The translations under genes and the position numbers were made by a program. The notes beneath the pieces are model-generated. The model ran no database searches. It was not told the origin of the DNA and saw only the letters and a program-made list of their open reading frames with translations. Positions 1 to 64,000 of a stretch of DNA of 64,000 nt are shown here, piece by piece (within the stretch, counting starts at the first letter, position 1; each line of letters begins with the position of its first letter). Origin of the DNA: Solimonas fluminis (GTDB lineage Bacteria > Pseudomonadota > Gammaproteobacteria > Nevskiales > Nevskiaceae); assembly GCF_002930645.1 (NCBI RefSeq), contig NZ_PSNW01000002.1, forward strand, positions 1 to 64,000, read 5' to 3'.

Positions 1-585
1 ATAGCGCTGGAAGCTGCGGGTCAGATGCCCTCGGACCTCGGCCGTGTTTTGGCTGGAGCAGGCCTGCAGGACCAGGTTGTAGCGCGAGTGATCGTCGAGC
101 ACGGTGAGTGGATGGCAGCGGCGGCGATTGCCGGCCGCAAAGTCGCCCTTGAAATCCATCTGCCAGAGGTCGTTGGGGGCGGCATGCTCGAAGCGTTGCC
201 AGGGCATGGCCTCAGCGCTCTGCTCGGCACCGATCAGGCCGTTACGGCGCAGGATGTGGGTGATCGTGCTGGGAGCCGGCACGTCTTCATGCCCCAGCCG
301 CATCAAGCGGTGGGCCAGCTTGCGTCCACCCCAGGCCGGATGCTGCCGGCGCAGGGATAGGACCTGCTCTGTGATCTCTTCGGCGGTCCGCCGTGGACTG
401 CTCTGCGGGCGTCGCGAGCGATCTGTCAGCGCTTGCCCAGCGCCGGCGCGCTCCAGCCACTTGTAGCCCGTGACCCGGCTGATCCCGAAACGCCGACACA
501 GCTCAGCAAGGCTGACGCCTTGCTGCCTGGCCAGGCGCACAAACTCCAGACGCTGTTCCACGACCGAAACCTCGTGCCAGGGCAT
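1..585 (-). CDS. IS481-family transposase, N-terminal part, cut by the window edge
   Basis: From an ATG at 585 the frame stays open for 195 codons to base 1, so the C-terminal part lies outside. It would cut and join DNA during transposition of its own element. Residues 20-45 form a helix-turn-helix (AELCRRFGISRVTGYKW). A second DNA-binding region follows (about 65-115), then the start of an RNase-H-like integrase core. The first catalytic Asp is in LWQMDFKGDF (D144) and the second in TVLDDHSRYN (D164 or D165); the third acidic residue is not in view. A single reading frame without a separate orfA favours IS481 over IS3. Full members have roughly 330-380 residues, so about half is seen. The visible part has no frameshift, so it could be active. 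Confidence 0.85.
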   Translation of the reverse strand, partial: MPWHEVSVVEQRLEFVRLARQQGVSLAELCRRFGISRVTGYKWLERAGAGQALTDRSRRPQSSPRRTAEEITEQVLSLRRQHPAWGGRKLAHRLMRLGHEDVPAPSTITHILRRNGLIGAEQSAEAMPWQRFEHAAPNDLWQMDFKGDFAAGNRRRCHPLTVLDDHSRYNLVLQACSSQNTAEVRGHLTRSFQRY

Positions 586-630
586 GGTGGCTCTCCCCAA
601 ACGACGCCTGACGTCGGCGTCTGGGGTGTA

Positions 631-661
631 AACCATGTCTTGGCACGTTTGTTAACCATGT
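631..661. repeat. Paired AACCATGT direct repeats at the IS end
   Basis: The octamer AACCATGT occurs at 631-638 and 654-661, 23 bases apart, between the transposase start and the element end. Two helical turns of spacing suits a pair of transposase binding sites; that role is inference. Confidence 0.5.
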
Positions 662-740
662 GTCCGGTCTGAACACACAAGCAAAGAAAGGTAAGTCGCC
701 CCCAGGCGAAATAAACCTTCAGAGATCTAAATCACCTGAG

Positions 741-815
741 CGGTCTGGGACCGCCACCACCGGCAAGCTGCGCGCGTGCCTCGATACGCTGCTCCGCGGC
801 ACTCGGCATGAGCGG
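741..815. repeat. Dispersed intergenic repeat, family A copy 1
   Basis: This stretch has two conserved blocks: GGGACCGCC near the left end and CCTCGATACGC...GCGGCACTCGGCATGA at the right. Related copies lie at 26910-26970 and 44721-44793. It sits between the IS end and the btuF stop. Function is unknown. Confidence 0.6.
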
Positions 816-829
816 TTCGGGGAAAGGGT

Positions 830-1672
830 CTAGCTCTTCGGCAGGTCCAGGTACACCGGCCGCGCCGTATCCAGCACCTTGCACAGCTCCTGCACGCCAT
901 CCAGCACCTTGGGCGACTGGCGCGTCAGCGTGCTGGCGTCGATCTCGTAGAGCTGCCGGTGCGCCACCGCGCGCACCAGCGGCCATTTCTTCCAGAACTC
1001 GCGGATCTTCGCCGCCATGTCCTGCCGGCCGAACACGATCACGTCGGGGCTCGCCGCCAGCACCGCCTCCACGTTCACCGGCCCGGCCAGCTTGCGGCTG
1101 CCGGCGAAGACGTTGACGCCGCCGCAGAGCGTGATCGCCTCGCTGATCGGGCTGCTCTGGTTGAGCGTGAACATGGGGCTCACTTCCACCTGGTAGAAGA
1201 CCTTCAGCGGCGCGCGCCCGCGGTACTGCTCGCGCAGGGCCGCCAGGCGCTTGCGGTAGGCCGCGGCGGCCTTGTCGGCGGCCGGGCGCGTGTCCAGCAG
1301 CACGCCGAGCTGCTGCACGGCGGAGCCGACATCGTCGAGCTTGCGCACCGTGACCCAGCGCACCGGGATGCCCACGGCCTGCAGCCGCTGGATGAACTGC
1401 GGCGAGGTGCCGCCGCCCCAGGCCAGCACCAGGTCGGGGCGCAGCGCCAGCAGCGCCTCGATGTTGACGGTGAAGGCGTCGCCCACCTGCGGCTTGCCGC
1501 GGGCGCCCGGCTCGTCGGTGTAGCGCGCCACGCCCACCAGCTTGTCGCAGGCGCCGGCGGCGCAGACCAGCTCGGCCAGGTGCGGGGCCAGCGTCACGAC
1601 GCGCTCGGCGGCCTGTGCGGCCGGCAGGAACAGGAACAGGGCCAGCAGGGCGGCCGCGGGGAGTCGTTTCAT
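830..1672 (-). CDS. btuF: Cobalamin-type ABC transporter periplasmic binding protein (BtuF-like)
   Basis: A 280-residue periplasmic solute-binding protein that would deliver vitamin B12 or a related corrinoid to an inner-membrane ABC importer. It starts at ATG 1672 with a clear signal peptide (MKRLPAAALLALFLFLPAAQ, cleaved about residue 22). The mature protein opens with RVVTLAPHLAELVCAAG, the hallmark N-terminus of the BtuF/FepB class III fold, and later has LRPDLVLAWGG. Two alpha/beta lobes joined by a long helix are expected. Its start overlaps the ampE stop by one base (TGATG), so it is the third gene of ampD-ampE-btuF. No BtuC or BtuD partner and no cobalamin riboswitch is visible nearby. 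A haem or siderophore ligand is possible, because the family is hard to subdivide from sequence alone. Confidence 0.85.
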   Translation of the reverse strand: MKRLPAAALLALFLFLPAAQAAERVVTLAPHLAELVCAAGACDKLVGVARYTDEPGARGKPQVGDAFTVNIEALLALRPDLVLAWGGGTSPQFIQRLQAVGIPVRWVTVRKLDDVGSAVQQLGVLLDTRPAADKAAAAYRKRLAALREQYRGRAPLKVFYQVEVSPMFTLNQSSPISEAITLCGGVNVFAGSRKLAGPVNVEAVLAASPDVIVFGRQDMAAKIREFWKKWPLVRAVAHRQLYEIDASTLTRQSPKVLDGVQELCKVLDTARPVYLDLPKS

Positions 1673-2541
1673 CAGAACATGCTGCCGGTGGCGAACAGGG
1701 CGAAGAAGGCGAGCAGGATCAGCAGCGCGCGCGTCTGCATGCGCAGGACCTCGTCGAGGCTGGCCTCGAGCGAGGCCGGCACCACCACGCGGCCGTCCGG
1801 CTCCTCGGCACGCATCGAGGCGCTGGAAACCTCGGCCAGCACCGCCCAGGTGTGCGAGCGCCAGCCGTGCTGGCGCTCGGCCAGCAGCTGCCGCCAGGTC
1901 TGCATGGCGTCGTCGAGGCTGCCGGCCATGCCGTAGAGCAGCGCGGTGATGCGCGCCGGCAGCCAGGCGAAGGCGCCGTGGAGCAGGTCGGCCAGGCGCA
2001 CGGCGGGGCTGTCGGGCACGGTCTCGCGCAGGATGCGCGGCAGGCGGCTCAGGCAGCGGTACAGCACCGCGCCCAGCGGGCCCAGCGCGAAGAACCACAG
2101 CAGCACGGCAAACAGGCGCTCGTGCGACTGGATGAACAGGGCACCGAGCAGGGAGCGGTGGCCGGCGTCCGGCTGCGGGCCGCGCTGCAGCGCGGCGGCG
2201 AGCTGCGTCGCGGTCTCGCCGTCGCCGGCCTCGCGCGCCTCGACCAGGCGGTGCACGTCCTCGGCCAGGTCGCGCGGCCCCAGGCACAGCAGCAGCAGCA
2301 GCGAGGACCAGGCCAGGTCCGCCAGCGGATGCGTGAACACGCCCGACAGGCCCCAGATCAGCAGCAGCGGCGGCAGCAGCAGCAGGGGCAGCGCCACCGG
2401 CGAACGCCACAGCGGCGGAAACGGCAGCAGGGCCATCAGCGCCCTCACGTAGCCGAGGAACAGCAGGGGGCGTCCCCAGCCGGGCAGCTGCCCGAGCAGG
2501 CGCTCCAGTCCCAGCGCGATGAGGATGCCGATGAGGTTCAT
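1672..2541 (-). CDS. ampE: Membrane protein AmpE (CobD/CbiB-like regulator of beta-lactamase induction)
   Basis: A 289-residue inner-membrane protein of the AmpE family, a relative of CobD/CbiB. In enterobacteria AmpE acts with AmpD in the signalling path linking cell-wall recycling to ampC induction; its biochemical role is unsettled. Hydrophobic segments are seen near residues 3-18, 45-70, 80-90, 140-165 and 268-289, with a charged cytoplasmic stretch from 92 to 130 that includes SHERLFAVLLWF at its end. The start ATG (2541) overlaps the ampD stop by four bases, and the stop overlaps the btuF start by one base, so all three genes are probably translationally coupled. Length agrees with E. 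coli AmpE (284 residues). Confidence 0.85.
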   Translation of the reverse strand: MNLIGILIALGLERLLGQLPGWGRPLLFLGYVRALMALLPFPPLWRSPVALPLLLLPPLLLIWGLSGVFTHPLADLAWSSLLLLLCLGPRDLAEDVHRLVEAREAGDGETATQLAAALQRGPQPDAGHRSLLGALFIQSHERLFAVLLWFFALGPLGAVLYRCLSRLPRILRETVPDSPAVRLADLLHGAFAWLPARITALLYGMAGSLDDAMQTWRQLLAERQHGWRSHTWAVLAEVSSASMRAEEPDGRVVVPASLEASLDEVLRMQTRALLILLAFFALFATGSMF

Positions 2542-3137
2542 GCGCGTACTCTACCCGCGAGCAGGGCGCGGTACCTCACCCAGTCGAAACAGGGGCCGGG
2601 GTCGGTCTTGCGGCCGGGAGCGATGTCCGAGTGCCCGGCGATGCGCTCCGGCGCCAGGCGGGGATAGGCGGCCAGCAGGGCCCGCGTGACCCGCGCCAGG
2701 CGCGCGTACTGCTTGGCGGTGAAGGGCTTGCTGTCGCAGCCCTCCAGCTCGATGCCGATGGAGAAGTCGTTGCAGCGCTCGCGCCCCTCGAAGCGCGAGA
2801 CGCCCGCGTGCCAGGCGCGGCGGCCGAAAGGCACGTACTGCGTCACGCGGCCGTCGCGGAAGATGCACAGGTGCGCCGACACGCGCAGCTGGTGGATGGT
2901 CTCGAAGTAGGGATGGGCGCCGGGATCGAGGCTGTTGGTGAACAGCGCGTCGATCCAGGGGCCGCCGAAGCGGTCCGGCGGCAGGGAGATGTTGTGGATC
3001 ACCAGCAGGCTGATGTCCTGGGGGTCGGGACGTTCATCCTGGTTGGGCGAGGGCAGCGGCCGGGCGCCGGCCAGCCAGCCCTGCGGCGAGATCGCCGGGG
3101 AACCGCCCGCCCGCTGTGGTGTCGATGAGCCGGTCAC
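2538..3137 (-). CDS. ampD: 1,6-anhydro-N-acetylmuramyl-L-alanine amidase AmpD
   Basis: A cytoplasmic zinc amidase that removes the peptide from anhydromuropeptides during peptidoglycan recycling. The core matches AmpD closely: GWLAGARPLPSPN, LLVIHNISLPPDRFGGPWID with the first zinc His, RERCNDFSIGIELEG, and AGHSDIAPGRKTDPGPCFDW with the second His, the Asp ligand and the catalytic Lys. The likely start is GTG at 3137, giving 199 residues. It has only a weak GGACGG ribosome site, and no ATG lies between it and the conserved core. The open frame runs on upstream, but that extension lies antisense to the M16 peptidase start and looks non-coding. First gene of ampD-ampE-btuF; divergent from the M16 peptidase with a 47-base gap. 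Confidence 0.85.
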   Translation of the reverse strand: MTGSSTPQRAGGSPAISPQGWLAGARPLPSPNQDERPDPQDISLLVIHNISLPPDRFGGPWIDALFTNSLDPGAHPYFETIHQLRVSAHLCIFRDGRVTQYVPFGRRAWHAGVSRFEGRERCNDFSIGIELEGCDSKPFTAKQYARLARVTRALLAAYPRLAPERIAGHSDIAPGRKTDPGPCFDWVRYRALLAGRVRA

Positions 3138-3184
3138 GCTATAACCGTCCGAAGATTTCCAGAGATTCCCAGGGGATACCGCCA

Positions 3185-5938
3185 ATGAGAAAAGCGCTGC
3201 TCGCCGCGCTGGGTCTGCTGCTGTCGCAGGGTCACGCCACCGCCGCCGCGCCCGCGCAGCCGGCCTTCCCGGACCTGCGCATTCCCTATGAGAAGCATAT
3301 CCTGCCGAACGGCCTGACGCTGATCCTTCACGAGGACCATAAGGCACCGCTCGTCGCCGTGAACGTCTGGTACCACGTGGGCAGCAAGGACGAGCCGCCG
3401 GGCCGCCAGGGCTTCGCCCATCTGTTCGAGCACCTGATGTTCAACGGCTCGGAGCACTACAACGACGAGTTCTTCCGCCCGCTGGCGGAGGCCGGTGCCA
3501 CCAAGATCAACGGCACCACCTGGATGGACCGCACCAACTACTTCCAGAACGTGCCGACGCCGGCCCTGGACCGTGTGCTGTGGCTGGAATCCGACCGCAT
3601 GGGGCATCTGCTGGGCGCGGTGGACCAGGCCAAGCTGGACGAGCAGCGCGGCGTGGTGCTGAACGAGAAGCGCCAGGGCGAGAACCAGCCCTACGGCCGG
3701 GTCTGGGACGTGATCTCGCGCTCGATCTACCCGGCCGGGCACCCCTATTCCTGGACCACGATCGGCTCGGAGAAGGACCTCAACGCCGCCACGCTGGACG
3801 ACGTGAAGAGCTGGTTCCGCGCGCACTACGGCGCCGCCAACGCCACCCTGGTGGTGGCCGGCGACATCGACCCGGCCGAGGTACTGAAGAAGGTGCAGCT
3901 GTACTTCGGCGACATCCCTTCCGGCCCCGTGCGCGAGCGCATCGACGCCTGGCCGGCCAAGCGCCAGGGCGCCAAGCGCAGCGTGCTGCAGGACCGGGTG
4001 CCGCAGCCGCGCATCATCAAGGTCTGGAACACGCCGGGTCTCTGCGACGGCGACAGCACCCTGCTGAACCTGGCCGGCAGCATCCTGGCCGACGGACGCA
4101 CCAGCCGCCTCTACCAGCGGCTGGTCTACCGCGACCGCACGGCCACCTCGGTATCCAGCGCCAGCTACCCCTTCGAGATCGCCGCGCCGATGACGCTGGA
4201 CGCCTACGTGCAGCCCGGCGGCGACGCCGCGGCGGTGGACCGTGTGATGGAGGAGGAGCTGGCGCGCTTCCTGCGCACGGGCCCGACGCCGGCCGAGCTG
4301 CAGCGCGCCAAGACGCGCTACTTCGCGGCGCGGGTGCGCGGCCTGGAGCAGATCGACGGCCGCGCCGGCAAGTCCGGGGTGCTGGCCACCTACCAGGTCT
4401 ACTGCGGCTCGCCGGACGCGCTGGCACGTGAAGCCGATCTGATCCGCAAGGCCACCCCGGCCGACGTGCAGCGCGCGGCGCGGGCCTGGCTGGACGACGG
4501 CGCCTTCACGCTGACCGTGGAGCCCTTCCCCGAATACAGCACGGCCGACCAGGGCGCCGACCGCTCGAAGCTGCCCGAGCGCGGCAAGGCGCCGGGCCTG
4601 CGCCTGCCGCCGCTGCAGCGCTTCACGCTGTCCAACGGCCTGAAGGTGGCACTGGCGGAATACCCGTCCGCGCCGGTGGTGCAGCTGAGCCTGCTGGTGG
4701 ACGCCGGCTACGCCGCGGATCTCGGCGGCACGCCGGGCACCGCGCGGCTGATGCTGGAGATGCTGGACGAGGGCACGCCGACGCGCGACGCGCTGCAGAT
4801 CGCGGCACGCAAGGAAACCCTGGGCGCGGAACTGGCGGCGATGGCCGACCTCGACAGCTTCCTGGTCTCGCTCAACGCGCTCAGCGGCCGCCTGCCGGAA
4901 TCGCTGGAACTGTTCGCCGACGTGCTGCTGCGCCCGGCCTTCCCGCAGAAGGAGCTGGACCGCATCCGCCAGCAGATCATCGCCGCCGTGCAGCAGGAGA
5001 AGGCGCAGCCGGCCGGCATCGCCGGACGCCTCTACCCGCGGCTGATCTACGGCGAGGGGCATGCCTACTCCGGCCCGCTCAGCGGCCTGGGCAGCGAGGA
5101 GCAGCTGGCGAAGCTGTCGGTGGCCGACCTGCGGGCGTTCTACGCCCGCTGGATGCGTCCCGACCAGGCGACGCTGCTGGTGGTGGGCGACACCCGCGAG
5201 GCACAGATCCGCCCGCTGCTGGAGCAGTATCTCGGCGCCTGGAAGGCACCGGCGGAACCCGCGCCGCAGAAGCAGCTGGCCGAGGTGGCCCTGCCGCAGA
5301 AACCGCGCGTGTTCCTGGTCAACCGCAGCGGCAGCCAGCAGTCCTACATCCTGGCCGCGCACCTGGCGCCGCCGCTGCGCGACCCGGACGACATCGCCAT
5401 GCGCCTGGCGGCCGACGCCTTCGGCGGCGACTTCCTGTCCCGCGTGAACCTCAACCTGCGCGAGGACAAGCACTGGAGCTACGGCGTGCGCAGCGAGGTG
5501 ATGGCCACGCAGGCGCAGCGGCCCTTTGCGCTGCGCGCCCCGGTGCAGACCGACAAGACCGTGGAGTCGATCAAGGAATTGCTGCGCGAGTACCAGGAAC
5601 TGACCGGCCAGCGGCCGCTGCAGGCGCAGGAAGTGCGCGACGCGCAGGACCGCACCGTGCGCCGCCTGCCCGGCGCCAACGAGACCTCGGGCGAGATCGC
5701 GGGGTCCTACGGCACGCTGCTCAAGTTCGGACTGCCGGACAGCTACTGGAACGACCTGGTCGGCAAGGTGGAAGCGCTGGATGCGGAGGCGGTCAACGCG
5801 GCGGCGAAACGCCTGGTGCAGCCGCAGGCCCTGACCTGGCTGATCGTCGGCGACCTGGAGAAGATCGAGGCGGGCGTGCGCAAGCTGGAGCTGGGCGAGG
5901 TGACGGTGCTGGATAGTGACGGCAAGGTACTGCGCTAG
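3185..5938 (+). CDS. Two-domain M16 family zinc peptidase (pitrilysin/insulinase type)
   Basis: A 917-residue exported peptidase. The signal peptide MRKALLAALGLLLSQGHATA is followed by an N-terminal M16 domain with the inverted zinc motif HLFEH (H79, E82, H83). The distal Glu region VVLNEKRQGENQPYG supplies the third ligand. M16_C follows at about residues 200-380. The second half (from about residue 480, LPPLQRFTLSNGLKVALAE) repeats the fold but has no HxxEH, as is normal for the inactive half of periplasmic M16 proteins that clamp and degrade peptides. The start ATG 3185 is chosen because it begins the signal peptide; an upstream ATG in the same frame would add an unlikely basic leader. It stands alone, followed by repeats and a bidirectional terminator. 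Confidence 0.9.
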   Translation: MRKALLAALGLLLSQGHATAAAPAQPAFPDLRIPYEKHILPNGLTLILHEDHKAPLVAVNVWYHVGSKDEPPGRQGFAHLFEHLMFNGSEHYNDEFFRPLAEAGATKINGTTWMDRTNYFQNVPTPALDRVLWLESDRMGHLLGAVDQAKLDEQRGVVLNEKRQGENQPYGRVWDVISRSIYPAGHPYSWTTIGSEKDLNAATLDDVKSWFRAHYGAANATLVVAGDIDPAEVLKKVQLYFGDIPSGPVRERIDAWPAKRQGAKRSVLQDRVPQPRIIKVWNTPGLCDGDSTLLNLAGSILADGRTSRLYQRLVYRDRTATSVSSASYPFEIAAPMTLDAYVQPGGDAAAVDRVMEEELARFLRTGPTPAELQRAKTRYFAARVRGLEQIDGRAGKSGVLATYQVYCGSPDALAREADLIRKATPADVQRAARAWLDDGAFTLTVEPFPEYSTADQGADRSKLPERGKAPGLRLPPLQRFTLSNGLKVALAEYPSAPVVQLSLLVDAGYAADLGGTPGTARLMLEMLDEGTPTRDALQIAARKETLGAELAAMADLDSFLVSLNALSGRLPESLELFADVLLRPAFPQKELDRIRQQIIAAVQQEKAQPAGIAGRLYPRLIYGEGHAYSGPLSGLGSEEQLAKLSVADLRAFYARWMRPDQATLLVVGDTREAQIRPLLEQYLGAWKAPAEPAPQKQLAEVALPQKPRVFLVNRSGSQQSYILAAHLAPPLRDPDDIAMRLAADAFGGDFLSRVNLNLREDKHWSYGVRSEVMATQAQRPFALRAPVQTDKTVESIKELLREYQELTGQRPLQAQEVRDAQDRTVRRLPGANETSGEIAGSYGTLLKFGLPDSYWNDLVGKVEALDAEAVNAAAKRLVQPQALTWLIVGDLEKIEAGVRKLELGEVTVLDSDGKVLR

Positions 5939-5947
5939 CCGCAACGG

Positions 5948-6022
5948 TGGCGCCGTCCATGGCGAGACTTCACCTCGCCCATGGAGCGTTTGGCGGGATG
6001 AACGTCCACCGGACATTCATCT
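5948..6022. repeat. Dispersed repeat, family D copy 1
   Basis: It contains GCGCCGTCCATGGCGAGACT, then a partly inverted arm CTCGCCCATGG, and ends with CCGGACATTCATC. The same beginning and end occur in 24733-24850, and the first block alone recurs at 7357-7380 and about 45900-45920. It lies just after the M16 peptidase stop. Confidence 0.6.
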
Positions 6023-6036
6023 TCTTCCGCCTCACC

Positions 6037-6061
6037 CCTTCGACAGGCTCAGGGCGAACGG
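6037..6061. repeat. Family B repeat (TTCGACAGGCTCAGG type)
   Basis: CCTTCGACAGGCTCAGGGCGAACGG. The same 23-25 base unit recurs as an inverted pair at 54118-54205. Such units are widespread in intergenic DNA of proteobacteria. Confidence 0.65.
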
Positions 6062-6088
6062 CAGGGCTGGCGCGGTTTGCCGCCCAAC

Positions 6089-6120
6089 AAAAAAGCCGCC
6101 GGGTCCCCGGCGGCTTTTTT
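6089..6120. terminator. Bidirectional intrinsic terminator
   Basis: AAAAAAGCCGCCGGG, a short TCC loop, then CCCGGCGGCTTTTTT: a perfect GC-rich stem with A and T tracts on both sides, between the convergent M16 peptidase and the small minus-strand gene at 6139-6432. Confidence 0.9.
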
Positions 6121-6138
6121 CATGCAGATGCGATGGAC

Positions 6139-6432
6139 TTATTCCATCTGGCCCAGCGGGCGCGAGAAGGTGAAGCGCGCGGGTTCCACGATCCAGCGCT
6201 GCGCCGGCGCGGCCGGCGGCTCGCCCTGCACGATCGACAGCGGCAGGTTGAGCACGAACAGGCCCACCCCCAGCACCGTGGCGACCGCACCCAGCGGGCG
6301 CACGAGGATCAGATCGGCCGCCATGGCCGCGGCGGTCGGCGTGGTGCCGGCGTCCTCGCGGTACTCGTCAGCCTGCGCCAGGTTGGCGCTCAGGGCGAGA
6401 ATGGCAGCGGCAGCGACGTGAGACAGTTTCAT
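6139..6432 (-). CDS. Small exported/membrane protein of unknown function
   Basis: A 97-residue protein with a signal peptide (MKLSHVAAAAILALSANLAQA) and a second hydrophobic segment at about residues 45-65 (PLGAVATVLGVGLFVLNLPL). The ending WIVEPARFTFSRPLGQ resembles short conserved proteobacterial membrane proteins, in which a VEPA.YTF.RPLG tail is common; no function is known to me. The ATG at 6432 is preceded by a strong GGGGGAAAG ribosome site, which decides it over the longer upstream frame. It is expressed alone, ends at the bidirectional terminator at 6089, and faces away from the DUF2007 gene. Confidence 0.7.
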   Translation of the reverse strand: MKLSHVAAAAILALSANLAQADEYREDAGTTPTAAAMAADLILVRPLGAVATVLGVGLFVLNLPLSIVQGEPPAAPAQRWIVEPARFTFSRPLGQME

Positions 6433-6528
6433 GGCTTTCCCCCAACCTCGAATTTCATGCAGCGTCAGCAGCTTAGGCGCCGCTTCGAAAGCTGTCAATC
6501 AAGTAGGCCCCACCCTACAATCCGGGCC

Positions 6529-6834
6529 ATGGAGACCCTCTACCTCGCCGCCGACCCGATCGAGGCCGAAATCCTCCGGGAGTACCTGGCGGCGCACGGC
6601 ATCGGCTGCAGCGTGCTGGGCGCGGGATTGTGGAGCGCCCGGGGCGACCTGGCGGTGGACGCCTACCCCCGGCTGTGCCTGCAGGACGACCGCGACCGCC
6701 CCCGGGCGGAGGACTTGCTGCGCCAGTACGAGCGGCGGCGCCACTCCCACGCGGAATGGCACTGCGGCTGCGGCGAGGACTCCCCGGTGAGCTTCGAGAC
6801 CTGCTGGAGCTGCGGGGAGCCGCAGCCGTCATGA
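6529..6834 (+). CDS. DUF2007-family protein with C-terminal zinc-ribbon-like cysteines
   Basis: A 101-residue soluble protein. Residues 1-68 (METLYLAADPIEAEILREYL, then GIGCSVLGAGLWSARGDLA and YPRLCLQDD) match the DUF2007 putative signal-transducing fold: a short alpha/beta domain that begins by describing a position and ends in an acidic strand. The C-terminal tail has a CGCGE..F..CWSCGE arrangement, two CxC/CxxC pairs able to bind zinc. The stop overlaps the trmL start by four bases (ATGA), so the two are co-translated. The biochemical role of DUF2007 proteins is not established; pairing with a tRNA methyltransferase may be only operon convenience. Confidence 0.75.
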   Translation: METLYLAADPIEAEILREYLAAHGIGCSVLGAGLWSARGDLAVDAYPRLCLQDDRDRPRAEDLLRQYERRRHSHAEWHCGCGEDSPVSFETCWSCGEPQPS

Positions 6835-7301
6835 TCCACCTGGCCCTGTACCAGCCGGAAATCCCCCCGAACACCGGCAACCTGATCCGCCTCTGCGCCA
6901 ACAGCGGGGCGCGGCTGCACCTGATCCACCCCCTGGGCTTCCGCACCGACGACGCCTCCCTGCGCCGGGCCGGGCTGGACTACGCCGAGTTCGTGGACAT
7001 CCGCCACCACGCCGACTGGGCGGCCTTCCGTGCCGCCCTGCCCGGCTCGCGGCTGCTGGCCTTCACCACGCGAGGGACGCAGCGCTATGACCGGGTGGCG
7101 TACCGGGAGGACGATGTGCTGCTGTTCGGCCCGGAATCGCGCGGACTGCCGCAGGCCCTGCTGGAGGAGCTGCCGCCGGAACAGCGGGTCTACCTGCCGA
7201 TGCGGCCGGACAACCGCAGCCTGAACCTGTCCAACGCCGCGTCGATCGCGGTGTTCGAGGCCTGGCGGCAGATGAATTTCGACGGCGCGAAAGAGGTCTA
7301 G
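6831..7301 (+). CDS. trmL: tRNA (cytidine/uridine-34 2'-O)-methyltransferase TrmL
   Basis: A 156-residue SPOUT-class methyltransferase that 2'-O-methylates the wobble nucleotide of certain leucine tRNAs using S-adenosylmethionine. The sequence is a full minimal SPOUT domain: IALYQPEIPPNTGN-like start (LALYQPEIPPNTGNLIRLCA), GFRTDDASLRRAGLDY, LLFGPESRGLP as the first knot motif, and LPMRPDNRSLNLSNAASI as the second, which contains the Asn and Ser needed for AdoMet and tRNA binding. Length and motifs match E. coli TrmL (157 residues). Start is the ATG overlapping the upstream stop. A REP element and a family D repeat follow the gene. Confidence 0.92.
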   Translation: MIHLALYQPEIPPNTGNLIRLCANSGARLHLIHPLGFRTDDASLRRAGLDYAEFVDIRHHADWAAFRAALPGSRLLAFTTRGTQRYDRVAYREDDVLLFGPESRGLPQALLEELPPEQRVYLPMRPDNRSLNLSNAASIAVFEAWRQMNFDGAKEV

Positions 7302-7312
7302 CGGATCCGTTC

Positions 7313-7380
7313 GTGGGAGCGGCCTTGGCCGCGATCTCCTGAAAGATTACGGCTGCAGTGGCGCCATCCATGGCGGGACT
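7313..7380. repeat. REP half-site plus family D repeat
   Basis: GTGGGAGCGGCCTTGGCCGCGAT (7313-7335) is a REP-type imperfect palindrome. About 20 bases later GCGCCATCCATGGCGGGACT matches family D. Both lie between convergent trmL and gpsA. Confidence 0.6.
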
Positions 7381-7473
7381 TCCGTGCGCCCCGCTAATCC
7401 CGGCCCGGCCATCCGTGGCCGGGCAGTGATGCGCCGCAGGCGATGCCATTTAGGCATCGCCAACGCGCGGCGA

Positions 7474-8514
7474 TCACTCCAACTCAGCCCGCGCCGGCCG
7501 CGTGGCGAGCTGCATCACGGCCTGCACCGGCGTGATCTCGCCCTGGATGACGGCGTTGATCGCTTCGGTGATCGGCATCTCCACCTCCAGGCGGCGCGCC
7601 AGGCGCACCACCTCGGGGGCGGCGCGGACGCCTTCCACCACCTGCTGGATCTCCTGGATCGCCTCGGGCACGGTCTTGCCCTGGGCCAGCAGCAGGCCCA
7701 TGCGGCGGTTGCGCGACTGGTTGTCGGTGCAGGTCAGCACCAGGTCGCCCATGCCGGCCAGGCCCATCAGGGTCTCGGGCTTGCCGCCCAGGGCCTTGCC
7801 CAGGCGCATCATCTCGGCCAGCGCGCGGGTGATCATGCCGGCGCGGGTGTTGGCACCCAGGCTCAGGCCGTCGGCGATGCCGACGCCGATCGCCATCACG
7901 TTCTTGGCGGCACCGCCGATCTCGACGCCGGCGAAGTCCTCGGAGGAATAGGCGCGGAAGCCGTCGCCGTGCAGGCGGCCCACCAGGCGGCGCGTGAACC
8001 CTTCGTCCTGGGCGGCGATGGTCACCGCCGTGGGCAGGCCGATGCCCAGTTCCTTGGCGAAGGTGGGACCGGAGATCACGGCGATGGGATTGCGGGCGCC
8101 GACCACGTCGAGGATCACCTCGTGCACCAGGCGGCCGGTATTGGGTTCCAGGCCCTTGCAGGCGCAGGCAATGCCCTGGTCCGGCCGCAGCAGGGGCTTG
8201 AGGCTCTCCAGGGTCTCGCGCAGGGCGTAGCTGGGCGTGGAGATCAGCAGGTCCTCGCTGTCGCGCACGGCGGCGGCCAGGTCGGACACGGCAGCCAGGC
8301 GCGCCGGGAAGTGGCAGCCCGGGAGGTACTGCGCGTTCTCGCGCGCCGCTTCCATCGCCGCCATCTTGTCGGCGTTGCGGCCCCAGAGAAAGGTGTCGGA
8401 GCCGCGGCGCGCGAGGTGCACCGCCAGCGCGGTGCCGAAGGAGCCGGCGCCGAGGACGGTGATGGGACCGTGCGCGGCGGCGGTGTCCTCAGTGGGTTGC
8501 GACGGCGGCGCCAT
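7474..8514 (-). CDS. gpsA: Glycerol-3-phosphate dehydrogenase [NAD(P)+]
   Basis: A 346-residue cytoplasmic enzyme that reduces dihydroxyacetone phosphate to sn-glycerol 3-phosphate, the backbone used by PlsB, whose gene lies at the other end of this window. The N-terminal Rossmann motif is ITVLGAGSFGTALAVHLA. CKGLEPNTG and VISGPTFAKELGIGLPTAV form the middle, and the catalytic Lys is in GGAAKNVMAIGVGIADG. GLAGMGDLVLTC and the R..N region lie near the end. The chosen ATG (8514) overlaps the secB coding end by 26 bases. No later in-frame ATG precedes the Rossmann motif, so a short acidic leader MAPPSQPTEDTAAAHG is kept. Last gene of rhodanese-grxC-secB-gpsA, the order seen in E. coli. Confidence 0.95.
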   Translation of the reverse strand: MAPPSQPTEDTAAAHGPITVLGAGSFGTALAVHLARRGSDTFLWGRNADKMAAMEAARENAQYLPGCHFPARLAAVSDLAAAVRDSEDLLISTPSYALRETLESLKPLLRPDQGIACACKGLEPNTGRLVHEVILDVVGARNPIAVISGPTFAKELGIGLPTAVTIAAQDEGFTRRLVGRLHGDGFRAYSSEDFAGVEIGGAAKNVMAIGVGIADGLSLGANTRAGMITRALAEMMRLGKALGGKPETLMGLAGMGDLVLTCTDNQSRNRRMGLLLAQGKTVPEAIQEIQQVVEGVRAAPEVVRLARRLEVEMPITEAINAVIQGEITPVQAVMQLATRPARAELE

Positions 8515-9007
8515 TCGTCTCGGCCTGCGTGCGGGCGGCCGCGGCCGCCTTCTGCTGGTGTTCCACGTACAGCGCCTCGAAGTTGATCGGCTGCAGCAGC
8601 AGCTGCGGGAAGCCGCCGCGCTGCACCAGGTCGGCGATCGCGTCGCGGGCGAAGGGGAAGACCTGGCCCGGGCAGAAGGCGCCGAGCACGGCATGCTTCT
8701 CGGCGGGATTGTCGAAGCCGCGCACGATGAACACGCCGGCCTGGTGGACCTCGGCCAGGAAGGCCACGTCCTCGCCGAGCTTGGCGGTGACCGTCACCGA
8801 CAGCATCAGCTGGTAATGGTCCTGCGGCAGCGGCTTGAGCTCGGTGTTGACCTGCACGTCCAGCTGCGGCTGCCACTGGCGGGTGAAGACGTCGGGCGCC
8901 AGCGGCACCTCCAGCGAGGCGTCCTTGAGGTAGATCTTCTGCAGCAGCACCTGGCGCGCGGGAGCGGCGCCGGCCGTGGCGGCGGGATTCGGGGCGGTAT
9001 CGGTCAT
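8489..9007 (-). CDS. secB: Protein-export chaperone SecB
   Basis: A 172-residue tetrameric cytosolic chaperone that holds precursors unfolded and passes them to SecA. The body matches SecB: QVLLQKIYLKDASLEVP, a conserved FHPVW-like strand here FTRQWQPQLDVQV, LTVTAKL-like segments, the loop HQAGVFIVRGFD, and CPGQVFPFARDAIADLVQRG before GGFPQLLLQPINFEALY. The C-terminus ends in an Ala-rich tail. A proline-poor, Ala-rich N-terminal extension (about 18 residues, MTDTAPNPAATAGAAPA) is longer than in E. coli. It overlaps grxC by four bases upstream and gpsA by 26 bases downstream. Confidence 0.95.
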   Translation of the reverse strand: MTDTAPNPAATAGAAPARQVLLQKIYLKDASLEVPLAPDVFTRQWQPQLDVQVNTELKPLPQDHYQLMLSVTVTAKLGEDVAFLAEVHQAGVFIVRGFDNPAEKHAVLGAFCPGQVFPFARDAIADLVQRGGFPQLLLQPINFEALYVEHQQKAAAAARTQAETNGAAVATH

Positions 9008-9267
9008 GAGTTGGAGTCGTTGAGCAGCGGGTCGAGTTTGCCCGCGTGGTCGAGGGCGGACAAGTCGTCGAATCCGCCGACGTGGGTGTCGCCGACGAAG
9101 ATCTGCGGCACGGTGCGGCGGCCGCTGATGCGCATCATCTCCTCACGCACGCCAGGGCTCTCGTCGACGCGGATTTCCTCGTAGGCCACGCCCTTGGCGG
9201 TCAGCAGACGCTTGGCCATCACGCAGAAGGGGCAGACCCGCGTGGTGTACATGCGCACCGGTTTCAT
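9004..9267 (-). CDS. grxC: Glutaredoxin 3
   Basis: An 87-residue monothiol/dithiol oxidoreductase that uses glutathione to reduce disulfides and mixed disulfides. The active site is RVCPFCVMAK, that is CPFC in place of the usual CPYC. RRTVPQIFVGDTHVGGFDDL contains the TVP loop and the glutathione-binding GG.DD. Length is typical. Its stop overlaps the secB start (TCAT on the plus strand), and a two-base gap separates it from the rhodanese gene. The same order is found in E. coli. Confidence 0.93.
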   Translation of the reverse strand: MKPVRMYTTRVCPFCVMAKRLLTAKGVAYEEIRVDESPGVREEMMRISGRRTVPQIFVGDTHVGGFDDLSALDHAGKLDPLLNDSNS

Positions 9268-9269
9268 CT

Positions 9270-9692
9270 TTATTTCACCGTCACCGGCAGGCTGTTCATC
9301 AGCCAGGCGTTGATGCCGCCGCGCAGCGGGTAGACCTCGGCATAGCCCTGCTTGCGCAGCTTCTCGGCGACGCTGCTGCCCATGGTGCCGAGCGCGCAGT
9401 ACAGCAGCACCGGACGGGTCTTGTCGCGGAACTGGCCGACGTATTCGTCGAACTTGGCGAAAGGCGCGTTGACGGCGTTGAGCAGGTGGCCGCGCTTGAA
9501 GTCGGCGGCGTTGCGCAGGTCGATGATCACGGGGTCGCGGTCATTGATGAAGCGCACCGCTTCCAGGGCGGTCAGGCGCTTGCCGCCGGCCAGGTTGCCG
9601 TGGATCTCGTTGGCGACGAGGAGGACAACGACCACCGCCAGGGCCACGAACAGGCCGGGGTGGTTCTGCACGAAGGTGATCAACTGGTCCAT
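9270..9692 (-). CDS. Membrane-anchored rhodanese-like protein (YibN-like)
   Basis: A 140-residue protein with one N-terminal membrane anchor (residues 13-28, LFVALAVVVVLLVANE) and a single rhodanese domain facing the cytoplasm (about residues 38-135). Motifs are VIIDLRNAADFKRGHLLNAVN and an active-site loop LLYCALGTMGSSVAEKL with the predicted persulfide Cys. YGYAEVYPLRGGINAW-type ending is present as AEVYPLRGGINAW. First gene of the gpsA operon. Its E. coli counterpart YibN has the same position; the sulfur acceptor is unknown. It shares a 55-base divergent promoter region with envC. Confidence 0.9.
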   Translation of the reverse strand: MDQLITFVQNHPGLFVALAVVVVLLVANEIHGNLAGGKRLTALEAVRFINDRDPVIIDLRNAADFKRGHLLNAVNAPFAKFDEYVGQFRDKTRPVLLYCALGTMGSSVAEKLRKQGYAEVYPLRGGINAWLMNSLPVTVK

Positions 9693-9747
9693 ATCTACCG
9701 CTTCAAGGCCATTCCGGTCGGGTACAGCTAGGTCCTATCATTATCGC

Positions 9748-10950
9748 ATGATCCGAGCCCTCATCGCCCTTGCCCTGCTGCTGCCGGCCGCCGTCCTTGC
9801 CGAGGACGACGCCGGCGATGCCGAGGCCGGCGGGAAGCGCCTGGAGGAGGTCCGGGGGCGCATCGAGGAGCTGCAGGGCGAGATCGAGGGCAACAAGAGC
9901 CGCGAGGATGCCCTGCGCCGCGACGTGGAGACCGTGGAGAAGAAGATCGCGGTAGCCCAGACCGAGATCGGGCTGCTGCGGCGCAAGGAACAGACCCAGC
10001 TGGCCCGGGTGCGGCGCGCCCAGGCGGAACTGGACGAGGCCGAGCGCCAGCTGGACGGCCAGAAGAAGGCCCTGGCGGCCCAGGTGCGGGCGGCCTACAT
10101 GATCGGCCAGAACCCGGCGGCACGGCTGCTGCTGAACCTCAGCGACGTGCAGCAGGTGGACCGCATGGTCACCTACTACGACTACCTGGCCCGCTCCCGA
10201 GCCAGCCGCATGCGCAGCATGCTGGCCCATGCCGACAAGCTGCGCGCCCTGCGCGACAAGCTGGACGACGAGGCCGAAACCCTGGCGGCGCTGCGCGCCG
10301 AGCAGCAGGCGGCGCTGGCGCGCCAGCGCGGCCTGCGCAACAGCCGCTCCACCCAGCTGTCCCAGCTGCAGCTCAAGCTGGGCGACCAGGAAAGCCAGCT
10401 CAACCAGCTGCGCGACACCGAGCGCGAGGTCAAGCGCACCCTGGAGGCCATCCAGCGCGCCCTGCGCGAGGCGGCGGCCGCGGCGGCACCCGCCCGCCCC
10501 AAGCCGCAGCAGGAGCCGGAAGCGGCGCGCGGGCCGGAGCCGTTCAGCGACCGCCCCTTCCCCAGCCAGAAGGGCAAGCTGGCCTGGCCGCTGCGCGGCC
10601 CGCTGCTGGCGGCCTACGGGCAGCCCAAGGCGGGCGGGCGCCTGTCCTGGAACGGCAACTGGATCGGCGCCGATGCGGGCGCCCCGGTACGGGCCGTGTC
10701 CGCCGGCCGGGTGGTCTACACCGGCTGGATGCAGCGCTACGGCCTGATCGTGATCCTGGAGCATGAAGGCGGCTACTTCACCCTCTACGGCCACAACCAG
10801 GGCGTGGCGCACAGCGCCGGCGACCTGGTCCGGGCCGGCGAGGTCATCGCCCAGGCCGGCAACACCGGCGGGCACGAGCAATCCGGCGTCTATTTCGAGG
10901 TCCGCAAGGGCACGATGGCGCTCGACCCGAAACTCTGGCTGAGCCGCTGA
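9748..10950 (+). CDS. envC: EnvC-type murein hydrolase activator (degenerate LytM domain)
   Basis: A 400-residue periplasmic protein. Signal peptide [18 protein letters not shown], then a long coiled coil (about residues 30-240, rich in [14 protein letters not shown]-type heptads), a Pro/Ala linker, and a C-terminal LytM/M23 domain (about 285-400). EnvC is recruited to the division site and activates amidases AmiA and AmiB rather than cutting murein itself. Consistent with this, the first zinc His of active M23 enzymes is replaced ([14 protein letters not shown] has Asn where His is expected), though a His remains in TLYGHNQGV. Upstream of ctpA and a YibQ-like deacetylase, the usual envelope cluster. 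ATG 9748 was chosen because it begins the signal peptide. Confidence 0.9.
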
Positions 10951-11011
10951 AAACCCCTTCCGTGGCCTTGTGCTATCGTCGTTCCCACGCTTGAAAACCC
11001 CCTTCCGAACC

Positions 11012-12352
11012 ATGCTCAAGACCTATCGCACGCCGCTGGTGCTCGCGGCCGGCATCGCCATTGGCACCGGCATCACGCTGACCCAGGGCGTGCTGGCCGA
11101 CAAGGCCACCGCCAAGACCGAGGCCCTGCCCTTCCGTGACCTGCAGACCTTCGTCGAGATCCTCAACCGGGTGAAGAGCGACTACGTCGAGCCGGTGGAC
11201 GACAAGACCCTGCTGGAGAATGCCGTGCGCGGCATGCTCGCCGGCCTGGATCCGCACTCGGCCTACCTGGACGAGAAGGAATTCCAGGACATCAACATCA
11301 GCACCTCCGGCAAGTTCGGCGGCCTGGGCATCGAGGTGCAGATGCAGAACGGCTTCGTGCGCGTGGTGTCGCCGATCGACGACACGCCCGCGGCCAAGGC
11401 CGGCATCCAGCCGGGTGACCTGATCATCAAGATCGACGAGACCTCGGTGAAGGGCCTGACCCTGGCCGAGGCGGTGGACAAGATGCGCGGCGAGCCGGGC
11501 ACCAAGGTGCAGCTCACCATCGCCCGCGAAGGCGCCAATGCGCCGGTGGTGGTCGACCTGGTGCGCGCCGAGATCAAGGTGGCCAGCGTCAAGAGCAAGA
11601 TGCTGGAGCCCGGCATGGGCTACCTGCGCATCAGCAGCTTCACCACCGAGACCGGCTCGGCACTGGAACGCGAGATGGAGAAGCTGAAGAAGGACAACGG
11701 CGGCGATCTCAAGGGCCTGGTGCTGGACCTGCGCAACAACCCGGGCGGCGTGCTCGACGCCGCGGTCAAGGTCAGCGACGCCTTCCTGGAGAGCGGCTCG
11801 GTGGTCAGCATCAAGGGCCGCGAGCTGGCCAGCGCCCGCGACTTCACCGCCAGGCCGGGCGACCTGCTCAAGGGCGCACCGATCGTGGTGATGATCAACG
11901 GCGGCTCGGCTTCGGCCTCGGAGATCGTGGCCGGCGCGCTGCAGGACCAGAAGCGCGCGGTGGTGGTGGGCTCCAAGAGCTTCGGCAAGGGCTCGGTGCA
12001 GACCATCATGCCGCTGCAGAGCGATGCCGCCATCAAGCTGACCACGGCGCGCTACTACACCCCCAACGGCCGCTCGATCCAGGGCGAGGGCATCGAGCCC
12101 GACATCGCCATCCGCCAGCTCAAGGTGGCCAAGGACGAGCAGCAGGCCGCCTTCGAGGGCATCGAGGAGGCCGACCTCAAGGGCAGCCTGTCGAACGACA
12201 AGTCCAAGAAGAAGGACAAGGAAGAGGCCCTGAAGGACAAGGAGGCCAAGGCCAAGGAGGCGAAGGACGCCGAGCAGCTGGCCGAGAGCGACTACGCGCT
12301 CTACGAGGCGCTGAACCTGCTCAAGGGCCTGGTCATCGTCCGCGCGAGGTGA
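11012..12352 (+). CDS. ctpA: Carboxyl-terminal processing protease (S41 family)
   Basis: A 446-residue periplasmic serine protease. Signal or anchor segment [20 protein letters not shown], then [14 protein letters not shown] typical of the N-terminal cap, a PDZ domain (about residues 98-185, FGGLGIEVQ...[13 protein letters not shown]), and the S41 core with [10 protein letters not shown]. The Ser/Lys dyad is S301 in [12 protein letters not shown] and K326 in [11 protein letters not shown], exactly 25 residues apart as in Prc. The C-terminal tail is highly charged ([20 protein letters not shown]) and probably extended. CtpA proteases process or degrade cell-wall hydrolases and lipoproteins. 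It lies 61 bases after envC and overlaps the next gene by four bases (GTGA). Confidence 0.93.
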
Positions 12353-13293
12353 GGCCGCGCCGGCCCCTGCGCCGGACCGCCGGCGCCGCCCTGCTGCTGT
12401 GGCTGCCCTGCATCGCCGGCGCGCGGCCGCCGGCGATCAGCATCATCATCGACGACCTCGGCGACCGGCTGGCGGAAAGCCGCACCGCCGCCGAGCTGCC
12501 CGGCCCGGTGGCCTGCGCGATGCTGCCGGAGTCCCCCTACACGCCGCAGGTGGCGGCGCTGGCCCAGGCGCGCGGCAAGGAAGTGATGCTGCACCTGCCG
12601 CTGCAGCCCGGCCAGGGCCGCGGCCATCCGCTGACGATCCTCGACACGGCCAGCCCCGCGCAGCGCGATGCGCTGCTGCAGCGCGCGCTGGCGGCGGTGC
12701 CGCAGGCGGTCGGCGTCAACAACCACCAGGGCAGCCGCCTGACCAGCGAGAGCGAGCCGATGCGCTGGCTGATGGGCGAACTGCGCGCGCGCGGCGGCCT
12801 GTACTTCGTGGACAGCCGCACCAGCGCGGCGACGCAGGCCGAGGCCGAGGCCTGGCGGCAGGACCTGCCGACCACGCGGCGCCAGGTGTTCCTCGACAAC
12901 AGCCGCGGCGCGGCCGCGGTCCAGGGGGAATGGCAGCGGCTGCTGGCGCTGGCACGCAAGAACGGCAGCGCGCTGGCGATCGGCCACCCCTATCCGGAGA
13001 CCCTGGCGCTGCTGCAGCGCGAAATCCCGCGGCTGCAGTCGCAGGGCATCCGGCTGATCCCGCCCTCCGCGCTGATCCGCGAGCAGGGCACCACGCGCAG
13101 CCTGCGCGTGTCGGCCCAGCCGCTGCGGCTGAGCCTGGCGATGGCCGAACCGGCAGAACCGGCAGAACCGGCAGAACCGGATCCGGCGGCGGCGCTCATC
13201 GAAGCCGCGGTGGCTGATCCCGCGCCGGTGACGGCCACGGCGACCGGGGCGGCGACCCAGGAAGCGGCGCCGGGCGGCGGTCCCGCCGAGTAG
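12349..13293 (+). CDS. Divergent polysaccharide deacetylase family protein (YibQ-like)
   Basis: A 314-residue exported protein that begins at a GTG overlapping the ctpA stop (GTGA). After a signal peptide ([14 protein letters not shown]) it shows the NodB-like signature [55 protein letters not shown] and [14 protein letters not shown] follow, all typical of the divergent deacetylase family. The Asp pair and His residues that would bind metal are kept, but no enzyme activity is proven for the family. After about residue 265 there is an Ala/Pro/Glu tail encoded partly by a 9-base tandem repeat (13147-13180). Third gene of envC-ctpA-yibQ. Confidence 0.88.
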
Positions 13294-13457
13294 CGCCGGC
13301 TCCCGGCCGCCCTGCCGTCAAGCAGCCTGGGCCGGGGAATGACACGCAGAAGGCGGGAGAGGCAGGGCTGCCCGGACGGCGCCCGCGTGCGAGAGGGCCT
13401 CGGACGCAGGGGCCGCTTGCCGGCGGCAAGGTCGATGTCGCCCGGAACGACCGCCCT

Positions 13458-15071
13458 TCAGCGTCGCCCGCGCCAGGCCATCAGGGCGGCAATCGCTCCC
13501 AGCAGCCAGGCCAGCGACGGCGCGCCCAGCAGCTGCGGCTGCGCCTGCGGCGCCAGCACGTAGACCAGCACGGCGCCGAGCAGGCTGGCGCCGGCCAGCA
13601 CGCTGCGGCGCGTGCGGCGGCCCGAGGCCTCGATCTCCAGGCGCAGGGCCTGCAGCTCGCGGCGGCCGGGGCCGCCCAGGCCCTCGCCCTTCTGCAGCTG
13701 CCGCAGCGCGTGGTGCGCCAGCTCGGGCAGCGATTCGGTGAGCGCCGGCATTTCGCGGCGCATGCGCTCCAGCGTGGCGCGCGGGCCGATGCGCTGGCGC
13801 ATCCAGTCTTCCATGATCGGCTTGGCGGTCTTCCACAGGTCCAGCTCGGGGTTGAGCTGGCGCCCCAGGCCCTCGACCTGCAGCAGGGTCTTCTGCAGCA
13901 GCACCAGCTGCGGCTGCACCTGGTAGTTGAAGCGCCGCGCCACCTGGAACAGGCGCATCAGGAAGAAGCCGAAGGAGATGTCCTTGATCGGCCGCATGAA
14001 GATCGGCTCGCAGATCGTGCGGATGGCGGACTCGAATTCCTCCACGCGGGTTTCCGGCGGGATCCACTCGCTCTCCACGTGCAGCTCCGCCACGCGGCGG
14101 TAGTCGCGGTTGAAGAAGGCGTAGAAGTTCTCGGCGAGATAGCGCTGGTCGGCCGGCGTCAGCGAGCCGACGATGCCGAAGTCCACCGCCAGGTAGCTCG
14201 GCTTCCTCGGGTTGCTGGCATCCACGAAGATGTTGCCGGGGTGCATGTCGGCGTGGAAGAAGTTGTCGCGGAAGGTCTGCTTGAAGAAGATCTCCACGCC
14301 GCGCTCGGACAGCGCCTCGAAGTCCACGCCCAGCGCGCGCAGGCGGTCCAGCTCGCGGATCGAGATGCCGAAGATGCGCTCCATCACCAGCACGCTGGGG
14401 CGGGTGTAGTCCCAGAACACCAGCGGGTGGTAGATCAGCTCCGAGCCCAGCCAGTTGCGGCGCAGCTGCGCGGCGGAGGCGCCCTCGCGCATCAGGTCCA
14501 GCTCGTCGTACAGCACCTTCTCGTACTCGGCGACGATCTCGCGCGGGCGCAGGCGCCGCGCCATCGGCGAGAAGCGCTCCGCGAGGTCGGCGAGCGTGTG
14601 CAGCAGCTGCACGTCGCTGTCGATCTTGTCGCGGATGCCCGGGCGGATGACCTTCACCACCACCTGCAGGCCCGGCTCGCCGGGCGCGGCCGGGAACAGC
14701 CGCGCGGCATGCACCTGGGCCACCGAGGCCGAGGCCATCGGCTGCGGGTCGAACTCGGCGAACAGCTCGCGGATGGGCTTGCCGAGCTCGCGCTCGATGA
14801 TCGCCACCGCTTCTTCTCCCGGGAACGGCGGCACGCGGTCCTGCAGCCGGGCCAGCTCGAGGGCGATGTCGGCCGGCACGATGTCCGGGCGCGTGGAGAG
14901 CGCCTGGCCGAACTTGATGAACACGGCGCCCAGTTCTTCCAGCGCCATGCGGATGCGCTCGCCGCGCGGGCGCGGGTCGCGGTCTTCCCCGCCCTTGAGG
15001 ATCACGCGCAGGTTGTAGCGGCGCACCACCTGCTGGATGTGCCAGAGGCGCCGCAGGCGCACGAAGTTCAT
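13458..15071 (-). CDS. ubiB: Ubiquinone biosynthesis protein UbiB (ABC1/ADCK-like atypical kinase)
   Basis: A 537-residue protein needed for ubiquinone synthesis. Its unusual protein-kinase-like ATPase fold is thought to help extract lipid intermediates from the membrane. Visible hallmarks are the KxGQ motif (AVFIKFGQALSTRPDIVP), the Ala-rich nucleotide loop ASASVAQVHAARL, the lysine strand VVVKVIRPG, the ExD motif in LYDELDLMREG, and HADMHPGNIFV plus VDFGIVGSLT for metal binding. Two hydrophobic C-terminal segments (about residues 490-507 and 514-530) anchor it. ATG 15071 overlaps the ubiJ stop by four bases. Last gene of ubiE-ubiJ-ubiB. Confidence 0.95.
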   Translation of the reverse strand: MNFVRLRRLWHIQQVVRRYNLRVILKGGEDRDPRPRGERIRMALEELGAVFIKFGQALSTRPDIVPADIALELARLQDRVPPFPGEEAVAIIERELGKPIRELFAEFDPQPMASASVAQVHAARLFPAAPGEPGLQVVVKVIRPGIRDKIDSDVQLLHTLADLAERFSPMARRLRPREIVAEYEKVLYDELDLMREGASAAQLRRNWLGSELIYHPLVFWDYTRPSVLVMERIFGISIRELDRLRALGVDFEALSERGVEIFFKQTFRDNFFHADMHPGNIFVDASNPRKPSYLAVDFGIVGSLTPADQRYLAENFYAFFNRDYRRVAELHVESEWIPPETRVEEFESAIRTICEPIFMRPIKDISFGFFLMRLFQVARRFNYQVQPQLVLLQKTLLQVEGLGRQLNPELDLWKTAKPIMEDWMRQRIGPRATLERMRREMPALTESLPELAHHALRQLQKGEGLGGPGRRELQALRLEIEASGRRTRRSVLAGASLLGAVLVYVLAPQAQPQLLGAPSLAWLLGAIAALMAWRGRR

Positions 15072-15679
15072 CGCTGGGCTTCCTCGATCCGGCGCAGGCG
15101 CGCCTCCAGGCGGTCGACGCCGCCACGCAGCTCGTCCACCGCGTCCATCCATTGTTCCACGTCGGCCGCGCGGGCCAGGTCGCGGGTTTCCTCGCGCAGG
15201 TACTCGGCGGCATCCAGGCCCAGCGTCGCGGCGGTCTGGCGGCCCCAGCCGAACAGCTTCTGCACGCCCTGCACGAGGCGGTGCGCGCCGGCATCGCCGA
15301 CGACCTTGGCGGCCAGTTCCTCGGGGTCGAAGCCGGCCTGGGCCAGCAGGCGGTTGAAACGGCTCAGCAGTTCGGTATCGCCGTCCACGCGCAGGCCCTG
15401 CGGCACGCCGGCCTCGCCCTGGGTGACCTGCCAGGCCAGGCGCATCAGCGTGGTCAGGCCTCCGGCCACGCGCACATCCGGTTCGCCGGCCAGCTCGTCC
15501 AGCACGCGCACGCCGCCCGGGGCGAACTCGATGAAGAAGCTCCAGCCGGGGCCCTCCACGTCCAGCGCGATCACGCGCCCGGCCAGGCGGCCGCATTCCT
15601 CGGCCACGGCGGGCTCGAGCCGCAGCGTGCGGTTGAGCGCCACCTCGACGGCGGCGCAGAGCAAGGCAGGGGCTTTCAA
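15068..15679 (-). CDS. ubiJ: Ubiquinone biosynthesis accessory factor UbiJ (SCP2 domain)
   Basis: A 203-residue soluble lipid-binding protein of the cytosolic ubiquinone-synthesis complex; with UbiK it presents the hydrophobic intermediates to the Ubi enzymes. Residues 5-110 are an SCP2-like fold (VIALDVEGPGWSFFIEFAPGG, ADVRVAGG-type strand GEPDVRVAGGLTTLM, then GLRVDGDTELL). The rest is helical with the conserved LFGWGRQTAATLG...YLREETRDL, ending in a charged coiled coil LEARLRRIEEAQR. It sits four bases after ubiE and overlaps ubiB by four bases, so the three are one transcription unit as in E. coli. Confidence 0.93.
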   Translation of the reverse strand: MKAPALLCAAVEVALNRTLRLEPAVAEECGRLAGRVIALDVEGPGWSFFIEFAPGGVRVLDELAGEPDVRVAGGLTTLMRLAWQVTQGEAGVPQGLRVDGDTELLSRFNRLLAQAGFDPEELAAKVVGDAGAHRLVQGVQKLFGWGRQTAATLGLDAAEYLREETRDLARAADVEQWMDAVDELRGGVDRLEARLRRIEEAQR

Positions 15680-15683
15680 GGGC

Positions 15684-16463
15684 CTAGTCCAGGCGGAAGC
15701 CGCGATGCACGGCGACGATGCCGCCGGTCATGTTGTAGACCTGCACGCGCGACAGGCCGGCGTCCTGCATCATGCCCTTGAGCGTCTCCTGGTCCGGATG
15801 CATGCGGATGGACTCGGCCAGGTAGCGGTAGGAATCGGCGTCGCGCGCGACCAGCTGGCCCATCAGCGGCAGCAGGCGGAAAGAGTACTGGTCGTAGACC
15901 TTGCCCAGCAGCTCGCTCTGCGGCTTGGAGAACTCCAGCACCAGCAGGCGCCCGCCCGGCTTGAGGCAGCGCTTCATCGAGCGCAGCGCGGCATCCTTGT
16001 CGGTGACGTTGCGCAGGCCGAAGCTGATGGTGATGCAATCGAAGGAAGCTTCCGCGAAGGGCAGCTTCTCGGCATTGGCCTGCACCAGGGGCACGCCGAC
16101 CACGCCGCGGTCGGCCAGGGCGCGGCGGCCCTCGTTGAGCATCGCGGCGTTGATGTCGGTCAGGATCACCTGCCCCCGCGGGCCGGCCAGGCGGGCGAAC
16201 TCGCGGGTCAGGTCGCCGGTGCCGCCGGCCACGTCCAGCACCCGCTCGCCGGGCCGCACGCCGGCCAGGTCGATGGCGAAGCGCTTCCAGATGCGGTGGA
16301 CGCCGAAGGACATCAGGTCGTTCATGATGTCGTAGCTGCCGGCCACCGAGGTGAACACCCCCGCCACGCGCTTCTGCTTCTCCGCGGTGGGCACGGACTC
16401 GTAGCCGAAGTGGGTATGGCCCGGCTGGTCTGGGGCCTTGCCTGCGGGGTTGTTCTCGGACAT
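15684..16463 (-). CDS. ubiE: Ubiquinone/menaquinone C-methyltransferase UbiE
   Basis: A 259-residue AdoMet-dependent methyltransferase that adds the C-5 methyl group in ubiquinone synthesis (and C-methylates demethylmenaquinone where present). Family signatures are [26 protein letters not shown] near the N-terminus, the AdoMet-binding glycine loop [25 protein letters not shown], and [20 protein letters not shown]. It ends in [14 protein letters not shown]. The ATG at 16463 gives the usual length; a longer open frame upstream crosses the start of the divergent GGDEF gene and is ignored. First gene of ubiE-ubiJ-ubiB, separated from the divergent gene by 133 bases. Confidence 0.95.
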
Positions 16464-16596
16464 GGGGGCGCTCGGGACGACAGGCGGGCATTGTAGCGGC
16501 AAGCCGGCCGGCGCCGTTTGCCGCCGTTCGTCGCCGCCGGACGACCGTCCGCCCGCCCCCCCTTCAGGCAACCCGGCCGCGGCCGCTATCCCGCCC

Positions 16597-18747
16597 ATGA
16601 AGCCGTCCCCGAAGACCCCGACCGCGACGCCGCCGGCCCCGTCCCCGCGGGAAGGGACCGACAGCGCCAGCCCCTGGGAACAGCGCTTCCGGGCGATCTT
16701 CAACTCCATGTTCCAGTTCATCTGCCTGCTGGAACCGGACGGCGGCGTGATCGAGATCAACGAGACGGCGCTGGATTTCGCCGGGGTGACGCCGGCCGAG
16801 GTGAACGGGCGGCCGTTCTGGCGGACCGCCTGGTGGCAGACCCACATGGGTGCGCGCCAGCAGCTGCGCCGGGCGATCCAGCGCGCCGCCGCGGGCGAGT
16901 TCGTGCGCTACGAGACCGAGCTCAGGGGCCTCAACGGCCGGCTGCTGGCGATCGACTTCTCGATCAAGCCGGTACGCGACCCGGCCGGGCACATCAGCCT
17001 GCTGATCGCGGAGGGGCGCGACATCAGCGGCCGGCGCGACGCCGAGATCGCGCTGCGCGAGAGCGAGACCCTGTTCCGCCACACCTTCGACAACGCGCCC
17101 ATCGGCATCGCCCTGGTGTCGCCGGAGGGACGCTGGCTGGCGGTGAACCGCGCACTGCCGCGCATCGTCGGCTACAGCGAACGCGAGCTGCTGGACATGA
17201 CCTTCCAGGACATCACGCATCCCGACGACCTGGACAGCGACCTGGCGCTGCTGGAGCAGGTGCTGGCGGGCAAGCGCGACGGCTACACGCTGGACAAGCG
17301 CTACATCCACAAGCAGGGCCATGTCGTCGACATCCAGCTCGACGTCTCGCTCAAGCGGGACCCGCAGGGCCGGCCGCAGTTCTTCATCTCGCAGATCCAG
17401 GACATCTCGGAACGCAAGCGCTACGAGGATTCGCTGACGCACGAGGCGCACCACGACGCGCTGACCGGCCTGCCCAACCGCCGCTACTTCGAGGACGTGC
17501 TCGACGAGCGCCTCTACAGCGGCGGCCTTGGCCGCCGGCGCCAGACCCTGCTGTACCTGGACCTGGACCGTTTCAAGCTGATCAACGACACCTGCAGCCA
17601 CCAGGCCGGCGACCGCGTGCTGCGCGAGCTCAGCCGCCTGCTCAGCGAGCGCCTGCGCAGCGGCAACCTGCTGGCGCGCCTGGGCGGCGACGAGTTCGCC
17701 GTGATCGCGGACTGCGCCGGGGTGGAGGAGGCGATGCGCCTGGCCACCAGCCTGATCCAGGTGGTGGGGGCCTACCGCCTGGTCTGGGAGGACCGGCAGT
17801 TCCAGCTTGGGCTGTCGATCGGCATCGCGGTGGCCGACGACACGACGCGCAGCAGCGCGGAGCTGCTCAAGCGCGCCGACACCGCCTGCTACATCGCCAA
17901 GCAGCGCGGCCGCAACCGCGCCCAGGTGTACCAGCAGAGCGACGAGGAAGTCCGGCAGGCGCACAACGACATGGACTGGGCCTCGCGCCTGGAGCAGGCG
18001 CTGGACGAGGACCGCATGCAGCTCCACGCGCAGAAGATCGTGGCGCTGGACGGCCGCCGCAGCCCGGGACTGGAAGTGCTGATCCGCCTGCGCGAACCCT
18101 GCGGCCAGTTGATCTACCCCGGCGCGTTCATCCCGGCGGCGATCCGCTTCGGCCTGGCGGGCAAGCTGGATCGCTGGATCGTGCAGCGCACGCTGTCCTT
18201 CCTGCAGCAGCGCGGGCGCACCACCGCGGAGGGCATGGGAGGCTACTCCTACCTGACGCTGAACCTCTCCGGCAGCAGCATCGCCGATCCCGACTTCAAG
18301 CCGCTGCTGCTGGATACGCTGCGCGAGACCCGCGCCGACCCCAGCCGCATCGGCTTCGAGATCACCGAGGCCACCGCCTTCGGCCGCCAGGCAGCGGCCA
18401 AGGAACTGCTGGAAGCGCTGCGCGAGCGCGGCCATCGCATCCTGCTGGACGATTTCGGCAGCGGCTTCACGTCCTTCGAATGCCTGAAGTCGCTGCAGGT
18501 GGACGGCATCAAGGTGGACCAGAGCTACACCCGCGACCTGGTGCACGATCCGGTCAACCAGACCATCGTGCAGTCGATCTGCAAGATCGGCCAGTGCCTC
18601 AACCTGGAGGTGATCGCCGAGGGCGTGGAGGACCAGCCGACCCTGGAGGCGCTGACCTCGCTGGGCGTGCGCAACGCCCAGGGGCACCTGTTCCACGTGG
18701 CCTCGCCGCTGCGGGAACTGCTGGACGAGACGCCGACGCTGTTCTGA
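16597..18747 (+). CDS. PAS-PAS-GGDEF-EAL cyclic di-GMP regulatory protein
   Basis: A 716-residue protein with no signal peptide or membrane segment, so a cytoplasmic sensor. Order: PAS 1 (about 28-145, [20 protein letters not shown]), PAS 2 (about 155-270, [20 protein letters not shown]), GGDEF (about 280-440) with intact signature [12 protein letters not shown] at 363-367, and EAL (about 455-705). The EAL motif reads E493-V-L in LEVLIRL, and the other catalytic blocks FEITEAT and [12 protein letters not shown] are present, so phosphodiesterase activity is plausible. No RxxD inhibitory site precedes GGDEF. Whether it makes or breaks cyclic di-GMP cannot be told from sequence. It is transcribed alone, divergent from ubiE, and followed by a REP pair. 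Confidence 0.9.
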
Positions 18748-18764
18748 AGGCGGCGCGCCGGTCC

Positions 18765-18840
18765 CGCAGGAGCGGCTGCCAGCCGCGAATGCCGTTGATC
18801 GCGATGCGCGGCGTTCGCGGCCAACGGCCGCTCCCGCGAG
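18765..18840. repeat. REP inverted pair
   Basis: GCAGGAGCGGCTGCCAGCCGCGA and the facing TCGCGGCCAACGGCCGCTCCCGC flank a 25-base centre (itself containing GATCGCGAT), between convergent genes. Same family as 30200-30265 and 38992-39060. Confidence 0.75.
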
Positions 18841-18858
18841 CCGGGCTATCCGCGGGAC

Positions 18859-19275
18859 TCAGCCGCCCGGCTTGGGCGGCGTGTAGGTCTTCACCAGGGC
18901 CGCCAGCTTGGTCACGTCGCGGTCGCGCGACATGCCGACCTCGGCCATGCGCTGCTCGTAGCGGGCCCAGTTCTTCTCCTGATCCCGGCCCAGTTCATGC
19001 AGCAGTTCCCAGGTGTAGAGCCCGGTGTCGTGGCCGTCGTCGAACACCAGGCGCACGGCGTAGTTGCCCACCGGCTCGACGCGGGCGATGTTCACCCCGC
19101 GCTTGCCGCCCACCAGCATGGGTTCGGACAGGCCATGGCCGCGCAGCTCCGCGCTGGGGGAGAACACGCGCAGGTACTCGCAGGGCAGGCTGTGGCGGCT
19201 GCCGTCGGCGAAGGCCACCTCCAGCTGCCGCGAGCCGCGGTGCAGCTTCAGCGCGGTGACGCGCGGCGCCGTCAC
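18859..19275 (-). CDS. DUF971 (gamma-butyrobetaine-hydroxylase-like N-terminal domain) protein
   Basis: A 138-residue protein built of one DUF971 domain, the small beta-rich unit also found at the N-terminus of gamma-butyrobetaine hydroxylase. Family pattern visible: [34 protein letters not shown], then [20 protein letters not shown] and [10 protein letters not shown]. The function of stand-alone proteins is not firmly known; links to iron-sulfur protein maturation have been proposed for relatives. Residues 85-138 are mostly helical and end in a proline-rich tail. ATG 19275 overlaps the hslU stop by four bases, so it is co-translated with hslVU, an arrangement common in gammaproteobacteria. 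Confidence 0.85.
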
Positions 19276-20630
19276 AGGATGTAGCGCGACAGGTCTTCGT
19301 CGGCGGCCAGCCGGCCGAGCTTGCCGTCGACGTAGGCGGCGTCGACCGTCAGCGTGCTGCCGGCACGGTCCGGCGCGTCGAAGGCGGTCTCCTCCATCAG
19401 GCGCTCCATCACGGTGTGCAGGCGGCGGGCGCCGATGTTCTCGGTGCTTTCGTTGACCTGGTAGGCGATCGCGGCGAGGCGCTCCAGCCCGTCGGCGGTG
19501 AAGTCCACCGTGACGCCCTCGGTCGCCATCAGCGCGCGGTACTGCTCGGTCAGCGAGTAGTTGGGCTCGGTGAGGATGCGCAGGAAATCGCCGGTCTTCA
19601 GCGCGTCCAGCTCCACGCGGATCGGCAGGCGGCCCTGCAGTTCCGGGATCAGGTCAGAGGGCTTGGACAGGTGGAAGGCGCCGGAAGCGATGAACAGGAT
19701 GTGGTCGGTGCGCACGCTGCCGTACTTGGTGCTGACGGTGCTGCCCTCGACCAGCGGCAGCAGGTCGCGCTGCACGCCCTCGCGGGAAACGTCGGCGCCG
19801 GCGTACTCGCCGCGCTTGGCCACCTTGTCGATCTCGTCGATGAAGACGATGCCGTTCTCCTCGACGTTGCGCAGGGCCTCGGCCTTGATCGCCTCCTCGT
19901 CCACCAGCTTGGCGGCTTCTTCCTCCACCAGCTGCTGCAGCGCCTCGCGGATCTTCATCTTCTTGGCGCGCTGCTTGCCCTGGCCCATGCCGGCGAACAG
20001 CGATTGCAGCTGCTGGGTCATCTCCTCCATGCCCGGAGGGCCCATCAGCTGCACGTTGGGCGGCAGGCTGCTGACCTTGATCTCGATCTCGGTATCGTCG
20101 AGCTTGCCCTCGCGCAGCTGCTTGCGGAACACCTGGCGCGCGGCGCCGTTCTCGCTCTGGCGCTGCGCGCTGGGCTCTCCGAAGTCCTTGGGCGGCGGCA
20201 GCAGCGCATCGAGCACGCGCTCCTCCGCGGCCAGTTCGGCCTTGTCGCGCAGGCGCTGGGTGGCCTGGTCGCGGGTCTGCTTGATCGCCGCATCCATCAG
20301 GTCGCGGATGATGCTGTCCACGTCCTTGCCGACGTAGCCCACCTCGGTGAACTTGGTGGCCTCGACCTTGATGAAGGGCGCGTTGGCGAGCTTGGCCAGG
20401 CGCCGGGCGATCTCGGTCTTGCCGACGCCGGTGGGGCCGATCATCAGGATGTTCTTGGGGTGGATCTCGCTGCGCATCTGCCCGTCGACCTGCTGGCGGC
20501 GCCAGCGGTTGCGCAGGGCGATGGCGACCGCTCGCTTGGCGGCGGCCTGGCCAACGATGTGGCGGTCGAGTTCGGCGACGATTTCACGCGGCGTCATGCT
20601 GACCGACGCGGCGGGGGGCTGTGCGTTCAT
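19272..20630 (-). CDS. hslU: ATP-dependent protease ATPase subunit HslU
   Basis: A 452-residue AAA+ unfoldase that feeds substrates to the HslV peptidase. Strong family blocks: [17 protein letters not shown], Walker A in [38 protein letters not shown], Walker B in [13 protein letters not shown], and the sensor region around [23 protein letters not shown]. The I-domain lies between (about 110-240) and contains a Gln/Met-rich stretch. The C-terminal LSRYIL tail that docks into HslV is intact. Translation could begin at 20630 or at a second ATG 11 codons later, right before TPREIV; the first is kept. Fifteen bases follow hslV. Confidence 0.96.
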
Positions 20631-20645
20631 TTCTTCCTGCTCCGC

Positions 20646-21188
20646 TCAGATGTCCAGCGTCTCGAGCGTGAGATTGTGGTTGGTGTAGATGCAGATCTCG
20701 GCGGCGATGTGCAGCGCCTTCTCGACGATGTCGCGGGCGCCCAACTCGGTGTTCTCGACCAGGGCGCGGGCCGCGGCGCTGGCGAAGCTGCCGCCGCTGC
20801 CGATGGCGATGACACCGTGCGGCTCGGGCTCCATGACGTCGCCATTGCCGGAGATCATCAGCGAGGCCTCGCGGTCGGCCACGATCAGCAGCGCCTCGAG
20901 GCGGCGCAGGTAGCGGTCCGTGCGCCAGTCCTTGGCCATCTCCACGGCGGCGCGGGTGAGCTGGCCGCCATGCTTCTCGAGCTTGCCCTCGAAACGCTCG
21001 AACAGCGTGAAGGCGTCGGCGGTGCCGCCGGCGAAGCCGGCCATGACCTTGCCGTTGTACAGGCGCCGCACCTTGCGGGCATTGCCCTTGACGCGGGTGT
21101 TGCCCATCGACACCTGGCCGTCGCCGCCCAGGGCCACCTGGTTGCCGCGCCGTACACAGAGGATCGTGGTTCCGTCGAATTGCTGCAT
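20646..21188 (-). CDS. hslV: ATP-dependent protease peptidase subunit HslV
   Basis: A 180-residue proteasome-type threonine peptidase forming a double hexamer capped by HslU. The mature N-terminus should be TTILCVRRG, so the catalytic Thr is residue 7 here and the leading MQQFDG must be removed; E. coli HslV needs only Met removal. Later motifs [49 protein letters not shown] and [20 protein letters not shown] are standard. ATG 21188 is preferred over one four codons upstream because it keeps the propeptide short. First gene of hslV-hslU-DUF971. No clear sigma-32 promoter was recognised by eye. Confidence 0.95.
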
Positions 21189-21262
21189 CGCTGACCCCAT
21201 CTTGATTTGACTGGATGGTGGGGACGCAAGCCGCGGTATTCAAGCTGCCGCATCCGGGCGGC

Positions 21263-21295
21263 ACAAAAGAAGAAGGCGCCTTGCGGCGCCTTCTT
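21263..21295 (-). terminator. Intrinsic terminator after the small lipoprotein gene
   Basis: On the minus strand AGAAGGCGCC, loop GCAA, GGCGCCTTCT then TTCTTTT. It lies between the lipoprotein gene (21329-21583) and hslV, both read leftward. A second copy of GCGCCTTGCGGCGC sits at 21306-21319. Confidence 0.75.
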
Positions 21296-21328
21296 CACAT
21301 CGCTGCGCCTTGCGGCGCGGAGCGAATC

Positions 21329-21583
21329 TTACTGCGCGGCCGGGGCCGGGGCAGCTTCGGCGGCCGGAGCGGCAGCGTCGGCAGCCGGGGCGGCGGCGTC
21401 AGCAGCCGGGGCTTCGGCAGCCGGAGCGGCGGCGGCGTCGGCAGCCTGCTGCTCGGCCGGGGCCGGGGCGGCCTCAGCGGCCGGGGCCGGGGCGGCTTCC
21501 GGAGCCGGAGCAGCTTCTTCCTTCTTGCAAGCGGCCAGGGCCAGGGCGGCGGCGAGGCCAGCGGCGATCAGAACGTTACGCAT
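21329..21583 (-). CDS. Small Ala/Pro-rich lipoprotein
   Basis: An 84-residue protein. The signal peptide ends in LALAACKKEE, a clear lipobox with the lipidated Cys about residue 18. The mature part is almost wholly Ala, Pro, Glu and Asp in imperfect repeats (AAPAPEAAPAPAAE, then APAADAAAPAADAA), so it should be extended and acidic. No domain is recognisable. The ATG at 21583 follows a good GGGAG ribosome site and gives the shortest sensible signal peptide. The AT-rich stretch 21600-21700 upstream likely holds its promoter. The repeats in the DNA (CGGCGTCGGCAGC type) make copy-number change by slippage likely. A role as a spacer or structural lipoprotein is a guess. Confidence 0.7.
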   Translation of the reverse strand: MRNVLIAAGLAAALALAACKKEEAAPAPEAAPAPAAEAAPAPAEQQAADAAAAPAAEAPAADAAAPAADAAAPAAEAAPAPAAQ

Positions 21584-21709
21584 TTGAACAACTCCCAAGG
21601 GTTTGAAAAATTAAGTTACCTAGCTAGTAATCAGGACAGACCGTAATCTGCCCCGATTAAGGGCGAAATCATACGCATTTTTTTGCATCGCACAAGACTG
21701 AGCCGCGGC

Positions 21710-22633
21710 TCAGGGAACTTTTTTGCTGCGCCTTGCCCGGGGGTGGGCCTGGTCGTAGACCTCGGTCAGCCGCTTGAAGTCCAGGTGGGTGTAGATCTGG
21801 GTGGTGCTGAGATTGGCATGCCCCAGCATTTCCTGGACCGCCCGCAGGTCGCCGGTCTCGGTCAGCAGGTGGGTGGCGAAGGAATGCCGCAGGCGGTGAG
21901 GGTGCAGGTGCGTGCCCAGCCCGGCCCGCTGCGCCCAGAGCTTGAGGCGCTGGCCGATGACGGCGCGCGACGCCCGCTGGCCGTTGCGCCCGACGAACAG
22001 CGCCGCCTCCCCCGGCGCGGCCGCCATCGGCCGCTGCGCCAGCCAGGCCTGCAGGGCCGCCCGGGCCTTGGAGCCGATCATGACGATGCGCTGGCGCCCG
22101 CCCTTGCCGTTGACCGTGATCTCGGCCTGGCCGCCGGCGACCTGGGCCAGGTCGAGATCGTGCAGTTCGGACAGGCGCATGCCGGTGGAATAGAACAGCT
22201 CGGCGATGGCCTGGTCGCGCTCGGCCCAGCTGCCGTCCACGCCCGCATCGAGGGCGGCGTTCAGGTCCTCCCGCGGGATCACCGCGGGCAGCTTGCGGCG
22301 CAGCTTGGGCCCGCGCACGGCGGTGGCGGGATTGGCCTGCAGCCTCCCCGCGTGGACCTGCCGCTTGAAGAAGCCGCGCAGGCTGGAGAGGTAGCGGTGC
22401 AGCGAGGCCGGCTCGATGCCGGCACGGTGGCGGGCGGCGACGAAGCCGCGCACCGTGTGCTGGTCCACCTGGGCCAGCTGGCCGATCCGCGCCTGCGCGC
22501 AGTAGGCGGCGAAGGCGTCCAGGTCCTTCCGGCTGGCGGCGAGGGTATGCGGCGAGTAGCGCTTCTCGTGCCGCAGGTAGGACAGGTACTCCGCGATCTC
22601 GGCGCCGAAGGGCGCGGGCGCGGGCGGCGTCAT
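21710..22633 (-). CDS. xerC: Tyrosine recombinase XerC
   Basis: A 307-residue site-specific recombinase that, with XerD, resolves chromosome dimers at dif. The N-terminal SAM-like core-binding domain (about 10-95, YLSYLRHEKRYSPHTLAAS) is followed by the catalytic domain. All catalytic residues are visible: R153 in STGMRLSEL, K177 in NGKGGRQR, H246 and R249 in HPHRLRHS, H272 in LGHANLSTT and nucleophile Y281 in QIYTHLD. The ATG at 22633 overlaps the DUF484 stop by one base (TGATG). Downstream of dapF and DUF484, the order conserved in E. coli (dapF-yigA-xerC), which supports XerC rather than XerD. Confidence 0.95.
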   Translation of the reverse strand: MTPPAPAPFGAEIAEYLSYLRHEKRYSPHTLAASRKDLDAFAAYCAQARIGQLAQVDQHTVRGFVAARHRAGIEPASLHRYLSSLRGFFKRQVHAGRLQANPATAVRGPKLRRKLPAVIPREDLNAALDAGVDGSWAERDQAIAELFYSTGMRLSELHDLDLAQVAGGQAEITVNGKGGRQRIVMIGSKARAALQAWLAQRPMAAAPGEAALFVGRNGQRASRAVIGQRLKLWAQRAGLGTHLHPHRLRHSFATHLLTETGDLRAVQEMLGHANLSTTQIYTHLDFKRLTEVYDQAHPRARRSKKVP

Positions 22634-23337
22634 CAGAGGCGCGCGCGCACCGCGGCGGCCACCAGCTCGGCGGTCATTTCCAGGAACAGCTTGCCCTGGC
22701 GCGGCTGGAAGCGCTCCGGGTCCACCGCGCCCAGGGCGATCATGCCCAGGTGCTTTTCCTTCTCCAGCGGGATGATCGCGGCCGAGGTGGGCAGCGTCTC
22801 GGCCTTGGGGAACAGCAGCTTCGCCTTGTCCTCGGCCAGCGGGCCGCATTCGATCAGGCGGGTGCGGAAGAAATTCTCGAAGGCCCGGGCGATCTTGCCC
22901 TCCGGCTCCACCGAGGCCAGGCCGTCGATGTCGTGGCGCTTGTATTGCGTGCTGGACAGGCCGATGAAGGTTTCCTCGATGCCGAAGTCCTCGCGCATGC
23001 ACTTGGCCAGGCCCACGGCCACCGCCGCCAGCGAGGGCGCGCGCATCAGCGTGCGGGCCAGCCGCTGCACGTTCTCGGCCCGCTTCTCGTTGTCGCGCGC
23101 CGCCGCCAGCAGGCGCTCGAGCTTGTCCTCCAGGCGCTGGTTCTTGGCGCGCAGCATGTCCACCTGGCGCTCGATCAGCGACACCGCCGAGCCGGCCTTG
23201 TGGCGCATCTCGATGGCCTCCAGCAGGTCCGGATGGCGGGTAAGGAAGTCCGGATGCGCCTTGAGGAAGGCGACGACCTCGCGCTCGTTGAGCTTGGGCG
23301 CTTCGGCTGCGTCTTTCTGTGCCTTCAGTTCGGCCAT
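22633..23337 (-). CDS. DUF484 family GAF-like protein (YigA-like)
   Basis: A 234-residue cytoplasmic protein. An N-terminal helical part ([22 protein letters not shown]) and a coiled coil ([21 protein letters not shown], about 60-95) precede a GAF-like domain (about 105-230, with [13 protein letters not shown] and [19 protein letters not shown]). This is the DUF484 layout, and the gene sits between dapF and xerC as in most gammaproteobacteria. The ligand and role are unknown; c-di-GMP links have been suggested for some members, which is not testable here. The start overlaps dapF by 13 bases and the stop overlaps xerC by one base. Confidence 0.88.
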
Positions 23338-24164
23338 TCCAATTCCCCCGTGAAAACCGTCTCGGCCGGCCCGGTCATGTAGACCGGCTGGCCCTCGCCC
23401 GCCCATTCGATGGTCAGCATACCGCCGCGCACTTCCACGTCCACCTTTTCGCCCAGGCGGTCCCACAGGCGGCCGGCCACCACCGCGGCACAGGCGCCAC
23501 TGCCGCAGGCCAGGGTTTCGCCGGCGCCGCGCTCATAGACGCGCAGGCGCACGTGGTCGCGGCCCTGGATCTGCAGGAAGCCGACGTTGACCTGCTCCGG
23601 GAAAGCGCGGTGCCGCTGCAGCCGCGGCCCCAGCTCGCCCACCGGGGCAGCGTCCACGTCCGGCACTTCCAGCACGGCATGCGGGTTGCCCATGCTGACG
23701 GCGCCGAACTCCAGGGGCTGGCCGTCCAGCTCCAGCCGGTACAGCGGCGCCTGCGCGGCCGCCCCGGTGAAGGGCACCTGCGCCGGCGCCAGGCGCGGCA
23801 CCCCCATGTTCACGCGCACACGGCCGTCGGGCAGCTGGCGCAGCTCCAGGGTGCTGGTGCTGGTGCGGACGCGGATGCTGTCCTTGTCCGACAGGCCGCG
23901 CTCGCGCACGAAGCGCGCCAGGGCGCGGGAGCCGTTGCCGCACTGGCCCACTTCCGAGCCGTCGGCGTTGAAGATGCGGTAGTTGAAGTCGATGTCCGGC
24001 GCGGTGGGCGCCTCGATCACCAGCACCTGGTCGCAGCCGACGCCGAAGCGGCGGTCGGTCAGCTTGTGCAGCAGGGCCGGGGTCGGCCGGAACGGCGCGC
24101 GCGTGGCGTCGATGACCACGAAGTCATTGCCGGCGCCGTGCATCTTGGTGAACGAAAGCTTCAT
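23325..24164 (-). CDS. dapF: Diaminopimelate epimerase
   Basis: A 279-residue enzyme that converts LL- to meso-diaminopimelate for lysine and peptidoglycan synthesis. It is a two-domain cofactor-free racemase. Each catalytic Cys is visible: one in [15 protein letters not shown] and the other in [15 protein letters not shown]. The opening [15 protein letters not shown] and the mid-protein [11 protein letters not shown] are family signatures. Length is normal. First gene of the dapF-DUF484-xerC operon; its upstream region faces the VOC gene. No irregularities. Confidence 0.96.
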
Positions 24165-24236
24165 CCGCGCATTCTACTGTCCCGCGCCGGGCCGGGAGCG
24201 TATGCTCTTGAACACAAGGGGAATATTGGCGGGACC

Positions 24237-24287
24237 ATGAGCAAGGAACGAGCCGCGCAGGGCGCCCGGGGGCGTCCCGCCGCATGA
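24237..24287 (+). CDS. Possible 16-codon leader ORF coupled to the VOC gene
   Basis: ATG at 24237 opens a 16-codon frame (MSKERAAQGARGRPAA) whose stop TGA overlaps the start of the VOC gene as ATGA. An AAGGGGAA stretch lies about 13 bases upstream. The VOC start itself has only a GC-rich GGGGGCG in front of it, so translation re-initiation from the leader would make sense. Nothing shows that the peptide itself has a role, and chance remains possible. Confidence 0.3.
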   Translation: MSKERAAQGARGRPAA

Positions 24288-24676
24288 GGCACCTCTACCC
24301 CATCGTCACCACGCCCGACCTGGCGCGCTGCCGGGCCTTCTACGTCGAGGCCCTGGGGGCCCGGGTGCTGTTCGAGCAGGACTGGTACCTGCACCTGTCG
24401 GTGGACGGCTGGGAGATCGGCTTCCTGCACCCCAGCCATCCGCGCCGGCTGCCGGTCTTCGCGCATACGGCGCTGACCCGCGGACTTTGCCTCGCGCTGG
24501 AAGTGGAAGACGTGCGCGCGGCGCATGCGCTGATGCTGGCCCGGGGCTTCGAGCTGCTGGGACAGCTCGGCGAGCACCCGGGCGGAGAACTTTCGTTCTC
24601 GGTGATGGACCCGGCCGGCACGGTGCTCAATGTCGTGGAGCGGCGAGCCGAGGGCGGAGCGGAGTTCTTCGGCTGA
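24284..24676 (+). CDS. VOC (glyoxalase/bleomycin resistance/dioxygenase) superfamily protein
   Basis: A 130-residue single-domain protein with two beta-alpha-beta-beta-beta modules, typical of the vicinal oxygen chelate fold. It starts MRHLYPIVTTPDLARCRAFY, the usual first strand and helix, has GWEIGFLHP at the end of module 1, and LEVEDVRAAHALMLARGFEL then SFSVMDPAGTVLNVVE in module 2. Members bind metal and act on many substrates, so no specific reaction can be assigned. A lyase, an isomerase or an antibiotic-binding protein would look the same at this level. The start is the ATG that overlaps the small leader frame. It is not clearly in an operon with other genes and converges on the dehalogenase. 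Confidence 0.75.
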   Translation: MRHLYPIVTTPDLARCRAFYVEALGARVLFEQDWYLHLSVDGWEIGFLHPSHPRRLPVFAHTALTRGLCLALEVEDVRAAHALMLARGFELLGQLGEHPGGELSFSVMDPAGTVLNVVERRAEGGAEFFG

Positions 24677-24732
24677 CCGGACCCCAGCCGTTCGCTGGAC
24701 CTGCCGAGGCATCGACGGCCCCTGCGGCCGCG

Positions 24733-24850
24733 ATGACGCCACCCGTGGCGAGACTCCCGCTCGCCCATTTCACCCCGGCCGCGTCCGGCTCAGCGCGAAG
24801 CGACTTCCAGTCGCGGCCGGGGCCAAACGCCCCATGGCCGGACATTCATC
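24733..24850. repeat. Dispersed repeat, family D copy with both ends
   Basis: GATGACGCCACCCGTGGCGA followed by a facing CTCGCCCAT arm begins the unit, and CCGGACATTCATC (24838-24850) ends it, matching 5948-6022 at both ends but with a longer middle. Its last bases overlap the stop of the dehalogenase gene. Confidence 0.55.
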
Positions 24851-25742
24851 TGATCCGCCTCATCCAGGCCAGTATCTTCGCCGCCAGTTCTTCACCCGCA
24901 TCTTCCTGGATGAAGTGCCCCACCCCTTCCAGCATCTCGTGCGGCTGGCCCTGGGCGCCCGGCACCTGCTTCTGCAGGACCTTGAAGGCGCCACGGGTGA
25001 TCTTGTCGCGGTCGCCGAAGATCGTCAGGAAGGGCTTCTGCCACCGCCCCAGGGCTTCCCAGGCGCGGCGGTTGGCCGGCGTGGCCGGATCCTGGGGCGT
25101 GGTGGGCACCAGCGCCGGGAAGCGGCGCGCGGCGGTCTTGGAGGCCTCCGTGGCGAACGGCGCGTCGTAGGCCGCCAGCACCTCGGGGGAGGGCTTGCGG
25201 CTGCAGCCGGAGCGGATCACGCCGGAGACGGGAAACCACGGCGAGTGCAGCGCGAACGCCCGCCACAGCCTGAAGGCCGCCGGGGCCTTGCGGTCGCCGG
25301 TGGGCATGAAGCCGTTGGCCACGACGATGCGCGCGAAGCGCTCCGGCTGCTCCATGGCGATGCGCAGGCCCAGCAGCGCCCCCCAGTCCTGGCAGACCAG
25401 GGTGATGTCGCGCAGGTCCATCTTCAGGATCCACTGCGTCAGCCAGTCCACGTGGGCCTGGTAGCTGAACAGCTCCGGCTCCAGCGGCTTGTCGGACTTG
25501 CCGAAGCCCACCAGGTCCGGCGCCAGGGCCCGGTAGCCGGCCTGGGCGAACAGCGGGATCATCTTGCGATAGAGGTAGGACCAGCTCGGCTCGCCGTGCA
25601 GCATCAGCACCGGCGGCGCCGCGGCGCTGCCCTCGTCGACGTAGTGCAGCCGCAGGCCGTCGTCGAGCAGCAGGTAGTTCGGCTTGAAGGGGTAGCCCGG
25701 CAGGTCGGCGAAACGCGCCTCGGGCGTGCGGAACACTTTCAT
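24846..25742 (-). CDS. Haloalkane dehalogenase (alpha/beta hydrolase, HLD-I type)
   Basis: A 298-residue cytoplasmic hydrolase predicted to convert haloalkanes to alcohols. The nucleophile elbow is LVCQDWGALLG, with Asp119 as nucleophile instead of Ser and Trp120 as halide-binding residue, the DhlA pattern. HGEPSWSYLYRKMIP holds the oxyanion site Glu51-Pro-Ser-Trp. FGDRDKITRG supplies the late catalytic acid (D246) and GVGHFIQED the His (H276). A second halide Trp could be W160 in the cap. This Asp-His-Asp arrangement with the acid after strand 7 fits subfamily HLD-I. Natural substrates are unknown; relatives also occur where no halogenated pollutant is used. It is monocistronic, convergent with the VOC gene and divergent from the actin-like gene. 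Confidence 0.88.
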   Translation of the reverse strand: MKVFRTPEARFADLPGYPFKPNYLLLDDGLRLHYVDEGSAAAPPVLMLHGEPSWSYLYRKMIPLFAQAGYRALAPDLVGFGKSDKPLEPELFSYQAHVDWLTQWILKMDLRDITLVCQDWGALLGLRIAMEQPERFARIVVANGFMPTGDRKAPAAFRLWRAFALHSPWFPVSGVIRSGCSRKPSPEVLAAYDAPFATEASKTAARRFPALVPTTPQDPATPANRRAWEALGRWQKPFLTIFGDRDKITRGAFKVLQKQVPGAQGQPHEMLEGVGHFIQEDAGEELAAKILAWMRRIR

Positions 25743-25821
25743 GGCGCCGGAGCATACGGTTTTTGACCACCCCGGACCACCGTGTTAGAAATCTTTGATT
25801 CGACGAGAGGGAGTTCATCCA

Positions 25822-26835
25822 GTGAAAGTGCTCGGGGCTGACATCGGGTTCGGCTACACCAAGGCCACGGACGGCAAGCAGCACCAGATTTTCAAGTCGA
25901 TCGTCGGTGAGGCCAACGAGTCGCAGTTCGGCGAGAGCCTGCTGCCGGGCCAGCCGCTGTTCCCGCGCCACCTGATCATCAACGGCCAGTCGGTGTTCGT
26001 CGGCGAGCTCGCCGAGACCCAGTCGCGCGGCCGCGGCTTCACGCTGGACCAGACCCAGTTCCTGACGCAGTACAAGAAGACCCTGGCGCTGGCCGCCCTG
26101 GCGCCCTTCGTCGACAGCGGCGACCCCATCCGCCTGGTGGCCGGCCTGCCGATCAGCTACTTCCGCAAGCACAAGGACGCCCTGACCACGCTGCTGCAGA
26201 ACCGCCACCCGGTCACCGTGGTGAAGCCGGGCAGCGGCGAACGCGAGGAGAAGGTGATCTACGTGGAGCGCGTGCGCGTGATCCCGCAGCCCTTCGGCTC
26301 CATGTTCAACCTGATGCTCAACGACGTGGGCAAGCCTGCCAGCCAGCGCTTCGTCAGCGAGAAGATCGGCATCATCGACATCGGCTTCCGCACCGCCGAC
26401 TACACCATCAGCGACAAGACGCGCTATTCCGAGCGCGGCAGCCAGTCCAGCGACTCCGGCATCTCGGTGGCCTACACCGCCATCGCCAACGCCCTGCTGG
26501 AGAAGAGCGGCATCAACGTGGAGCTGTACCGCCTCTACGACGGCATCTCCAAGGGCAGCATCAAGATCAAGGGCAAGCGCTACGACCTCAACGCCATCTC
26601 GCAGGCCGCCTTCGGCCAGCTGGCCTCGCGCATCGCCCAGGAAGTGAACCGCCTCTGGGCCGACGACTGGGACATCGACGCCATCGTCATCACCGGCGGC
26701 GGCGGCGCGGCCCTGGCGCCGTTCCTGACGCCGCTGCTGGAAGGCGAGGTGCTGCCGGTGCCGGCCGACCAGGACGCACGCCTGAACAACGTGATGGGGT
26801 ACTGGAAGTACGGGATGAACCTGTGGGGCGCCTGA
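25822..26835 (+). CDS. ParM/Alp7A-like actin-family protein
   Basis: A 337-residue actin-fold ATPase of the plasmid-segregation type (StbA/ParM/Alp7A group). The GTG start at 25822 is chosen because a GAGAGGGAG ribosome site lies about nine bases upstream and because the fold begins at once: KVLGADIGFGYTKAT is the phosphate-1 motif, IIDIGFRTADYTI the phosphate-2 motif, and IVITGGGGAALAPFL the adenosine motif. Between them lie GRGFTLDQTQFLTQYKKTLA and VIPQPFGSMFNLML. Such proteins polymerise with ATP to push plasmids apart, but they need a DNA-binding adaptor and a centromere, and none is visible here. It is a single-gene unit closed by a terminator. It may be a plasmid remnant or have a chromosomal role. 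Confidence 0.85.
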   Translation: MKVLGADIGFGYTKATDGKQHQIFKSIVGEANESQFGESLLPGQPLFPRHLIINGQSVFVGELAETQSRGRGFTLDQTQFLTQYKKTLALAALAPFVDSGDPIRLVAGLPISYFRKHKDALTTLLQNRHPVTVVKPGSGEREEKVIYVERVRVIPQPFGSMFNLMLNDVGKPASQRFVSEKIGIIDIGFRTADYTISDKTRYSERGSQSSDSGISVAYTAIANALLEKSGINVELYRLYDGISKGSIKIKGKRYDLNAISQAAFGQLASRIAQEVNRLWADDWDIDAIVITGGGGAALAPFLTPLLEGEVLPVPADQDARLNNVMGYWKYGMNLWGA

Positions 26836-26863
26836 CGGCGCTGCGCGCCGGCCAGGCGTAGTG

Positions 26864-26887
26864 AAAAAGCCCCGCAAGGGGCTTTTC
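26864..26887. terminator. Intrinsic terminator after the actin-like gene
   Basis: AAAAAGCCCC, loop GCAA, GGGGCTTTTC: a short GC stem with A and T tracts, 25 bases after the stop of the actin-like gene. Confidence 0.85.
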
Positions 26888-26909
26888 TCTTTCCGGATGG
26901 AGACAAATC

Positions 26910-26970
26910 CGGGACCGCCGCCTCAGGGTCCTGCCTCGAAACGCCGCTGCGAGGCACTCGGCATGAACGG
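26910..26970. repeat. Dispersed intergenic repeat, family A copy 2
   Basis: GGGACCGCCGCC, then CCTCGAAACGCCGCTGCGAGGCACTCGGCATGAACGG. It shares both blocks with 741-815 and the second block with 44721-44793. It lies directly after a terminator and before the end of the wax synthase gene. Confidence 0.6.
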
Positions 26971-26977
26971 GTGGCTG

Positions 26978-28378
26978 TTACGCCACCCGCTTCGCTTTCG
27001 TCTCCGCCTCCAGCTCTTCCAGCGCCTCGCCCGTGTAAACGGCGAGATGCTGCATCGACGGCAGGATGTCGCGGCAGCCGGTGAAGCCGATGTTGAACTG
27101 CCCCGCGTAGCTCACGCTGGTGATGTTCAGCGCCTGCCCGTCGGACAGCAGCGACACCGGGTACATCTGCTCCAGCCGCGCGCCGTTGAAGTACAGCGGA
27201 CGGTCCGGGCCCGGCACGTTGGAGATGGTCAGGTTGAACATCGGCCGCGTCACGCCGCCCAGTCCGGTGAGCAGCTGCAGCACGTAGGGCGACATGTACA
27301 GCATCGTGTAGTTGTTGATGCCGGCCTTGGGCAGGCTCTGCAGATGCTCCTTGGCCACCTGGGTCGAGGCGTGGATCGCCTTCAGGCGCTCCACCGGATC
27401 GGCGATCTCGGTGTGCAGGCTGGAGATGATGAAGCTGATGGCGTTGCCGGAATGCTCGTCGTCCGCCGGGCGCACCGACACCGGCAGGCCCGCGGTCAGC
27501 GACTTCGACGGGAGCTGGTCCAGCTCGCCGAGGTAGCGTCGCAGCGCGGCGGCCGACAGGCCCAGGAACACGTCGTTGACGGTGACGCCGGCCGCCTTGG
27601 CCACCTTCTTCACGCGGTCCAGCGAATAGTGCTGCGTGGCGAAGCGTCGCTGCGCCGAGACCTTGCCGTTGAGGATCGACTTCGGACCTTCGAAGGGCAG
27701 CACCCAGTCGGCGGTCTCGTGCTTCGCGGCCTGGCGGGTCAGGTCGGCGAAGGCGCGCGACAGCTCGGGCATGGATTCGCCCTGGCGCTGCAGGCCGGCA
27801 CGCAGCTTCTCCCAGGGCGTGCGGCCGGCGCCAGGCCGCGGGGGGCGCGGACCGTCGCGGCCGGTGCCCACGCTCCAGGGTGGCGGCAGGTCGCGCGCGG
27901 CGGGGTCGAAGGACAGCATCTTGGTCAGCATGCGCATGCCGCCGACACCGTCCACCAGCGAGTGGTGCATCTTCACGTACAGCGCGAAGCGGTTGTTCTC
28001 CAGGCCCTCGATCAGGTGGCACTCCCACAGCGGGCGGGTGAAGTCCATCGGATGCGAGTGCAGGCGCGAGATCAGCACGCCCAGCTCGCGCTCGCCGCCC
28101 GGCCGCGGCAGCGCGGAGTGGCGGAAGTGGTAGTCGATGTCGATGTCGGCGGTCTCGCTCCAGGTCGGGAACACCGACTTGAGGCGCGGCGAGGTCAGCC
28201 GGAGGTTGAAGGGCGCCGCGAAGTGCCGGGTCTGGCGCAGGTTGGACACGATGTCGTTGAACCAGGTGTCGGGCGCATCCTCGGGCATGGAGTAGATCGA
28301 CAGGTTGGCGACGTGCATCGGCGTGCGCGCGCTGTCGACGAACAGCCAGGTCGCGTCCAGCGGGTTCAGGGTCTTCAT
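26978..28378 (-). CDS. Wax ester synthase / acyl-CoA:diacylglycerol acyltransferase (WS/DGAT)
   Basis: A 466-residue enzyme that joins an acyl-CoA to a fatty alcohol (wax ester) or to diacylglycerol (triacylglycerol), the key step in bacterial neutral-lipid storage. Condensation-domain-like fold. The catalytic motif HHxxxDG is H138-H139-S-L-V-D143-G144. Other family blocks are NPLDATWLFVDSARTPMHV at the start, PLWECHLIEGL, VNDVFLGLSAAALRRYL, and the C-terminal NLTISNVPGPDRPLYFNGA with LNITSVSYAGQFNIGFTG. ATG 28378 has a strong GAGGAG ribosome site five bases away. Divergent from a fatty-aldehyde-type dehydrogenase across an AT-rich island, which fits a wax-ester turnover locus. Confidence 0.93.
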   Translation of the reverse strand: MKTLNPLDATWLFVDSARTPMHVANLSIYSMPEDAPDTWFNDIVSNLRQTRHFAAPFNLRLTSPRLKSVFPTWSETADIDIDYHFRHSALPRPGGERELGVLISRLHSHPMDFTRPLWECHLIEGLENNRFALYVKMHHSLVDGVGGMRMLTKMLSFDPAARDLPPPWSVGTGRDGPRPPRPGAGRTPWEKLRAGLQRQGESMPELSRAFADLTRQAAKHETADWVLPFEGPKSILNGKVSAQRRFATQHYSLDRVKKVAKAAGVTVNDVFLGLSAAALRRYLGELDQLPSKSLTAGLPVSVRPADDEHSGNAISFIISSLHTEIADPVERLKAIHASTQVAKEHLQSLPKAGINNYTMLYMSPYVLQLLTGLGGVTRPMFNLTISNVPGPDRPLYFNGARLEQMYPVSLLSDGQALNITSVSYAGQFNIGFTGCRDILPSMQHLAVYTGEALEELEAETKAKRVA

Positions 28379-28469
28379 GCGGCTCCTCAGCCAGTTTGTT
28401 TTCCTTTTGGTGCCGGCATGAAAGCACAGATTGGCCGCAGGGCCTACGAGGCCTGGTGCGCAGGCCCCC

Positions 28470-28575
28470 ATGCCTTTTTATTTTATTGTAAAAAGATTTT
28501 ATATAAATTATTAAATCACAATCCCAGCCTAACAATTGATAGTGTCTGGAGGGGCATTTTCGGCCTATACTGGTT
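28470..28575. promoter_or_regulatory. AT-rich divergent promoter island
   Basis: 28474-28540 is far richer in A and T than its surroundings (runs such as TTTTATTTTATTGTAAAAAG and TATATAAATTATTAAAT), between the divergent wax synthase and aldehyde dehydrogenase genes. A TATACT hexamer at 28566-28571 reads toward the dehydrogenase, but no well-spaced -35 box is clear. The low GC suggests an upstream activating or nucleoid-protein-bound sequence. Confidence 0.5.
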
Positions 28576-28630
28576 TCCTGTTCTTAAACGCTCGTTCAGC
28601 AACGACTGCCGAGCCCTCGAGGAGAAGCCC

Positions 28631-30085
28631 ATGAACACTGCGGTGTCCTACCTGCCCGGCATCAGCGCCAACGAAGCCGAAATCAAGCGCGTCTTCGACC
28701 GCCAGCGGGCCACCGCGCTGCGGCTGCGCACTTCCACCGCCGAGGAGCGCATCGCCAAGATCAAGAAGCTGCGCGACACGCTGCTGGCGCGCAGCGAGGA
28801 ATTCCACGAGGCCGGCTACAAGGACTTCAAGAAGCCGCCGGTGGAAGTGGACCTCACCGAGATCGTCACCGTGGTGGTGGAGGCCAACGACGCCATCCGC
28901 CACCTCAAGAAGTGGATGAAGCCCAAGAGCGTGATGCCGACGCCGCTGATGCTCGGCACCCAGGCCTACGTGCAGTACGAGCCCAAGGGCCGCTCGCTGA
29001 TCATCTCGCCCTGGAACTACCCGGTGAACCTCACCTTCGGCCCGCTGGTGTCCGCCATCGCCGCCGGCTGCACCGCGATCCTGAAGCCCTCCGAGATGAC
29101 GCCGCACCTGTCGGCGCTGATGGTCAAGATCACGCGCGAGCTGTTCTCCGAGGATGAAGTGGCGATCTTCGAGGGCGACGCCGCGGTTTCCACCGCGCTG
29201 CTGTCCCTGCCTTTCGACCACATCTTCTTCACCGGCTCGCCAGCGATCGGCAAGGTGGTGATGGCGGCCGCGGCCAAGCACCTGACCTCCGTGACGCTGG
29301 AGCTGGGCGGCAAGTCGCCGACCATCGTCGACGCCTCGGCCGACCTGAACCTGGCGGCCCGCAACATCCTCTGGGGCAAGTTCACCAACAACGGCCAGAC
29401 CTGCATCGCGCCGGATCACATCTTCGTGCACGAGTCGGTCAAGGACTCGTTCATCGAGGAATGCCGCGCTGTGATCGGCAATGCCTACGGCAGCACGGCG
29501 CAGGAGCAGATGAACAGCCCCTACCTGGCCCGCGTGGTCAACCAGCGCCACACCCAGCGCATCGCCGGCCTGCTGTCCGACGCGCAGCAGCGCGGCGCCC
29601 GCGTGCTGACCGGCGGCGCGGTCGACGAGGGCGCCTGCTTCATCGCCCCGACGCTGATCGACAACATCCCGGCCGACGCCAAGATCCAGACCGAGGAGAT
29701 CTTCGGGCCGCTGCTGCCGATCATCGCCTACCGCAACCTGGACGAGGTCATCCAGCAGATCAACGACCAGCCCAAGCCGCTGGCGCTGTACATCTGGAGC
29801 AAGACCGAATCGAACATCAAGAAGGTGATGCAGAACACCAGCGCCGGCGGCACCTGCATCAACCACACCGTGGTGCAGTTCCTGCACGCCAACCTCCCCT
29901 TCGGCGGCGTCAACAACTCCGGCATCGGCAATGGCCATGGCCTCTACGGCTTCAAGGCTTTCTCGCATGAACGTGGCGTGGTCCGCACCCGCATCATGGG
30001 TGCCAAGCTGTTCTTCCCGCCCTACTCCCCGTTCACGCTCAAGATCATCGGCATGATCAAGAAGCTGGCGAAGATCCTCGCCTGA
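28631..30085 (+). CDS. Aldehyde dehydrogenase, class 3 / fatty aldehyde type
   Basis: A 484-residue NAD(P)-dependent dehydrogenase predicted to oxidise (fatty) aldehydes to acids. All catalytic parts are present: ISPWNYPVNL with Asn129, the second cofactor loop FFTGSPAIGKVV, VTLELGGKSP with base Glu224, and NNGQTCIAPDH with nucleophile Cys258; EEIFGPLLPI and HANLPFGGVNNSGIGNGHG follow. The C-terminus carries an amphipathic, hydrophobic tail (FTLKIIGMIKKLAKILA) like the membrane anchors of fatty aldehyde dehydrogenases. Its position opposite the wax synthase suggests work on aldehydes from wax or alkane degradation. The GAGGAGAAGCCC site before ATG 28631 is clear. Two terminator-like hairpins follow. 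Confidence 0.92.
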   Translation: MNTAVSYLPGISANEAEIKRVFDRQRATALRLRTSTAEERIAKIKKLRDTLLARSEEFHEAGYKDFKKPPVEVDLTEIVTVVVEANDAIRHLKKWMKPKSVMPTPLMLGTQAYVQYEPKGRSLIISPWNYPVNLTFGPLVSAIAAGCTAILKPSEMTPHLSALMVKITRELFSEDEVAIFEGDAAVSTALLSLPFDHIFFTGSPAIGKVVMAAAAKHLTSVTLELGGKSPTIVDASADLNLAARNILWGKFTNNGQTCIAPDHIFVHESVKDSFIEECRAVIGNAYGSTAQEQMNSPYLARVVNQRHTQRIAGLLSDAQQRGARVLTGGAVDEGACFIAPTLIDNIPADAKIQTEEIFGPLLPIIAYRNLDEVIQQINDQPKPLALYIWSKTESNIKKVMQNTSAGGTCINHTVVQFLHANLPFGGVNNSGIGNGHGLYGFKAFSHERGVVRTRIMGAKLFFPPYSPFTLKIIGMIKKLAKILA

Positions 30086-30090
30086 CCGTG

Positions 30091-30145
30091 AGGGGCTGCT
30101 GACGCCACCGCGATCGCTGCGACCGCGGCGGAGTCAGCAGCCCCT
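30091..30145 (+). terminator. Long hairpin after the aldehyde dehydrogenase gene
   Basis: AGGGGCTGCTGAC at 30091 pairs with GTCAGCAGCCCCT ending 30145, with CCGCGATCGCTGCGACCGCGG nested between. No T tract follows, so it may be a transcript-stabilising or rho-linked structure rather than a simple terminator. Confidence 0.5.
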
Positions 30146-30159
30146 AAGCCGTACCGCAC

Positions 30160-30185
30160 AAGCCGGGCGCAAGCCCGGCTTTTTC
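30160..30185 (+). terminator. Intrinsic terminator
   Basis: AAGCCGGGC, loop GCAA, GCCCGGCTTTTTC: a strong stem followed by five T, 75 bases after the aldehyde dehydrogenase stop. Confidence 0.85.
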
Positions 30186-30199
30186 GTTGCCGGGCTCCG

Positions 30200-30265
30200 T
30201 GGGAGCGGGCTTGCCCGCGATCTGTTGGACGTGCGGCAAAAGATCGCGGGCAAGCCCGCTCCCAC
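30200..30265. repeat. REP inverted pair
   Basis: TGGGAGCGGGCTTGCCCGCGATC and the facing GATCGCGGGCAAGCCCGCTCCCA flank about 20 bases. This is the most perfect pair in the window and would form a long hairpin with two side stems. Confidence 0.85.
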
Positions 30266-30339
30266 ATGTGGACGAGGCGCCCCGGCGCCGACGGGTCTCC
30301 AATGGGATACGCCCGATAGAGGCGCCGAGGAGAAGGAAC

Positions 30340-30843
30340 ATGTCGATGATGCCCAAGCTGGCGGCGCGTGACCTGGCGATCGTCGCCGCAACGCTGGCCC
30401 TGGTGGCCTGGAGCCACCGGCTGCAGGAGGTGGGCGCGGCGCTGCACTGGCCGGTGGCCGTGCTGGGCGGCGCCCTGGTGGCGGTGAGCGGCTACCTGGT
30501 GCACGAGTGGGGGCACCTGCTCGGCGCGCTGTCCCGCGGCAGCCGGGTGGAACTGCCGCCGACGCTGGCGGCGGTGTTCCTGTTCAGGTTCGACAGCGAT
30601 CGCAACGACCGCCGCCAGTTCCTGGCGATGTCGATGGGCGGCTTCATCGCCTCCATCCTGGTGGTGGCGCTGCTGGCCGCGGTGCTGGATATGCGCTGGT
30701 GGGCCGACCGCGTCGCCATGGGCCTGGTCGTGCTCGGCGTGGCCGCCACCTTCATCCTGGAAGTGCCCGGCGCCTGGAAGGTCTACAAGGGCGCTCCGCT
30801 GCCGCATGGCGCCGCCTTCGTCGGCGGCGACGGTCCGGCATGA
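30340..30843 (+). CDS. Integral membrane protein with an HEWGH metalloprotease-like motif
   Basis: A 167-residue membrane protein with about four hydrophobic segments (residues 13-24, 36-54, 95-117 and 122-143). H55-E56-W-G-H59 (HEWGHLLGALSRG) stands at the edge of the second segment and matches the HExxH zinc-binding pattern. Integral-membrane zinc proteases of the site-2 protease kind place HExxH in a membrane helix, but their second motif (NxxPxxxxDG) is not seen. It could be a small M50-like protein, or the motif may bind metal for another purpose. The ATG 30340 follows GGAGAAGGA. It overlaps the cupin gene by four bases, so the two are coupled. I do not recognise a named family. Confidence 0.65.
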   Translation: MSMMPKLAARDLAIVAATLALVAWSHRLQEVGAALHWPVAVLGGALVAVSGYLVHEWGHLLGALSRGSRVELPPTLAAVFLFRFDSDRNDRRQFLAMSMGGFIASILVVALLAAVLDMRWWADRVAMGLVVLGVAATFILEVPGAWKVYKGAPLPHGAAFVGGDGPA

Positions 30844-31268
30844 GGCGGGCCGCGGCGGCATCGTTGCTGGCGCTGGCGGCATCGGCCGCGCTGGCCGGCG
30901 GTGTCGAGATCGTCAGCCCCGACAGCCTCCATTGGCGCGGCGAGCCGGCCGCGCCGGGCGCCGTCGTGGCGGTCGTGCACGGCGATCCCCGGACGGGACC
31001 CTACGTGATCCGCGCGCGCTTCGAGCAGGGCGCGCGCTCAGCGCCGCATCGCCACCCCGACACCCGCACGATCACGGTGCTCAAGGGCCGCTACTTCTTC
31101 GCCACCGGCACGCGCTTCGACCCCCGGGCCCTGGAGGGCCACGGCCCCGGCACCCTGCTGGTGGTACCGGCCGGCACCCCGCATTTCTCCTCGGCGCCCG
31201 AGGGCGAGGTCATCGTGCAGGAGAGCGGCGACGGGCCGACCGCGCTGGAGCCGGTAGCGCAGCCCTGA
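30840..31268 (+). CDS. Exported cupin-domain protein
   Basis: A 142-residue protein with a signal peptide (ASLLALAASAALAGG) and one cupin barrel. The metal motif is present in outline: HRHPDTRTITVLKGRYFFATG supplies G(X)5HXH(X)3,4E(X)6G-like residues with His-Arg-His (a Thr replaces the usual acidic residue), and LLVVPAGTPHFSSA gives the second-motif His. Small secreted cupins of this kind are poorly characterised; enzymes such as dioxygenases and plain sugar-binding domains share the fold. It begins inside the stop of the HEWGH membrane gene (ATGA), so the two proteins are probably made together, one in the membrane and one outside it. Confidence 0.8.
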   Translation: MRRAAAASLLALAASAALAGGVEIVSPDSLHWRGEPAAPGAVVAVVHGDPRTGPYVIRARFEQGARSAPHRHPDTRTITVLKGRYFFATGTRFDPRALEGHGPGTLLVVPAGTPHFSSAPEGEVIVQESGDGPTALEPVAQP

Positions 31269-31314
31269 GCGCGTCGGGTCTCGGGACTCCGCCGCCGGAA
31301 GGCCGGCGTGACCC

Positions 31315-31755
31315 TCAACGCCCGCAGGCCGCGTGATCGATGCTGCGGCCTTTCGCGCCGTCTTCCAGGGCGGCGCGGAAAGCCGGCGGCACCGGGGTCT
31401 TGCCCAGCCGGTGGTCCACCATCACGTAGACCGTGTCGGAGCTGGCGCGCAGCGCCTCCTCGCCGGCCAGGCGGAACTCCACGCCGATGGTGAAGGAGGT
31501 GTTGCCGATATGGCGCGTGGCGACGCGGCATTCCAGCACGTCGTCGTAGCGCGAGGGCGCCTTCCACTCGGTGGTCTGCTTCACCAGCTGGAAGTCCAGC
31601 TCGCTGCTGACCATCTGGGCCCCGTAGCCGATGGCGCGGATGAACTCGGACACCGCCAGGTCGACGTACTCGCCGTAGCGCGCGTTGAACACGACCTTCT
31701 GCGCGTCGCACTCGCCGTAGCGCACGCGCAGGTAGTAGCGGAAGGGCTGGGACAT
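31315..31755 (-). CDS. Acyl-CoA thioesterase, 4-hydroxybenzoyl-CoA thioesterase (hotdog) family
   Basis: A 146-residue hotdog-fold enzyme predicted to hydrolyse acyl-CoA. The opening YYLRVRYGECDAQKVVFNARYGEY matches the FRVRYxDTDxxGVVYxxxYxxw signature of the YbgC/4HBT group, with Glu-Cys-Asp at the catalytic acid position. DVLECRVATRHIGNTSFTIGVEF and VYVMVDHRLGKTPVPPAFRAAL form the remaining strands. The Tol-Pal neighbours expected for true YbgC are absent, so a role in fatty acid or aromatic metabolism is as likely. ATG 31755 gives the normal length. It is a single gene, convergent with the cupin gene. Confidence 0.85.
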   Translation of the reverse strand: MSQPFRYYLRVRYGECDAQKVVFNARYGEYVDLAVSEFIRAIGYGAQMVSSELDFQLVKQTTEWKAPSRYDDVLECRVATRHIGNTSFTIGVEFRLAGEEALRASSDTVYVMVDHRLGKTPVPPAFRAALEDGAKGRSIDHAACGR

Positions 31756-31881
31756 GGAAGCTCCGGAGTTCGATGCGCCAAGCTTAGGACATGGGAGGAA
31801 AGGATTCCTCGCGCCCGGGGCGCGAGGAAGGGGAGCGCGTGCGGCGGGCGACGGCCCTCGCTTTGACCCGCGTCCCCTTCT

Positions 31882-31902
31882 GCTCTCCCGAAGGGAGAGG
31901 GT
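31882..31902. repeat. Family E palindrome (CTCTCCC..GGGAGAG)
   Basis: GCTCTCCCGAAGGGAGAGGGT is a short perfect palindrome in the 240-base gap between the thioesterase and the beta-helix gene. Copies occur at 47477-47502 and 47565-47595. Confidence 0.55.
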
Positions 31903-31929
31903 GCAGGCCGGTCCCCTGAAAGCCTGGAG

Positions 31930-31968
31930 GGAAAAAAATGACCCCGCCGGATCGCTCCGCGCGGGGCC
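31930..31968 (-). terminator. Intrinsic terminator for the beta-helix/cytochrome gene
   Basis: On the minus strand GGCCCCGCGCGGAGCGATCC then GGCGGGGTC and ATTTTTTT: a GC stem followed by seven T, 27 bases beyond the stop of the gene at 31995. Confidence 0.8.
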
Positions 31969-31994
31969 TAGCGCTCCCCCCTCTTGATCGGTGA

Positions 31995-34877
31995 CTACGG
32001 CTTGCGCCGGGCCTCGGCCTGGCGCTGGTCGTTGGATTTCAGCGGCAGGGCCCTGGCCTTAGCCTTGGGCGCCACCGCGCCCAGCGCGCCCAGCGGCAGG
32101 CCGGCGCCGGTGCAGGCTTCCTCGTCGGCGGTGTCCTCGGTCGGCAGCACGGTGTCGATCCAGCTCGTGATCAGGTTGGCGGCCTCGCCGTGCACCACGC
32201 TGCGGGCAATCGGCGGCATGCGCACGCCGGGCTCGGCGGAACCGACGCGGAACGGCAGGATCGAGCCCGCGGCGTCCTTGGGGATGATGTCGTAGAGCTT
32301 GCCGCCGGAACCGCGGCCCGCCGCGACCGGCTTCTTGCAGATGCCGTAGTGGATGTCGACGGCGCGATAGGCATCGAGGAACAGGCCGGAATTGGAGGCA
32401 CCGCCGTTGGGCTGGTGGCAGTGCGCGCAGTTCACTTCCAGGTAGGCGCGCACGCGCTGGTGGATGTCGTCGGCGGAATCCGGCAGCGCACCGCTGTCGC
32501 CGGGCACGTTCCAGCGCGGCGCCTTCTCGATGCCGGCCGCATCCACCGGCAAGCCCTCGAGCAGGCCGAGATCCTTGAGGTGCTGCAACTGGTTGACGTC
32601 CTGGCTGCCGTAGCGGGCGGTCTTGTTCATGAAGCGGGGCTTCAGGCCGATGGGCGCGGCGCCCGGCTCCTTGTCGTCGCCGCCGTGGCAGGTGACGCAG
32701 TTGAGCGCGGCGGGGATGCCGTAGCGCGCCGCGGAGCCGGTGTAGCGCCGCCGCTGGCCGCCGGCGGTCTTCACGTCCGGATCGTGGTCGAGGTAGTCGT
32801 ACTCGACGCTGGCTTCGCCGCCCTCGACCTTCAGCTCCGCCACGCGGCGGCCGTTCTCGGTCTTCCAGATGTAGGGCAAGCCCACCCAGTTCACGCCCTG
32901 CGCGGTCTGGCGCTTGATCAGCAGGCGCGTCTCCACCACGTTCTCGCTGATCAGCGCGCCGTCGGCGGCCTCCTTGCGGAACGCGAAGGTCTTGGCGATC
33001 ACCGTGCCCACCGGCATCTCCAGCGTCGCCTGCGGACCGTTGTTGTGGTCCTTGTACCGGGCCTGGGTGCCGGGCGGCAGGTAGATGAAGCGGTACTTGC
33101 TGGCGTAGTCGGAGAACAGCGCGGAGTTGAGGTCGTAGCCGACCCCGCCGCCGCTGGCGTTCTTCGTCGGGTCCTGCGGATCGGCGAACAGGCCGTACTG
33201 GTCCAGGCGCGGGCAATTGACCCGGGCCGCGGCCTCGAAGTTGGGCGTGCTGCCGCCCTTGCCGCAGAGCCGCGCCACCTCGGCCTCGGAGGGCCGCGGG
33301 TCGCTGGCGCCGCTGGGCTTGTACGGCAGCTGCAGCACCGGATCGGGCCGCGTGGGCAGGTCGCAGCGATGCGGAGCGAGGCTGTTGGACGCTGGCTTGA
33401 GCAGGTCCAGCAGCAGCTGCGGCAGCGAGCTGGAGGTCAGCTTGGCGTTAAGGAACGGCGTGGTCAGCAGCGTCGCCGGCTTGCTGTTCTCGTAGGTGTT
33501 GTCCTCGGCAATGCAGAGCCCGTTCTCCGGCTTCTTCAGGTCGCCTTCGGCGTCGAACTTCCAGGCGTTGTACTTGCACTCCGGCTCGGGGTCGCTGCGC
33601 TGGAAGTTGGGGCGGCCGCGCTCGTCGGTGCGCGGCTCCTCGCGCTGCTGGCTGGGATTGGGCTGTGTCAGCGGCACCCCCTGCTCGTCCACCGGCGGCG
33701 CGCAGTCGGCGGGCTTGTCCTCGGCGCCATCCCAGACGATGTGGGCGCCGCGGCCGAGGTTCTTGATGCGCAGCAGCAGCGGCAGCAGCGAGCCCTCGCC
33801 GCGCTCCGGGTCCGGCTGCTGCGGATTGCCGCCGTTGTCGCGGAACGCATTGCCGTGGATCTCGATGCCTTCCGGGAAGAAGTCGTACTTCTTGTCCGGC
33901 TGGTTGGGATCGGCCAGCGCGAAGTTGACGATGGCGATGCCGACCGTGTCGTTGTCGTGGACCTCGTTGCCGTAGATCTCCAGCTGGTCGGAGGCCAGGA
34001 TCAGCATGCCGGTGCCGCGCGGCGTCAGGCCCACGATGTTGCCGATGGGCGCGAAGTTGTCGGTGTTGTTGCCGTACGACTTGTTGTTGCGGACGATGTT
34101 CTTCTCGCCGTACTGCGACAGGCCCGGCAGGTCGAACACCAGGAAGCCGCCGACGTTGTTGGTGGCGACGTTGTCCTCGAACACGGCGCGGTAGGTATTC
34201 TCGAACTCGAAACCGGCGACGTTGTACTCGGCGCGCGTGCGCCGCACGATCACGTCGCTGGTCTGGCCGACATAGATGCCGGCGTCGGAAGCACCGTGGG
34301 CCTCGGAGTCCTCGATCAGCACATGGCGCGCCTCGACCGGGTAGAGGCCGTAGGCGCCATGGCTCTCGCGCGGCGTGTAGCCGGCGTCCTTCTCGGTGCG
34401 GCCCTCGGCGTCGCGCCAGCGGGCGCGCACGTCGCGCAAAGTCACATAGCGGGAGCGGAAGACGCGGATGCCGTTGCCCGGCGTGTCCTCCACCGTGAGG
34501 CCCTGGATCGTGATGCCGTCGGAATGCGAGGCGTTGATGCCCTCGGCGCTGTCGCTGTTCCTGAACGACAGGATGGTCTTGTCCTTGCCGGCACCCTTGA
34601 TCGTGATGCCGCGCTTGCCGTTGAGGATCAGGCCGGTGGGCAGGTCGTAGGTCCCTTCGCAGAACTCGATGACGTCGCCCTCGCGCGCCTCGAAGAACGC
34701 GATCAGCGCATCGCGCCGCACGTTGGCCGGATCGCAGACCTTGTAGGCCTTGGCGCCGTTGCCGCCGCCCGTACCGCCGCCGGGCTTGCCGTCGGAACGG
34801 CTGCCGCAGGCGGCCACGCCCAGGGCCAGTCCGCAGGACAGCATTACCGCAAGGCAGGACCGCAACCGCAGGTTCAT
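31995..34877 (-). CDS. Lipoprotein fusing a parallel beta-helix domain to a diheme cytochrome c-type domain
   Basis: A 960-residue protein. The lipobox GVAACGS lipidates Cys24. Residues 50-345 are right-handed parallel beta-helix repeats (GITIKGAGKDKTILSF, DGITIQGLTVEDTPGNGIRV, VLIEDSEAHGASDAGIYV, RAVFEDNVATNNVGGFLV). A Pro/Asp-rich linker (about 350-540) leads to a module that starts LDQYGLF and continues YDLNSALFSDYASKYRFIYL. It carries two haem c sites, C727-VT-C730-H731 and C817-AH-C820-H821, plus a Met in GVRMPPIA. This matches the pair of families I know as TIGR03805 and TIGR03806 (HNE_0200), usually adjacent genes and sometimes fused; their function is unknown. Expected on the cell surface or in the periplasm, possibly carrying electrons. 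It is a single-gene unit with its own terminator. Confidence 0.85.
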   Translation of the reverse strand: MNLRLRSCLAVMLSCGLALGVAACGSRSDGKPGGGTGGGNGAKAYKVCDPANVRRDALIAFFEAREGDVIEFCEGTYDLPTGLILNGKRGITIKGAGKDKTILSFRNSDSAEGINASHSDGITIQGLTVEDTPGNGIRVFRSRYVTLRDVRARWRDAEGRTEKDAGYTPRESHGAYGLYPVEARHVLIEDSEAHGASDAGIYVGQTSDVIVRRTRAEYNVAGFEFENTYRAVFEDNVATNNVGGFLVFDLPGLSQYGEKNIVRNNKSYGNNTDNFAPIGNIVGLTPRGTGMLILASDQLEIYGNEVHDNDTVGIAIVNFALADPNQPDKKYDFFPEGIEIHGNAFRDNGGNPQQPDPERGEGSLLPLLLRIKNLGRGAHIVWDGAEDKPADCAPPVDEQGVPLTQPNPSQQREEPRTDERGRPNFQRSDPEPECKYNAWKFDAEGDLKKPENGLCIAEDNTYENSKPATLLTTPFLNAKLTSSSLPQLLLDLLKPASNSLAPHRCDLPTRPDPVLQLPYKPSGASDPRPSEAEVARLCGKGGSTPNFEAAARVNCPRLDQYGLFADPQDPTKNASGGGVGYDLNSALFSDYASKYRFIYLPPGTQARYKDHNNGPQATLEMPVGTVIAKTFAFRKEAADGALISENVVETRLLIKRQTAQGVNWVGLPYIWKTENGRRVAELKVEGGEASVEYDYLDHDPDVKTAGGQRRRYTGSAARYGIPAALNCVTCHGGDDKEPGAAPIGLKPRFMNKTARYGSQDVNQLQHLKDLGLLEGLPVDAAGIEKAPRWNVPGDSGALPDSADDIHQRVRAYLEVNCAHCHQPNGGASNSGLFLDAYRAVDIHYGICKKPVAAGRGSGGKLYDIIPKDAAGSILPFRVGSAEPGVRMPPIARSVVHGEAANLITSWIDTVLPTEDTADEEACTGAGLPLGALGAVAPKAKARALPLKSNDQRQAEARRKP

Positions 34878-35143
34878 GGAGATGTCGGGCTCTCTGGCTG
34901 CGGCGGCTCCGTCATCCGGGGGGAGACGGTAACCGCTGGCTGTTCGTGGCTGACTCGGTCGTCAGGTCCGCAGTATTCGCCGGGCCCGCAGGGGCGGCAC
35001 TAGTAAATCCGCTCCCATCGCAAAGCAGCATTTTTGCTTGTTTTATTTAGTTAAAAATAATCAACAATGTTATTAATTAATAAACACCGCCGCTGCCGCG
35101 CGCACTCTGATTGCGGATGATTCGCGCTCGCAGGCGAGCGACG
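34878..35143. promoter_or_regulatory. Upstream region of the beta-helix/cytochrome gene with an AT-rich block
   Basis: No gene is seen here. 35030-35092 is markedly AT-rich (TTGTTTTATTTAGTTAAAAA and TTATTAATTAATAAAC), in contrast to the flanks. It likely contains the promoter for the minus-strand gene starting at 34877, although the AT block lies about 150 bases upstream and could be an activator or nucleoid-protein site. No clear operator was identified. Confidence 0.4.
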
Positions 35144-35144
35144 G

Positions 35145-35172
35145 GAAAGCCGGCCATGAAGGCCGGCTTTTC
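35145..35172. terminator. Terminator hairpin after acuI-like gene
   Basis: GAAAGCCGGCC, loop ATGA, AGGCCGGCTTTTC: a GC stem with an A-rich left and T-rich right flank, 18 bases beyond the stop of the acuI-like gene. Confidence 0.8.
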
Positions 35173-35189
35173 CGTCGCCGCCGCAGCGT

Positions 35190-36182
35190 TCAGGCCAGGC
35201 GCACCACGCTGCGCCCGGTGACCTTGCCGGCAACGATCTCGGCGCAGGCGGCGGGCACCTGTTCCAGCGTCACCTCGCGCGGCGCGATGAGGTCGAGCCG
35301 GGCCGGCTTCCAGGGGCCGGCGAGCTGCTGCCAGACCTCCAGTCGCCAGGCCCGCGGCATCTGCACGGAGTGGATGCCCAGCAGCGACACGCCGCGCAGG
35401 ATCAGCGGCATCACGGTGGTGTTCAGCTCGTGCGACTGCGCCAGGCCGATGCAGCCGATGTTGCCCCAGGGGTTCACCGTGCGCGTCAGGTAGGTCAGCG
35501 TCTCGCCGCCGACGTTGTCCACCGCGCCGCCCCAGCGGGCGGACTCCATCGGGCGCTTGCCCAGGTCCAGCGTGTTGCGGTCCACGATCTCGTCGGCGCC
35601 CACGGCCTGCAGGTAGTCCCGCGCCGCCTCCGGCTTGCCGGTGATGGCGGCGGTGGTGAAACCGGCACGCTTGAACAGCGACAGCGCCACCGACCCGACG
35701 CCACCGGTAGGGCCGGTGACGGCGATGGGGCCCATCTCCGGCGACTGGTGGTTCTCCAGCATGCGGCGCAGCGCCAGCGCGGCGGTGAAGCCGGCGGTAC
35801 CGAGCTGCATCGCTTCCTTCAGCGACAGGCCCTGCGGCAACGGCACCACCGAGGACGCGGCGACGCGGGCGTATTGGGCCAGGCCGCCGTCGTGCAGCTC
35901 GCCGATGTCGCAGCCGGTGACCAGCACCGGGTCGCCGGCCCGGTAGGCCGGATCGGCGCTCTCGGCGACGACGCCGGAAAGGTCGATGCCGGCGACGCAG
36001 GGCATGCGGCGCATGATGCGGCCCTTGCCGGTCACGGCCAGGGCGTCCTTGTAGTTGAGGCTGGAGTAGTGGACCTGGATCACCACCTCGCCGGCGTTGA
36101 GGTCGGCCAGCGTGAGGTCCTCGATCCGCGCCTCGGTGCCCTTGTCCTTGGCATGGACGCGGATGGCCTTGAATGACGTCAT
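35190..36182 (-). CDS. acuI: Acrylyl-CoA reductase AcuI / YhdH-type medium-chain oxidoreductase
   Basis: A 330-residue NADPH-dependent reductase of the YhdH/AcuI branch of the zinc-free MDR family, predicted to reduce acrylyl-CoA to propionyl-CoA and detoxify acryloyl compounds. The start FKAIRVHAKDKG and the segment SSLNYKDALAVTGKGRIMRRMPCVAGIDLSG are characteristic, the latter containing the NYKD found in the quinone-oxidoreductase branch. PIAVTGPTGGVGSVALSLFK is the cofactor loop. GCDIGELHDGGLAQYARV and the end IVAGKVTGRSVVRL also match. A zinc-binding set of cysteines is lacking. Divergent from pdxH with a 60-base gap, and ends at a hairpin terminator. Confidence 0.88.
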   Translation of the reverse strand: MTSFKAIRVHAKDKGTEARIEDLTLADLNAGEVVIQVHYSSLNYKDALAVTGKGRIMRRMPCVAGIDLSGVVAESADPAYRAGDPVLVTGCDIGELHDGGLAQYARVAASSVVPLPQGLSLKEAMQLGTAGFTAALALRRMLENHQSPEMGPIAVTGPTGGVGSVALSLFKRAGFTTAAITGKPEAARDYLQAVGADEIVDRNTLDLGKRPMESARWGGAVDNVGGETLTYLTRTVNPWGNIGCIGLAQSHELNTTVMPLILRGVSLLGIHSVQMPRAWRLEVWQQLAGPWKPARLDLIAPREVTLEQVPAACAEIVAGKVTGRSVVRLA

Positions 36183-36242
36183 GGAACGGTTCCTGTGCGT
36201 GCAGCTATGGGATGATGGGCGGCCATATTAATCGGGGCTGAC

Positions 36243-36863
36243 ATGAGCCAGTACACCAAGAACTCCCCGCTGGGCGACGGCGAACTGCTGCCGGATCCCA
36301 TCGCCCAGCTCGCCGCCTGGCTGGACGACGCGAAGGAGGCCGGCATGATCGAGCCCACCGCGATGGCCCTGGGGACCAGTGTGGACGGCCAGCCCTCGGT
36401 CCGCATCGTCCTCTTCAAGGGCTTCGTCGGCCAGGACCTGAGCTTCTACACCAACTACGAGGGCCGCAAGGGCCGCGAGCTGGCCGCCAACCCGCGCTGC
36501 GCCGCCACCTTCTGGTGGGACCGCCTGGAACGCCAGGTGCGCATCGAGGGCGCCGTGGAGAAGCTGCCGGAGTCGCTGTCGCGCGAGTATTTCTACCGCC
36601 GCCCGCGGGAATCGCAGATCGGCGCCCTGACCTCGCGCCAGAGCGCGGTGGTGGCCAGCCGGGAGGAGCTGGACCGGCGCTGGGAAGAGAACGCGCAGCG
36701 CCATGCCGGCGCCGAGGTACCCTTCCCCTCCTTCTGGGGCGGCTACCGGCTGGTCCCCGCGAGCCTGGAATTCTGGCAGGGCCGCCGCGGCCGCCTGCAC
36801 GACCGGCTGCGCTACACGCGCTCCGGCGCAAACGAATGGCGCATCGAGCGGCTGGAACCCTGA
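36243..36863 (+). CDS. pdxH: Pyridoxamine 5'-phosphate oxidase
   Basis: A 206-residue FMN-dependent oxidase that makes pyridoxal 5'-phosphate from pyridoxine or pyridoxamine phosphate. FMN-binding blocks are seen: DGQPSVRIVLFKGF, LSFYTNYEGRKGREL, CAATFWWDRLERQVRIEG, and YFYRRPRESQIGALTSRQSAVVASREEL. The C-terminal substrate part is FPSFWGGYRLVPASLEFWQGRRGRLHDRLRY, a signature of true PdxH rather than the general flavin-binding split barrel. Length is slightly shorter than E. coli (218), lacking part of the N-terminal tail. It lies 34 bases upstream of an SDR gene in the same direction, so the two may be co-transcribed. Confidence 0.95.
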   Translation: MSQYTKNSPLGDGELLPDPIAQLAAWLDDAKEAGMIEPTAMALGTSVDGQPSVRIVLFKGFVGQDLSFYTNYEGRKGRELAANPRCAATFWWDRLERQVRIEGAVEKLPESLSREYFYRRPRESQIGALTSRQSAVVASREELDRRWEENAQRHAGAEVPFPSFWGGYRLVPASLEFWQGRRGRLHDRLRYTRSGANEWRIERLEP

Positions 36864-36897
36864 AGATGGCGGCATCCAGCACCACGAGGAGCCCTTC

Positions 36898-37710
36898 ATG
36901 AACCCCTTCGACTTCAGCGGCAAGACCGTCTTCGTTTCCGGCGGCACCAGCGGCATCAACCTGGGCATCGCCCATGCCTTCGCGCGCGCCGGCGCCCGGG
37001 TGGCGGTGATGTCGCGCTCGCAGGACAAGGTGGATGCCGCCGTGAAGGAGCTGCAGGCCCATGGCGGCGACGTGGCCGGCTATTCCGCCGACGTGCGCGA
37101 TCCCGCCAGGGTGGAGGAAGCGCTGAAGACCGCCCATGCCCGTCTCGGTGCCATCGACGTGCTGGTCAGCGGTGCCGCCGGCAACTTCCCCGCCCCGGCG
37201 CTGGGCATCTCGCCCAACGGCTTCCGCGCGGTGGTGGAGATCGACCTGCTGGGCAGCTTCCACGTGCTGCGCGCCGCCTTCCCGCTGCTGCGCAAGCCGG
37301 GCGCCTCGATCATCCAGATCTCCGCGCCGCAGGCCTACAACCCCATGGAGTTCCAGATGCACGTCTGCGCCGCCAAGGCCGGCGTGGACATGCTGACCCG
37401 CGTGGGCGCCATCGAATGGGGCCCGGCCGGCGTGCGCATCAACTCCGTGGTGCCCGGCCCGATCGCCGACACCGAGGGCATGACGCGCCTGGCGCCGAAC
37501 GCCGAGGCCGAGCGGCTGACCCGGGAGTCCGTGCCGATGGGCCGCTACGGCAGCAAGCAGGAGATCGCCGACGCCTGCCTGTGGCTGGCCTCGCCGATGG
37601 CCAGCTACGTCACCGGGGTGGTGCTGCCGGTGGACGGCGGCTGGTCGCTGGGCGGGACCAGCGTGGCGAGTGCGGGGATGAAGCAAGCCTTGTCGGCAGG
37701 GAAGAAGTAG
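36898..37710 (+). CDS. Short-chain dehydrogenase/reductase, 2,4-dienoyl-CoA reductase-like
   Basis: A 270-residue Rossmann-fold oxidoreductase. The cofactor loop is FVSGGTSGINLGIA and the fold continues with VLVSGAAGNFPAPALGIS, where canonical SDRs have NNAG. In the catalytic stretch the usual YxxxK is replaced: MHVCAAKAGVDMLTR keeps Lys but has Val instead of Tyr. Loss of that Tyr together with GAAGNF and GPAGVRINSVVPGPI is the pattern of peroxisomal-type 2,4-dienoyl-CoA reductases, which use a different proton donor. So the likely substrate is an unsaturated acyl-CoA in beta-oxidation, but this is family inference. ATG 36898 follows GAGGAG. A terminator follows. Confidence 0.8.
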   Translation: MNPFDFSGKTVFVSGGTSGINLGIAHAFARAGARVAVMSRSQDKVDAAVKELQAHGGDVAGYSADVRDPARVEEALKTAHARLGAIDVLVSGAAGNFPAPALGISPNGFRAVVEIDLLGSFHVLRAAFPLLRKPGASIIQISAPQAYNPMEFQMHVCAAKAGVDMLTRVGAIEWGPAGVRINSVVPGPIADTEGMTRLAPNAEAERLTRESVPMGRYGSKQEIADACLWLASPMASYVTGVVLPVDGGWSLGGTSVASAGMKQALSAGKK

Positions 37711-37714
37711 GAAA

Positions 37715-37743
37715 CAAAAAAGGCCGGATCGCTCCGGCCTTTC
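37715..37743. terminator. Bidirectional terminator between SDR and cold shock genes
   Basis: CAAAAAAGGCCGGA, loop TCGC, TCCGGCCTTTC: a strong stem shared by convergent genes. Confidence 0.88.
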
Positions 37744-37763
37744 TCCGTTGCACCCCGGCTCGC

Positions 37764-37976
37764 TCAGGCCAGTACGGATACGTTCTCCGCCTGCAGTCCC
37801 TTCTGGCCCTGCACCACGTTGAACTGCACCTGCTGGCCCTCCTGCAGCGTGCGGTAGCCGTTGCCCTGGATCTGCCGGAAGTGCACGAACACGTCGTCAC
37901 CCGCCCCACGCTGGATGAAGCCGTATCCCTTGGCGTTGTCGAACCACTTCACGGTTCCGCTTTCACGATTGGACAT
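37764..37976 (-). CDS. Cold shock protein (CspA family)
   Basis: A 70-residue single cold-shock domain that binds single-stranded RNA and DNA as a chaperone. RNP1 is KGYGFIQ and RNP2 is VFVHF, separated as usual. The start [16 protein letters not shown] and the end [11 protein letters not shown] are standard. The ATG is at 37976. About 120 bases of untranslated leader precede the divergent M48 gene's region, and such leaders often carry cold-shock control, but no structure is clear here. Convergent with the SDR gene and separated by a terminator. Confidence 0.95.
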
Positions 37977-38158
37977 TGGTAAAACCCTTCCCCTTATCTG
38001 TCTCTGTCTCCGGTGCCGCGATCGTTGCGCGGCACGCACCTGGGCGTTCAGCCCGGATTCACTGTAGCGAATCCATTTTTTGGGGAGCAATCTTGCAGCG
38101 CACAAAATCCGGGCGCTGATCTATCATTCGGCACAACCCAAGGATCACGGACCCTCCC

Positions 38159-38932
38159 ATGAACCGCCGCCTCGCCCTGCTTGCCACCGCCAGCCTTGCC
38201 GCCCTGGTCGTCGCCTGCGCCACCTCACCCACCGGCCGCAGCCAGCTGCGCCTGGTCTCCGACTCCGAGATGGACCAGATGGGCGTGACCGCCTTCCAGG
38301 AGATGAAGACCAAGACGCCTCCGACCAAGGACGCCAAGACCAGCGCCTACGTCAACTGCGTGGCCAATGCCATCACCCGCGAGGTGCCGGGCGGCCGGCA
38401 GTGGGAGGTGCAGGTCTTCGAGGACAAGCAGGTCAACGCCTTCGCCCTGCCCGGCGGCAAGATCGGCGTCTACACCGGCCTGCTCAAGGTGGCCACGACC
38501 CAGGACCAGCTGGCCGCGGTCATCGGCCATGAGGTCTCCCATGTGCTGGCCGGCCACTCGGCCTCGCGCGTCTCCAACCAGATGGCCTCGCAGCTGGGTG
38601 TGTCGATCCTCAGCGCCGCTTCCGGCGTGGACGCCAACATGATCGGCATGGGCGCCAACCTGCTGCTGGTGCTGCCCTTCTCGCGCGGCGACGAGACCGA
38701 GGCCGACGTGCTGGGCGAGGAACTGATGGCGCGCGCGGGCTTCGACCCGCGCCAGTCGGTCGCGCTGTGGCAGAACATGGCCAAGGCCAGCGGCGGCAAC
38801 GCCCCGCCGCAGTTCATGTCCACCCACCCCGCCAACGAAACGCGCATCCGCGATCTCAACGCGCACCTGGCCAAGGCCGTGCCGCTGTATGAGCAGGCGG
38901 TGGCGGCCGGCAAGAAGCCGCGCTGTTCCTGA
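38159..38932 (+). CDS. M48 family metalloprotease lipoprotein
   Basis: A 257-residue zinc protease. The signal peptide ends in LVVAC (Cys20), so the protein is lipid-anchored. The active site is VIGHEVSHVLAGHSASR with H124-E125-H128, and the third ligand Glu lies in FSRGDETEADVLGEELMARAG. It resembles LoiP/YcaL-type outer- or inner-membrane lipoprotein proteases that degrade misassembled outer-membrane proteins; HPANETRIRDLNAHL is also typical. The DQMGVTAFQEMKTKTPPT stretch before the catalytic domain is conserved in this group. It stands alone with a 53-base upstream region shared with the cold shock gene, and is followed by two REP-type hairpins. Confidence 0.9.
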   Translation: MNRRLALLATASLAALVVACATSPTGRSQLRLVSDSEMDQMGVTAFQEMKTKTPPTKDAKTSAYVNCVANAITREVPGGRQWEVQVFEDKQVNAFALPGGKIGVYTGLLKVATTQDQLAAVIGHEVSHVLAGHSASRVSNQMASQLGVSILSAASGVDANMIGMGANLLLVLPFSRGDETEADVLGEELMARAGFDPRQSVALWQNMAKASGGNAPPQFMSTHPANETRIRDLNAHLAKAVPLYEQAVAAGKKPRCS

Positions 38933-38948
38933 GACGATGCAGGTAAAC

Positions 38949-39060
38949 CTGTAGGAGCCAGCTTGCTGGCTCCTACAGACAGAACAACCTCGTGGGAGCG
39001 GCTTCAGCCGCGATCTTCTGCGCCGCCAGATCGGCAACCGCGGCTGAAGCCGCTCCCGCA
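38949..39060. repeat. Two REP-type hairpins
   Basis: 38949-38978 is CTGTAGGAGCCAGC, TT, GCTGGCTCCTACAG, a perfect short palindrome. 38992-39060 pairs GTGGGAGCGGCTTCAGCCGCGATC with a facing CCGCGGCTGAAGCCGCTCCC copy. They fill the gap between the convergent M48 gene and the ABC ATPase gene. Confidence 0.8.
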
Positions 39061-39080
39061 CGCCGGAACGTGGCCGGCGT

Positions 39081-40070
39081 TCACCCGCCCACGAAGTGGC
39101 AAGCCACCGCGCGCCCTCGCGAGAGCGACTTCAGCGGCGGCGGCTGGCGCGTGCAGTGCGGATCCGCGATCGGGCAGCGGGTGGTGAACACGCAGCCCAG
39201 CGGCGGGCTCAGCGGGCTGGGAATCTCGCCGCGCGCCACCAGCTCGCGCTCGCCCAGGTGCTGCCCGGGCACGGCCGCCATCAGGGCCTTGGTGTAGGGG
39301 TGCAGCGGCTGGGTGAACAGGGTTTCGCGCGGGCCCTGCTCCATGATCCGGCCCAGGTACATCACCAGCACGCGGTGGCTGATCAGGCGCACCACCGACA
39401 GGTCGTGCGCGATGAACAGCATCGACAGGCCGAATTCCTTCTGCAGGTCGCGCAGCAGGTTGATGATCTGCGCCTGCACCGACACGTCCAGCGCCGACAC
39501 CGGCTCGTCGCAGATCAGCAGGCGCGGCCGCACCACCAGCGCCCGTGCGATGCCGATGCGCTGGCACTGGCCGCCGGAGAACTCGTGCGGGTAGCGGTTG
39601 CGGTGCGCCGCCGACAGGCCGACGCGCTCCAGCCACTGCGCCACGCGGCGCTCGCGCTCGGCGGCGTCGATCTCGGGGCACAGCGAGCGCAGCGGCTCGG
39701 CGACGATGTCGCCTACGGTCATACGCGGATCCAGGCTGGCCAGCGGATCCTGGAACACCATCTGGATCTCGCGGCGCATGGCGCGCCAGCCCTCGGCGTC
39801 AAGGGTCTGCAGCGGCTTGCCGTCGTAGAGGATGCCGCCGGAGGTCACCGGCTGCAGGCCTACCAGGCTGCGCGCCAGCGTGGACTTGCCGCAACCCGAT
39901 TCGCCGACGATGCCCAGCGTCTCGCCGGGCGCCAGGTCGAAGTTCACCTCCTCCACCGCGCGCAGGATGCTGGGCTTGCTCCAGGGCCAGCTGCCGCGCA
40001 GGCTGAAATGCACGCGCAGGCGGCGGACGGACAGCAGCGGGGAGGAGGCGGGGGCGAGAACGGCGTTCAT
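39081..40070 (-). CDS. Oligopeptide/dipeptide-type ABC transporter ATPase (OppF/DppF-like)
   Basis: A 329-residue ATP-binding subunit that would drive import of peptides or similar solutes. Walker A is [19 protein letters not shown], the signature loop is [17 protein letters not shown], and Walker B is [18 protein letters not shown] with H-loop [12 protein letters not shown]. The C-terminal region [13 protein letters not shown]-type stretch is [18 protein letters not shown], with the conserved oligopeptide-transporter C-terminal motif [15 protein letters not shown]. This cysteine pattern binds an iron-sulfur cluster in DppD/OppD-like proteins. It is unusual that no permease, second ATPase or binding protein accompanies it. 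Either the rest is elsewhere or it is a remnant of a larger operon. Confidence 0.88.
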
Positions 40071-40255
40071 GGCAGCCTAGGCTATCGGAACCGGAGCGTT
40101 CCGGCACGCCCTGGAAGGGCGGAGGAAGACGCAGGAAGAAGCAGCGGGCAAAACGCCGGACGCGGACTGACGTCGAATCAATCAGCGCCCCGGAAGTGCG
40201 TTTATGCCGACTGCAGGTGCAGTTAACAGAACCCGCCCACTCGCTACGCTAGGAT

Positions 40256-40277
40256 CCCCACGCCTCTTGGCGTGGGG
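40256..40277. terminator. Hairpin downstream of dps
   Basis: CCCCACGCC, loop TCTT, GGCGTGGGG, 23 bases beyond the dps stop. No T tract is seen on either side, so it may act in mRNA stability rather than simple termination. Confidence 0.4.
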
Positions 40278-40299
40278 CCCCTCTACGCGGCTCGGGACT

Positions 40300-40794
40300 T
40301 TATTCGAGCAGCGCCCGCAGCATCCACGCCGTCTTTTCGTGCAGCTGCATGCGCTGCGTCAGCAGGTCGGCGGTGGGCTCGTCGTGGGCCTCGTCGGCCA
40401 GCGGGAAGATGCTGCGGGCGGTCTTGACGCAGGCCTCGTGGCCCTCGACCAGCAGCCTCACCATCGCCATGGCCTCCGGCACGCCCTCGGTCTCCTTGAT
40501 GGAGGACAGGGCGGCGTACTGCTTGTAGGTGCCCGGCGCCGGAAAGCCCAGGGCGCGGATGCGCTCCGCCACCAGGTCCACCGCCAGGGCCGCCTCGTTG
40601 TAGTGCGTCTCGAACATCAGGTGCAGGGTATTGAACATCGGCCCCGTGACGTTCCAGTGGAAGTTGTGGGTCTTCAGGTACAGGGTGTACTCGTCGGCCA
40701 GCAGGCGCGAAAGGCCGTCGGCGATGGCCTTGCGCTGGTCCTTGCCGATGCCGATGTCGATCTTCGCCTTCTGCTTCTTGCTGTCCTTGGCCAT
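40300..40794 (-). CDS. dps: Dps family DNA-binding ferritin-like protein
   Basis: A 164-residue mini-ferritin. The dodecamer stores iron using peroxide as oxidant and protects DNA. The ferroxidase residues are in [21 protein letters not shown] (His) and [23 protein letters not shown] (Asp and Glu), the inter-subunit site of Dps. A lysine-rich N-terminal tail ([15 protein letters not shown]) could bind DNA. ATG 40794 is used because the longer frame upstream lacks a good ribosome site and the GAAGGCTC before ATG resembles one. It follows an epimerase gene on the same strand by 88 bases but looks separately expressed. Confidence 0.92.
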
Positions 40795-40882
40795 GAGCCT
40801 TCTCCTGTGGGGATTCCCGAGTTTAGCCAGCGATGGACGAGGGAAGCCATTGAATAGTTCCTTCATCCACAATTAAGCGAAA

Positions 40883-41845
40883 CTATGCCGCCAGCAGCTT
40901 GCTCTTGCGGTAGTAGCTGAAGATGTCGTTGAGGCTGCGCCGGGGTTTCCAACCGAAGGTGTCGCGGAACAGGCGGCCGTCGATGATCACCGGATACTTG
41001 AAATAGTTGATCAGGTACGGCGGGAAGAAGGCGTTCCAGTTCAGCAGGTTGCTCCACATTTTCGGCAGCACCGGCGGGATCGACGGGATCGGCAGCTTGC
41101 TGCAGCCGCTCTGCGTCACGGCCTCCTGGAAGGCCACCCAGTCCTCCGGCGCCACGTTGTAGATGCCCGGCTTGTTCTGCTCGAAGGCCACGATGATGGC
41201 GTCGGCCATGTCGTCCACGTGCAGGAACTGCATCATCGGCGAGAAGCCCAGCAGTACCGGCGCGATGCCGCGCGACAGCAGCAGCGACATGCTGTTGCGC
41301 ACCCCCGGGCCCAGCACGTTGCAGGGGCGCAGGATGGTGATGTTGAGTTCGGGATACTTCCACAGGTAGATCTGCGCCAGGCTTTCCAGCTCCACCGAGT
41401 CCACCAGGTCCTGGGTCACCTCGCTGGCCTTGAGCGGGGCGTCCTCGTCCAGCAGCGCCGGGTTGTAGGGGCTGGCACCGTAGACGTAGTAGGTGGAGTG
41501 GATCATCACCTGCTTGACGAAGTACTTGCGGCACAGCTCCAGCAGCTTCTTGGTGCCGAGCACGTTGGCGTTGTAGCGCCGCTGGCGGTCCTGCTCGTGG
41601 GCGAAGAAGCGGCCGATGTGGATCACCGCATCGATCTTGTGGTTGCGGAAGATGTCCTCGAAACCGCGCTTGTGCAGGTCCACCTTGTAGGAGGGGATGT
41701 TGGCGTCGGTCTCGACCTTCTGGCGGAAGTCCACCGCGATCACCTGGTAGCGGCCATGCAGCCGCGCGATGACGCGCTTGGCCAGCGAGCCGGCGGCGCC
41801 GGTGACCAGGATGGTCTTCTTGGCCTGTGCGGGACGGGCGGCCAT
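40883..41845 (-). CDS. NAD-dependent epimerase/dehydratase family protein
   Basis: A 320-residue extended SDR. The Rossmann loop is ILVTGAAGSLAKRVIARLHG, with the Asp in the second strand (VIAVDFRQK) that indicates NAD. MIHSTYYVYGASPYNP has the catalytic Tyr region, here YYVYG; the YxxxK pair is not clear by eye. RPCNVLGPGVRNSM and MMQFLHVDDMADAI are typical of sugar-nucleotide epimerase relatives, and PGIYNVAPEDW follows. The substrate is unknown; a nucleotide sugar or a lipid precursor is possible. Its start shares one base with the stop of the upstream acyltransferase (TGATG), so the two are co-translated. Confidence 0.82.
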   Translation of the reverse strand: MAARPAQAKKTILVTGAAGSLAKRVIARLHGRYQVIAVDFRQKVETDANIPSYKVDLHKRGFEDIFRNHKIDAVIHIGRFFAHEQDRQRRYNANVLGTKKLLELCRKYFVKQVMIHSTYYVYGASPYNPALLDEDAPLKASEVTQDLVDSVELESLAQIYLWKYPELNITILRPCNVLGPGVRNSMSLLLSRGIAPVLLGFSPMMQFLHVDDMADAIIVAFEQNKPGIYNVAPEDWVAFQEAVTQSGCSKLPIPSIPPVLPKMWSNLLNWNAFFPPYLINYFKYPVIIDGRLFRDTFGWKPRRSLNDIFSYYRKSKLLAA

Positions 41846-42696
41846 CAGTAAATCTCCTTGCGCTGTTCCAGGCCCAGCGCGATCAGGCGCCGGATTTCGG
41901 TCTTCACTTGTTCCACCAGGGCGGTGACCTCGTCCTCGCTCTCCATGTTGCACTGGAAGTGCATGGGCTTGCCGAAGTTCAGGTGCACGCGCGCCGGCAG
42001 CGGGAACGGCGGGGCGATCGGCACGTAGGGCACGCCCAGCATCTTGGCCAGCGGCGCGATGTTGGCCACCGCGGGCATGGTCTCCTCGCAGCCGACGATG
42101 CCCACGGGGATGATCGGCGTCTTGTGCGTGAGCGCCAGGTGCATGAAGCCGTTGCCGAAGCGCTGCAGCTTGTAGCGGTCCTTGTAGAGCTTGCCGGAGC
42201 CGCGAACGCCCTCGGGGAAGACGATGATGACTTCCTCGGACTCCAGCATCTTGGCGCAGTTGAGCGGGTCGCCGATCACCGCGCCGATGGAGTTCAGCAG
42301 GTTGCCCAGGTAGGGCACCGTCGGGAAGAAGCGCTCGATCATCGCCCGGGCCGCCCGCGGGCCGTGGGGGTTGGTGGCCAGGGCGGTGCCCAGCAGCACG
42401 CCGTCCATGGGCAGCTGGCCGGAGTGGTTGCCGATGATCAGCAGCCGGCCGTTGGCCGGGATGTTCTCCAGGCCGTTGGCGGTGACGCGGAAATAGTGGT
42501 CATAGAGCCACTTGGTGACGCCCAGCGACACCTTGACCGCGTTCTCGTTGTAGCCCCAGGGGTCGTAGCCGAAGCTGCCGACCGGCTTGGGAATCTTCTC
42601 GATCGCCGCCTCGACCGCGGGGGTCACGATGCGGCGATACAACGACTCGCTGGGGCTGAACCCGGCGAGTCCCTTCAGTACATCCTTGATGGCCAT
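41845..42696 (-). CDS. PlsC-like lysophospholipid acyltransferase family protein
   Basis: A 283-residue acyltransferase. Motif I is GNHSGQLPMDG (H91 to D98), with six rather than four residues between His and Asp as seen in one subgroup. Motif III is IIVFPEGVRGSGKLYKDRYKLQRFGNGFM, and PIIPVGIVGCEETMP supplies motif IV. The remainder lacks a clear membrane segment, so it is probably a peripheral membrane enzyme transferring acyl chains to a lysophospholipid or other alcohol. The partner gene encodes an NAD-dependent epimerase-like protein and overlaps by one base. The two together suggest a small lipid-modification unit, an inference from gene order. ATG 42696 starts the gene. Confidence 0.82.
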   Translation of the reverse strand: MAIKDVLKGLAGFSPSESLYRRIVTPAVEAAIEKIPKPVGSFGYDPWGYNENAVKVSLGVTKWLYDHYFRVTANGLENIPANGRLLIIGNHSGQLPMDGVLLGTALATNPHGPRAARAMIERFFPTVPYLGNLLNSIGAVIGDPLNCAKMLESEEVIIVFPEGVRGSGKLYKDRYKLQRFGNGFMHLALTHKTPIIPVGIVGCEETMPAVANIAPLAKMLGVPYVPIAPPFPLPARVHLNFGKPMHFQCNMESEDEVTALVEQVKTEIRRLIALGLEQRKEIY

Positions 42697-42786
42697 CGTC
42701 TTTTGCCTTCGTGCCGGCTCGTGCCGGCCTCCCCTGATTTTTCGTTCACACGGTATGCGAAAACCCCGCCAGCGGGAAGGGAGGAT

Positions 42787-44604
42787 TCAGCCCTTGGCGG
42801 GGATATTTTCCGCGCCGTCGCGCTGCTGCAGCTTCCACAGGCGGGCATAGGCGCCGCCGGCCGCCAGCAGCTCGGCATGGCTGCCGCGCTCGGCGATGCG
42901 GCCGTGGTCCAGCAGCAGGATCTGGTCGGCGTCGGTGATGGTGGACAGCCGGTGGGCGATCACCAGGGCCGTGCGCCGGGCCGCCACCTCGCGGATGGCC
43001 GACAGGATGGCCTGCTCCGAGCCGGAATCGAGCGAGGAGGTGGCTTCGTCGAACACCAGGATCGCCGGGTTCTTGAGCAGGGCGCGGGCGATGGCCACGC
43101 GCTGCTTCTCGCCGCCGGAGAGCTTCAGGCCGCGCTCGCCCACGCGGGTGTCGTAGCCCTCCGGCAGCTGCGCGATGAAGCCGTCCAGGTGTGCCAGCCG
43201 CACCACCCGCTCGATCTCCTCCTGGGTGGCCCCGGGCCGGCCGTAGGCCAGGTTGTAGCGCAGCGTGTCGTTGAACAGCACCGTGTCCTGCGGCACCACG
43301 CCGATCAGCCGGCGCAGGCTGTCCTGGCTGATCTGGCGGATGTCGTGCCCGCCGATGCGCACCGCGCCCTGGTCCGGGTCGTAGAAGCGGAACAGCAGGC
43401 GCGCCAGCGTGGACTTGCCCGACCCGCTGGGCCCGACCACGGCGATCTTGCGGCCCGGCGGCACCTCGAAGCTGACGCCGTGCAGGATCCGGCGCTTGCC
43501 GCTGTAGCCGAAGGACACATTGTCGAAGCTCAGCCCCGCCTCGTCCGGGGACAGTGCCAGGTCCGCCGCCCCCGGGGCGTCGGCCACCTTGGGCCGCTGC
43601 TGCAGCAGGCCGAACATGCGCTGCATGTCGGTCATGGCCCGGCGGATCTCGCGGTAGACGAAGCCGAGGAAGTTCAGCGGCACGAACAGCTGGATGATGT
43701 AGGCGTTGACCGCCACGAAATCGCCCAGGGTCATCGCGCCGGTACCCACCTGCCGCGCCGCCAGCACCATCATCCAGGTCAGGGCCACGGCCACGATCAG
43801 GGCCTGGCCGGCATTGAGCGCGCCCAGGGACAGGCGCTGCTGCTGCTGGGCGGTCTCCCATTGCGCCAGGAAGCGGTCGTACTCCGCCGCCTCGTACTTC
43901 TCGTTGCCGAACAGCTTCACCGTCTCGTAGTTCAGCAGGGAGTCCACCGCGCGCGTGTTGGCGCGCGAGTCCAGGGCATTGGCCTCGCGCACGTAGCGCG
44001 TGCGCCACTCCGTCACCACCACCGAGAAGAACACGTACAGCGCCACCGACAGGCCGGTGATCAGGGCGAAGCTGGCGCCGTAGTTGAACAGCAGGATCGC
44101 CGCCACCAGGCCGATCTCCAGCAGGGTCGGGATGATGTTGAACAGGGTGAAGCGCAGCAGGAAGCTGATGCCGCTGATGCCGCGCTCGATGTCGCGCGAC
44201 AGGCCGCCGGTGCGGCGCGTCAGGTGGAAGTCCAGGTCCAGCCGGTGCAGGTGGCGGAACACGTTGAGCGCCGCCCGCCGCATGGCGCGCTCGCTGACGC
44301 GGCCGAACACCAGGTCGCGCAGTTCGCCGAACAGGGCCGCGGCGAAGCGCATGGCGCCATAGGCCAGCAGCAGGCCCAGCGGCAGCAGGAACAGGCCGCC
44401 GTCCTTGATGTCCAGCGAGTCCACCAGGTGCTTGAGCAGCATCGGCAGGGCCACGCCGGCCAGCTTGGCCAGCACCAGGAAGCCCATGGCCAGGGCCACC
44501 CGGACGGGGAATTCGGTCAGGTAGGGCCAGAGCGTGCGCAGCACCCGCCAGTCGGCGCTGGGGGCGGCATCGTCGTGGCTTTCGGCTGCGAGGCGGCGGG
44601 ACAT
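42787..44604 (-). CDS. ABC exporter, fused permease/ATPase (Atm1/HMT type)
   Basis: A 605-residue half-transporter. Six membrane helices (about residues 30-300) precede a nucleotide-binding domain. The sequence WRVLRTLWPYLTEFPVRVAL at the start and RTGGLSRDIERGISGISFLL in the membrane part resemble the Atm1/ABCB7 family, which exports glutathione-linked sulfur or metal compounds. Nucleotide-domain motifs are VVGPSGSGKSTLARLLF (Walker A), LKLSGGEKQRVAIARALLK (signature), ILVFDEATSSLDSG (Walker B) and VIAHRLSTI (H-loop). The chosen start (ATG 44604, MSRRLAAESH) avoids an upstream extension. The substrate cannot be told from sequence. Single gene upstream of the acyltransferase gene by 90 bases. 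Confidence 0.9.
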   Translation of the reverse strand: MSRRLAAESHDDAAPSADWRVLRTLWPYLTEFPVRVALAMGFLVLAKLAGVALPMLLKHLVDSLDIKDGGLFLLPLGLLLAYGAMRFAAALFGELRDLVFGRVSERAMRRAALNVFRHLHRLDLDFHLTRRTGGLSRDIERGISGISFLLRFTLFNIIPTLLEIGLVAAILLFNYGASFALITGLSVALYVFFSVVVTEWRTRYVREANALDSRANTRAVDSLLNYETVKLFGNEKYEAAEYDRFLAQWETAQQQQRLSLGALNAGQALIVAVALTWMMVLAARQVGTGAMTLGDFVAVNAYIIQLFVPLNFLGFVYREIRRAMTDMQRMFGLLQQRPKVADAPGAADLALSPDEAGLSFDNVSFGYSGKRRILHGVSFEVPPGRKIAVVGPSGSGKSTLARLLFRFYDPDQGAVRIGGHDIRQISQDSLRRLIGVVPQDTVLFNDTLRYNLAYGRPGATQEEIERVVRLAHLDGFIAQLPEGYDTRVGERGLKLSGGEKQRVAIARALLKNPAILVFDEATSSLDSGSEQAILSAIREVAARRTALVIAHRLSTITDADQILLLDHGRIAERGSHAELLAAGGAYARLWKLQQRDGAENIPAKG

Positions 44605-44720
44605 GAAGCGGTGAGGATGAGGGTTGAGGCGGCTCGCTTCAAGGGCCCAGAGCAAACACCCCCGAGCCGTTCACGCCGAGTGGCGCCGCGCAGCGTCGCG
44701 TATCGAGCTGCGCACAGCGC

Positions 44721-44793
44721 GTGCCTCGATACGCACGCTCCCCCTCGATACACCGCTTCGCGGCACTCGGGGTCACGAGGCTACTCGGCATGA
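44721..44793. repeat. Dispersed intergenic repeat, family A copy 3
   Basis: GTGCCTCGATACGCACGCTC, then CCTCGATACACCGCTTCGCGGCACTCGG, a 14-base insert, and TACTCGGCATGAACGG. The unit appears as a partly duplicated variant of 741-815 and 26910-26970. It lies between the ABC exporter and the aspartoacylase-like gene. Confidence 0.6.
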
Positions 44794-44821
44794 ACGGATT
44801 GGCGGGCATTTCACCCGCCCG

Positions 44822-45877
44822 CTACACGATCCGCGGATGCTTCCTCTTCTGCTGCTCGGCCTGGCGGATGCGCCGGGCCACGCCGCCGGCGCTGTCCGGC
44901 TCGGCCAGTTCGGCAATGTGGAACAGGGCGTCGCCCTCGTGCACCAGGGGCATGGACACGCGGCCGATCACCACGCCGTCGGTGCTGCTCAGCACCGGGG
45001 CGTCCAGCTCGCCCATGGGGTCGCCGATCATGCCCAGAACCTGGCCTTCCACCACCGGCTCGCCCAGCGCCACCTGGGCGCGCAGGATGCCGCTGGCGGG
45101 CGCGCGCACCCAGGAGTCGCGGGTGGCGAGCACCGGCTTGATCACCGCCGCGCGCGACTTGCGCGCCGGCGGGGGCAGCATGCCGATGGCTTCCAGCACG
45201 TTGAGCACGCCGCGGGCGCCGATGCGGATGCTGACCTCGTCGAAGCGCAGCGCCTCGGAGGACTCGTAGAGCAGCACCGGGATGCCCTTCTTGGTGGTGT
45301 ACTCGCGCAGCGTGCCCTTGGTGGGCTGCGAGTCCAGCAGCAGCGGCGCGCCGAAGGCACGCGCCAGGCGCAGGGTGTCCGGGTTGGACAGGTCGGCGCG
45401 GATCTGCGGCAGGTTGGGCCGGTGGATGGCGCCGGTGTGCAGGTCGATGCCATAGTCGGATCGGCCGACGATCTCGCGCAGGAACAGGTTGGCCAGCCGG
45501 GCCGCCAGCGAGCCGCGCTCGCTGCCCGGGAAGCTGCGGTTGAGATCGCGGCGGTCCGGCAGGTAGCGCGACTGGTGCAGGAAGGCCAGGGTATTGACGA
45601 TGGGCACGGCCAGCAGCGTGCCGCGCAGCTGCTCCAGGCGGCTGGACACCAGCAGGCGGCGGATGATCTCCACGCCGATGATCTCGTCGCCGTGCAGGGC
45701 GGCGCTGACGAACACCGTGGGGCCTGGCTCGCGGCCGCGCACCACGCGCACCGGCAGCGTCACCGGGGTGTTGGTGTAGAGGTTGGCGACCGGCAGCTGG
45801 ATGTTCAGGCGCTCGCCGCAGCCGATCCGCTCGCCGCCGATCTCGAAGAGGTCCGCCTTGGTGCTCTTGTTCTTCAT
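44822..45877 (-). CDS. Succinylglutamate desuccinylase/aspartoacylase family protein
   Basis: A 351-residue zinc-dependent M14-like deacylase. Zinc ligands are H62 and E65 in SAALHGDEIIGVE, and H147 in YGIDLHTGAI; the arginine of DLNRSFPGS (R114) binds the substrate carboxylate as in this family. After about residue 245 a biotinyl/lipoyl-like beta segment (VRAPASGILRAQVALGEPVVEGQVLGMIGDP) closes the protein. Relatives cut N-acyl groups from acidic amino acids. Its position downstream of rimK, a ligase that attaches glutamate, suggests an opposing or related reaction on a glutamate-bearing substrate, which is an inference. ATG 45877 gives the family length. A 172-base repeat-containing gap separates it from rimK. 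Confidence 0.85.
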   Translation of the reverse strand: MKNKSTKADLFEIGGERIGCGERLNIQLPVANLYTNTPVTLPVRVVRGREPGPTVFVSAALHGDEIIGVEIIRRLLVSSRLEQLRGTLLAVPIVNTLAFLHQSRYLPDRRDLNRSFPGSERGSLAARLANLFLREIVGRSDYGIDLHTGAIHRPNLPQIRADLSNPDTLRLARAFGAPLLLDSQPTKGTLREYTTKKGIPVLLYESSEALRFDEVSIRIGARGVLNVLEAIGMLPPPARKSRAAVIKPVLATRDSWVRAPASGILRAQVALGEPVVEGQVLGMIGDPMGELDAPVLSSTDGVVIGRVSMPLVHEGDALFHIAELAEPDSAGGVARRIRQAEQQKRKHPRIV

Positions 45878-45897
45878 GGCACTCCTTTTAGCTTCGC

Positions 45898-46036
45898 GGT
45901 GGCCGTCCATGGCGAGACCTCGTCTCTTGATCCACCCCCGGCCCCTGCATGGCTTACTTCGGCATGACATCAAGTCATGCCTCAGCCCGGCCAAGCATTC
46001 CATGGCCGTGCGTTCAAGCTCCCCGGTGTCCTTTGG
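45898..46036. repeat. Family D fragment plus two small hairpins between rimK and the aspartoacylase-like gene
   Basis: GTGGCCGTCCATGGCGAGACC matches family D. GGCATGACATCAAGTCATGCC (45961-45981) and CCCCGGTGTCC with GGGCACCGGGA are hairpins. They could mark partial termination in the gap of the rimK cluster. Confidence 0.5.
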
Positions 46037-46049
46037 GCACCGGGAGGCC

Positions 46050-46952
46050 TCACCCGCCCTTGGTTCTGGTCTTCCCCGGTGCCGCGTTCTTCTCGATGAA
46101 TTCGACGATCTTGCTGGCGATATCCACGCCCGATGCCGCCTCGATGCCCTCCAGGCCCGGCGAGGAGTTCACTTCCATCACCACCGGACCCTTGTTGGAG
46201 CGCAGGATGTCCACGCCGGCCACGTTCAGGCCCATGACCTTGGCCGCCCGCACCGCGGTGGAACGCTCCTCCGGGGTGATCTTCACCGCCTGCGCCGTGC
46301 CGCCGCGGTGCAGGTTGGAGCGGAACTCGCCGGGCTTGGCCGTCCGCATCATCGCCGCAACAACCTTGCCACCGATGACGAAGCAGCGGATGTCGCTGCC
46401 CTTGGCCTCCTCGATGAATTCCTGCGCCAGGAAGTAGGCGTCCAGGCCGCGGAAGGCGTCGATCACCGACTCCGCCGCCTTGTCGGTCTCGGCCAGCACC
46501 ACGCCCTGGCCCTGGGTGCCCTCGATCAGCTTGATCACCATCGGCGCGCCGCCGACCAGGCCGATCAGGTCGTGCGTATCGTCGGGCGAGTGGGCGAAGC
46601 CGGTGCGCGGCATGCCGATGCCCTTGCGTGCCAGCAGCTGCAGCGCGCGCAGCTTGTCGCGGGCGCGGGTGATGGCCACCGATTCGTTGAGACAGTAGAC
46701 GCCCATCATCTCGAACTGCCGCACCACGGCCGTGCCGTAGAAGGTCACCGAGGCGCCGATGCGCGGCACCACCGCGTCGTAGCGCTGCAGCTTCTGCCCG
46801 CGGTAGTGGATCTCCGGGGCATGCGGCAGGATGTTCATGTAGCAGCGCAGCACATCGATCACGCTGACGTCGTGGCCGCGTTGTTCGGCGGCCTCGATCA
46901 GGCGGCGGGTGGAGTACAGGCGGCGGTTGCGCGACAGGATGGCGATCTTCAT
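46050..46952 (-). CDS. rimK: RimK family alpha-L-glutamate ligase
   Basis: A 300-residue ATP-grasp ligase; in E. coli it adds glutamate residues to the C-terminus of ribosomal protein S6, and relatives make poly-glutamate or modify other acceptors. Blocks seen: [39 protein letters not shown], the ATP-grasp parts [19 protein letters not shown] and [18 protein letters not shown], then [12 protein letters not shown] and [13 protein letters not shown], where metal-binding Glu and Asn lie. The start overlaps the stop of an aspartyl-protease-like gene (RimB type) by four bases, the rimB-rimK arrangement of Pseudomonas and Xanthomonas relatives. The aspartoacylase-like gene follows. Confidence 0.93.
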
Positions 46953-47356
46953 CGGCGCTTGCCCAACAGGTAGGAGGACGCGGGATCGACGACATAATGC
47001 CCTGCCAGCGCCGTCCGGCCCAGCAGCAGGCGGAATCTCATCGTGTCGCGCGCCGTCAGCGAGATTTCCACGTCCCAGCTGTCGTGCCCGACCGTCACGG
47101 GGGTACGGATGAAGGGCCGCAGCTCGCGGTGCCCGCCGGAGTCGGTGACCCAGCGCTCGTCGATCATCTCGGCCTCGCACCAGACCTCCCGCCCGGAGTT
47201 CTGCAGGGGGTGCAGGCCGAAGCGCAGCCGGCCCGGCGCCGGCCGCTCGATGGCAAAGGCATGGATCACCGAGCTGCGCGCGCCGGTGTCCATCTTGGCC
47301 TTGATCTGGCGCACGCCGAATTCCGGCAGCGCGATCCATTCGCGCCAGCCGAGCAT
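46949..47356 (-). CDS. RimK-associated retropepsin-like zinc protease family protein (RimB type)
   Basis: A protein of about 135 residues from ATG 47356. It starts [29 protein letters not shown]; the DTGARSS motif is the aspartyl-protease-like signature of the family annotated as ATP-dependent zinc protease (Pfam Zn_protease). [21 protein letters not shown] and [17 protein letters not shown], containing the second hydrophobic-Leu-Gly motif, complete the fold. Its real activity is uncertain; in Pseudomonas the partner RimB modulates RimK. An upstream extension could add about 28 residues but has no good ATG. The stop overlaps rimK by four bases. Confidence 0.82.
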
Positions 47357-47678
47357 GCGCGGCCGCAGCAGGGGTTTGTCGATCCGCAAGCGTGGTCCCG
47401 TCGATTTGTGTTGTCTTATGAGGGCATTAGACAACAGGAAGATGGACGCCGCACTAACCCTTCGGCGTTTTTCCTGCCTCCCTCTCCCCCTGCGGGAGAG
47501 GGACTGAGGAAGAAGGGGCTGGCTGGCGGTCGCGCGCATCGCGCCAGTTTGAAGGCCGCCCCTCTCCCCCCGCCTCTCCCGCAAGGGGACAGGGGCCTTC
47601 CCGTAAGGGAAATTTACGCTTGAGCCGCCCCATTCCAGGGCAGATACTGGCCACAGTCCCCTTTCCACGGAGCCCGCC
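47357..47678. repeat. 322-base gap with family E palindromes
   Basis: No gene is supported here. CCTCCCTCTCCCCCTGCGGGAGAGGGA (47476-47502) and CCCCTCTCCCCCCGCCTCTCCCGCAAGGGGACAGGGG (47562-47600) are two related inverted repeats about 60 bases apart. A stretch near 47400-47440 is less GC-rich (TTTGTGTTGTCTTATGAGGG) and could contain the promoter for the leftward rimB-rimK genes. Confidence 0.5.
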
Positions 47679-47990
47679 ATGAGCCAGCCCGCCGAATACC
47701 GCAACATGGAGCAGTTCTACCCCTACTACCTGCAGGAGCATTCCGATCGCACCTGCCGTCGCCTGCACTTCATCGGCACCAGCCTGGGCCTGGCCCTGGT
47801 GGTCTATGCCGTGGCCACGCAGACCTGGTGGCTGATCGCCGCCGCCTTCATCCAAGGCTATGCCTTTGCCTGGGTGGGACATTTCTTCTTCGAGCACAAC
47901 AAGCCCGCCACCTTCCAGTACCCCTGGCTTTCCTATCTGGGCGACTGGAAGATGTGGTGGCAGATGCTTACCGGAAAAATCAAGTTTTGA
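47679..47990 (+). CDS. DUF962 / Mpo1-like membrane protein
   Basis: A 103-residue membrane protein with two hydrophobic segments (residues 30-48 and 50-66). Conserved family features are [18 protein letters not shown] with three His/Arg residues, [20 protein letters not shown] and [13 protein letters not shown]. Yeast Mpo1, a member, is an iron-dependent dioxygenase that breaks down long-chain 2-hydroxy fatty acids, using His residues like those here. By analogy this protein may act on hydroxylated fatty acids, an inference since activity in bacteria is mostly untested. It is single-gene, followed by a terminator. Confidence 0.85.
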
Positions 47991-48012
47991 GGCCGGAATA
48001 GCGGTAAAATCG

Positions 48013-48035
48013 CGCCCCGCATCGCGGGGCGTTTT
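48013..48035 (+). terminator. Intrinsic terminator after the DUF962 gene
   Basis: CGCCCCGC, loop ATC, GCGGGGCGTTTT, 23 bases after the stop. Confidence 0.85.
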
Positions 48036-48054
48036 CATTTATCCCGGGTTCGAT

Positions 48055-48086
48055 GCAGGAGCGGCCGTTGGCCGGCAGCCGCTCCT
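48055..48086. repeat. REP element
   Basis: GCAGGAGCGGCCGTTGGCCGGCAGCCGCTCCT: AGGAGCGGC and GCCGCTCCT facing with a nested GGCCG palindrome. Confidence 0.75.
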
Positions 48087-48097
48087 AGCGTTACAGG

Positions 48098-48172
48098 ATG
48101 GCCGTCATGGACCAGCATCCCTGCGAAGTCATCGTCATCGGCGGCGGCCATGCCGGGCGAGCCGGAGCTTAG
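48098..48172 (+). pseudogene. Truncated duplicate of the mnmG 5' end
   Basis: An ATG at 48098 (or 48107, which has an AGGATGG site in front) opens a frame [20 protein letters not shown] that matches the mnmG N-terminus ([14 protein letters not shown]), then diverges into RAGA and a TAG stop at 48170. DNA identity with the real gene is 28 of 29 bases over 48128-48156 versus 48230-48258. Flanking codons differ by silent changes (GAA/GAG, GTC/GTG), so the copy is not a recent exact duplication. It cannot encode a working enzyme; it may be a recombination scar or a translated leader. Confidence 0.7.
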
Positions 48173-48202
48173 AAACCGACGGTACCGCCCCAGAAGGTAG
48201 TT

Positions 48203-50095
<1,893 letters not shown>

Positions 50096-50205
50096 GCAGG
50101 GCTCCCGGGAATCCGCAAACCGTATTCAGATTCGGTTCATCGCCACCGCTTAGGCTGCGCCCACCGTCTCAAACGATGTTCACGATTACCCAAGGGAGTA
50201 ACACC

Positions 50206-50775
50206 ATGAAGCAGCAGATCCTCACCGCCCTGTTCGTTGCCGGCTCGCTGGCCGCCGCCCCGTCCTTTGCCGCCGATGCCAAGCTGGGCCTCAACGCCGG
50301 CGTGCAGGTCAACGGCCAGGGCGTCAACGTCAATGCCAACGCCGATGCCGGCGCGCAGGGCAATGGCGCCTCCGGCGGCCCGACGCTGACCGAGACCCTG
50401 GGCGCCAAGGCCGGCGCCGCCAAGGACGCCACGGTCGATGCCGCCGGCAACGCCAAGGACTACGCCGTCGAGAAGGGCACCGCCGCCAAGGACTACACCA
50501 AGGAGAAGGCCGGCGCCGCTGCCGACTACACCGCCGAGAAGGGCAAGGCCGCCGTCGAAGGCGGCAAGAAGCTGGCGAAGAAGGGCGCCGACAAGACCAA
50601 GGCCGGCGTCGCCAAGACCAAGGAAGTCACCGGCCAGGGCCTGACCGCCACCGGCAACGTGCTGAACAAGGCCGGCGCCGCCCTGACCGGCTCGGCCGCC
50701 GCCTCGGCCAATGCCAACGCCAGCGCCAACGGCGCCAGCGTCGGCGGCTCGGTGGAAGCCGGCGCGCAGAAGTAA
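50206..50775 (+). CDS. Secreted LEA-like repeat protein
   Basis: A 189-residue exported protein. Signal peptide MKQQILTALFVAGSLAAAPS with cleavage near FAADA. After a glycine/asparagine-rich stretch (GVQVNGQGVNVNANADAGAQG) comes an Ala/Lys/Glu/Asp region with a rough 11-residue period (AAKDATVDAAGNAKDYAVEK, GTAAKDYTKEKAGAAADYTA), the pattern of late-embryogenesis-abundant and similar hydrophilic, mostly disordered or inducibly helical proteins. It ends with ANANASANGASVGGSV. The ATG 50206 has an AAGGGAGTAACACC ribosome site. Strong promoter context is not resolved. Such proteins are linked with stress or desiccation tolerance in some bacteria; periplasmic action is inferred. A terminator follows. 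Confidence 0.75.
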   Translation: MKQQILTALFVAGSLAAAPSFAADAKLGLNAGVQVNGQGVNVNANADAGAQGNGASGGPTLTETLGAKAGAAKDATVDAAGNAKDYAVEKGTAAKDYTKEKAGAAADYTAEKGKAAVEGGKKLAKKGADKTKAGVAKTKEVTGQGLTATGNVLNKAGAALTGSAAASANANASANGASVGGSVEAGAQK

Positions 50776-50797
50776 GCGCCCGCCGCCGTACCCCCAG

Positions 50798-50826
50798 GCC
50801 CCCGCGGGATACCGCGGGGGCTTTTT
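50798..50826 (+). terminator. Intrinsic terminator after the LEA-like gene
   Basis: GCCCCCGCGG, loop GATA, CCGCGGGGGCTTTTT, 22 bases after the stop. Confidence 0.9.
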
Positions 50827-50923
50827 CGTGGCCGCGGCGTGACGGGTGTCGCGCGGGCCGCCGCCTTCCGGGGCGGCGGCGCTTGCCCGCCGGAGCCCGC
50901 GCCGCCGATCATCGGCGGCCATC

Positions 50924-51754
50924 ATGTCCCGCTCCTCCCTGCCCGATCCCGCGCGGCGCCTGTTGCTGCTCGGCCTGCTGTCCGGCGCCTGGCCGCCGGC
51001 GCGCGCGGCGAAGCAGCCGCCGGTCGAGGCCAAGGCCTGGCTGCTGCTGCGCGACGGCCGGGTGCTGGAAGCGCACAACGCCGACAGCCCGCAGCCGATG
51101 GCCAGCCTGACCAAGATGATGACGGCCCTGCTGGTGCTGGAAAGCGGACGCTCCCTGGACGAGGTGGTGGCGGTGCCCGCCGCGGCCGCCCGCGATACCG
51201 GTACCCGCCTGGGATTGCGGGCCGGCGAGCGCATGACGCTCGGCGACCTGCTGGCCGCCGCCGTCATCGCCTCGGCCAACGACGCCTGCCGGGCGCTGGC
51301 CCTGGTCCTGGCCGGCGACGAGCAAGGCTTCGTGCGGCGCATGAACGCCCGCGCCGGCGCGCTGGGCCTGGAACAGACCCGGTTCACCAATCCCTGCGGG
51401 CACGACGATGACCGCCACTTCAGCACGGCACGGGAGCTGGCCGCGCTGGCGCTGGCGGTGATGCGCGACCCGCGCTACCGCCGGCTGGCCGCCACCTCGC
51501 AGACCACGATCAGCAGCCGCGACCGGCCGCCGCGCGTCTTCGCCCTGGCCAACCGCAATGAGCTGGTAGGCCGCCACCCCGGCGTGATCGGCGTGAAGAG
51601 CGGTACCACACCCCGGGCCGGCCGCTGCCTGGCCGCGTTCGCGATGCGCGGCGAGCACAGCGCGTTGCTGGTGATGCTCGATGCCCGCGAGCGCTGGTGG
51701 ACGGCCGGCGCCCTGCTCGACCAGGCCCTGGATGGCGATGCCGCCGCTCGCTGA
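50924..51754 (+). CDS. D-alanyl-D-alanine carboxypeptidase family protein (S11)
   Basis: A 276-residue penicillin-binding-type enzyme that trims D-alanine from peptidoglycan stems. Signal peptide ARRLLLLGLLSGAWPPARA, then the three active-site motifs: SxxK as S61-L-T-K64 (MASLTKMMTALL), SxN as S117-A-N119 (VIASANDACRAL) and K225-S-G227 in GVKSGTTPRAGRCLAA, where Ser replaces the usual Thr of KTG. It lacks the C-terminal membrane-anchor domain of DacA/DacC, and resembles the short PBP7-like group. ATG 50924 is used since the upstream extension is basic and lacks a signal-like start. It overlaps the next gene by 23 bases. Confidence 0.85.
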   Translation: MSRSSLPDPARRLLLLGLLSGAWPPARAAKQPPVEAKAWLLLRDGRVLEAHNADSPQPMASLTKMMTALLVLESGRSLDEVVAVPAAAARDTGTRLGLRAGERMTLGDLLAAAVIASANDACRALALVLAGDEQGFVRRMNARAGALGLEQTRFTNPCGHDDDRHFSTARELAALALAVMRDPRYRRLAATSQTTISSRDRPPRVFALANRNELVGRHPGVIGVKSGTTPRAGRCLAAFAMRGEHSALLVMLDARERWWTAGALLDQALDGDAAAR

Positions 51755-53117
51755 ACGCCACGCGCCCGGGCTGCTGGCCGCGCTGGTGGCCCTGGCCTAT
51801 GCCGGCAGCTGGGGCGGCGCCTTCCAGTACGACGACTTCAAGGTGATCGTCGACAACCCGGTGGTGCATTCCTGGGCGGCGCTGAGCGCCGACTTCGGCC
51901 ACGGGCTGCGGCCGGTCCTGAAGCTCAGCTACTGGTTCAGCTGGGTCACGGGCGGCGGCTCCCCGCTGGCCTTCCATGCCTTCAACCTGGCGGTTCACCT
52001 GGGCAACGTGCTGCTGGTCTGGGCACTGGCGCGGCGCATCCACGGCCCCGATGACGCCGAGGCCGCGCGCGCGGCCCTGCTGGCCGGCGCGATCTTCGCG
52101 CTGCATCCGCTGCAGACCGAGGCGGTCACCTACCTCTGCGGCCGCTCCACCTCGCTGATGTCGCTGTTCTGCCTGGCGGCACTGCTGTGCTGGGACCACT
52201 ACCTGGCCGGCCGGCGCCTGCGCGACGCGGTGCTGGCCTGGCTGGCCTTCGCGGCCGCCGCCGGGACCAAGGAGCCGGCGCTGGCGCTGCCGGTGGTGCT
52301 GCTGCTGTGGGAGTCGCTGCGCCGGCCGGGCGACGGCTGGCGCGCCCGGCTGCTGCGCCATGCGCCTTTCTGGCTGCTGCCCAGCGCCGCCCTGCTGGTG
52401 GCGGTACCCCGCACCGGCTATGCCGAGTTCGCCATCGCCAGCCTCACCGAGCGCCCGCTGTGGCACAACGCCATGAGCCAGATCCATGCGCTGGTCTGGC
52501 TGCTGCGCGGGCTGCTGCTGTTGCGCGCGCCGAACTTCGACCCCGATCTGCCGGTGATCGACCGCGCCGGTGCCGCGCTCTTCGCGGAAGCCGGCCTGCT
52601 GCTGGCTCTGCTCGGCACGGGCCTGGCGGTGGCCCGGCGCCGGCCCTGGCTGGGCTTCTGCCTGGCCTGGGTCGTGCTGCAGTTCCTGCCGACCAACTCG
52701 CTGATGCCGCGGCTGGATGTCGCCAACGACCGCCAGTGGTACCTGCCGCTGGCCGGGGTGGCCTGGGCCGCAGGCGGGATGCTGGCACGCTGGACGGCCT
52801 CGCGCGCCGCACTGGCCTGGCCCGCCGCGGCCGCCCTGCTGCTGGTGCTGGGCTTGTCGACCGCCCAGCGCAATGCCGACTACCGCAGCGAGATCCGCCT
52901 GTGGCAGGCCACCCTGGAGCAGTCGCCGCACAAGGCCCGCGCCTGGAACAACTACGGCGTGGCGCTGCGCATGGCCGGCCGCGTTCCGGAGGCCCGCGCC
53001 GCCTATGCCCGCGCCCTGGAGCTGGACCCCGGCTTTGCCGCGGCGCGGCAGAACCTCGGCCTGCCGCCGCAACTGCCAAGCAGTTCGCCCCCGGCGGCTG
53101 GAATGCACATTCAGTGA
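51732..53117 (+). CDS. Multipass membrane protein with a C-terminal TPR (TMTC/O-mannosyltransferase-like)
   Basis: A 461-residue protein with about nine or ten hydrophobic segments (for example ALVALAYAGSWGGAF, AFNLAVHLGNVLLVWALA and AALLLVLGLST). Features shared with eukaryotic-type TMTC proteins are QYDDFKVIVDNPVVHSW in the first loop, FHAFNLAVHLGNVLL, HPLQTEAVTYLCGRSTSLMSLFCLAALL and FLPTNSLMPRLDVANDRQWYLPLAG. The end (ARAWNNYGVALRMAGRVPEARAAYARALELDPG) is a TPR unit. Such proteins transfer sugars from lipid donors (glycosyltransferase C fold); the donor and acceptor are unknown. It overlaps the D,D-carboxypeptidase gene. Confidence 0.75.
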   Translation: MAMPPLAERHAPGLLAALVALAYAGSWGGAFQYDDFKVIVDNPVVHSWAALSADFGHGLRPVLKLSYWFSWVTGGGSPLAFHAFNLAVHLGNVLLVWALARRIHGPDDAEAARAALLAGAIFALHPLQTEAVTYLCGRSTSLMSLFCLAALLCWDHYLAGRRLRDAVLAWLAFAAAAGTKEPALALPVVLLLWESLRRPGDGWRARLLRHAPFWLLPSAALLVAVPRTGYAEFAIASLTERPLWHNAMSQIHALVWLLRGLLLLRAPNFDPDLPVIDRAGAALFAEAGLLLALLGTGLAVARRRPWLGFCLAWVVLQFLPTNSLMPRLDVANDRQWYLPLAGVAWAAGGMLARWTASRAALAWPAAAALLLVLGLSTAQRNADYRSEIRLWQATLEQSPHKARAWNNYGVALRMAGRVPEARAAYARALELDPGFAAARQNLGLPPQLPSSSPPAAGMHIQ

Positions 53118-53215
53118 GAAGCACGTCATCTTTTCCGCCATGGGTTCCGATTAAGTTGGCGCCCCTGCGGAGCCGCCGGCCCGCCCAATATCTTTCCTTC
53201 GAGGGAGTGCATCAG

Positions 53216-54049
53216 ATGAACAAGGGGATCTACCGTCGCAGCCTGCTGGCCCTGGCAATGCTGGCCGCCGTGCCGGCCCATGCCGCCGACCCGTACGCGG
53301 TTCCGCCGTTCCCGACCGACTACACGGCGCTGAACTGCGAGATTTACGAACAGGGCCGCGAAAGCGTGCGGCAGCAGCTCGACGCGCGCCGCGAGGCCAA
53401 CCAGAACAAGGCCGACGCGCTGACGCCGAAGATGCAGGCCGAGATGCAGGCTGCCATGGCCAGCGGCAACTACGCCGCCATCCAGCAGTACAGCGAGATG
53501 GGCCAGGGCCAGCTGAGCCTGGGCGAAACCGACGCCGACTGCATCGCGCTGGGCAGCTCCAACTCCAGCAGCGGCACCAGCCAGGCCATTGCGCCGCCGT
53601 ACCAGGCCGCCAGCGCCAGCTTCAAGGCCAAGATCAGCACCGCCGTCCCGGGCGACACCAGCGCCTTCCAGGCTGCCTCGCCGGCCTACCTCGGCGAACT
53701 GAACCAGGCCGTGGCCAAGACCCGAGCCACGGCGCTGCGCTGCAACGCCGGCTACAGCAAGCGCTACACCGCGCACGTGTCGAAGCTGAAGGGCTCGATG
53801 CGCGAGCTGATCGCCAGCCAGGCCGACCCGGAAGTCTCCAAGCTGGAGAACGCCGAGCACCTCTGGCAGGACGCCTACACCATCTGCGGCCGCGTGCAGC
53901 CGGAGCTGAGCATGGCCGCCACCGGCGGCTCGCGCTCCTACAGCGGACGTCCGCGCGCGCCGGGCGTGGCCGGCATGGTGGACTCGGCCAAGGACAGCGC
54001 GGTCGGCAAGGCCGTGGACAAGGCCTTCGGCTCGCTGTTCGGCCGATAA
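53216..54049 (+). CDS. Secreted protein of unknown function
   Basis: A 277-residue exported protein. Signal peptide SLLALAMLAAVPAHA; four Cys in the mature part (NCEIYE, DADCIAL, LRCNAGY, YTICGRV) could form two disulfides. The middle (about 60-105) is Gln/Met/Ala-rich and helical (KMQAEMQAAMASGNYAAIQQ). Near the end SKLENAEHLWQDAYTICG is helical, and the C-terminal tail VDSAKDSAVGKAVDKAFGSLFG is amphipathic. No domain was recognised, and I have no name for it. The ATG 53216 follows GAGGGAG. It lies 99 bases after the TMTC-like gene and is closed by a terminator. Confidence 0.65.
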   Translation: MNKGIYRRSLLALAMLAAVPAHAADPYAVPPFPTDYTALNCEIYEQGRESVRQQLDARREANQNKADALTPKMQAEMQAAMASGNYAAIQQYSEMGQGQLSLGETDADCIALGSSNSSSGTSQAIAPPYQAASASFKAKISTAVPGDTSAFQAASPAYLGELNQAVAKTRATALRCNAGYSKRYTAHVSKLKGSMRELIASQADPEVSKLENAEHLWQDAYTICGRVQPELSMAATGGSRSYSGRPRAPGVAGMVDSAKDSAVGKAVDKAFGSLFGR

Positions 54050-54060
54050 GCGGATTGCGG

Positions 54061-54093
54061 AAAAAAAGCCCCGCCGTTGGCGGGGCTTTTTTT
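54061..54093 (+). terminator. Intrinsic terminator after the secreted protein gene
   Basis: AAAAAAAGCCCCGCC, loop GTT, GGCGGGGCTTTTTTT: near-perfect, with A and T tracts on both sides. Confidence 0.92.
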
Positions 54094-54117
54094 GGGCCCG
54101 CGCCCTGGCTTGAGAGT

Positions 54118-54205
54118 CCGTTCGCGCTGAGCCTGTCGAAGTGCGGACGGACTCCGGCGACCGCGTCTGCGGCCGTTCACCCTTCGACAGCCTCAGGGCG
54201 AACGG
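54118..54205. repeat. Inverted pair of family B repeats
   Basis: CCGTTCGCGCTGAGCCTGTCGAAG (54118-54141) faces CCTTCGACAGCCTCAGGGCGAACGG (54181-54205) across 39 bases, forming a long hairpin. A single copy lies at 6037-6061. The rest of the 276-base gap up to 54370 shows no gene. Confidence 0.7.
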
Positions 54206-54370
54206 CTGGAAGGGGCGGCATCATTCGCCTCGGCTCTTCGGTAGCCGCTCCTGCACCTCCGTAGCCCGTTTTGCCGCAGGCAAGCCGGGATCGCCGTCGG
54301 CTTCGCATCCCGAAGCGACCAGGGCCCCGACGCCCCGGCTCCACTGCGCGAACCCGGGCTGCGGCAGGCC

Positions 54371-55129
54371 TCAGCTCTTCGGCAGCCACTCCTGCAGCAG
54401 CGAGCCGTTCTCCCGCAGCCATTCCCGCTGCGCGTCATGCCCCGGCATCTGCCGCTCCACCAGCGCCCAGAAGCGCGGCGAGTGGTTGCGGTGCACCAGA
54501 TGGCAGAGCTCGTGCACGGCGACGTAGCGGAATACCTCGGGCGGGGCCAGCAGCAGGCGCCATGACAGGCAGATCAGGCCACCCGGGTTGCAGCTGCCCC
54601 ATTGCGTGCGGGGATCGTTGACGCGCAGGCCGCTGGCCGGCACCCCGAGCCGCGCACCCTCTTCGTCCAGCAGCAGCCGCGCCTGCTGGCGCGCGCGCTG
54701 CAGCAGGGCGCGGCGCAGGATCAGCTCCAGGTGGCGCGGCTGCAGGCCCAGCTGGGGTGCTGCGAACAGGGAAACCTCCTCAGGGCCGAAGCGGACCTGC
54801 GGCCGCAGGCCGCTGGCCGGCACCAGGCGCAGCGGCAGGCGCTGGCCCTGGAACAGCAGCTCGCCCTGGCCATCCCAGCGCAGGCCGGTCGCCCCGCGCC
54901 GCGCCTGCTGCTCGCGCAGCTCGGCCAGCTTCTCGCGCACCCAGCCCTGCCGCTCCTGCAGGAAGGCCAGCGCCTGGGCGCGGGATACCCAGCGCGGATA
55001 GACCAGGCGCACCTCGGTGGCGGAGCGGATTTCGATCTTCAGGTTGCGCGAGCGCGGGCTGCGCCGCTCCACGAGGCGGTATTCCTCCTGGAACAACTCG
55101 AACTGGGTGGTCGCGGGGGCTTCGGACAC
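54371..55129 (-). CDS. YgjP-type M48 metallopeptidase-domain protein
   Basis: A 252-residue protein of the DUF45/YgjP family, small zinc metallopeptidase-like proteins. The motif is YVAVHELCHLVHRNHSPRFWALVE, with H-E-L-C-H as zinc ligands plus a downstream His-Ser and a Glu. Preceding blocks TQWGSCNPGGLICLSWRLLLAP and RRALLQRARQQARLLLDEE are family features. The N-terminal part (residues 1-110) is beta-rich, with RRSPRSRNLKIEIRSATEVRL at its start. The substrate is unknown. It is downstream of parB in the same direction, separated by a 253-base gap with a DnaA box. Confidence 0.85.
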   Translation of the reverse strand: MSEAPATTQFELFQEEYRLVERRSPRSRNLKIEIRSATEVRLVYPRWVSRAQALAFLQERQGWVREKLAELREQQARRGATGLRWDGQGELLFQGQRLPLRLVPASGLRPQVRFGPEEVSLFAAPQLGLQPRHLELILRRALLQRARQQARLLLDEEGARLGVPASGLRVNDPRTQWGSCNPGGLICLSWRLLLAPPEVFRYVAVHELCHLVHRNHSPRFWALVERQMPGHDAQREWLRENGSLLQEWLPKS

Positions 55130-55382
55130 CTGTTTACTTTAATCGAATAAAGCTGGATTGAAAAAACATTGATCACAGGCCTGGCGGAACGAACGCTCGC
55201 ATGGGAACCATCCATGACAGCCCTGCCGGCGCCGTTTCACCAAACGGCAAAAAATGCGTCACCACCGTAGCGAAGCCCCGTCCTTGCAGCGTTTGCTGCG
55301 CTGCACAGGGCTTTTATCCACAGGCTTATCCCCCTCGCCTGTCGATAAAAAACACTAGGCCAGATGACAGTTAGCTGGCTTG
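55130..55382. promoter_or_regulatory. Intergenic region with a DnaA box
   Basis: No gene in 253 bases. A perfect TTATCCACA DnaA box is at 55314-55322, and a partial CTTATCCCC follows at about 55324-55332; TGTCGATAAAAAAC and AT-rich TTTAATCGAATAAAGC are near the ends. The gene to the left (54371-55129) has its start here. It is not an obvious oriC, as too few boxes are seen. Confidence 0.5.
55314..55322 (+). promoter_or_regulatory. DnaA box
   Basis: TTATCCACA, the perfect consensus, just downstream of the parB gene; a looser CTTATCCCC follows two bases later. Confidence 0.6.
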
Positions 55383-56183
55383 CTAACCAGCCTGGTAGCC
55401 CATCTTGGCCAGCAGTCCGTCGAGCTCGTCCAGCGAATGGAAGGCCAGCCGCAGTTCGCCCTTGCCGCTGCCGTCGGCCTGCACGACCACGGTGCAGGCA
55501 AGATGGTCGGACAGCTCGCGCTCCAGGCGCTGCCAGTCGCTGGGCTTGGCCGGCCGGAACACGATCTTGCTGTCGCGCTCGCTGGCGATGCGCTTCTCCA
55601 GCCCGCGCACGGTCAGCTTCAGGCGGATGACGTCGTCCGCCCAGCGCAGCTGCTCGTTGAGCGGCAGGCCGGCCAGCACCTTGGCATGGCCCAGCAGGAT
55701 GTGGCCGTCGTTGACCAGCTCCTGCACCGGCGGCGACAGGTTGAGCAGGCGCAGGTAATTGCTGACGTACTCGCGGGACTTGCCGATGCGCCGGCCGATT
55801 TCCTCGTGGGTCATGCCATGGATCTCGCCCAGGCGCTTGAGGCCCGCCGCGGCTTCCATGGGCGTGAGAGACTCGCGCTGGAGGTTCTCGATCAGTCCGA
55901 CGACGAAGGCTTCGTCGTCGGACAGGTCGTCGCGGATCACCGCGGGGATCTCGTGCAGGCCGGCCAGCTGGGCGGCGCGCCAGCGGCGCTCGCCGGCCAG
56001 CAGTTCATAGCCCCAGACGCGGGTGCGCAGCACGATGGGCTGCACTACGCCCGATTCGCGGATCGACTCCGACAACTCCTTGAGGGCGTCGGGGTCGAAG
56101 TGCCGCCGGGCCTGCTGGCTGCCCGGGCGGATCAGGTCGATCGGGATTTCCTGGATGACGCCGGCAGACCGCTTCTTGCTCAT
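55383..56183 (-). CDS. parB: ParB/Spo0J family chromosome partition protein
   Basis: A 266-residue DNA-binding CTPase that loads at parS sites and spreads. The N-terminal CTP-binding region has [28 protein letters not shown] and [16 protein letters not shown] (the GERRxRA box) plus [18 protein letters not shown]. The helix-turn-helix (about 125-165, [26 protein letters not shown]) and the C-terminal dimer end ([17 protein letters not shown]) are intact. No parA is next to it, which is unusual, because parA normally precedes parB. No parS (TGTTTCACGTGAAACA) was found by eye in the window. Its start lies divergent from folE. A Lys/Arg-rich start MSKKRSAGV is used. Confidence 0.9.
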
Positions 56184-56250
56184 CCGTTTATTGTACGGCC
56201 CCAAGCCCCGGGCATGGGATAATCCCCCGAATATGAAGGAGAACAACGGC

Positions 56251-56799
56251 ATGGAAGAACAATTCCGGGCGATCATCGAAGCCATCGGCGAAAACCCCGA
56301 GCGCGAAGGCCTGCTGCGCACCCCCCATCGCGCCGCCAGGGCCATGGAGTTCCTGACCCAGGGCTACGAGCAGGACGTCGGCGAGATCGTCAATGGCGCG
56401 GTGTTCGAGTCGCACAACGACGAGATGGTGATCGTCAAGGACATCGAGCTGTACTCGATGTGCGAGCACCACATGCTGCCCTTCATCGGCCGCGCCCATG
56501 TCGCCTACCTGCCGAACGGCAAGGTGATCGGCCTGTCCAAGATCCCGCGCATCGTCGACATGTTCGCCCGGCGCCTGCAGATCCAGGAAAACCTGACCCA
56601 GCAGATCGGTCAGTGCCTGCAGGACACGATCGACGCCAAGGGCGTGGGCGTGGTCATTGAAGCGAAACATCTCTGCGCCATGATGCGGGGCGTACAGAAG
56701 CAGAATTCCAGCATGGTGACGTCCTTCATGCTGGGCCGGTTCCGCGAGGATCACCGCACGCGCCAGGAATTCCTGGACCTGATCCGGCGTCAGAACTAG
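56251..56799 (+). CDS. folE: GTP cyclohydrolase I
   Basis: A 182-residue enzyme that opens GTP to make dihydroneopterin triphosphate for folate synthesis. The ATG 56251 is preferred over one 18 bases upstream because a full AAGGAG ribosome site sits in between (56236-56241), with nine bases of spacing. Family blocks: [24 protein letters not shown], the zinc-binding [32 protein letters not shown] with its Cys and His ligands, and [19 protein letters not shown] with the second Cys. [19 protein letters not shown] is also typical. Divergent from parB. Confidence 0.95.
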
Positions 56800-56936
56800 A
56801 CCCCGGGTCATTTAAAGGACAGTTGTATAGGCTGATCCGAACCGGGCTAAACTGCGTATGGACGGCATGACGGTTGCTGCGGCAACGATGCCCGTCCCTC
56901 ACGCCAAGTCATTGTATTGCTAACGGTCAAGACGCC

Positions 56937-57920
56937 ATGCTGAACGGAATCAACCCCGACCTGCCTGCCCAGCGCGAAGTGCTGCAGTCGCTCGAGCCGA
57001 CGGTACGCGAGCTGATGCAGAAGCACCGCGACAGCCGCAAGCTGTGGATGCCCAGCGACCTGCTGCCGGCCGACGAGCAGTCCGAGCCCAACCACGAGGA
57101 AGAGCTCCGTGCCCTGCGCGAGCGCGCCCGCGGCCTGCCCGACGGCGTGCGCGTGGCCATCGCCCTGAACCTGCTGACCGAGGAAGGCCTGCCGCATTTC
57201 CACCGCCTGGTGGCCGTGTACATGGGCCACGACGGCGCCTGGGCCGAGTGGAACAACCTCTGGACCGCCGAGGAAGACCGCCACGGCTGCGTGCTGCGCG
57301 ACTACGTGCGCGACGCCCGGGTCTTCAACATGAAGGCGCTGGAGGAGATGCAGTTCCAGTACATCGAGTCCGGCTTCAACCCGGACTGGAAGGACGACCC
57401 CTATCGCCTGCTGGCCTACACCAGCCTGCAGGAGAAGGCGACGCAGACCTCGCACGCCAACGCCGGCCGCCTGGCGGGCAACTACGAGCCCAAGCTGCAG
57501 AAGATCCTGGCGCACATCTGCGCCGACGAGTCGCGCCACTATGTGTTCTACCGCGACTCCTTCTCCGCCGTGATGAAGCTGGACAGCAACCGCGCCCTGC
57601 ACGCCCTGGCGGCCGTGGCCCCGGCGCTGGCCATGCCCGGCCACAACATCGCCGGCTTCGCCCAGATGTCCGAGGTGGAGCGCCGCGCCGGCATCTACGG
57701 CCCGCGCGAGTACCTGAGGCTGGTGGAGGACCTGGTCAAGCACTGGGCCATCGACAAGATGGACGGCCTCTCCGCGATGGGCCGCGCCGCGCAGGACAAG
57801 GTGATGCAACTGCCCAAGCGCCTGTCGCGCATGGCCGACTACGTCGAGTCCAAGGCGCACTCGCGCAGCTTCTCGTTCGAGTTCATCTACCAGCGGGCGT
57901 TCGAGATGGCGGGCGGGTGA
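56937..57920 (+). CDS. Soluble acyl-ACP desaturase (plant stearoyl-ACP type diiron enzyme)
   Basis: A 327-residue diiron desaturase predicted to insert a cis double bond in acyl-ACP. The two iron-binding helical motifs are ExxH-type: WTAEEDRHGCVLRDYVRD and ICADESRHYVFYRDSFSAVM, each with Glu and His, as in the fatty acid desaturase type 2 family; GDGAW-like GHDGAWAEWNNLW precedes the first. The N-terminus is helical and lacks a transit peptide. Enzymes of this kind occur in plants and some actinobacteria and proteobacteria; the position of the double bond cannot be predicted. The ATG 56937 follows an AACGGTCAAGACGCC spacer without a strong ribosome site. Monocistronic. Confidence 0.88.
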   Translation: MLNGINPDLPAQREVLQSLEPTVRELMQKHRDSRKLWMPSDLLPADEQSEPNHEEELRALRERARGLPDGVRVAIALNLLTEEGLPHFHRLVAVYMGHDGAWAEWNNLWTAEEDRHGCVLRDYVRDARVFNMKALEEMQFQYIESGFNPDWKDDPYRLLAYTSLQEKATQTSHANAGRLAGNYEPKLQKILAHICADESRHYVFYRDSFSAVMKLDSNRALHALAAVAPALAMPGHNIAGFAQMSEVERRAGIYGPREYLRLVEDLVKHWAIDKMDGLSAMGRAAQDKVMQLPKRLSRMADYVESKAHSRSFSFEFIYQRAFEMAGG

Positions 57921-58120
57921 TTCGCCGCGCTTTGGCGATGACTCGATGTCATCGTCATCGCCTGCGGCGAATCACGGGCGGCCATGGAGGGCCGAACGGA
58001 CTGGCCAACAATCTGGCCTTCTCCCTCTGCACCCTCAATGTTCCAGTAGGGCGGGACCAAAAGTAGGCGCCTTCGGCCGTGGCAAACACGTCCCGCCCTG
58101 TGGCGCCACCGCGGACCGCC

Positions 58121-58190
58121 GTAGCGGGAGCGACGCAAGTCGCGATCTCTTGAGTTCAGGAGCAAGAGATCGCGACTTGCGCCGCCCCGC
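58121..58190. repeat. REP-like long inverted repeat
   Basis: GCGACGCAAGTCGCGATCTCTT faces AAGAGATCGCGACTTGCG over a short loop (GAGTTCAGGAGC), about 18 paired bases. It lies between the convergent desaturase and acylphosphatase genes. No other gene is seen in the 286-base gap. Confidence 0.8.
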
Positions 58191-58206
58191 ACTTCGTCTC
58201 CATTCC

Positions 58207-58479
58207 CTACCGTTTCACCTCGAACCCGGTTCCGTGCAGCTCACCCGCTGCGACCCACTCCACCCCCTCCACCCTGGCCGCCGGTGGCCCCTCGTCCAGC
58301 CAGCCGCGCAACTCGGCCAATGCGCCCGGAGTGCCCGCTGCCATACCCTCGACCCGGCCATCGGGCAGGTTGCGGACCCAGCCGTCCAGACCCAGGCTGT
58401 TGGCCTTGTCGGCGGTGCTCTGGCGGAAGAACACGCCTTGCACGCGGCCGGACACGATGAAGCGGTAACATTCGCGCAT
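58207..58479 (-). CDS. acyP: Acylphosphatase
   Basis: A 90-residue enzyme that hydrolyses acyl phosphates. It matches the family in full: FIVSGRVQGVFFRQSTADKA with the phosphate-binding loop and catalytic Arg19, and LGLDGWVRNLPDGRVEGMAAG with Asn37, needed to orient water. Further HGTGFEV near the end. ATG 58479 gives the standard length; longer upstream frames are shadows of the divergent gene. It is a single gene divergent from the uncharacterised one at 58501. Its physiological substrate is uncertain. Confidence 0.93.
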   Translation of the reverse strand: MRECYRFIVSGRVQGVFFRQSTADKANSLGLDGWVRNLPDGRVEGMAAGTPGALAELRGWLDEGPPAARVEGVEWVAAGELHGTGFEVKR

Positions 58480-58500
58480 AGCTGAACAATGGGTGGTCTC

Positions 58501-59166
58501 ATGGGCATCATCTCTCAAATCCGCCGCGGCGTGGCCGCGATCCGGCAACTGCGGGGGACCCCGCTGCCGGAAGGCGAACCCGAGCTGGCCGCCTTCTCGG
58601 CCGCGATCCCCGTGGGTCCCTCGGGCGCGCCGCTGTGGCAGATCGACGTGCAGGTCACCACCGAACCGCATGCCGACGGCGAACGCCTGCGCCTGCGCGC
58701 CCGCATCCAGACCAATCTGGCCTCGGCGCTGAAGCCGGCGCTGGGCGCGCCGGTGGCGCTGTCCGACAGCCGCGCGCTGACGCTGGCGGAGCGCACCGGC
58801 TCGCTGGTGCAGCGCACCGCCAACCGCGTGCTGAACCTGCCGGCGGTACGCACCTTCGCCGAGCCGCTGCTCAACAACGACTTCAACACCTTCATCGAGG
58901 TGCAGGCCTCCACCGCCTCGCTCGACGCCGGCGCGGGCGAACTGATCCCGCAGAGCGACAAGCTGGCGGCGCTGGGCATCCAGCCGCGCCGCGCCGGGGA
59001 CCAGCCGGTGGCGGAAACCTGGAGCGGCCAGGCGGCCGACGGCTTCGCCCAGGTGTCGCTGCTGCAGATCGACAAGCGTCACCTGCCGCCCGGCCTGGCG
59101 CAGCGGCTGGGCGACAAGCCCTTCCAGCTGGCGGCGGCCATCGTCAACACGGCGCAGCAGAAGTAG
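58501..59166 (+). CDS. Conserved-looking soluble protein of unknown function
   Basis: A 221-residue protein without a signal peptide or membrane helix. It starts MGIISQIRRGVAAIRQLRG, then has alternating short strands (PLWQIDVQVTTEP, ERLRLRARIQTNL), a helical middle (QRTANRVLNLPAVRTFAEPLLNNDFNTF) and further strands (TSLLQIDKRH-type near GFAQVSLLQIDKR). I cannot assign a family. Start: ATG 58501 with GGGTGG upstream is chosen; a same-frame ATG at 58489 is possible. It is 50 bases before MATE, with a tiny ORF between, and probably in the same transcript. Confidence 0.6.
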   Translation: MGIISQIRRGVAAIRQLRGTPLPEGEPELAAFSAAIPVGPSGAPLWQIDVQVTTEPHADGERLRLRARIQTNLASALKPALGAPVALSDSRALTLAERTGSLVQRTANRVLNLPAVRTFAEPLLNNDFNTFIEVQASTASLDAGAGELIPQSDKLAALGIQPRRAGDQPVAETWSGQAADGFAQVSLLQIDKRHLPPGLAQRLGDKPFQLAAAIVNTAQQK

Positions 59167-59190
59167 CGGTCCGACGGTCGGGGGAGCCGC

Positions 59191-59217
59191 ATGACCCACG
59201 CGATCAAGGCCGGCTGA
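59191..59217 (+). CDS. Possible 8-codon leader ORF overlapping the MATE start
   Basis: ATGACCCACGCGATCAAGGC followed by CGGC and TGA encodes MTHAIKAG. A strong GGGGGAG site lies seven bases upstream. Its stop shares one base with the MATE start (TGATG), so re-initiation could set the exporter's translation. Too short to trust without expression data. Confidence 0.3.
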   Translation: MTHAIKAG

Positions 59218-60539
59218 TGGCGCGCACGCGCTCGCGCGAGGTGCTGCAGCTGGCGCTGCCGATCATCGGCGGCATGGCCTCGCAGAACCTGCTGAACCTG
59301 GCCGACACCTGGATGGTGGGCGGCCTGGGGCCCGATGCGCTGGCGGCCACCGGCATCGCCAACTTCGTCAACTTCATCGCCTTCGCCTTCATCATGGGCT
59401 TCGCCAGCGCGGTGCAGGCCATCGCGGCACGGCGCGCCGGCGAGGGCAGCACCTCGGAGCTGGCGGTGCCGCTCAACGGCGGCCTGCTGCTGTCGCTGGC
59501 GATCGGCGTGCCGATGTCGGCGATCCTGATCGCATTGACGCCGCAGATCCTCGGTGCGCTGACCACGGACCCCGACGTGGTGCGCGAAGGCACGCCCTAC
59601 CTGCAGTGGCGCCTGGTGGCGGTGGCGGCCGTGGGCATGAACTTCGCGTTCCGCGGCTACTGGAGCGCGGTGAAGATGACGCGGCTCTACCTGCTGACGC
59701 TGGTGGAGATGCATGCGCTCAACGTGCTGTTCAGCTATTCGCTGATCTACGGGCACTTCGGCCTGCCGGCGATGGGCACGGCGGGCGCCGGCCTGGGCAC
59801 CACGCTGGCGACGCTGGCCGGCACCGGCATCTACTTCTTCCTGGCCTCGCGCCACGCCAGGCCTCACGGCTTCCTGAGGCGCCGGCCGACGCCCGAGCAG
59901 TTCCGCAGCCTGGTGCGCCTGAGCATCCCGTCCTGCATCCAGCAGCTGCTGTTCTCCGGCGGCTTCCTGATGCTGTTCTGGATCGTCGGCAAGATCGGCA
60001 CGCCGCAGCTGGCGGTGGCCAACGTGCTGATCAACATCACCCTGACGGCGGTGCTGCCGGCGATGGGCTTCGGCCTGGCCGCCGCCACGCTCTGCGCCCA
60101 GGCACTCGGCCGCGGCGATCCCGACGACGCGCAGCGCTGGGCCTGGGATACCTACCGGGTGGCGCTGTGGGTGTTCGCGGCGCTGTCGATCCCGATGCTG
60201 CTGCTGCCGGGACCGATTCTGTCGTTCTTCCTGCGCGATCCGGCGCTGGTGGAACTGGGCCGGCTGCCGCTGCAGCTGGTCGGCGCCACGGTCGCGCTCG
60301 ACGGCCTGGGCCTGATCATGATGCAGGCGCTGCTCGGGGCCGGTGCGGCGAAGCTGGTGATGAAGGTGGCGGTGGGCCTGCAGTGGCTGCTGTTCCTGCC
60401 GCTGGCCTGGCTGCTGGGTCCGGTGCTGGGCCACGGCCTGGTGGCGCTGTGGCTGGCGATGGGCGGCTACCGCCTGCTGCAGGCGCTGATCTTCACCCTG
60501 GCCTGGCAGGAGCGCAGCTGGGCGGCGATAAGGGTATAG
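59217..60539 (+). CDS. MATE family efflux transporter
   Basis: A 440-residue 12-helix exporter of the MatE/NorM family, which moves drugs or other cationic compounds out using an ion gradient. The first helix and loop VLQLALPIIGGMASQNLLNLADTWMVGGLG are typical; the second half begins SIPSCIQQLLFSGGFLMLFW and includes ANVLINITLTAVLPAMGFGLAAATL, then CAQALGRGDPDDAQ. The order of two six-helix bundles is visible. The substrate is unknown. ATG 59217 has only a weak site of its own, but it overlaps the stop of a small ORF with a good site. A REP hairpin follows. Confidence 0.88.
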   Translation: MARTRSREVLQLALPIIGGMASQNLLNLADTWMVGGLGPDALAATGIANFVNFIAFAFIMGFASAVQAIAARRAGEGSTSELAVPLNGGLLLSLAIGVPMSAILIALTPQILGALTTDPDVVREGTPYLQWRLVAVAAVGMNFAFRGYWSAVKMTRLYLLTLVEMHALNVLFSYSLIYGHFGLPAMGTAGAGLGTTLATLAGTGIYFFLASRHARPHGFLRRRPTPEQFRSLVRLSIPSCIQQLLFSGGFLMLFWIVGKIGTPQLAVANVLINITLTAVLPAMGFGLAAATLCAQALGRGDPDDAQRWAWDTYRVALWVFAALSIPMLLLPGPILSFFLRDPALVELGRLPLQLVGATVALDGLGLIMMQALLGAGAAKLVMKVAVGLQWLLFLPLAWLLGPVLGHGLVALWLAMGGYRLLQALIFTLAWQERSWAAIRV

Positions 60540-60553
60540 CGACCGCCAAACCC

Positions 60554-60580
60554 GCGGGAGCGGCTGTCAGCCGCTCCCGC
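60554..60580. repeat. REP element
   Basis: GCGGGAGCGGCTGTCAGCCGCTCCCGC, a near-perfect hairpin between the convergent MATE and DUF4112 genes. Confidence 0.85.
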
Positions 60581-60609
60581 GTCCGTTGACCTGCCCGCCC
60601 GATGATTCG

Positions 60610-61104
60610 TCAGAAGAAGTGCCGTGCCGCCCAGATCGCCAGCCCGGCGATGGCGGCGATGCCCAGCACCAGCACCGCCACGCCCATGCGGCGCTGTCCG
60701 GGGCCGGCCACGACGATGCCGTGGCGCCGCTCCTGCTCCTGCAGGTATTCCTCCAGCAGCCGTGCGTTGATGCGGTTGGCCTTGAAGGCGAAGTCGAAGA
60801 CGTCGCCCAGCAGCGGCACCAGCCCGGCCAGTGCGTCCAGCGCGGCGAACCCGGTCATCTTCAGCAGCAGCGGCCGGGGCGCACCGACCTTGACGCCTTC
60901 GTAGACCACGAAGCCGGACAGCGCCAGCCCCAGGATGTCGCCCAGCACCGGCACCAGGCCGACCAGGGAGTCGACGCCGACCTTCCAGCCCAGGCCGGGA
61001 ATGCGGATGGCCTCGTCCAGCAGGCGCGACAGGCGCTGCAGGCGTTGACGGGAAGCCTGTACCTGCGCCAGGGGGGGCAAAGCGCCGTTCGTAGTAGTGT
61101 CCAT
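60610..61104 (-). CDS. DUF4112 family membrane protein
   Basis: A 164-residue protein with membrane segments near residues 45-65 (SLVGLVPVLGDILGLALSGF), about 84-100 and 140-158 (VLVLGIAAIAGLAIWAAR). The pattern RLLDEAIRIPGLGWKVGVDSLVGLVPVLGD and LLKMTGFAALDALAGLVPLLGDVFDFAFKANRIN, with two LVPxLGD repeats, is that of DUF4112. Its function is unknown. ATG 61104 begins MDTTTNG; a longer upstream frame exists but carries no better start. It is divergent from plsB with a 58-base gap. Confidence 0.82.
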   Translation of the reverse strand: MDTTTNGALPPLAQVQASRQRLQRLSRLLDEAIRIPGLGWKVGVDSLVGLVPVLGDILGLALSGFVVYEGVKVGAPRPLLLKMTGFAALDALAGLVPLLGDVFDFAFKANRINARLLEEYLQEQERRHGIVVAGPGQRRMGVAVLVLGIAAIAGLAIWAARHFF

Positions 61105-61162
61105 GACCCGATTTGTCGCTAACCTATAGGCATAACCAGCTTCATACAGGATACCCGGGGCC

Positions 61163-63679
61163 ATGCGAGCACTGCTGTACAAACTGATGTTCCTGCTCGC
61201 CTACTGGATTTTCCGGCCGTTCAACCGGTACATCCACTACACCACCACGCCGGCGGCGCTGCGCGAAAGCCTGAAGCTGGACCCGACCCGGCCGGTGGTC
61301 TACATCCTGGCGACGCGCTCCTGGGCCGACCTGTTCGTGCTGGACCGCATCTGCAAGGACCTGGTGCTGCCGCGGCCCAACCGCACCGGCTCCAATTTCC
61401 CCACCATCGAGAAGGCGGGCGTGGTCTACCTGCCGGCCCTGCTGGAGACGCGCATGCGTCCCACCGAGCTGACGCGCCTGATCGAGACCGGCATCGCCAC
61501 GCAGGACTTCGACGCGCAGCTGGTACCGGTGTCGGTGTTCTGGGGACGCGATCCGGGCCGCGAGAAGAGCTGGTTCGAGCTGCTGTTCGCCGACAGCGTG
61601 CAGGCCGGCATGGTGCGCAAGTTCTTCATCATGCTCGCCAACGGCCGCAGCGTGTTCGCCAACTTCGGCCTGCCTCTGGCGTTCCGCGAGTTCGTCAGCC
61701 GCGAACCCGATGCCACCCGGGCGATCCGCAAGCTGACCCGCACGCTGCACTTCCACTTCCTGCGCGCGCGCACCGCTGCGCTGGGGCCGACGCTGCTGGC
61801 GCGCCATGTCGTCATCAACGGCCTGCTGCAGAAGCAGAACGTGCTGGAAGCGGTGGAGGCGGCGACCAAGGGCGGCTCGATGACGCGCGAGAAGGCGCTG
61901 GCGCACGCACGCAAGTGCGCCGACGAGATCGCGGCGGACTACACCAACAACGTCATCGTCTTCCTGGAGCGCTTCCTCGGCGCGATCCTGTTCAAGCGCG
62001 TCTTCAGCAGCATCGACGTGCGCGGCCTGGAGCGCTTGCGCGAGTGGGCGCAGCAGGGCTACGAGATCGTCTACATGCCCTCGCACCGCTCGCACGCGGA
62101 CTACCTGCTGGTGTCGTACACGCTGTACCACGCGGGCCTTGTGCCGCCGCACATCGCGGCCGGCGTCAACCTCAACTTCTGGCCGGTGGGCGGCCTGCTG
62201 CGCGGAGCCGGCGCGTTCTACCTGCGCCGCAGCTTCGCCGGCGACTACATCTACAGCGCGGTGTTCCGCGCCTACGTGGACTCGCTGATCCAGCGCGGCT
62301 ACGCCATCGAGTTCTTCCCCGAGGGCGGCCGCAGCCGCACCGGCCGCCTGCTGGCACCCAAGACCGGCATGCTGTCGATGGTGGTGGAGGCGGGCCTGAA
62401 GCAGCGCACGCGCAAGGTGGCGCTGGTGCCGGTGTTCATCGGCTACGACAAGTGCTGGGAGGTGGCCAGCTACGCCAAGGAACTCAAGGGCGCCAAGAAG
62501 CAGAAGGAGTCCGCCGAAGGCCTGCTCAAGGCCGGCAAGATCCTGGGCAAGTCCTACGGCAAGGCCTACATCAGCTTCGGCGAGCCCACGGTGCTGCAGG
62601 ACCATGCCGACAAGCACCTGCCCGGCTGGCGCGAAACCTTCGCCGCCGACAAGGACGAGCTGCCGCCGCAGTACAAGGCCTTCGTCGGCCAGCTGGCGCT
62701 GCAGCACATGCGCGACATCAACGCCAATGCCGTGGCCAACCCGGTGGGCCTGGCGGCGGTGGCGCTGCTGGCCTCGCCGCAGCGCGCGGTGTCGGAGGAC
62801 GAGTTCGTCGAGCAGATCGGCCACCTGGTCTGGCTGCTCAAGGGCAGCCCCGATGCCGGCAACCTCTACATTCCCGAGACCGCGCCCAAGACCATCGTGG
62901 AGCTGAGCGCGCCGATCGCACGCATCCTGCGCGTGCCGCACAAGTGGGGCGACCTGCACGCCATCACCGACAACGATGCCGTCGCGCTGACCTACAACCG
63001 CAACAACATCCAGCACCTGTTCGCGATCCCCTCGATGATCGCCAACCAGTTCCGCACGCGCATGCTGCTGACCGAGGAGGCCATCGTGCTCGGCGTGCGC
63101 GCGCTGTATCCGTTCCTGCGCACCGAGTTCTTCCTGCGCTGGCAGCCGGAGGAGGTGGAGTCGGTGACGCGCCACTGGCTGGAGGTGATGCTGCAGCTGG
63201 GGCTGCTGAACCGCAGCGGCGACCGCCTGCAGCGGCCGGACGTGACCAGCCCGGCCTTCTCCACGCTGGCCATGCTGGGCCGCGTGATGGGCGAGACGCT
63301 GGAGCGCTACTGCATCACCGCGCTGCTGCTGGCCGAGGAGCGCCGCACGCAGCAGTCGCTCAAGCGCGAGCGCTTCGAGGAAGACTGCCGCCTGATCGCC
63401 GAGCGCATGGCGATCCTCACCGGCCGCGATGCTCCGGAGTTCTTCGACAAGGCCCTGTTCCGCGGCTACCTCAACACCCTGATCGAGGTCGGCCTGGTGG
63501 TGGAAACCGGCGACCGCTCGCTGGCCGTGGATGCCCGCATCGAGCGCATGTCCGAACGCTCGCTGGAGATGCTGTCCGACGAGACCCGGCAGATGCTGCT
63601 GCAGCTGCTGTCGCGCCGGAAGATGGCCGAAACGGCCACCCCCGAGGCCAAGGAACCGACCCCGCCAAACCCTGTCTGA
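61163..63679 (+). CDS. plsB: Glycerol-3-phosphate 1-O-acyltransferase PlsB
   Basis: An 838-residue membrane-associated enzyme that makes lysophosphatidic acid from sn-glycerol 3-phosphate and acyl-ACP or acyl-CoA. Acyltransferase motif I is PSHRSHADYLL (H308 to D313), preceded by a large N-terminal domain with WGRDPGREKSWFELLFAD. Motif II lies in GGLLRGAGAFYLRRSFAGD, motif III is EFFPEGGRSRTGRLLAPKTGM and motif IV is VALVPVFIGYDKCWE. The C-terminal half (about 480-838) is helical, as in E. coli PlsB (807 residues). Starts MRALLYKLMFLLAYWIF, a membrane-seeking segment. Confidence 0.93.
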   Translation: MRALLYKLMFLLAYWIFRPFNRYIHYTTTPAALRESLKLDPTRPVVYILATRSWADLFVLDRICKDLVLPRPNRTGSNFPTIEKAGVVYLPALLETRMRPTELTRLIETGIATQDFDAQLVPVSVFWGRDPGREKSWFELLFADSVQAGMVRKFFIMLANGRSVFANFGLPLAFREFVSREPDATRAIRKLTRTLHFHFLRARTAALGPTLLARHVVINGLLQKQNVLEAVEAATKGGSMTREKALAHARKCADEIAADYTNNVIVFLERFLGAILFKRVFSSIDVRGLERLREWAQQGYEIVYMPSHRSHADYLLVSYTLYHAGLVPPHIAAGVNLNFWPVGGLLRGAGAFYLRRSFAGDYIYSAVFRAYVDSLIQRGYAIEFFPEGGRSRTGRLLAPKTGMLSMVVEAGLKQRTRKVALVPVFIGYDKCWEVASYAKELKGAKKQKESAEGLLKAGKILGKSYGKAYISFGEPTVLQDHADKHLPGWRETFAADKDELPPQYKAFVGQLALQHMRDINANAVANPVGLAAVALLASPQRAVSEDEFVEQIGHLVWLLKGSPDAGNLYIPETAPKTIVELSAPIARILRVPHKWGDLHAITDNDAVALTYNRNNIQHLFAIPSMIANQFRTRMLLTEEAIVLGVRALYPFLRTEFFLRWQPEEVESVTRHWLEVMLQLGLLNRSGDRLQRPDVTSPAFSTLAMLGRVMGETLERYCITALLLAEERRTQQSLKRERFEEDCRLIAERMAILTGRDAPEFFDKALFRGYLNTLIEVGLVVETGDRSLAVDARIERMSERSLEMLSDETRQMLLQLLSRRKMAETATPEAKEPTPPNPV

Positions 63680-63681
63680 TA

Positions 63682-63707
63682 GGGGCCTGGAGGCCTCCCG
63701 AGGCCCC
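63682..63707 (+). terminator. Hairpin after plsB
   Basis: GGGGCCT, GGAGGCCTCCCG, AGGCCCC: a GC stem with a nested palindrome starting three bases after the plsB stop. It has no T tract, so termination here would be weak. Confidence 0.45.
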
Positions 63708-63721
63708 TTCGGAACGGCCGT

Positions 63722-63749
63722 TAGACGCCCGGGAAGGACTCGCTATAAT
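63722..63749 (+). promoter_or_regulatory. Sigma-70-type promoter upstream of the FKBP-type gene
   Basis: A perfect -10 TATAAT at 63744-63749 with a TAGACG (four of six -35 positions) 16 bases upstream. Transcription would start near 63756. Confidence 0.65.
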
Positions 63750-63760
63750 CCGGGTCGCCC

Positions 63761-63781
63761 GGGGGCTTCGCCCCCTTTTTT
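63761..63781 (+). terminator. Terminator-like hairpin in the FKBP leader
   Basis: GGGGG, CTTCG, CCCCC, TTTTTT. It looks like an intrinsic terminator, but begins just after the predicted start of transcription and 39 bases before the ATG. It may end plsB transcripts or act as an attenuator. Confidence 0.7.
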
Positions 63782-63799
63782 CATACCTACGAGATTCCT

Positions 63800-64000
63800 A
63801 TGCAGAAGAAAATGCTGGTTCTGGCCGCCGTCGTCGCGTCCAGCCTGTTCGTTGGCTGCGCCAAGAAGGAAGGCGGCGCCGAGGGCGGCAGCGCCGCCCC
63901 GTCGGGCGATCTCCAGACCGACGCCCAGAAGTTCGGCTACTCGATCGGCGTGGACCTGGGCCGCTCCCTGGCCCCGGTGCGCGAGGACGTGGACATCGAG
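63800..64000 (+). CDS. FKBP-type peptidyl-prolyl isomerase lipoprotein (start only)
   Basis: From ATG 63800 the frame is open for 67 codons to the window end. Signal peptide MQKKMLVLAAVVASSLFVGC gives a lipobox with Cys19. After a Gly/Ser linker (EGGAEGGSAAPSGDLQ) the DAQKFGYSIGVDLGRSLAPV segment matches the N-terminal dimerisation domain of FkpA/Mip-type isomerases (FKBP_N). The catalytic FKBP domain should follow outside the window. Periplasmic folding or virulence-type roles are known in the family. It has its own promoter. Confidence 0.85.
   Translation, partial: MQKKMLVLAAVVASSLFVGCAKKEGGAEGGSAAPSGDLQTDAQKFGYSIGVDLGRSLAPVREDVDIE

Follow-up and report, generated by a model that had tools for sequence, protein, structure and literature searches.

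The locus raises the question of what a single chain would do that joins a parallel beta-helix to a module with two c-type haem sites. The gene lies within the window, that is, the whole stretch of 64,000 nucleotides of the Solimonas fluminis contig analysed here (Table 1). The original prediction, made from the letters alone, had described a 960-residue lipoprotein frame with a lipobox, a beta-helix half, and two CxxCH sites followed by a late Met, and these features were confirmed. The lipobox cysteine is invariant among the aligned fused sequences, the structure predicted for the 960-aa protein (pLDDT 84.1, pTM 0.86) contains the parallel beta-helix, which TIGR03805 also matches with 305.3 bits over a curated cut-off of 141.5 (model positions 5-313 of 314), and both haem sites (727-731 and 817-821) and Met887 occur in 88/88 sequences. 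A terminator of its own had also been noted, and a terminator-like hairpin with a T tail does follow the gene. The region holds 5 such sites and its shuffles 2.7 on average, a count that means little by itself. Of the promoter region that had been proposed around an AT-rich block, the block is real, with 60-78% G+C in the windows beyond its edges, but a scan of the region for sigma-70-like promoters found 0 (mean of 0.2 in shuffles). Long plus-strand frames overlap the gene (e.g., 32190..35003, 937 aa); they look like mirror frames of G+C-rich DNA, and it is the minus frame whose protein sequence is conserved.

Table 1. Features of the fused gene and its flanks, in positions of the window
Feature	Positions	Strand	Basis
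Gene for beta-helix / P460-like / cytochrome c lipoprotein	31995..34877	-	960 aa, ATG start
Signal peptide and lipobox VAAC, lipidated Cys24 (residues 1-24)	34806..34877	-	Cys24 in 38/38 aligned fused sequences
Right-handed parallel beta-helix, TIGR03805 (residues 61-384)	33726..34697	-	Profile match and predicted structure
Conserved helix face: Tyr176, Tyr179, Asp198, Tyr202, Gln205, Asn219, Glu224, Glu226, Asn227, Asn241, Asp249 (residues 176-249)	34131..34352	-	Conservation in 83 sequences; Asp249 from separate comparisons
C-cap and linker (residues 385-553)	33219..33725	-	Cys434, 455, 505 and 538 each kept in 37-38/38
Haem-1 domain, cytochrome P460/c'-beta-like (residues 554-771)	32565..33218	-	Fold comparison and profile matches
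Haem-1 attachment site C727-V-T-C730-H731	32685..32699	-	88/88 sequences
Lys629 codon, opposite the cross-link lysine of P460 haem in the alignment	32991..32993	-	88/88; alignment
Glu649-Thr-Arg651, strand adjoining the P460 distal-carboxylate position	32925..32933	-	Glu649 and Arg651 in 88/88
Haem-2 domain, helical, cytochrome c-like (residues 780-912)	32142..32540	-	Weak PSCyt1 match; helices in model
Haem-2 attachment site C817-A-H-C820-H821	32415..32429	-	88/88 sequences
Codon of Met887, likely haem-2 distal ligand	32217..32219	-	88/88; role inferred
AT-rich block upstream of gene	35020..35079		21.7% G+C
Terminator-like hairpin, then T tail ATTTTTTT, downstream of gene	31940..31953	-	Terminator scan

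The two halves had been assigned to TIGR03805 and TIGR03806, and both models indeed match over nearly their full length, the second one with 303.6 bits (model 1-313 of 314, residues 554-909), or 306.6 in the genome search, in both cases under its cut-off of 313.3. Matches above this cut-off were found in 1/41 genomes in one search and in 4/229 in another. Haem 2 resembles a common electron carrier of the c type, with a weak PSCyt1 match over residues 817-889 (19.9 bits, under 22). In this regard, the proposal of a diheme c-type domain wired to electron transfer holds for the second haem but needs revision for the first, whose domain looks P460/c'-beta-like and keeps a lysine at the cross-link position. 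Such a combination points to catalysis or ligand binding, and it is here, in the C module and not in the fusion, that the novelty of the locus sits.

As far as predicted folds and remote sequence likeness can tell, the haem-1 domain is probably a homologue of the cytochrome P460/c'-beta superfamily. When the predicted C module alone was compared with VIA-align, the seven best rows were all cytochrome c'-beta or P460 structures (7s5o, Z 7.0; 7ead, 6.8; 9hrk and 6hiu, 6.2; 8gar, 5.6; 2je2, 5.5; 6e17, 5.1; next row, 4.3), each aligning 125-147 residues of chains of 135-157 residues, with the highest Z in the 7-8 range that VIA-align gives as usual for models lacking a clear match. The Pfam family Cytochrome_P460 (PF16694) gave weak matches in 6/20 modules at E up to 1 (best E 0.0072) and in 3/10 domain pieces (E 0.028-0.074); in the window protein the match covers residues 591-665, away from the CxxCH, at 14.4 bits under a gathering cut-off of 27. 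Profile comparison of the module with 35 P460-family proteins, each from one locus (the partial below-cut-off matches L185 and L186 and matches without a locus being left out), reached a score of 36.5 and a probability of 68%, compared with 10.5-15.3 and at most 0.5% for one reversed and five column-shuffled control profiles. Moreover, among 45 families from the named loci, that of the C module came first against P460 (44.4, 74%), followed by a runner-up at 30.6 and 21%; the highest other probability among those listed was 23.5%.

A close-up view of the alignment shows where the likeness lies. Through the P460 profile, Lys629 (segment FPVGTVIAKTF) falls opposite the K of GTVIVK in PDB 6amg, which is residue 106 by our own count and a Leu in 6w6n; the P460 cross-link is formed by Lys106, and 6w6n is the K106L/A131E protein (PMC11928373, Table 2 for the cross-link). 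Besides the CxxCH, five residues are conserved in 144 P460s, including Gly73 and Lys78 (PMC6427953); the spacing of five between these two equals that of Gly624 and Lys629. Trp664 is likewise present in 88/88 modules. The pattern PxG(x4)K...W...CxxCH, framed after the alignment had been seen, occurs in 85/88 modules, 20/35 P460s, 0/21 of the other CxxCH genes in the loci and 89/4400 shuffles. Judged from these alignments, the chances that Lys629 is actually cross-linked to the haem seem evenly balanced.

All this evidence has to be weighed against the rival reading in which the C module does no more than transfer electrons, as a plain diheme cytochrome serving as an accessory outer-membrane electron conduit, its P460 likeness being a coincidence of beta-strands and a CxxCH. 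The missed P460 cut-off and the near-background Z fit this reading, as does the silence of other searches: Foldseek found nothing for the C module (best E 0.097), and profile searches of the PDB, run twice with the module, did not find P460. Removal of the CxxCH lowered the profile score against P460 to 26.0 (21%), and the haem-2 domain, at 26.3 (21%), did no worse than the module so trimmed. Two further profile comparisons aligned the lysine motif alone (27% and 14%). Cytochrom_C (PF00034) exceeds its cut-off of 21.3 both with the module (28.1 bits) and with the whole protein (24.8), and in the module its best stretch surrounds haem 1 (residues 725-761). The haem-1 piece alone matches Cytochrome_CBB3 (E 0.024) and Cytochrom_C (0.068) as well as it does P460 (0.074). 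Fusion to PQQ dehydrogenases would suit an electron acceptor; the probable Shewanella relative, SO_2931, is moreover ranked with outer-membrane cytochromes in the literature. At the residue level, P460 Lys115 seems to match residue 655, a Lys in only 40/88 modules, and no counterpart of P460 Trp24 was found in the module. Altogether, the module resembles cytochromes P460/c'-beta, whose five-stranded beta-sheet ends in a CxxCH, in its predicted fold and shares with them the GxxxxK motif, the Trp, the C-terminal CxxCH and charged residues on the pocket-side strand, but differs from them in its second haem domain, in some 40 residues inserted between Trp664 and the CxxCH, in its fusion to a beta-helix or GSDH, in a score below the Pfam cut-off and in an Arg (651) that seems to hold the distal-carboxylate position, with the invariant Glu649 two residues off. 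On the other side, a coincidence would have to account for seven top structural rows from one superfamily, for a lysine motif with its spacing and Trp kept almost without exception and for a Lys, a Glu and an Arg whose invariance would not be expected of an electron carrier. Besides His731, no Met or His around haem 1 reaches 80% conservation as a candidate distal ligand. We consider a plain electron carrier rather unlikely, and prefer a P460/c'-beta-like haem 1, for which a catalytic role is about evenly poised with its opposite.

The beta-helix half had been proposed, as one example, to bind surface polysaccharides or metals, and its fold is indeed that of polysaccharide enzymes, with Z values of 28.6-30.8 to solved alginate epimerase structures and of 27.5-28.5 to the RbmB lyase. 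This opens the alternative that the helix is itself enzymatically active on polysaccharides, as a lyase, epimerase or hydrolase, the haems being a mere electron sink or sensor. An acidic and tyrosine-rich face conserved over consecutive coils, whose residues would form one groove according to the coil register, is also what such an enzyme would offer. However, no His, Lys or Arg reaches at least 85% conservation in the beta-helix over 83 sequences, the lack of such a His bearing also on the metal binding that had been suggested, and the DPH of AlgG reads YPV here in a register set by hand (Tyr179 and Val181 in 98% of the 83), since profile alignment with four AlgG proteins by hhalign gave no reliable register. 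Compared with AlgE4/AlgE6, the 'alginate epimerase/lyase' 8ja4 and AlgG, the helix thus has the common fold and lacks the catalytic Asp and His, replaced by Tyr179 and Val181, and it carries haem modules; an active enzyme of the alginate epimerase type was rejected for want of those catalytic residues. The window's own genome has no AlgG match. A PDB search with the beta-helix profile matched only the first third (positions 31-134 of 419), and Phmmer with the central helix gave one irrelevant match. Copper binding as in NosD was rejected as well, as no His is conserved in the 83 sequences. The helix shares its fold with NosD (7osf, Z 25.9) and Pfam NosD scores 37.7 over a cut-off of 23.6, but NCBIfam NosD, at 25.4, is far under its cut-off of 300, and haem modules are attached.

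The genomic context was also surveyed. The window gene looks solitary, and neighbouring genes in the other loci were defined with a simple longest-frame rule, ten recurrent ones being annotated from one representative each. An M19-dipeptidase-like lipoprotein is encoded beside the fused gene, in the same orientation, in 7/53 loci whose target is fused (L043, L046, L083, L084, L085, L089 and L091). Among the 80 named loci, an AraC-type regulator is found nearby in 12, a PQQ alcohol dehydrogenase in 8 and a VolA/Pla-1 phospholipase in 6, all of the latter in Shewanella. The annotated neighbours give no common substrate, and none of the ten is a polysaccharide gene, which also counts against an active polysaccharide enzyme. 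We regard that alternative as improbable, even more so than the plain cytochrome; for the preferred reading, a glycan ligand is a possibility that could go either way.

As for the fusion itself, it had been expected that the halves would usually be separate neighbouring genes, and adjacent split pairs do occur in 38/80 named loci, with fused genes in 33/80. The fusion was also seen as something special, which did not hold because it is the rule in its clade, occurs twice in this genome, where a second fused paralogue is encoded, and is present in Shewanella. A one-off event is rejected by the same frequency: the arrangement is found in 35/39 loci taken from relatives, and a 25-row fused clade has a support of 100 in the tree. 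A chance union of two genes through assembly error or a lost stop, giving a frame devoid of a function of its own, has next to no probability despite the split state in other loci, being refuted by this conservation and by that of the linker cysteines.

Gene pairs of TIGR03805 and TIGR03806 (the 'SO2930 family diheme c-type cytochrome') lie side by side in many genomes, whereas the window protein is one chain with a cysteine-bearing linker; these family names state no function. Diheme relatives of the TIGR03806 type were found in Pseudomonadota, Bacteroidota, Planctomycetota and Myxococcota. In seven Shewanella loci a gene that fuses beta-helix and cytochrome precedes a C module standing alone, the two probably being SO_2931 and SO_2930, respectively; the fused arrangement is the same as here, the lone module is additional, and the Shewanella fused proteins are shorter (881-905 aa), the five aligned having 34-35% identity with that of the window. 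Both SO_2930 and SO_2931 have been listed as outer-membrane cytochromes, SO_2931 as a diheme one, and two papers connect SO_2931, as a possibility, with the reduction of Fe/Mn oxides or disulphides. The MtrC/OmcA outer-membrane decaheme cytochromes carry about ten CxxCH, against two here.

Taken as a whole, the explanation that we favour by a modest degree is a lipoprotein of the outer membrane with three functional parts. The beta-helix, with its alginate-type C5-epimerase/lyase fold, would bind a glycan-like ligand, or act on it, at the cell surface or close to it, where the lipoprotein may be displayed. The haem-1 domain would be a remote P460/c'-beta relative with a catalytic or ligand-binding haem, Lys629 occupying the cross-link position and Glu649 and Arg651 sitting on the neighbouring strand. 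Haem 2, with Met887, would then shuttle electrons between haem 1 and further cytochromes. By extension, modules of the TIGR03806 type may be self-wired P460-like enzymes joined to, or made beside, a beta-helix or a PQQ sugar dehydrogenase; in 14/20 class-wide loci examined, the C module is fused to GSDH.

The haems of cytochrome P460 catalyse the oxidation of hydroxylamine and are able to form N2O, with redox potentials of roughly -300 to -424 mV. According to a 2025 account (PMC11928373), only two families have their fold, and formation of the cross-link seems to depend on peroxide. Our literature search, which covered papers outside subscription, found none pairing P460 with SO_2930, SO_2931, TIGR03806 or HNE_0200. 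We tentatively propose, at somewhat less than even confidence, that the P460/c'-beta superfamily has a third, diheme branch in the TIGR03806 modules, made of lysine-cross-linked enzymes with a built-in electron outlet that either sit on the outer membrane by means of a beta-helix binding glycans or are coupled to a sugar dehydrogenase of the PQQ type. If this is true, SO_2931 of Shewanella would be an enzyme of the P460 kind and not a metal reductase, a widespread diheme relative would widen the P460 superfamily, and two families of unassigned function would gain a testable chemistry.

The gene encodes a real protein with Cys24 as its lipobox cysteine, and the original prediction, which had seen in it a TIGR03805 beta-helix joined to a TIGR03806 module, was largely right about the two halves. 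Residues 61-384 matched TIGR03805 with 305.3 bits (cut-off 141.5), and residues 554-909 matched positions 1-313 of the 314 of TIGR03806 with 303.6 bits, below the cut-off of 313.3. Pfam placed Beta_helix and NosD in the N-terminal half and Cytochrom_C at 725-760, around haem 1. The predicted haem sites, C727/C730 (haem 1) and C817/C820 (haem 2), and Met887 were correct, and both the AT-rich block and, where the gene's own terminator had been claimed, a terminator-like hairpin are present. Antisense to most of this gene runs an open frame of 937 aa, which seems to be a mirror frame arising from G+C-rich coding DNA rather than a second gene.

Coordinates and arrangement of the genes and frames discussed
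Feature	Position	Strand	Remarks
Gene for the fused lipoprotein	window 31995-34877	minus	open frame of 960 residues
Opposite frame	window 32190-35003	plus	937 aa
Second fused paralogue, same genome (G000)	C23, locus L032:7687-10767		1026 aa, about 40% identical to the window protein
Stand-alone P460-family gene, same genome	G000:C30:224015-224365 (locus L182)		88.9 bits
Metagenome copy	L099:5172-8286		beta-helix frame and fused frame overlap out of phase
Shewanella loci	L114, L117, L119, L124, L133, L134, L146		fused gene, then lone C module, then opposite-strand AraC-type regulator
Lipoprotein-like neighbour, 796-866 aa	upstream in L083, L084, L085, L089, L091, L046; downstream in L043	same as fused gene	directly adjoins fused gene

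The fusion had been regarded as something special, but it is ordinary for the clade, occurring in 35 of the 39 loci from relatives and in a second paralogue of the same genome, where TIGR03806 matches two open frames (988 and 1029 aa); this paralogue groups with Solimonas aquatica in a tree of C modules. The family was present in 33 of 41 genomes (its own and 40 relatives) with 49 matches in total. Besides the window's own match, 42 of the other 48 were examined in 40 loci, the paralogue being one; the six left out of this survey lie in genomes G040, G016 (three), G028 and G006. The beta-helix was fused in frame in 36 of these loci, giving 37 complete frames and one truncated by a contig end. 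In the named collection at least 562 relatives were confirmed, and the best 80, a selection biased towards the window protein, comprised 24 single fused genes, one tandem of two, seven loci of Shewanella in which a lone C module comes after a fused gene, nine loci with the beta-helix only, one broken fused gene and 38 adjacent pairs of separate genes, the state that had been expected as the usual one. On a quick tree of 94 C modules (SH-aLRT support only, midpoint rooting), five changes suffice for the four architectures; the window module sits in a 25-row fused clade (support 100), and two planctomycete fusions are placed apart from it. A metagenome copy (L099) looks frame-shifted, since its two frames overlap out of phase.

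The N-terminal domain differs in four of the 40 loci (L044, L064, L072 and L074, all from relatives), where the same C module is joined to GSDH (PF07995, 130-180 bits versus 25), a PQQ glucose/sorbosone dehydrogenase fold. A class-wide sample of 229 genomes gave 35 matches, 20 of which were examined with a GSDH profile built from these first four loci: 14 had GSDH in the same frame as the C module (among L155-L171), three were beta-helix fusions, including the L099 copy, and three were split pairs with a beta-helix gene. GSDH-linked modules form one clade with support 100 (13 in the tree, the four plus nine of the 14). This makes the C module a portable redox unit. One frame of 2232 aa (L171) runs well past both the C module and the GSDH domain.

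The AlphaFold2 model of the whole protein (30 sequences, pLDDT 84.1, pTM 0.86) contains the predicted beta-helix, best matched by alginate C5-epimerases (8ja4, Z 30.8 over 292 residues at 2.6 A; 2pyg, 29.0; 5lw3, 28.6), with the RbmB lyase at Z 28.5 and NosD at 25.9; the structural matches listed fall within residues 32-511. Conserved on successive coils of 83 sequences are Tyr176, Tyr179, Asp198, Tyr202, Gln205, Asn219, Glu224, Glu226, Asn227 and Asn241, and Asp249 is invariant in two narrower sets. The AlgG proteins of relatives carry DPH and then an HGIIISR-type coil, which become YGLYPV and AGIYVGQ in a repeat register that we set by hand, the profile alignment not being decisive. In that register DPH is replaced, so that the acid and base positions would be Tyr179 and Val181; a conserved face is retained, but the epimerase residues appear not to be.

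The C module was modelled alone (residues 547-917, 20 sequences, pLDDT 84.5, pTM 0.86). Foldseek found no match to this model (best E 0.097); in a second look with VIA at 998 chains the top seven rows were all cytochrome c'-beta or P460, at Z 7.0 to 5.1, the next row scoring 4.3, although by VIA's own statement a Z of 7 by itself proves little. A P460/c'-beta fold was weighed as likely for the haem-1 domain because of this uniform list, the near-whole coverage of the P460 chain and the agreement of the sequences. Pfam P460 matched three of ten domain pieces (E 0.028-0.074) and six of 20 modules (best E 0.0072); the stretch matched in the window protein is the sheet, outside CxxCH. Generic cytochrome c profiles matched the haem-1 stretch as strongly or better. 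A profile of 35 P460-family proteins scored 36.5 (68%) against the C module, whereas control profiles, reversed or shuffled, stayed at 10.5-15.3; with smaller P460 profiles the probability was 58-86%, and the C-module family came first among 45 families from the same loci, itself counted. Removal of CxxCH lowered the score to 26.0 (21%), so that kinship with P460 is, from sequence alone, no more than suggestive. No description of this P460-like nature was found in the literature searched.

The defining feature of the P460 family is a lysine-haem bond; in PDB 6amg the residue is Lys106 (PMC11928373), which lies in the stretch GTVIVKE and is Leu in the mutant 6w6n. Lys629, within FPVGTVIAKTF, aligns with it, and all 88 modules, eight of which are GSDH-linked, have Lys in this column; in the 35 P460-family proteins it holds Lys (23), Phe (9), Met (2) or Val (1), Phe and Met being the c'-beta residues there (PMC11928373, Table 2). 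A lysine put at this place in a c'-beta protein gave post-peroxide spectra suggesting partial cross-linking (PMC11928373). According to another report, only five residues besides CxxCH, including Gly73, Lys78 and Lys115, are fully conserved in 144 P460s (PMC6427953), and the G-x4-K spacing of Gly73-Lys78 is the same as in the C module. Residue 655, the seeming counterpart of Lys115, is variable (Lys 40, His 28 and Arg 16 of 88), and the match to the conserved P460 residues is thus incomplete. The ordered pattern PxG(x4)K...W...CxxCH, devised after the alignment had been seen, occurs in 85/88 modules, 20/35 P460s, 0/21 other CxxCH genes and 89/4400 shuffles. Glu649, Arg651 and Trp664 are each present in all 88 modules. 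Around haem 1 no Met or His besides His731 is at least 80% conserved, consistent with a distal site that is open, whereas haem 2 has the conserved Met887. The stand-alone P460-family protein of the same genome has Lys at the cross-link position.

The seven Shewanella loci match the neighbouring outer-membrane cytochrome genes SO_2931/SO_2930, and their fused gene and lone module are probably these genes. In the passages of the literature examined, SO_2931 is mentioned as a possible disulphide reductase or credited with Fe/Mn oxide reduction, with no dedicated test there (PMC10986466, PMC5955497). A relative of the VolA/Pla-1 phospholipase occurs in six of these loci. Marinobacter, Alcanivorax and two relatives host the lipoprotein-like neighbour, whose single annotated representative matches Peptidase_M19. 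No neighbour gene naming a substrate was found in the loci examined.

Altogether, haem 1 may offer a P460-like site where a small molecule is bound or oxidised, with haem 2 handing electrons onward, and the beta-helix would keep the protein on a glycan or bring the glycan to it. The GSDH link would fit two routes without favouring one: electrons entering from a sugar, or electrons being supplied to haem 1.
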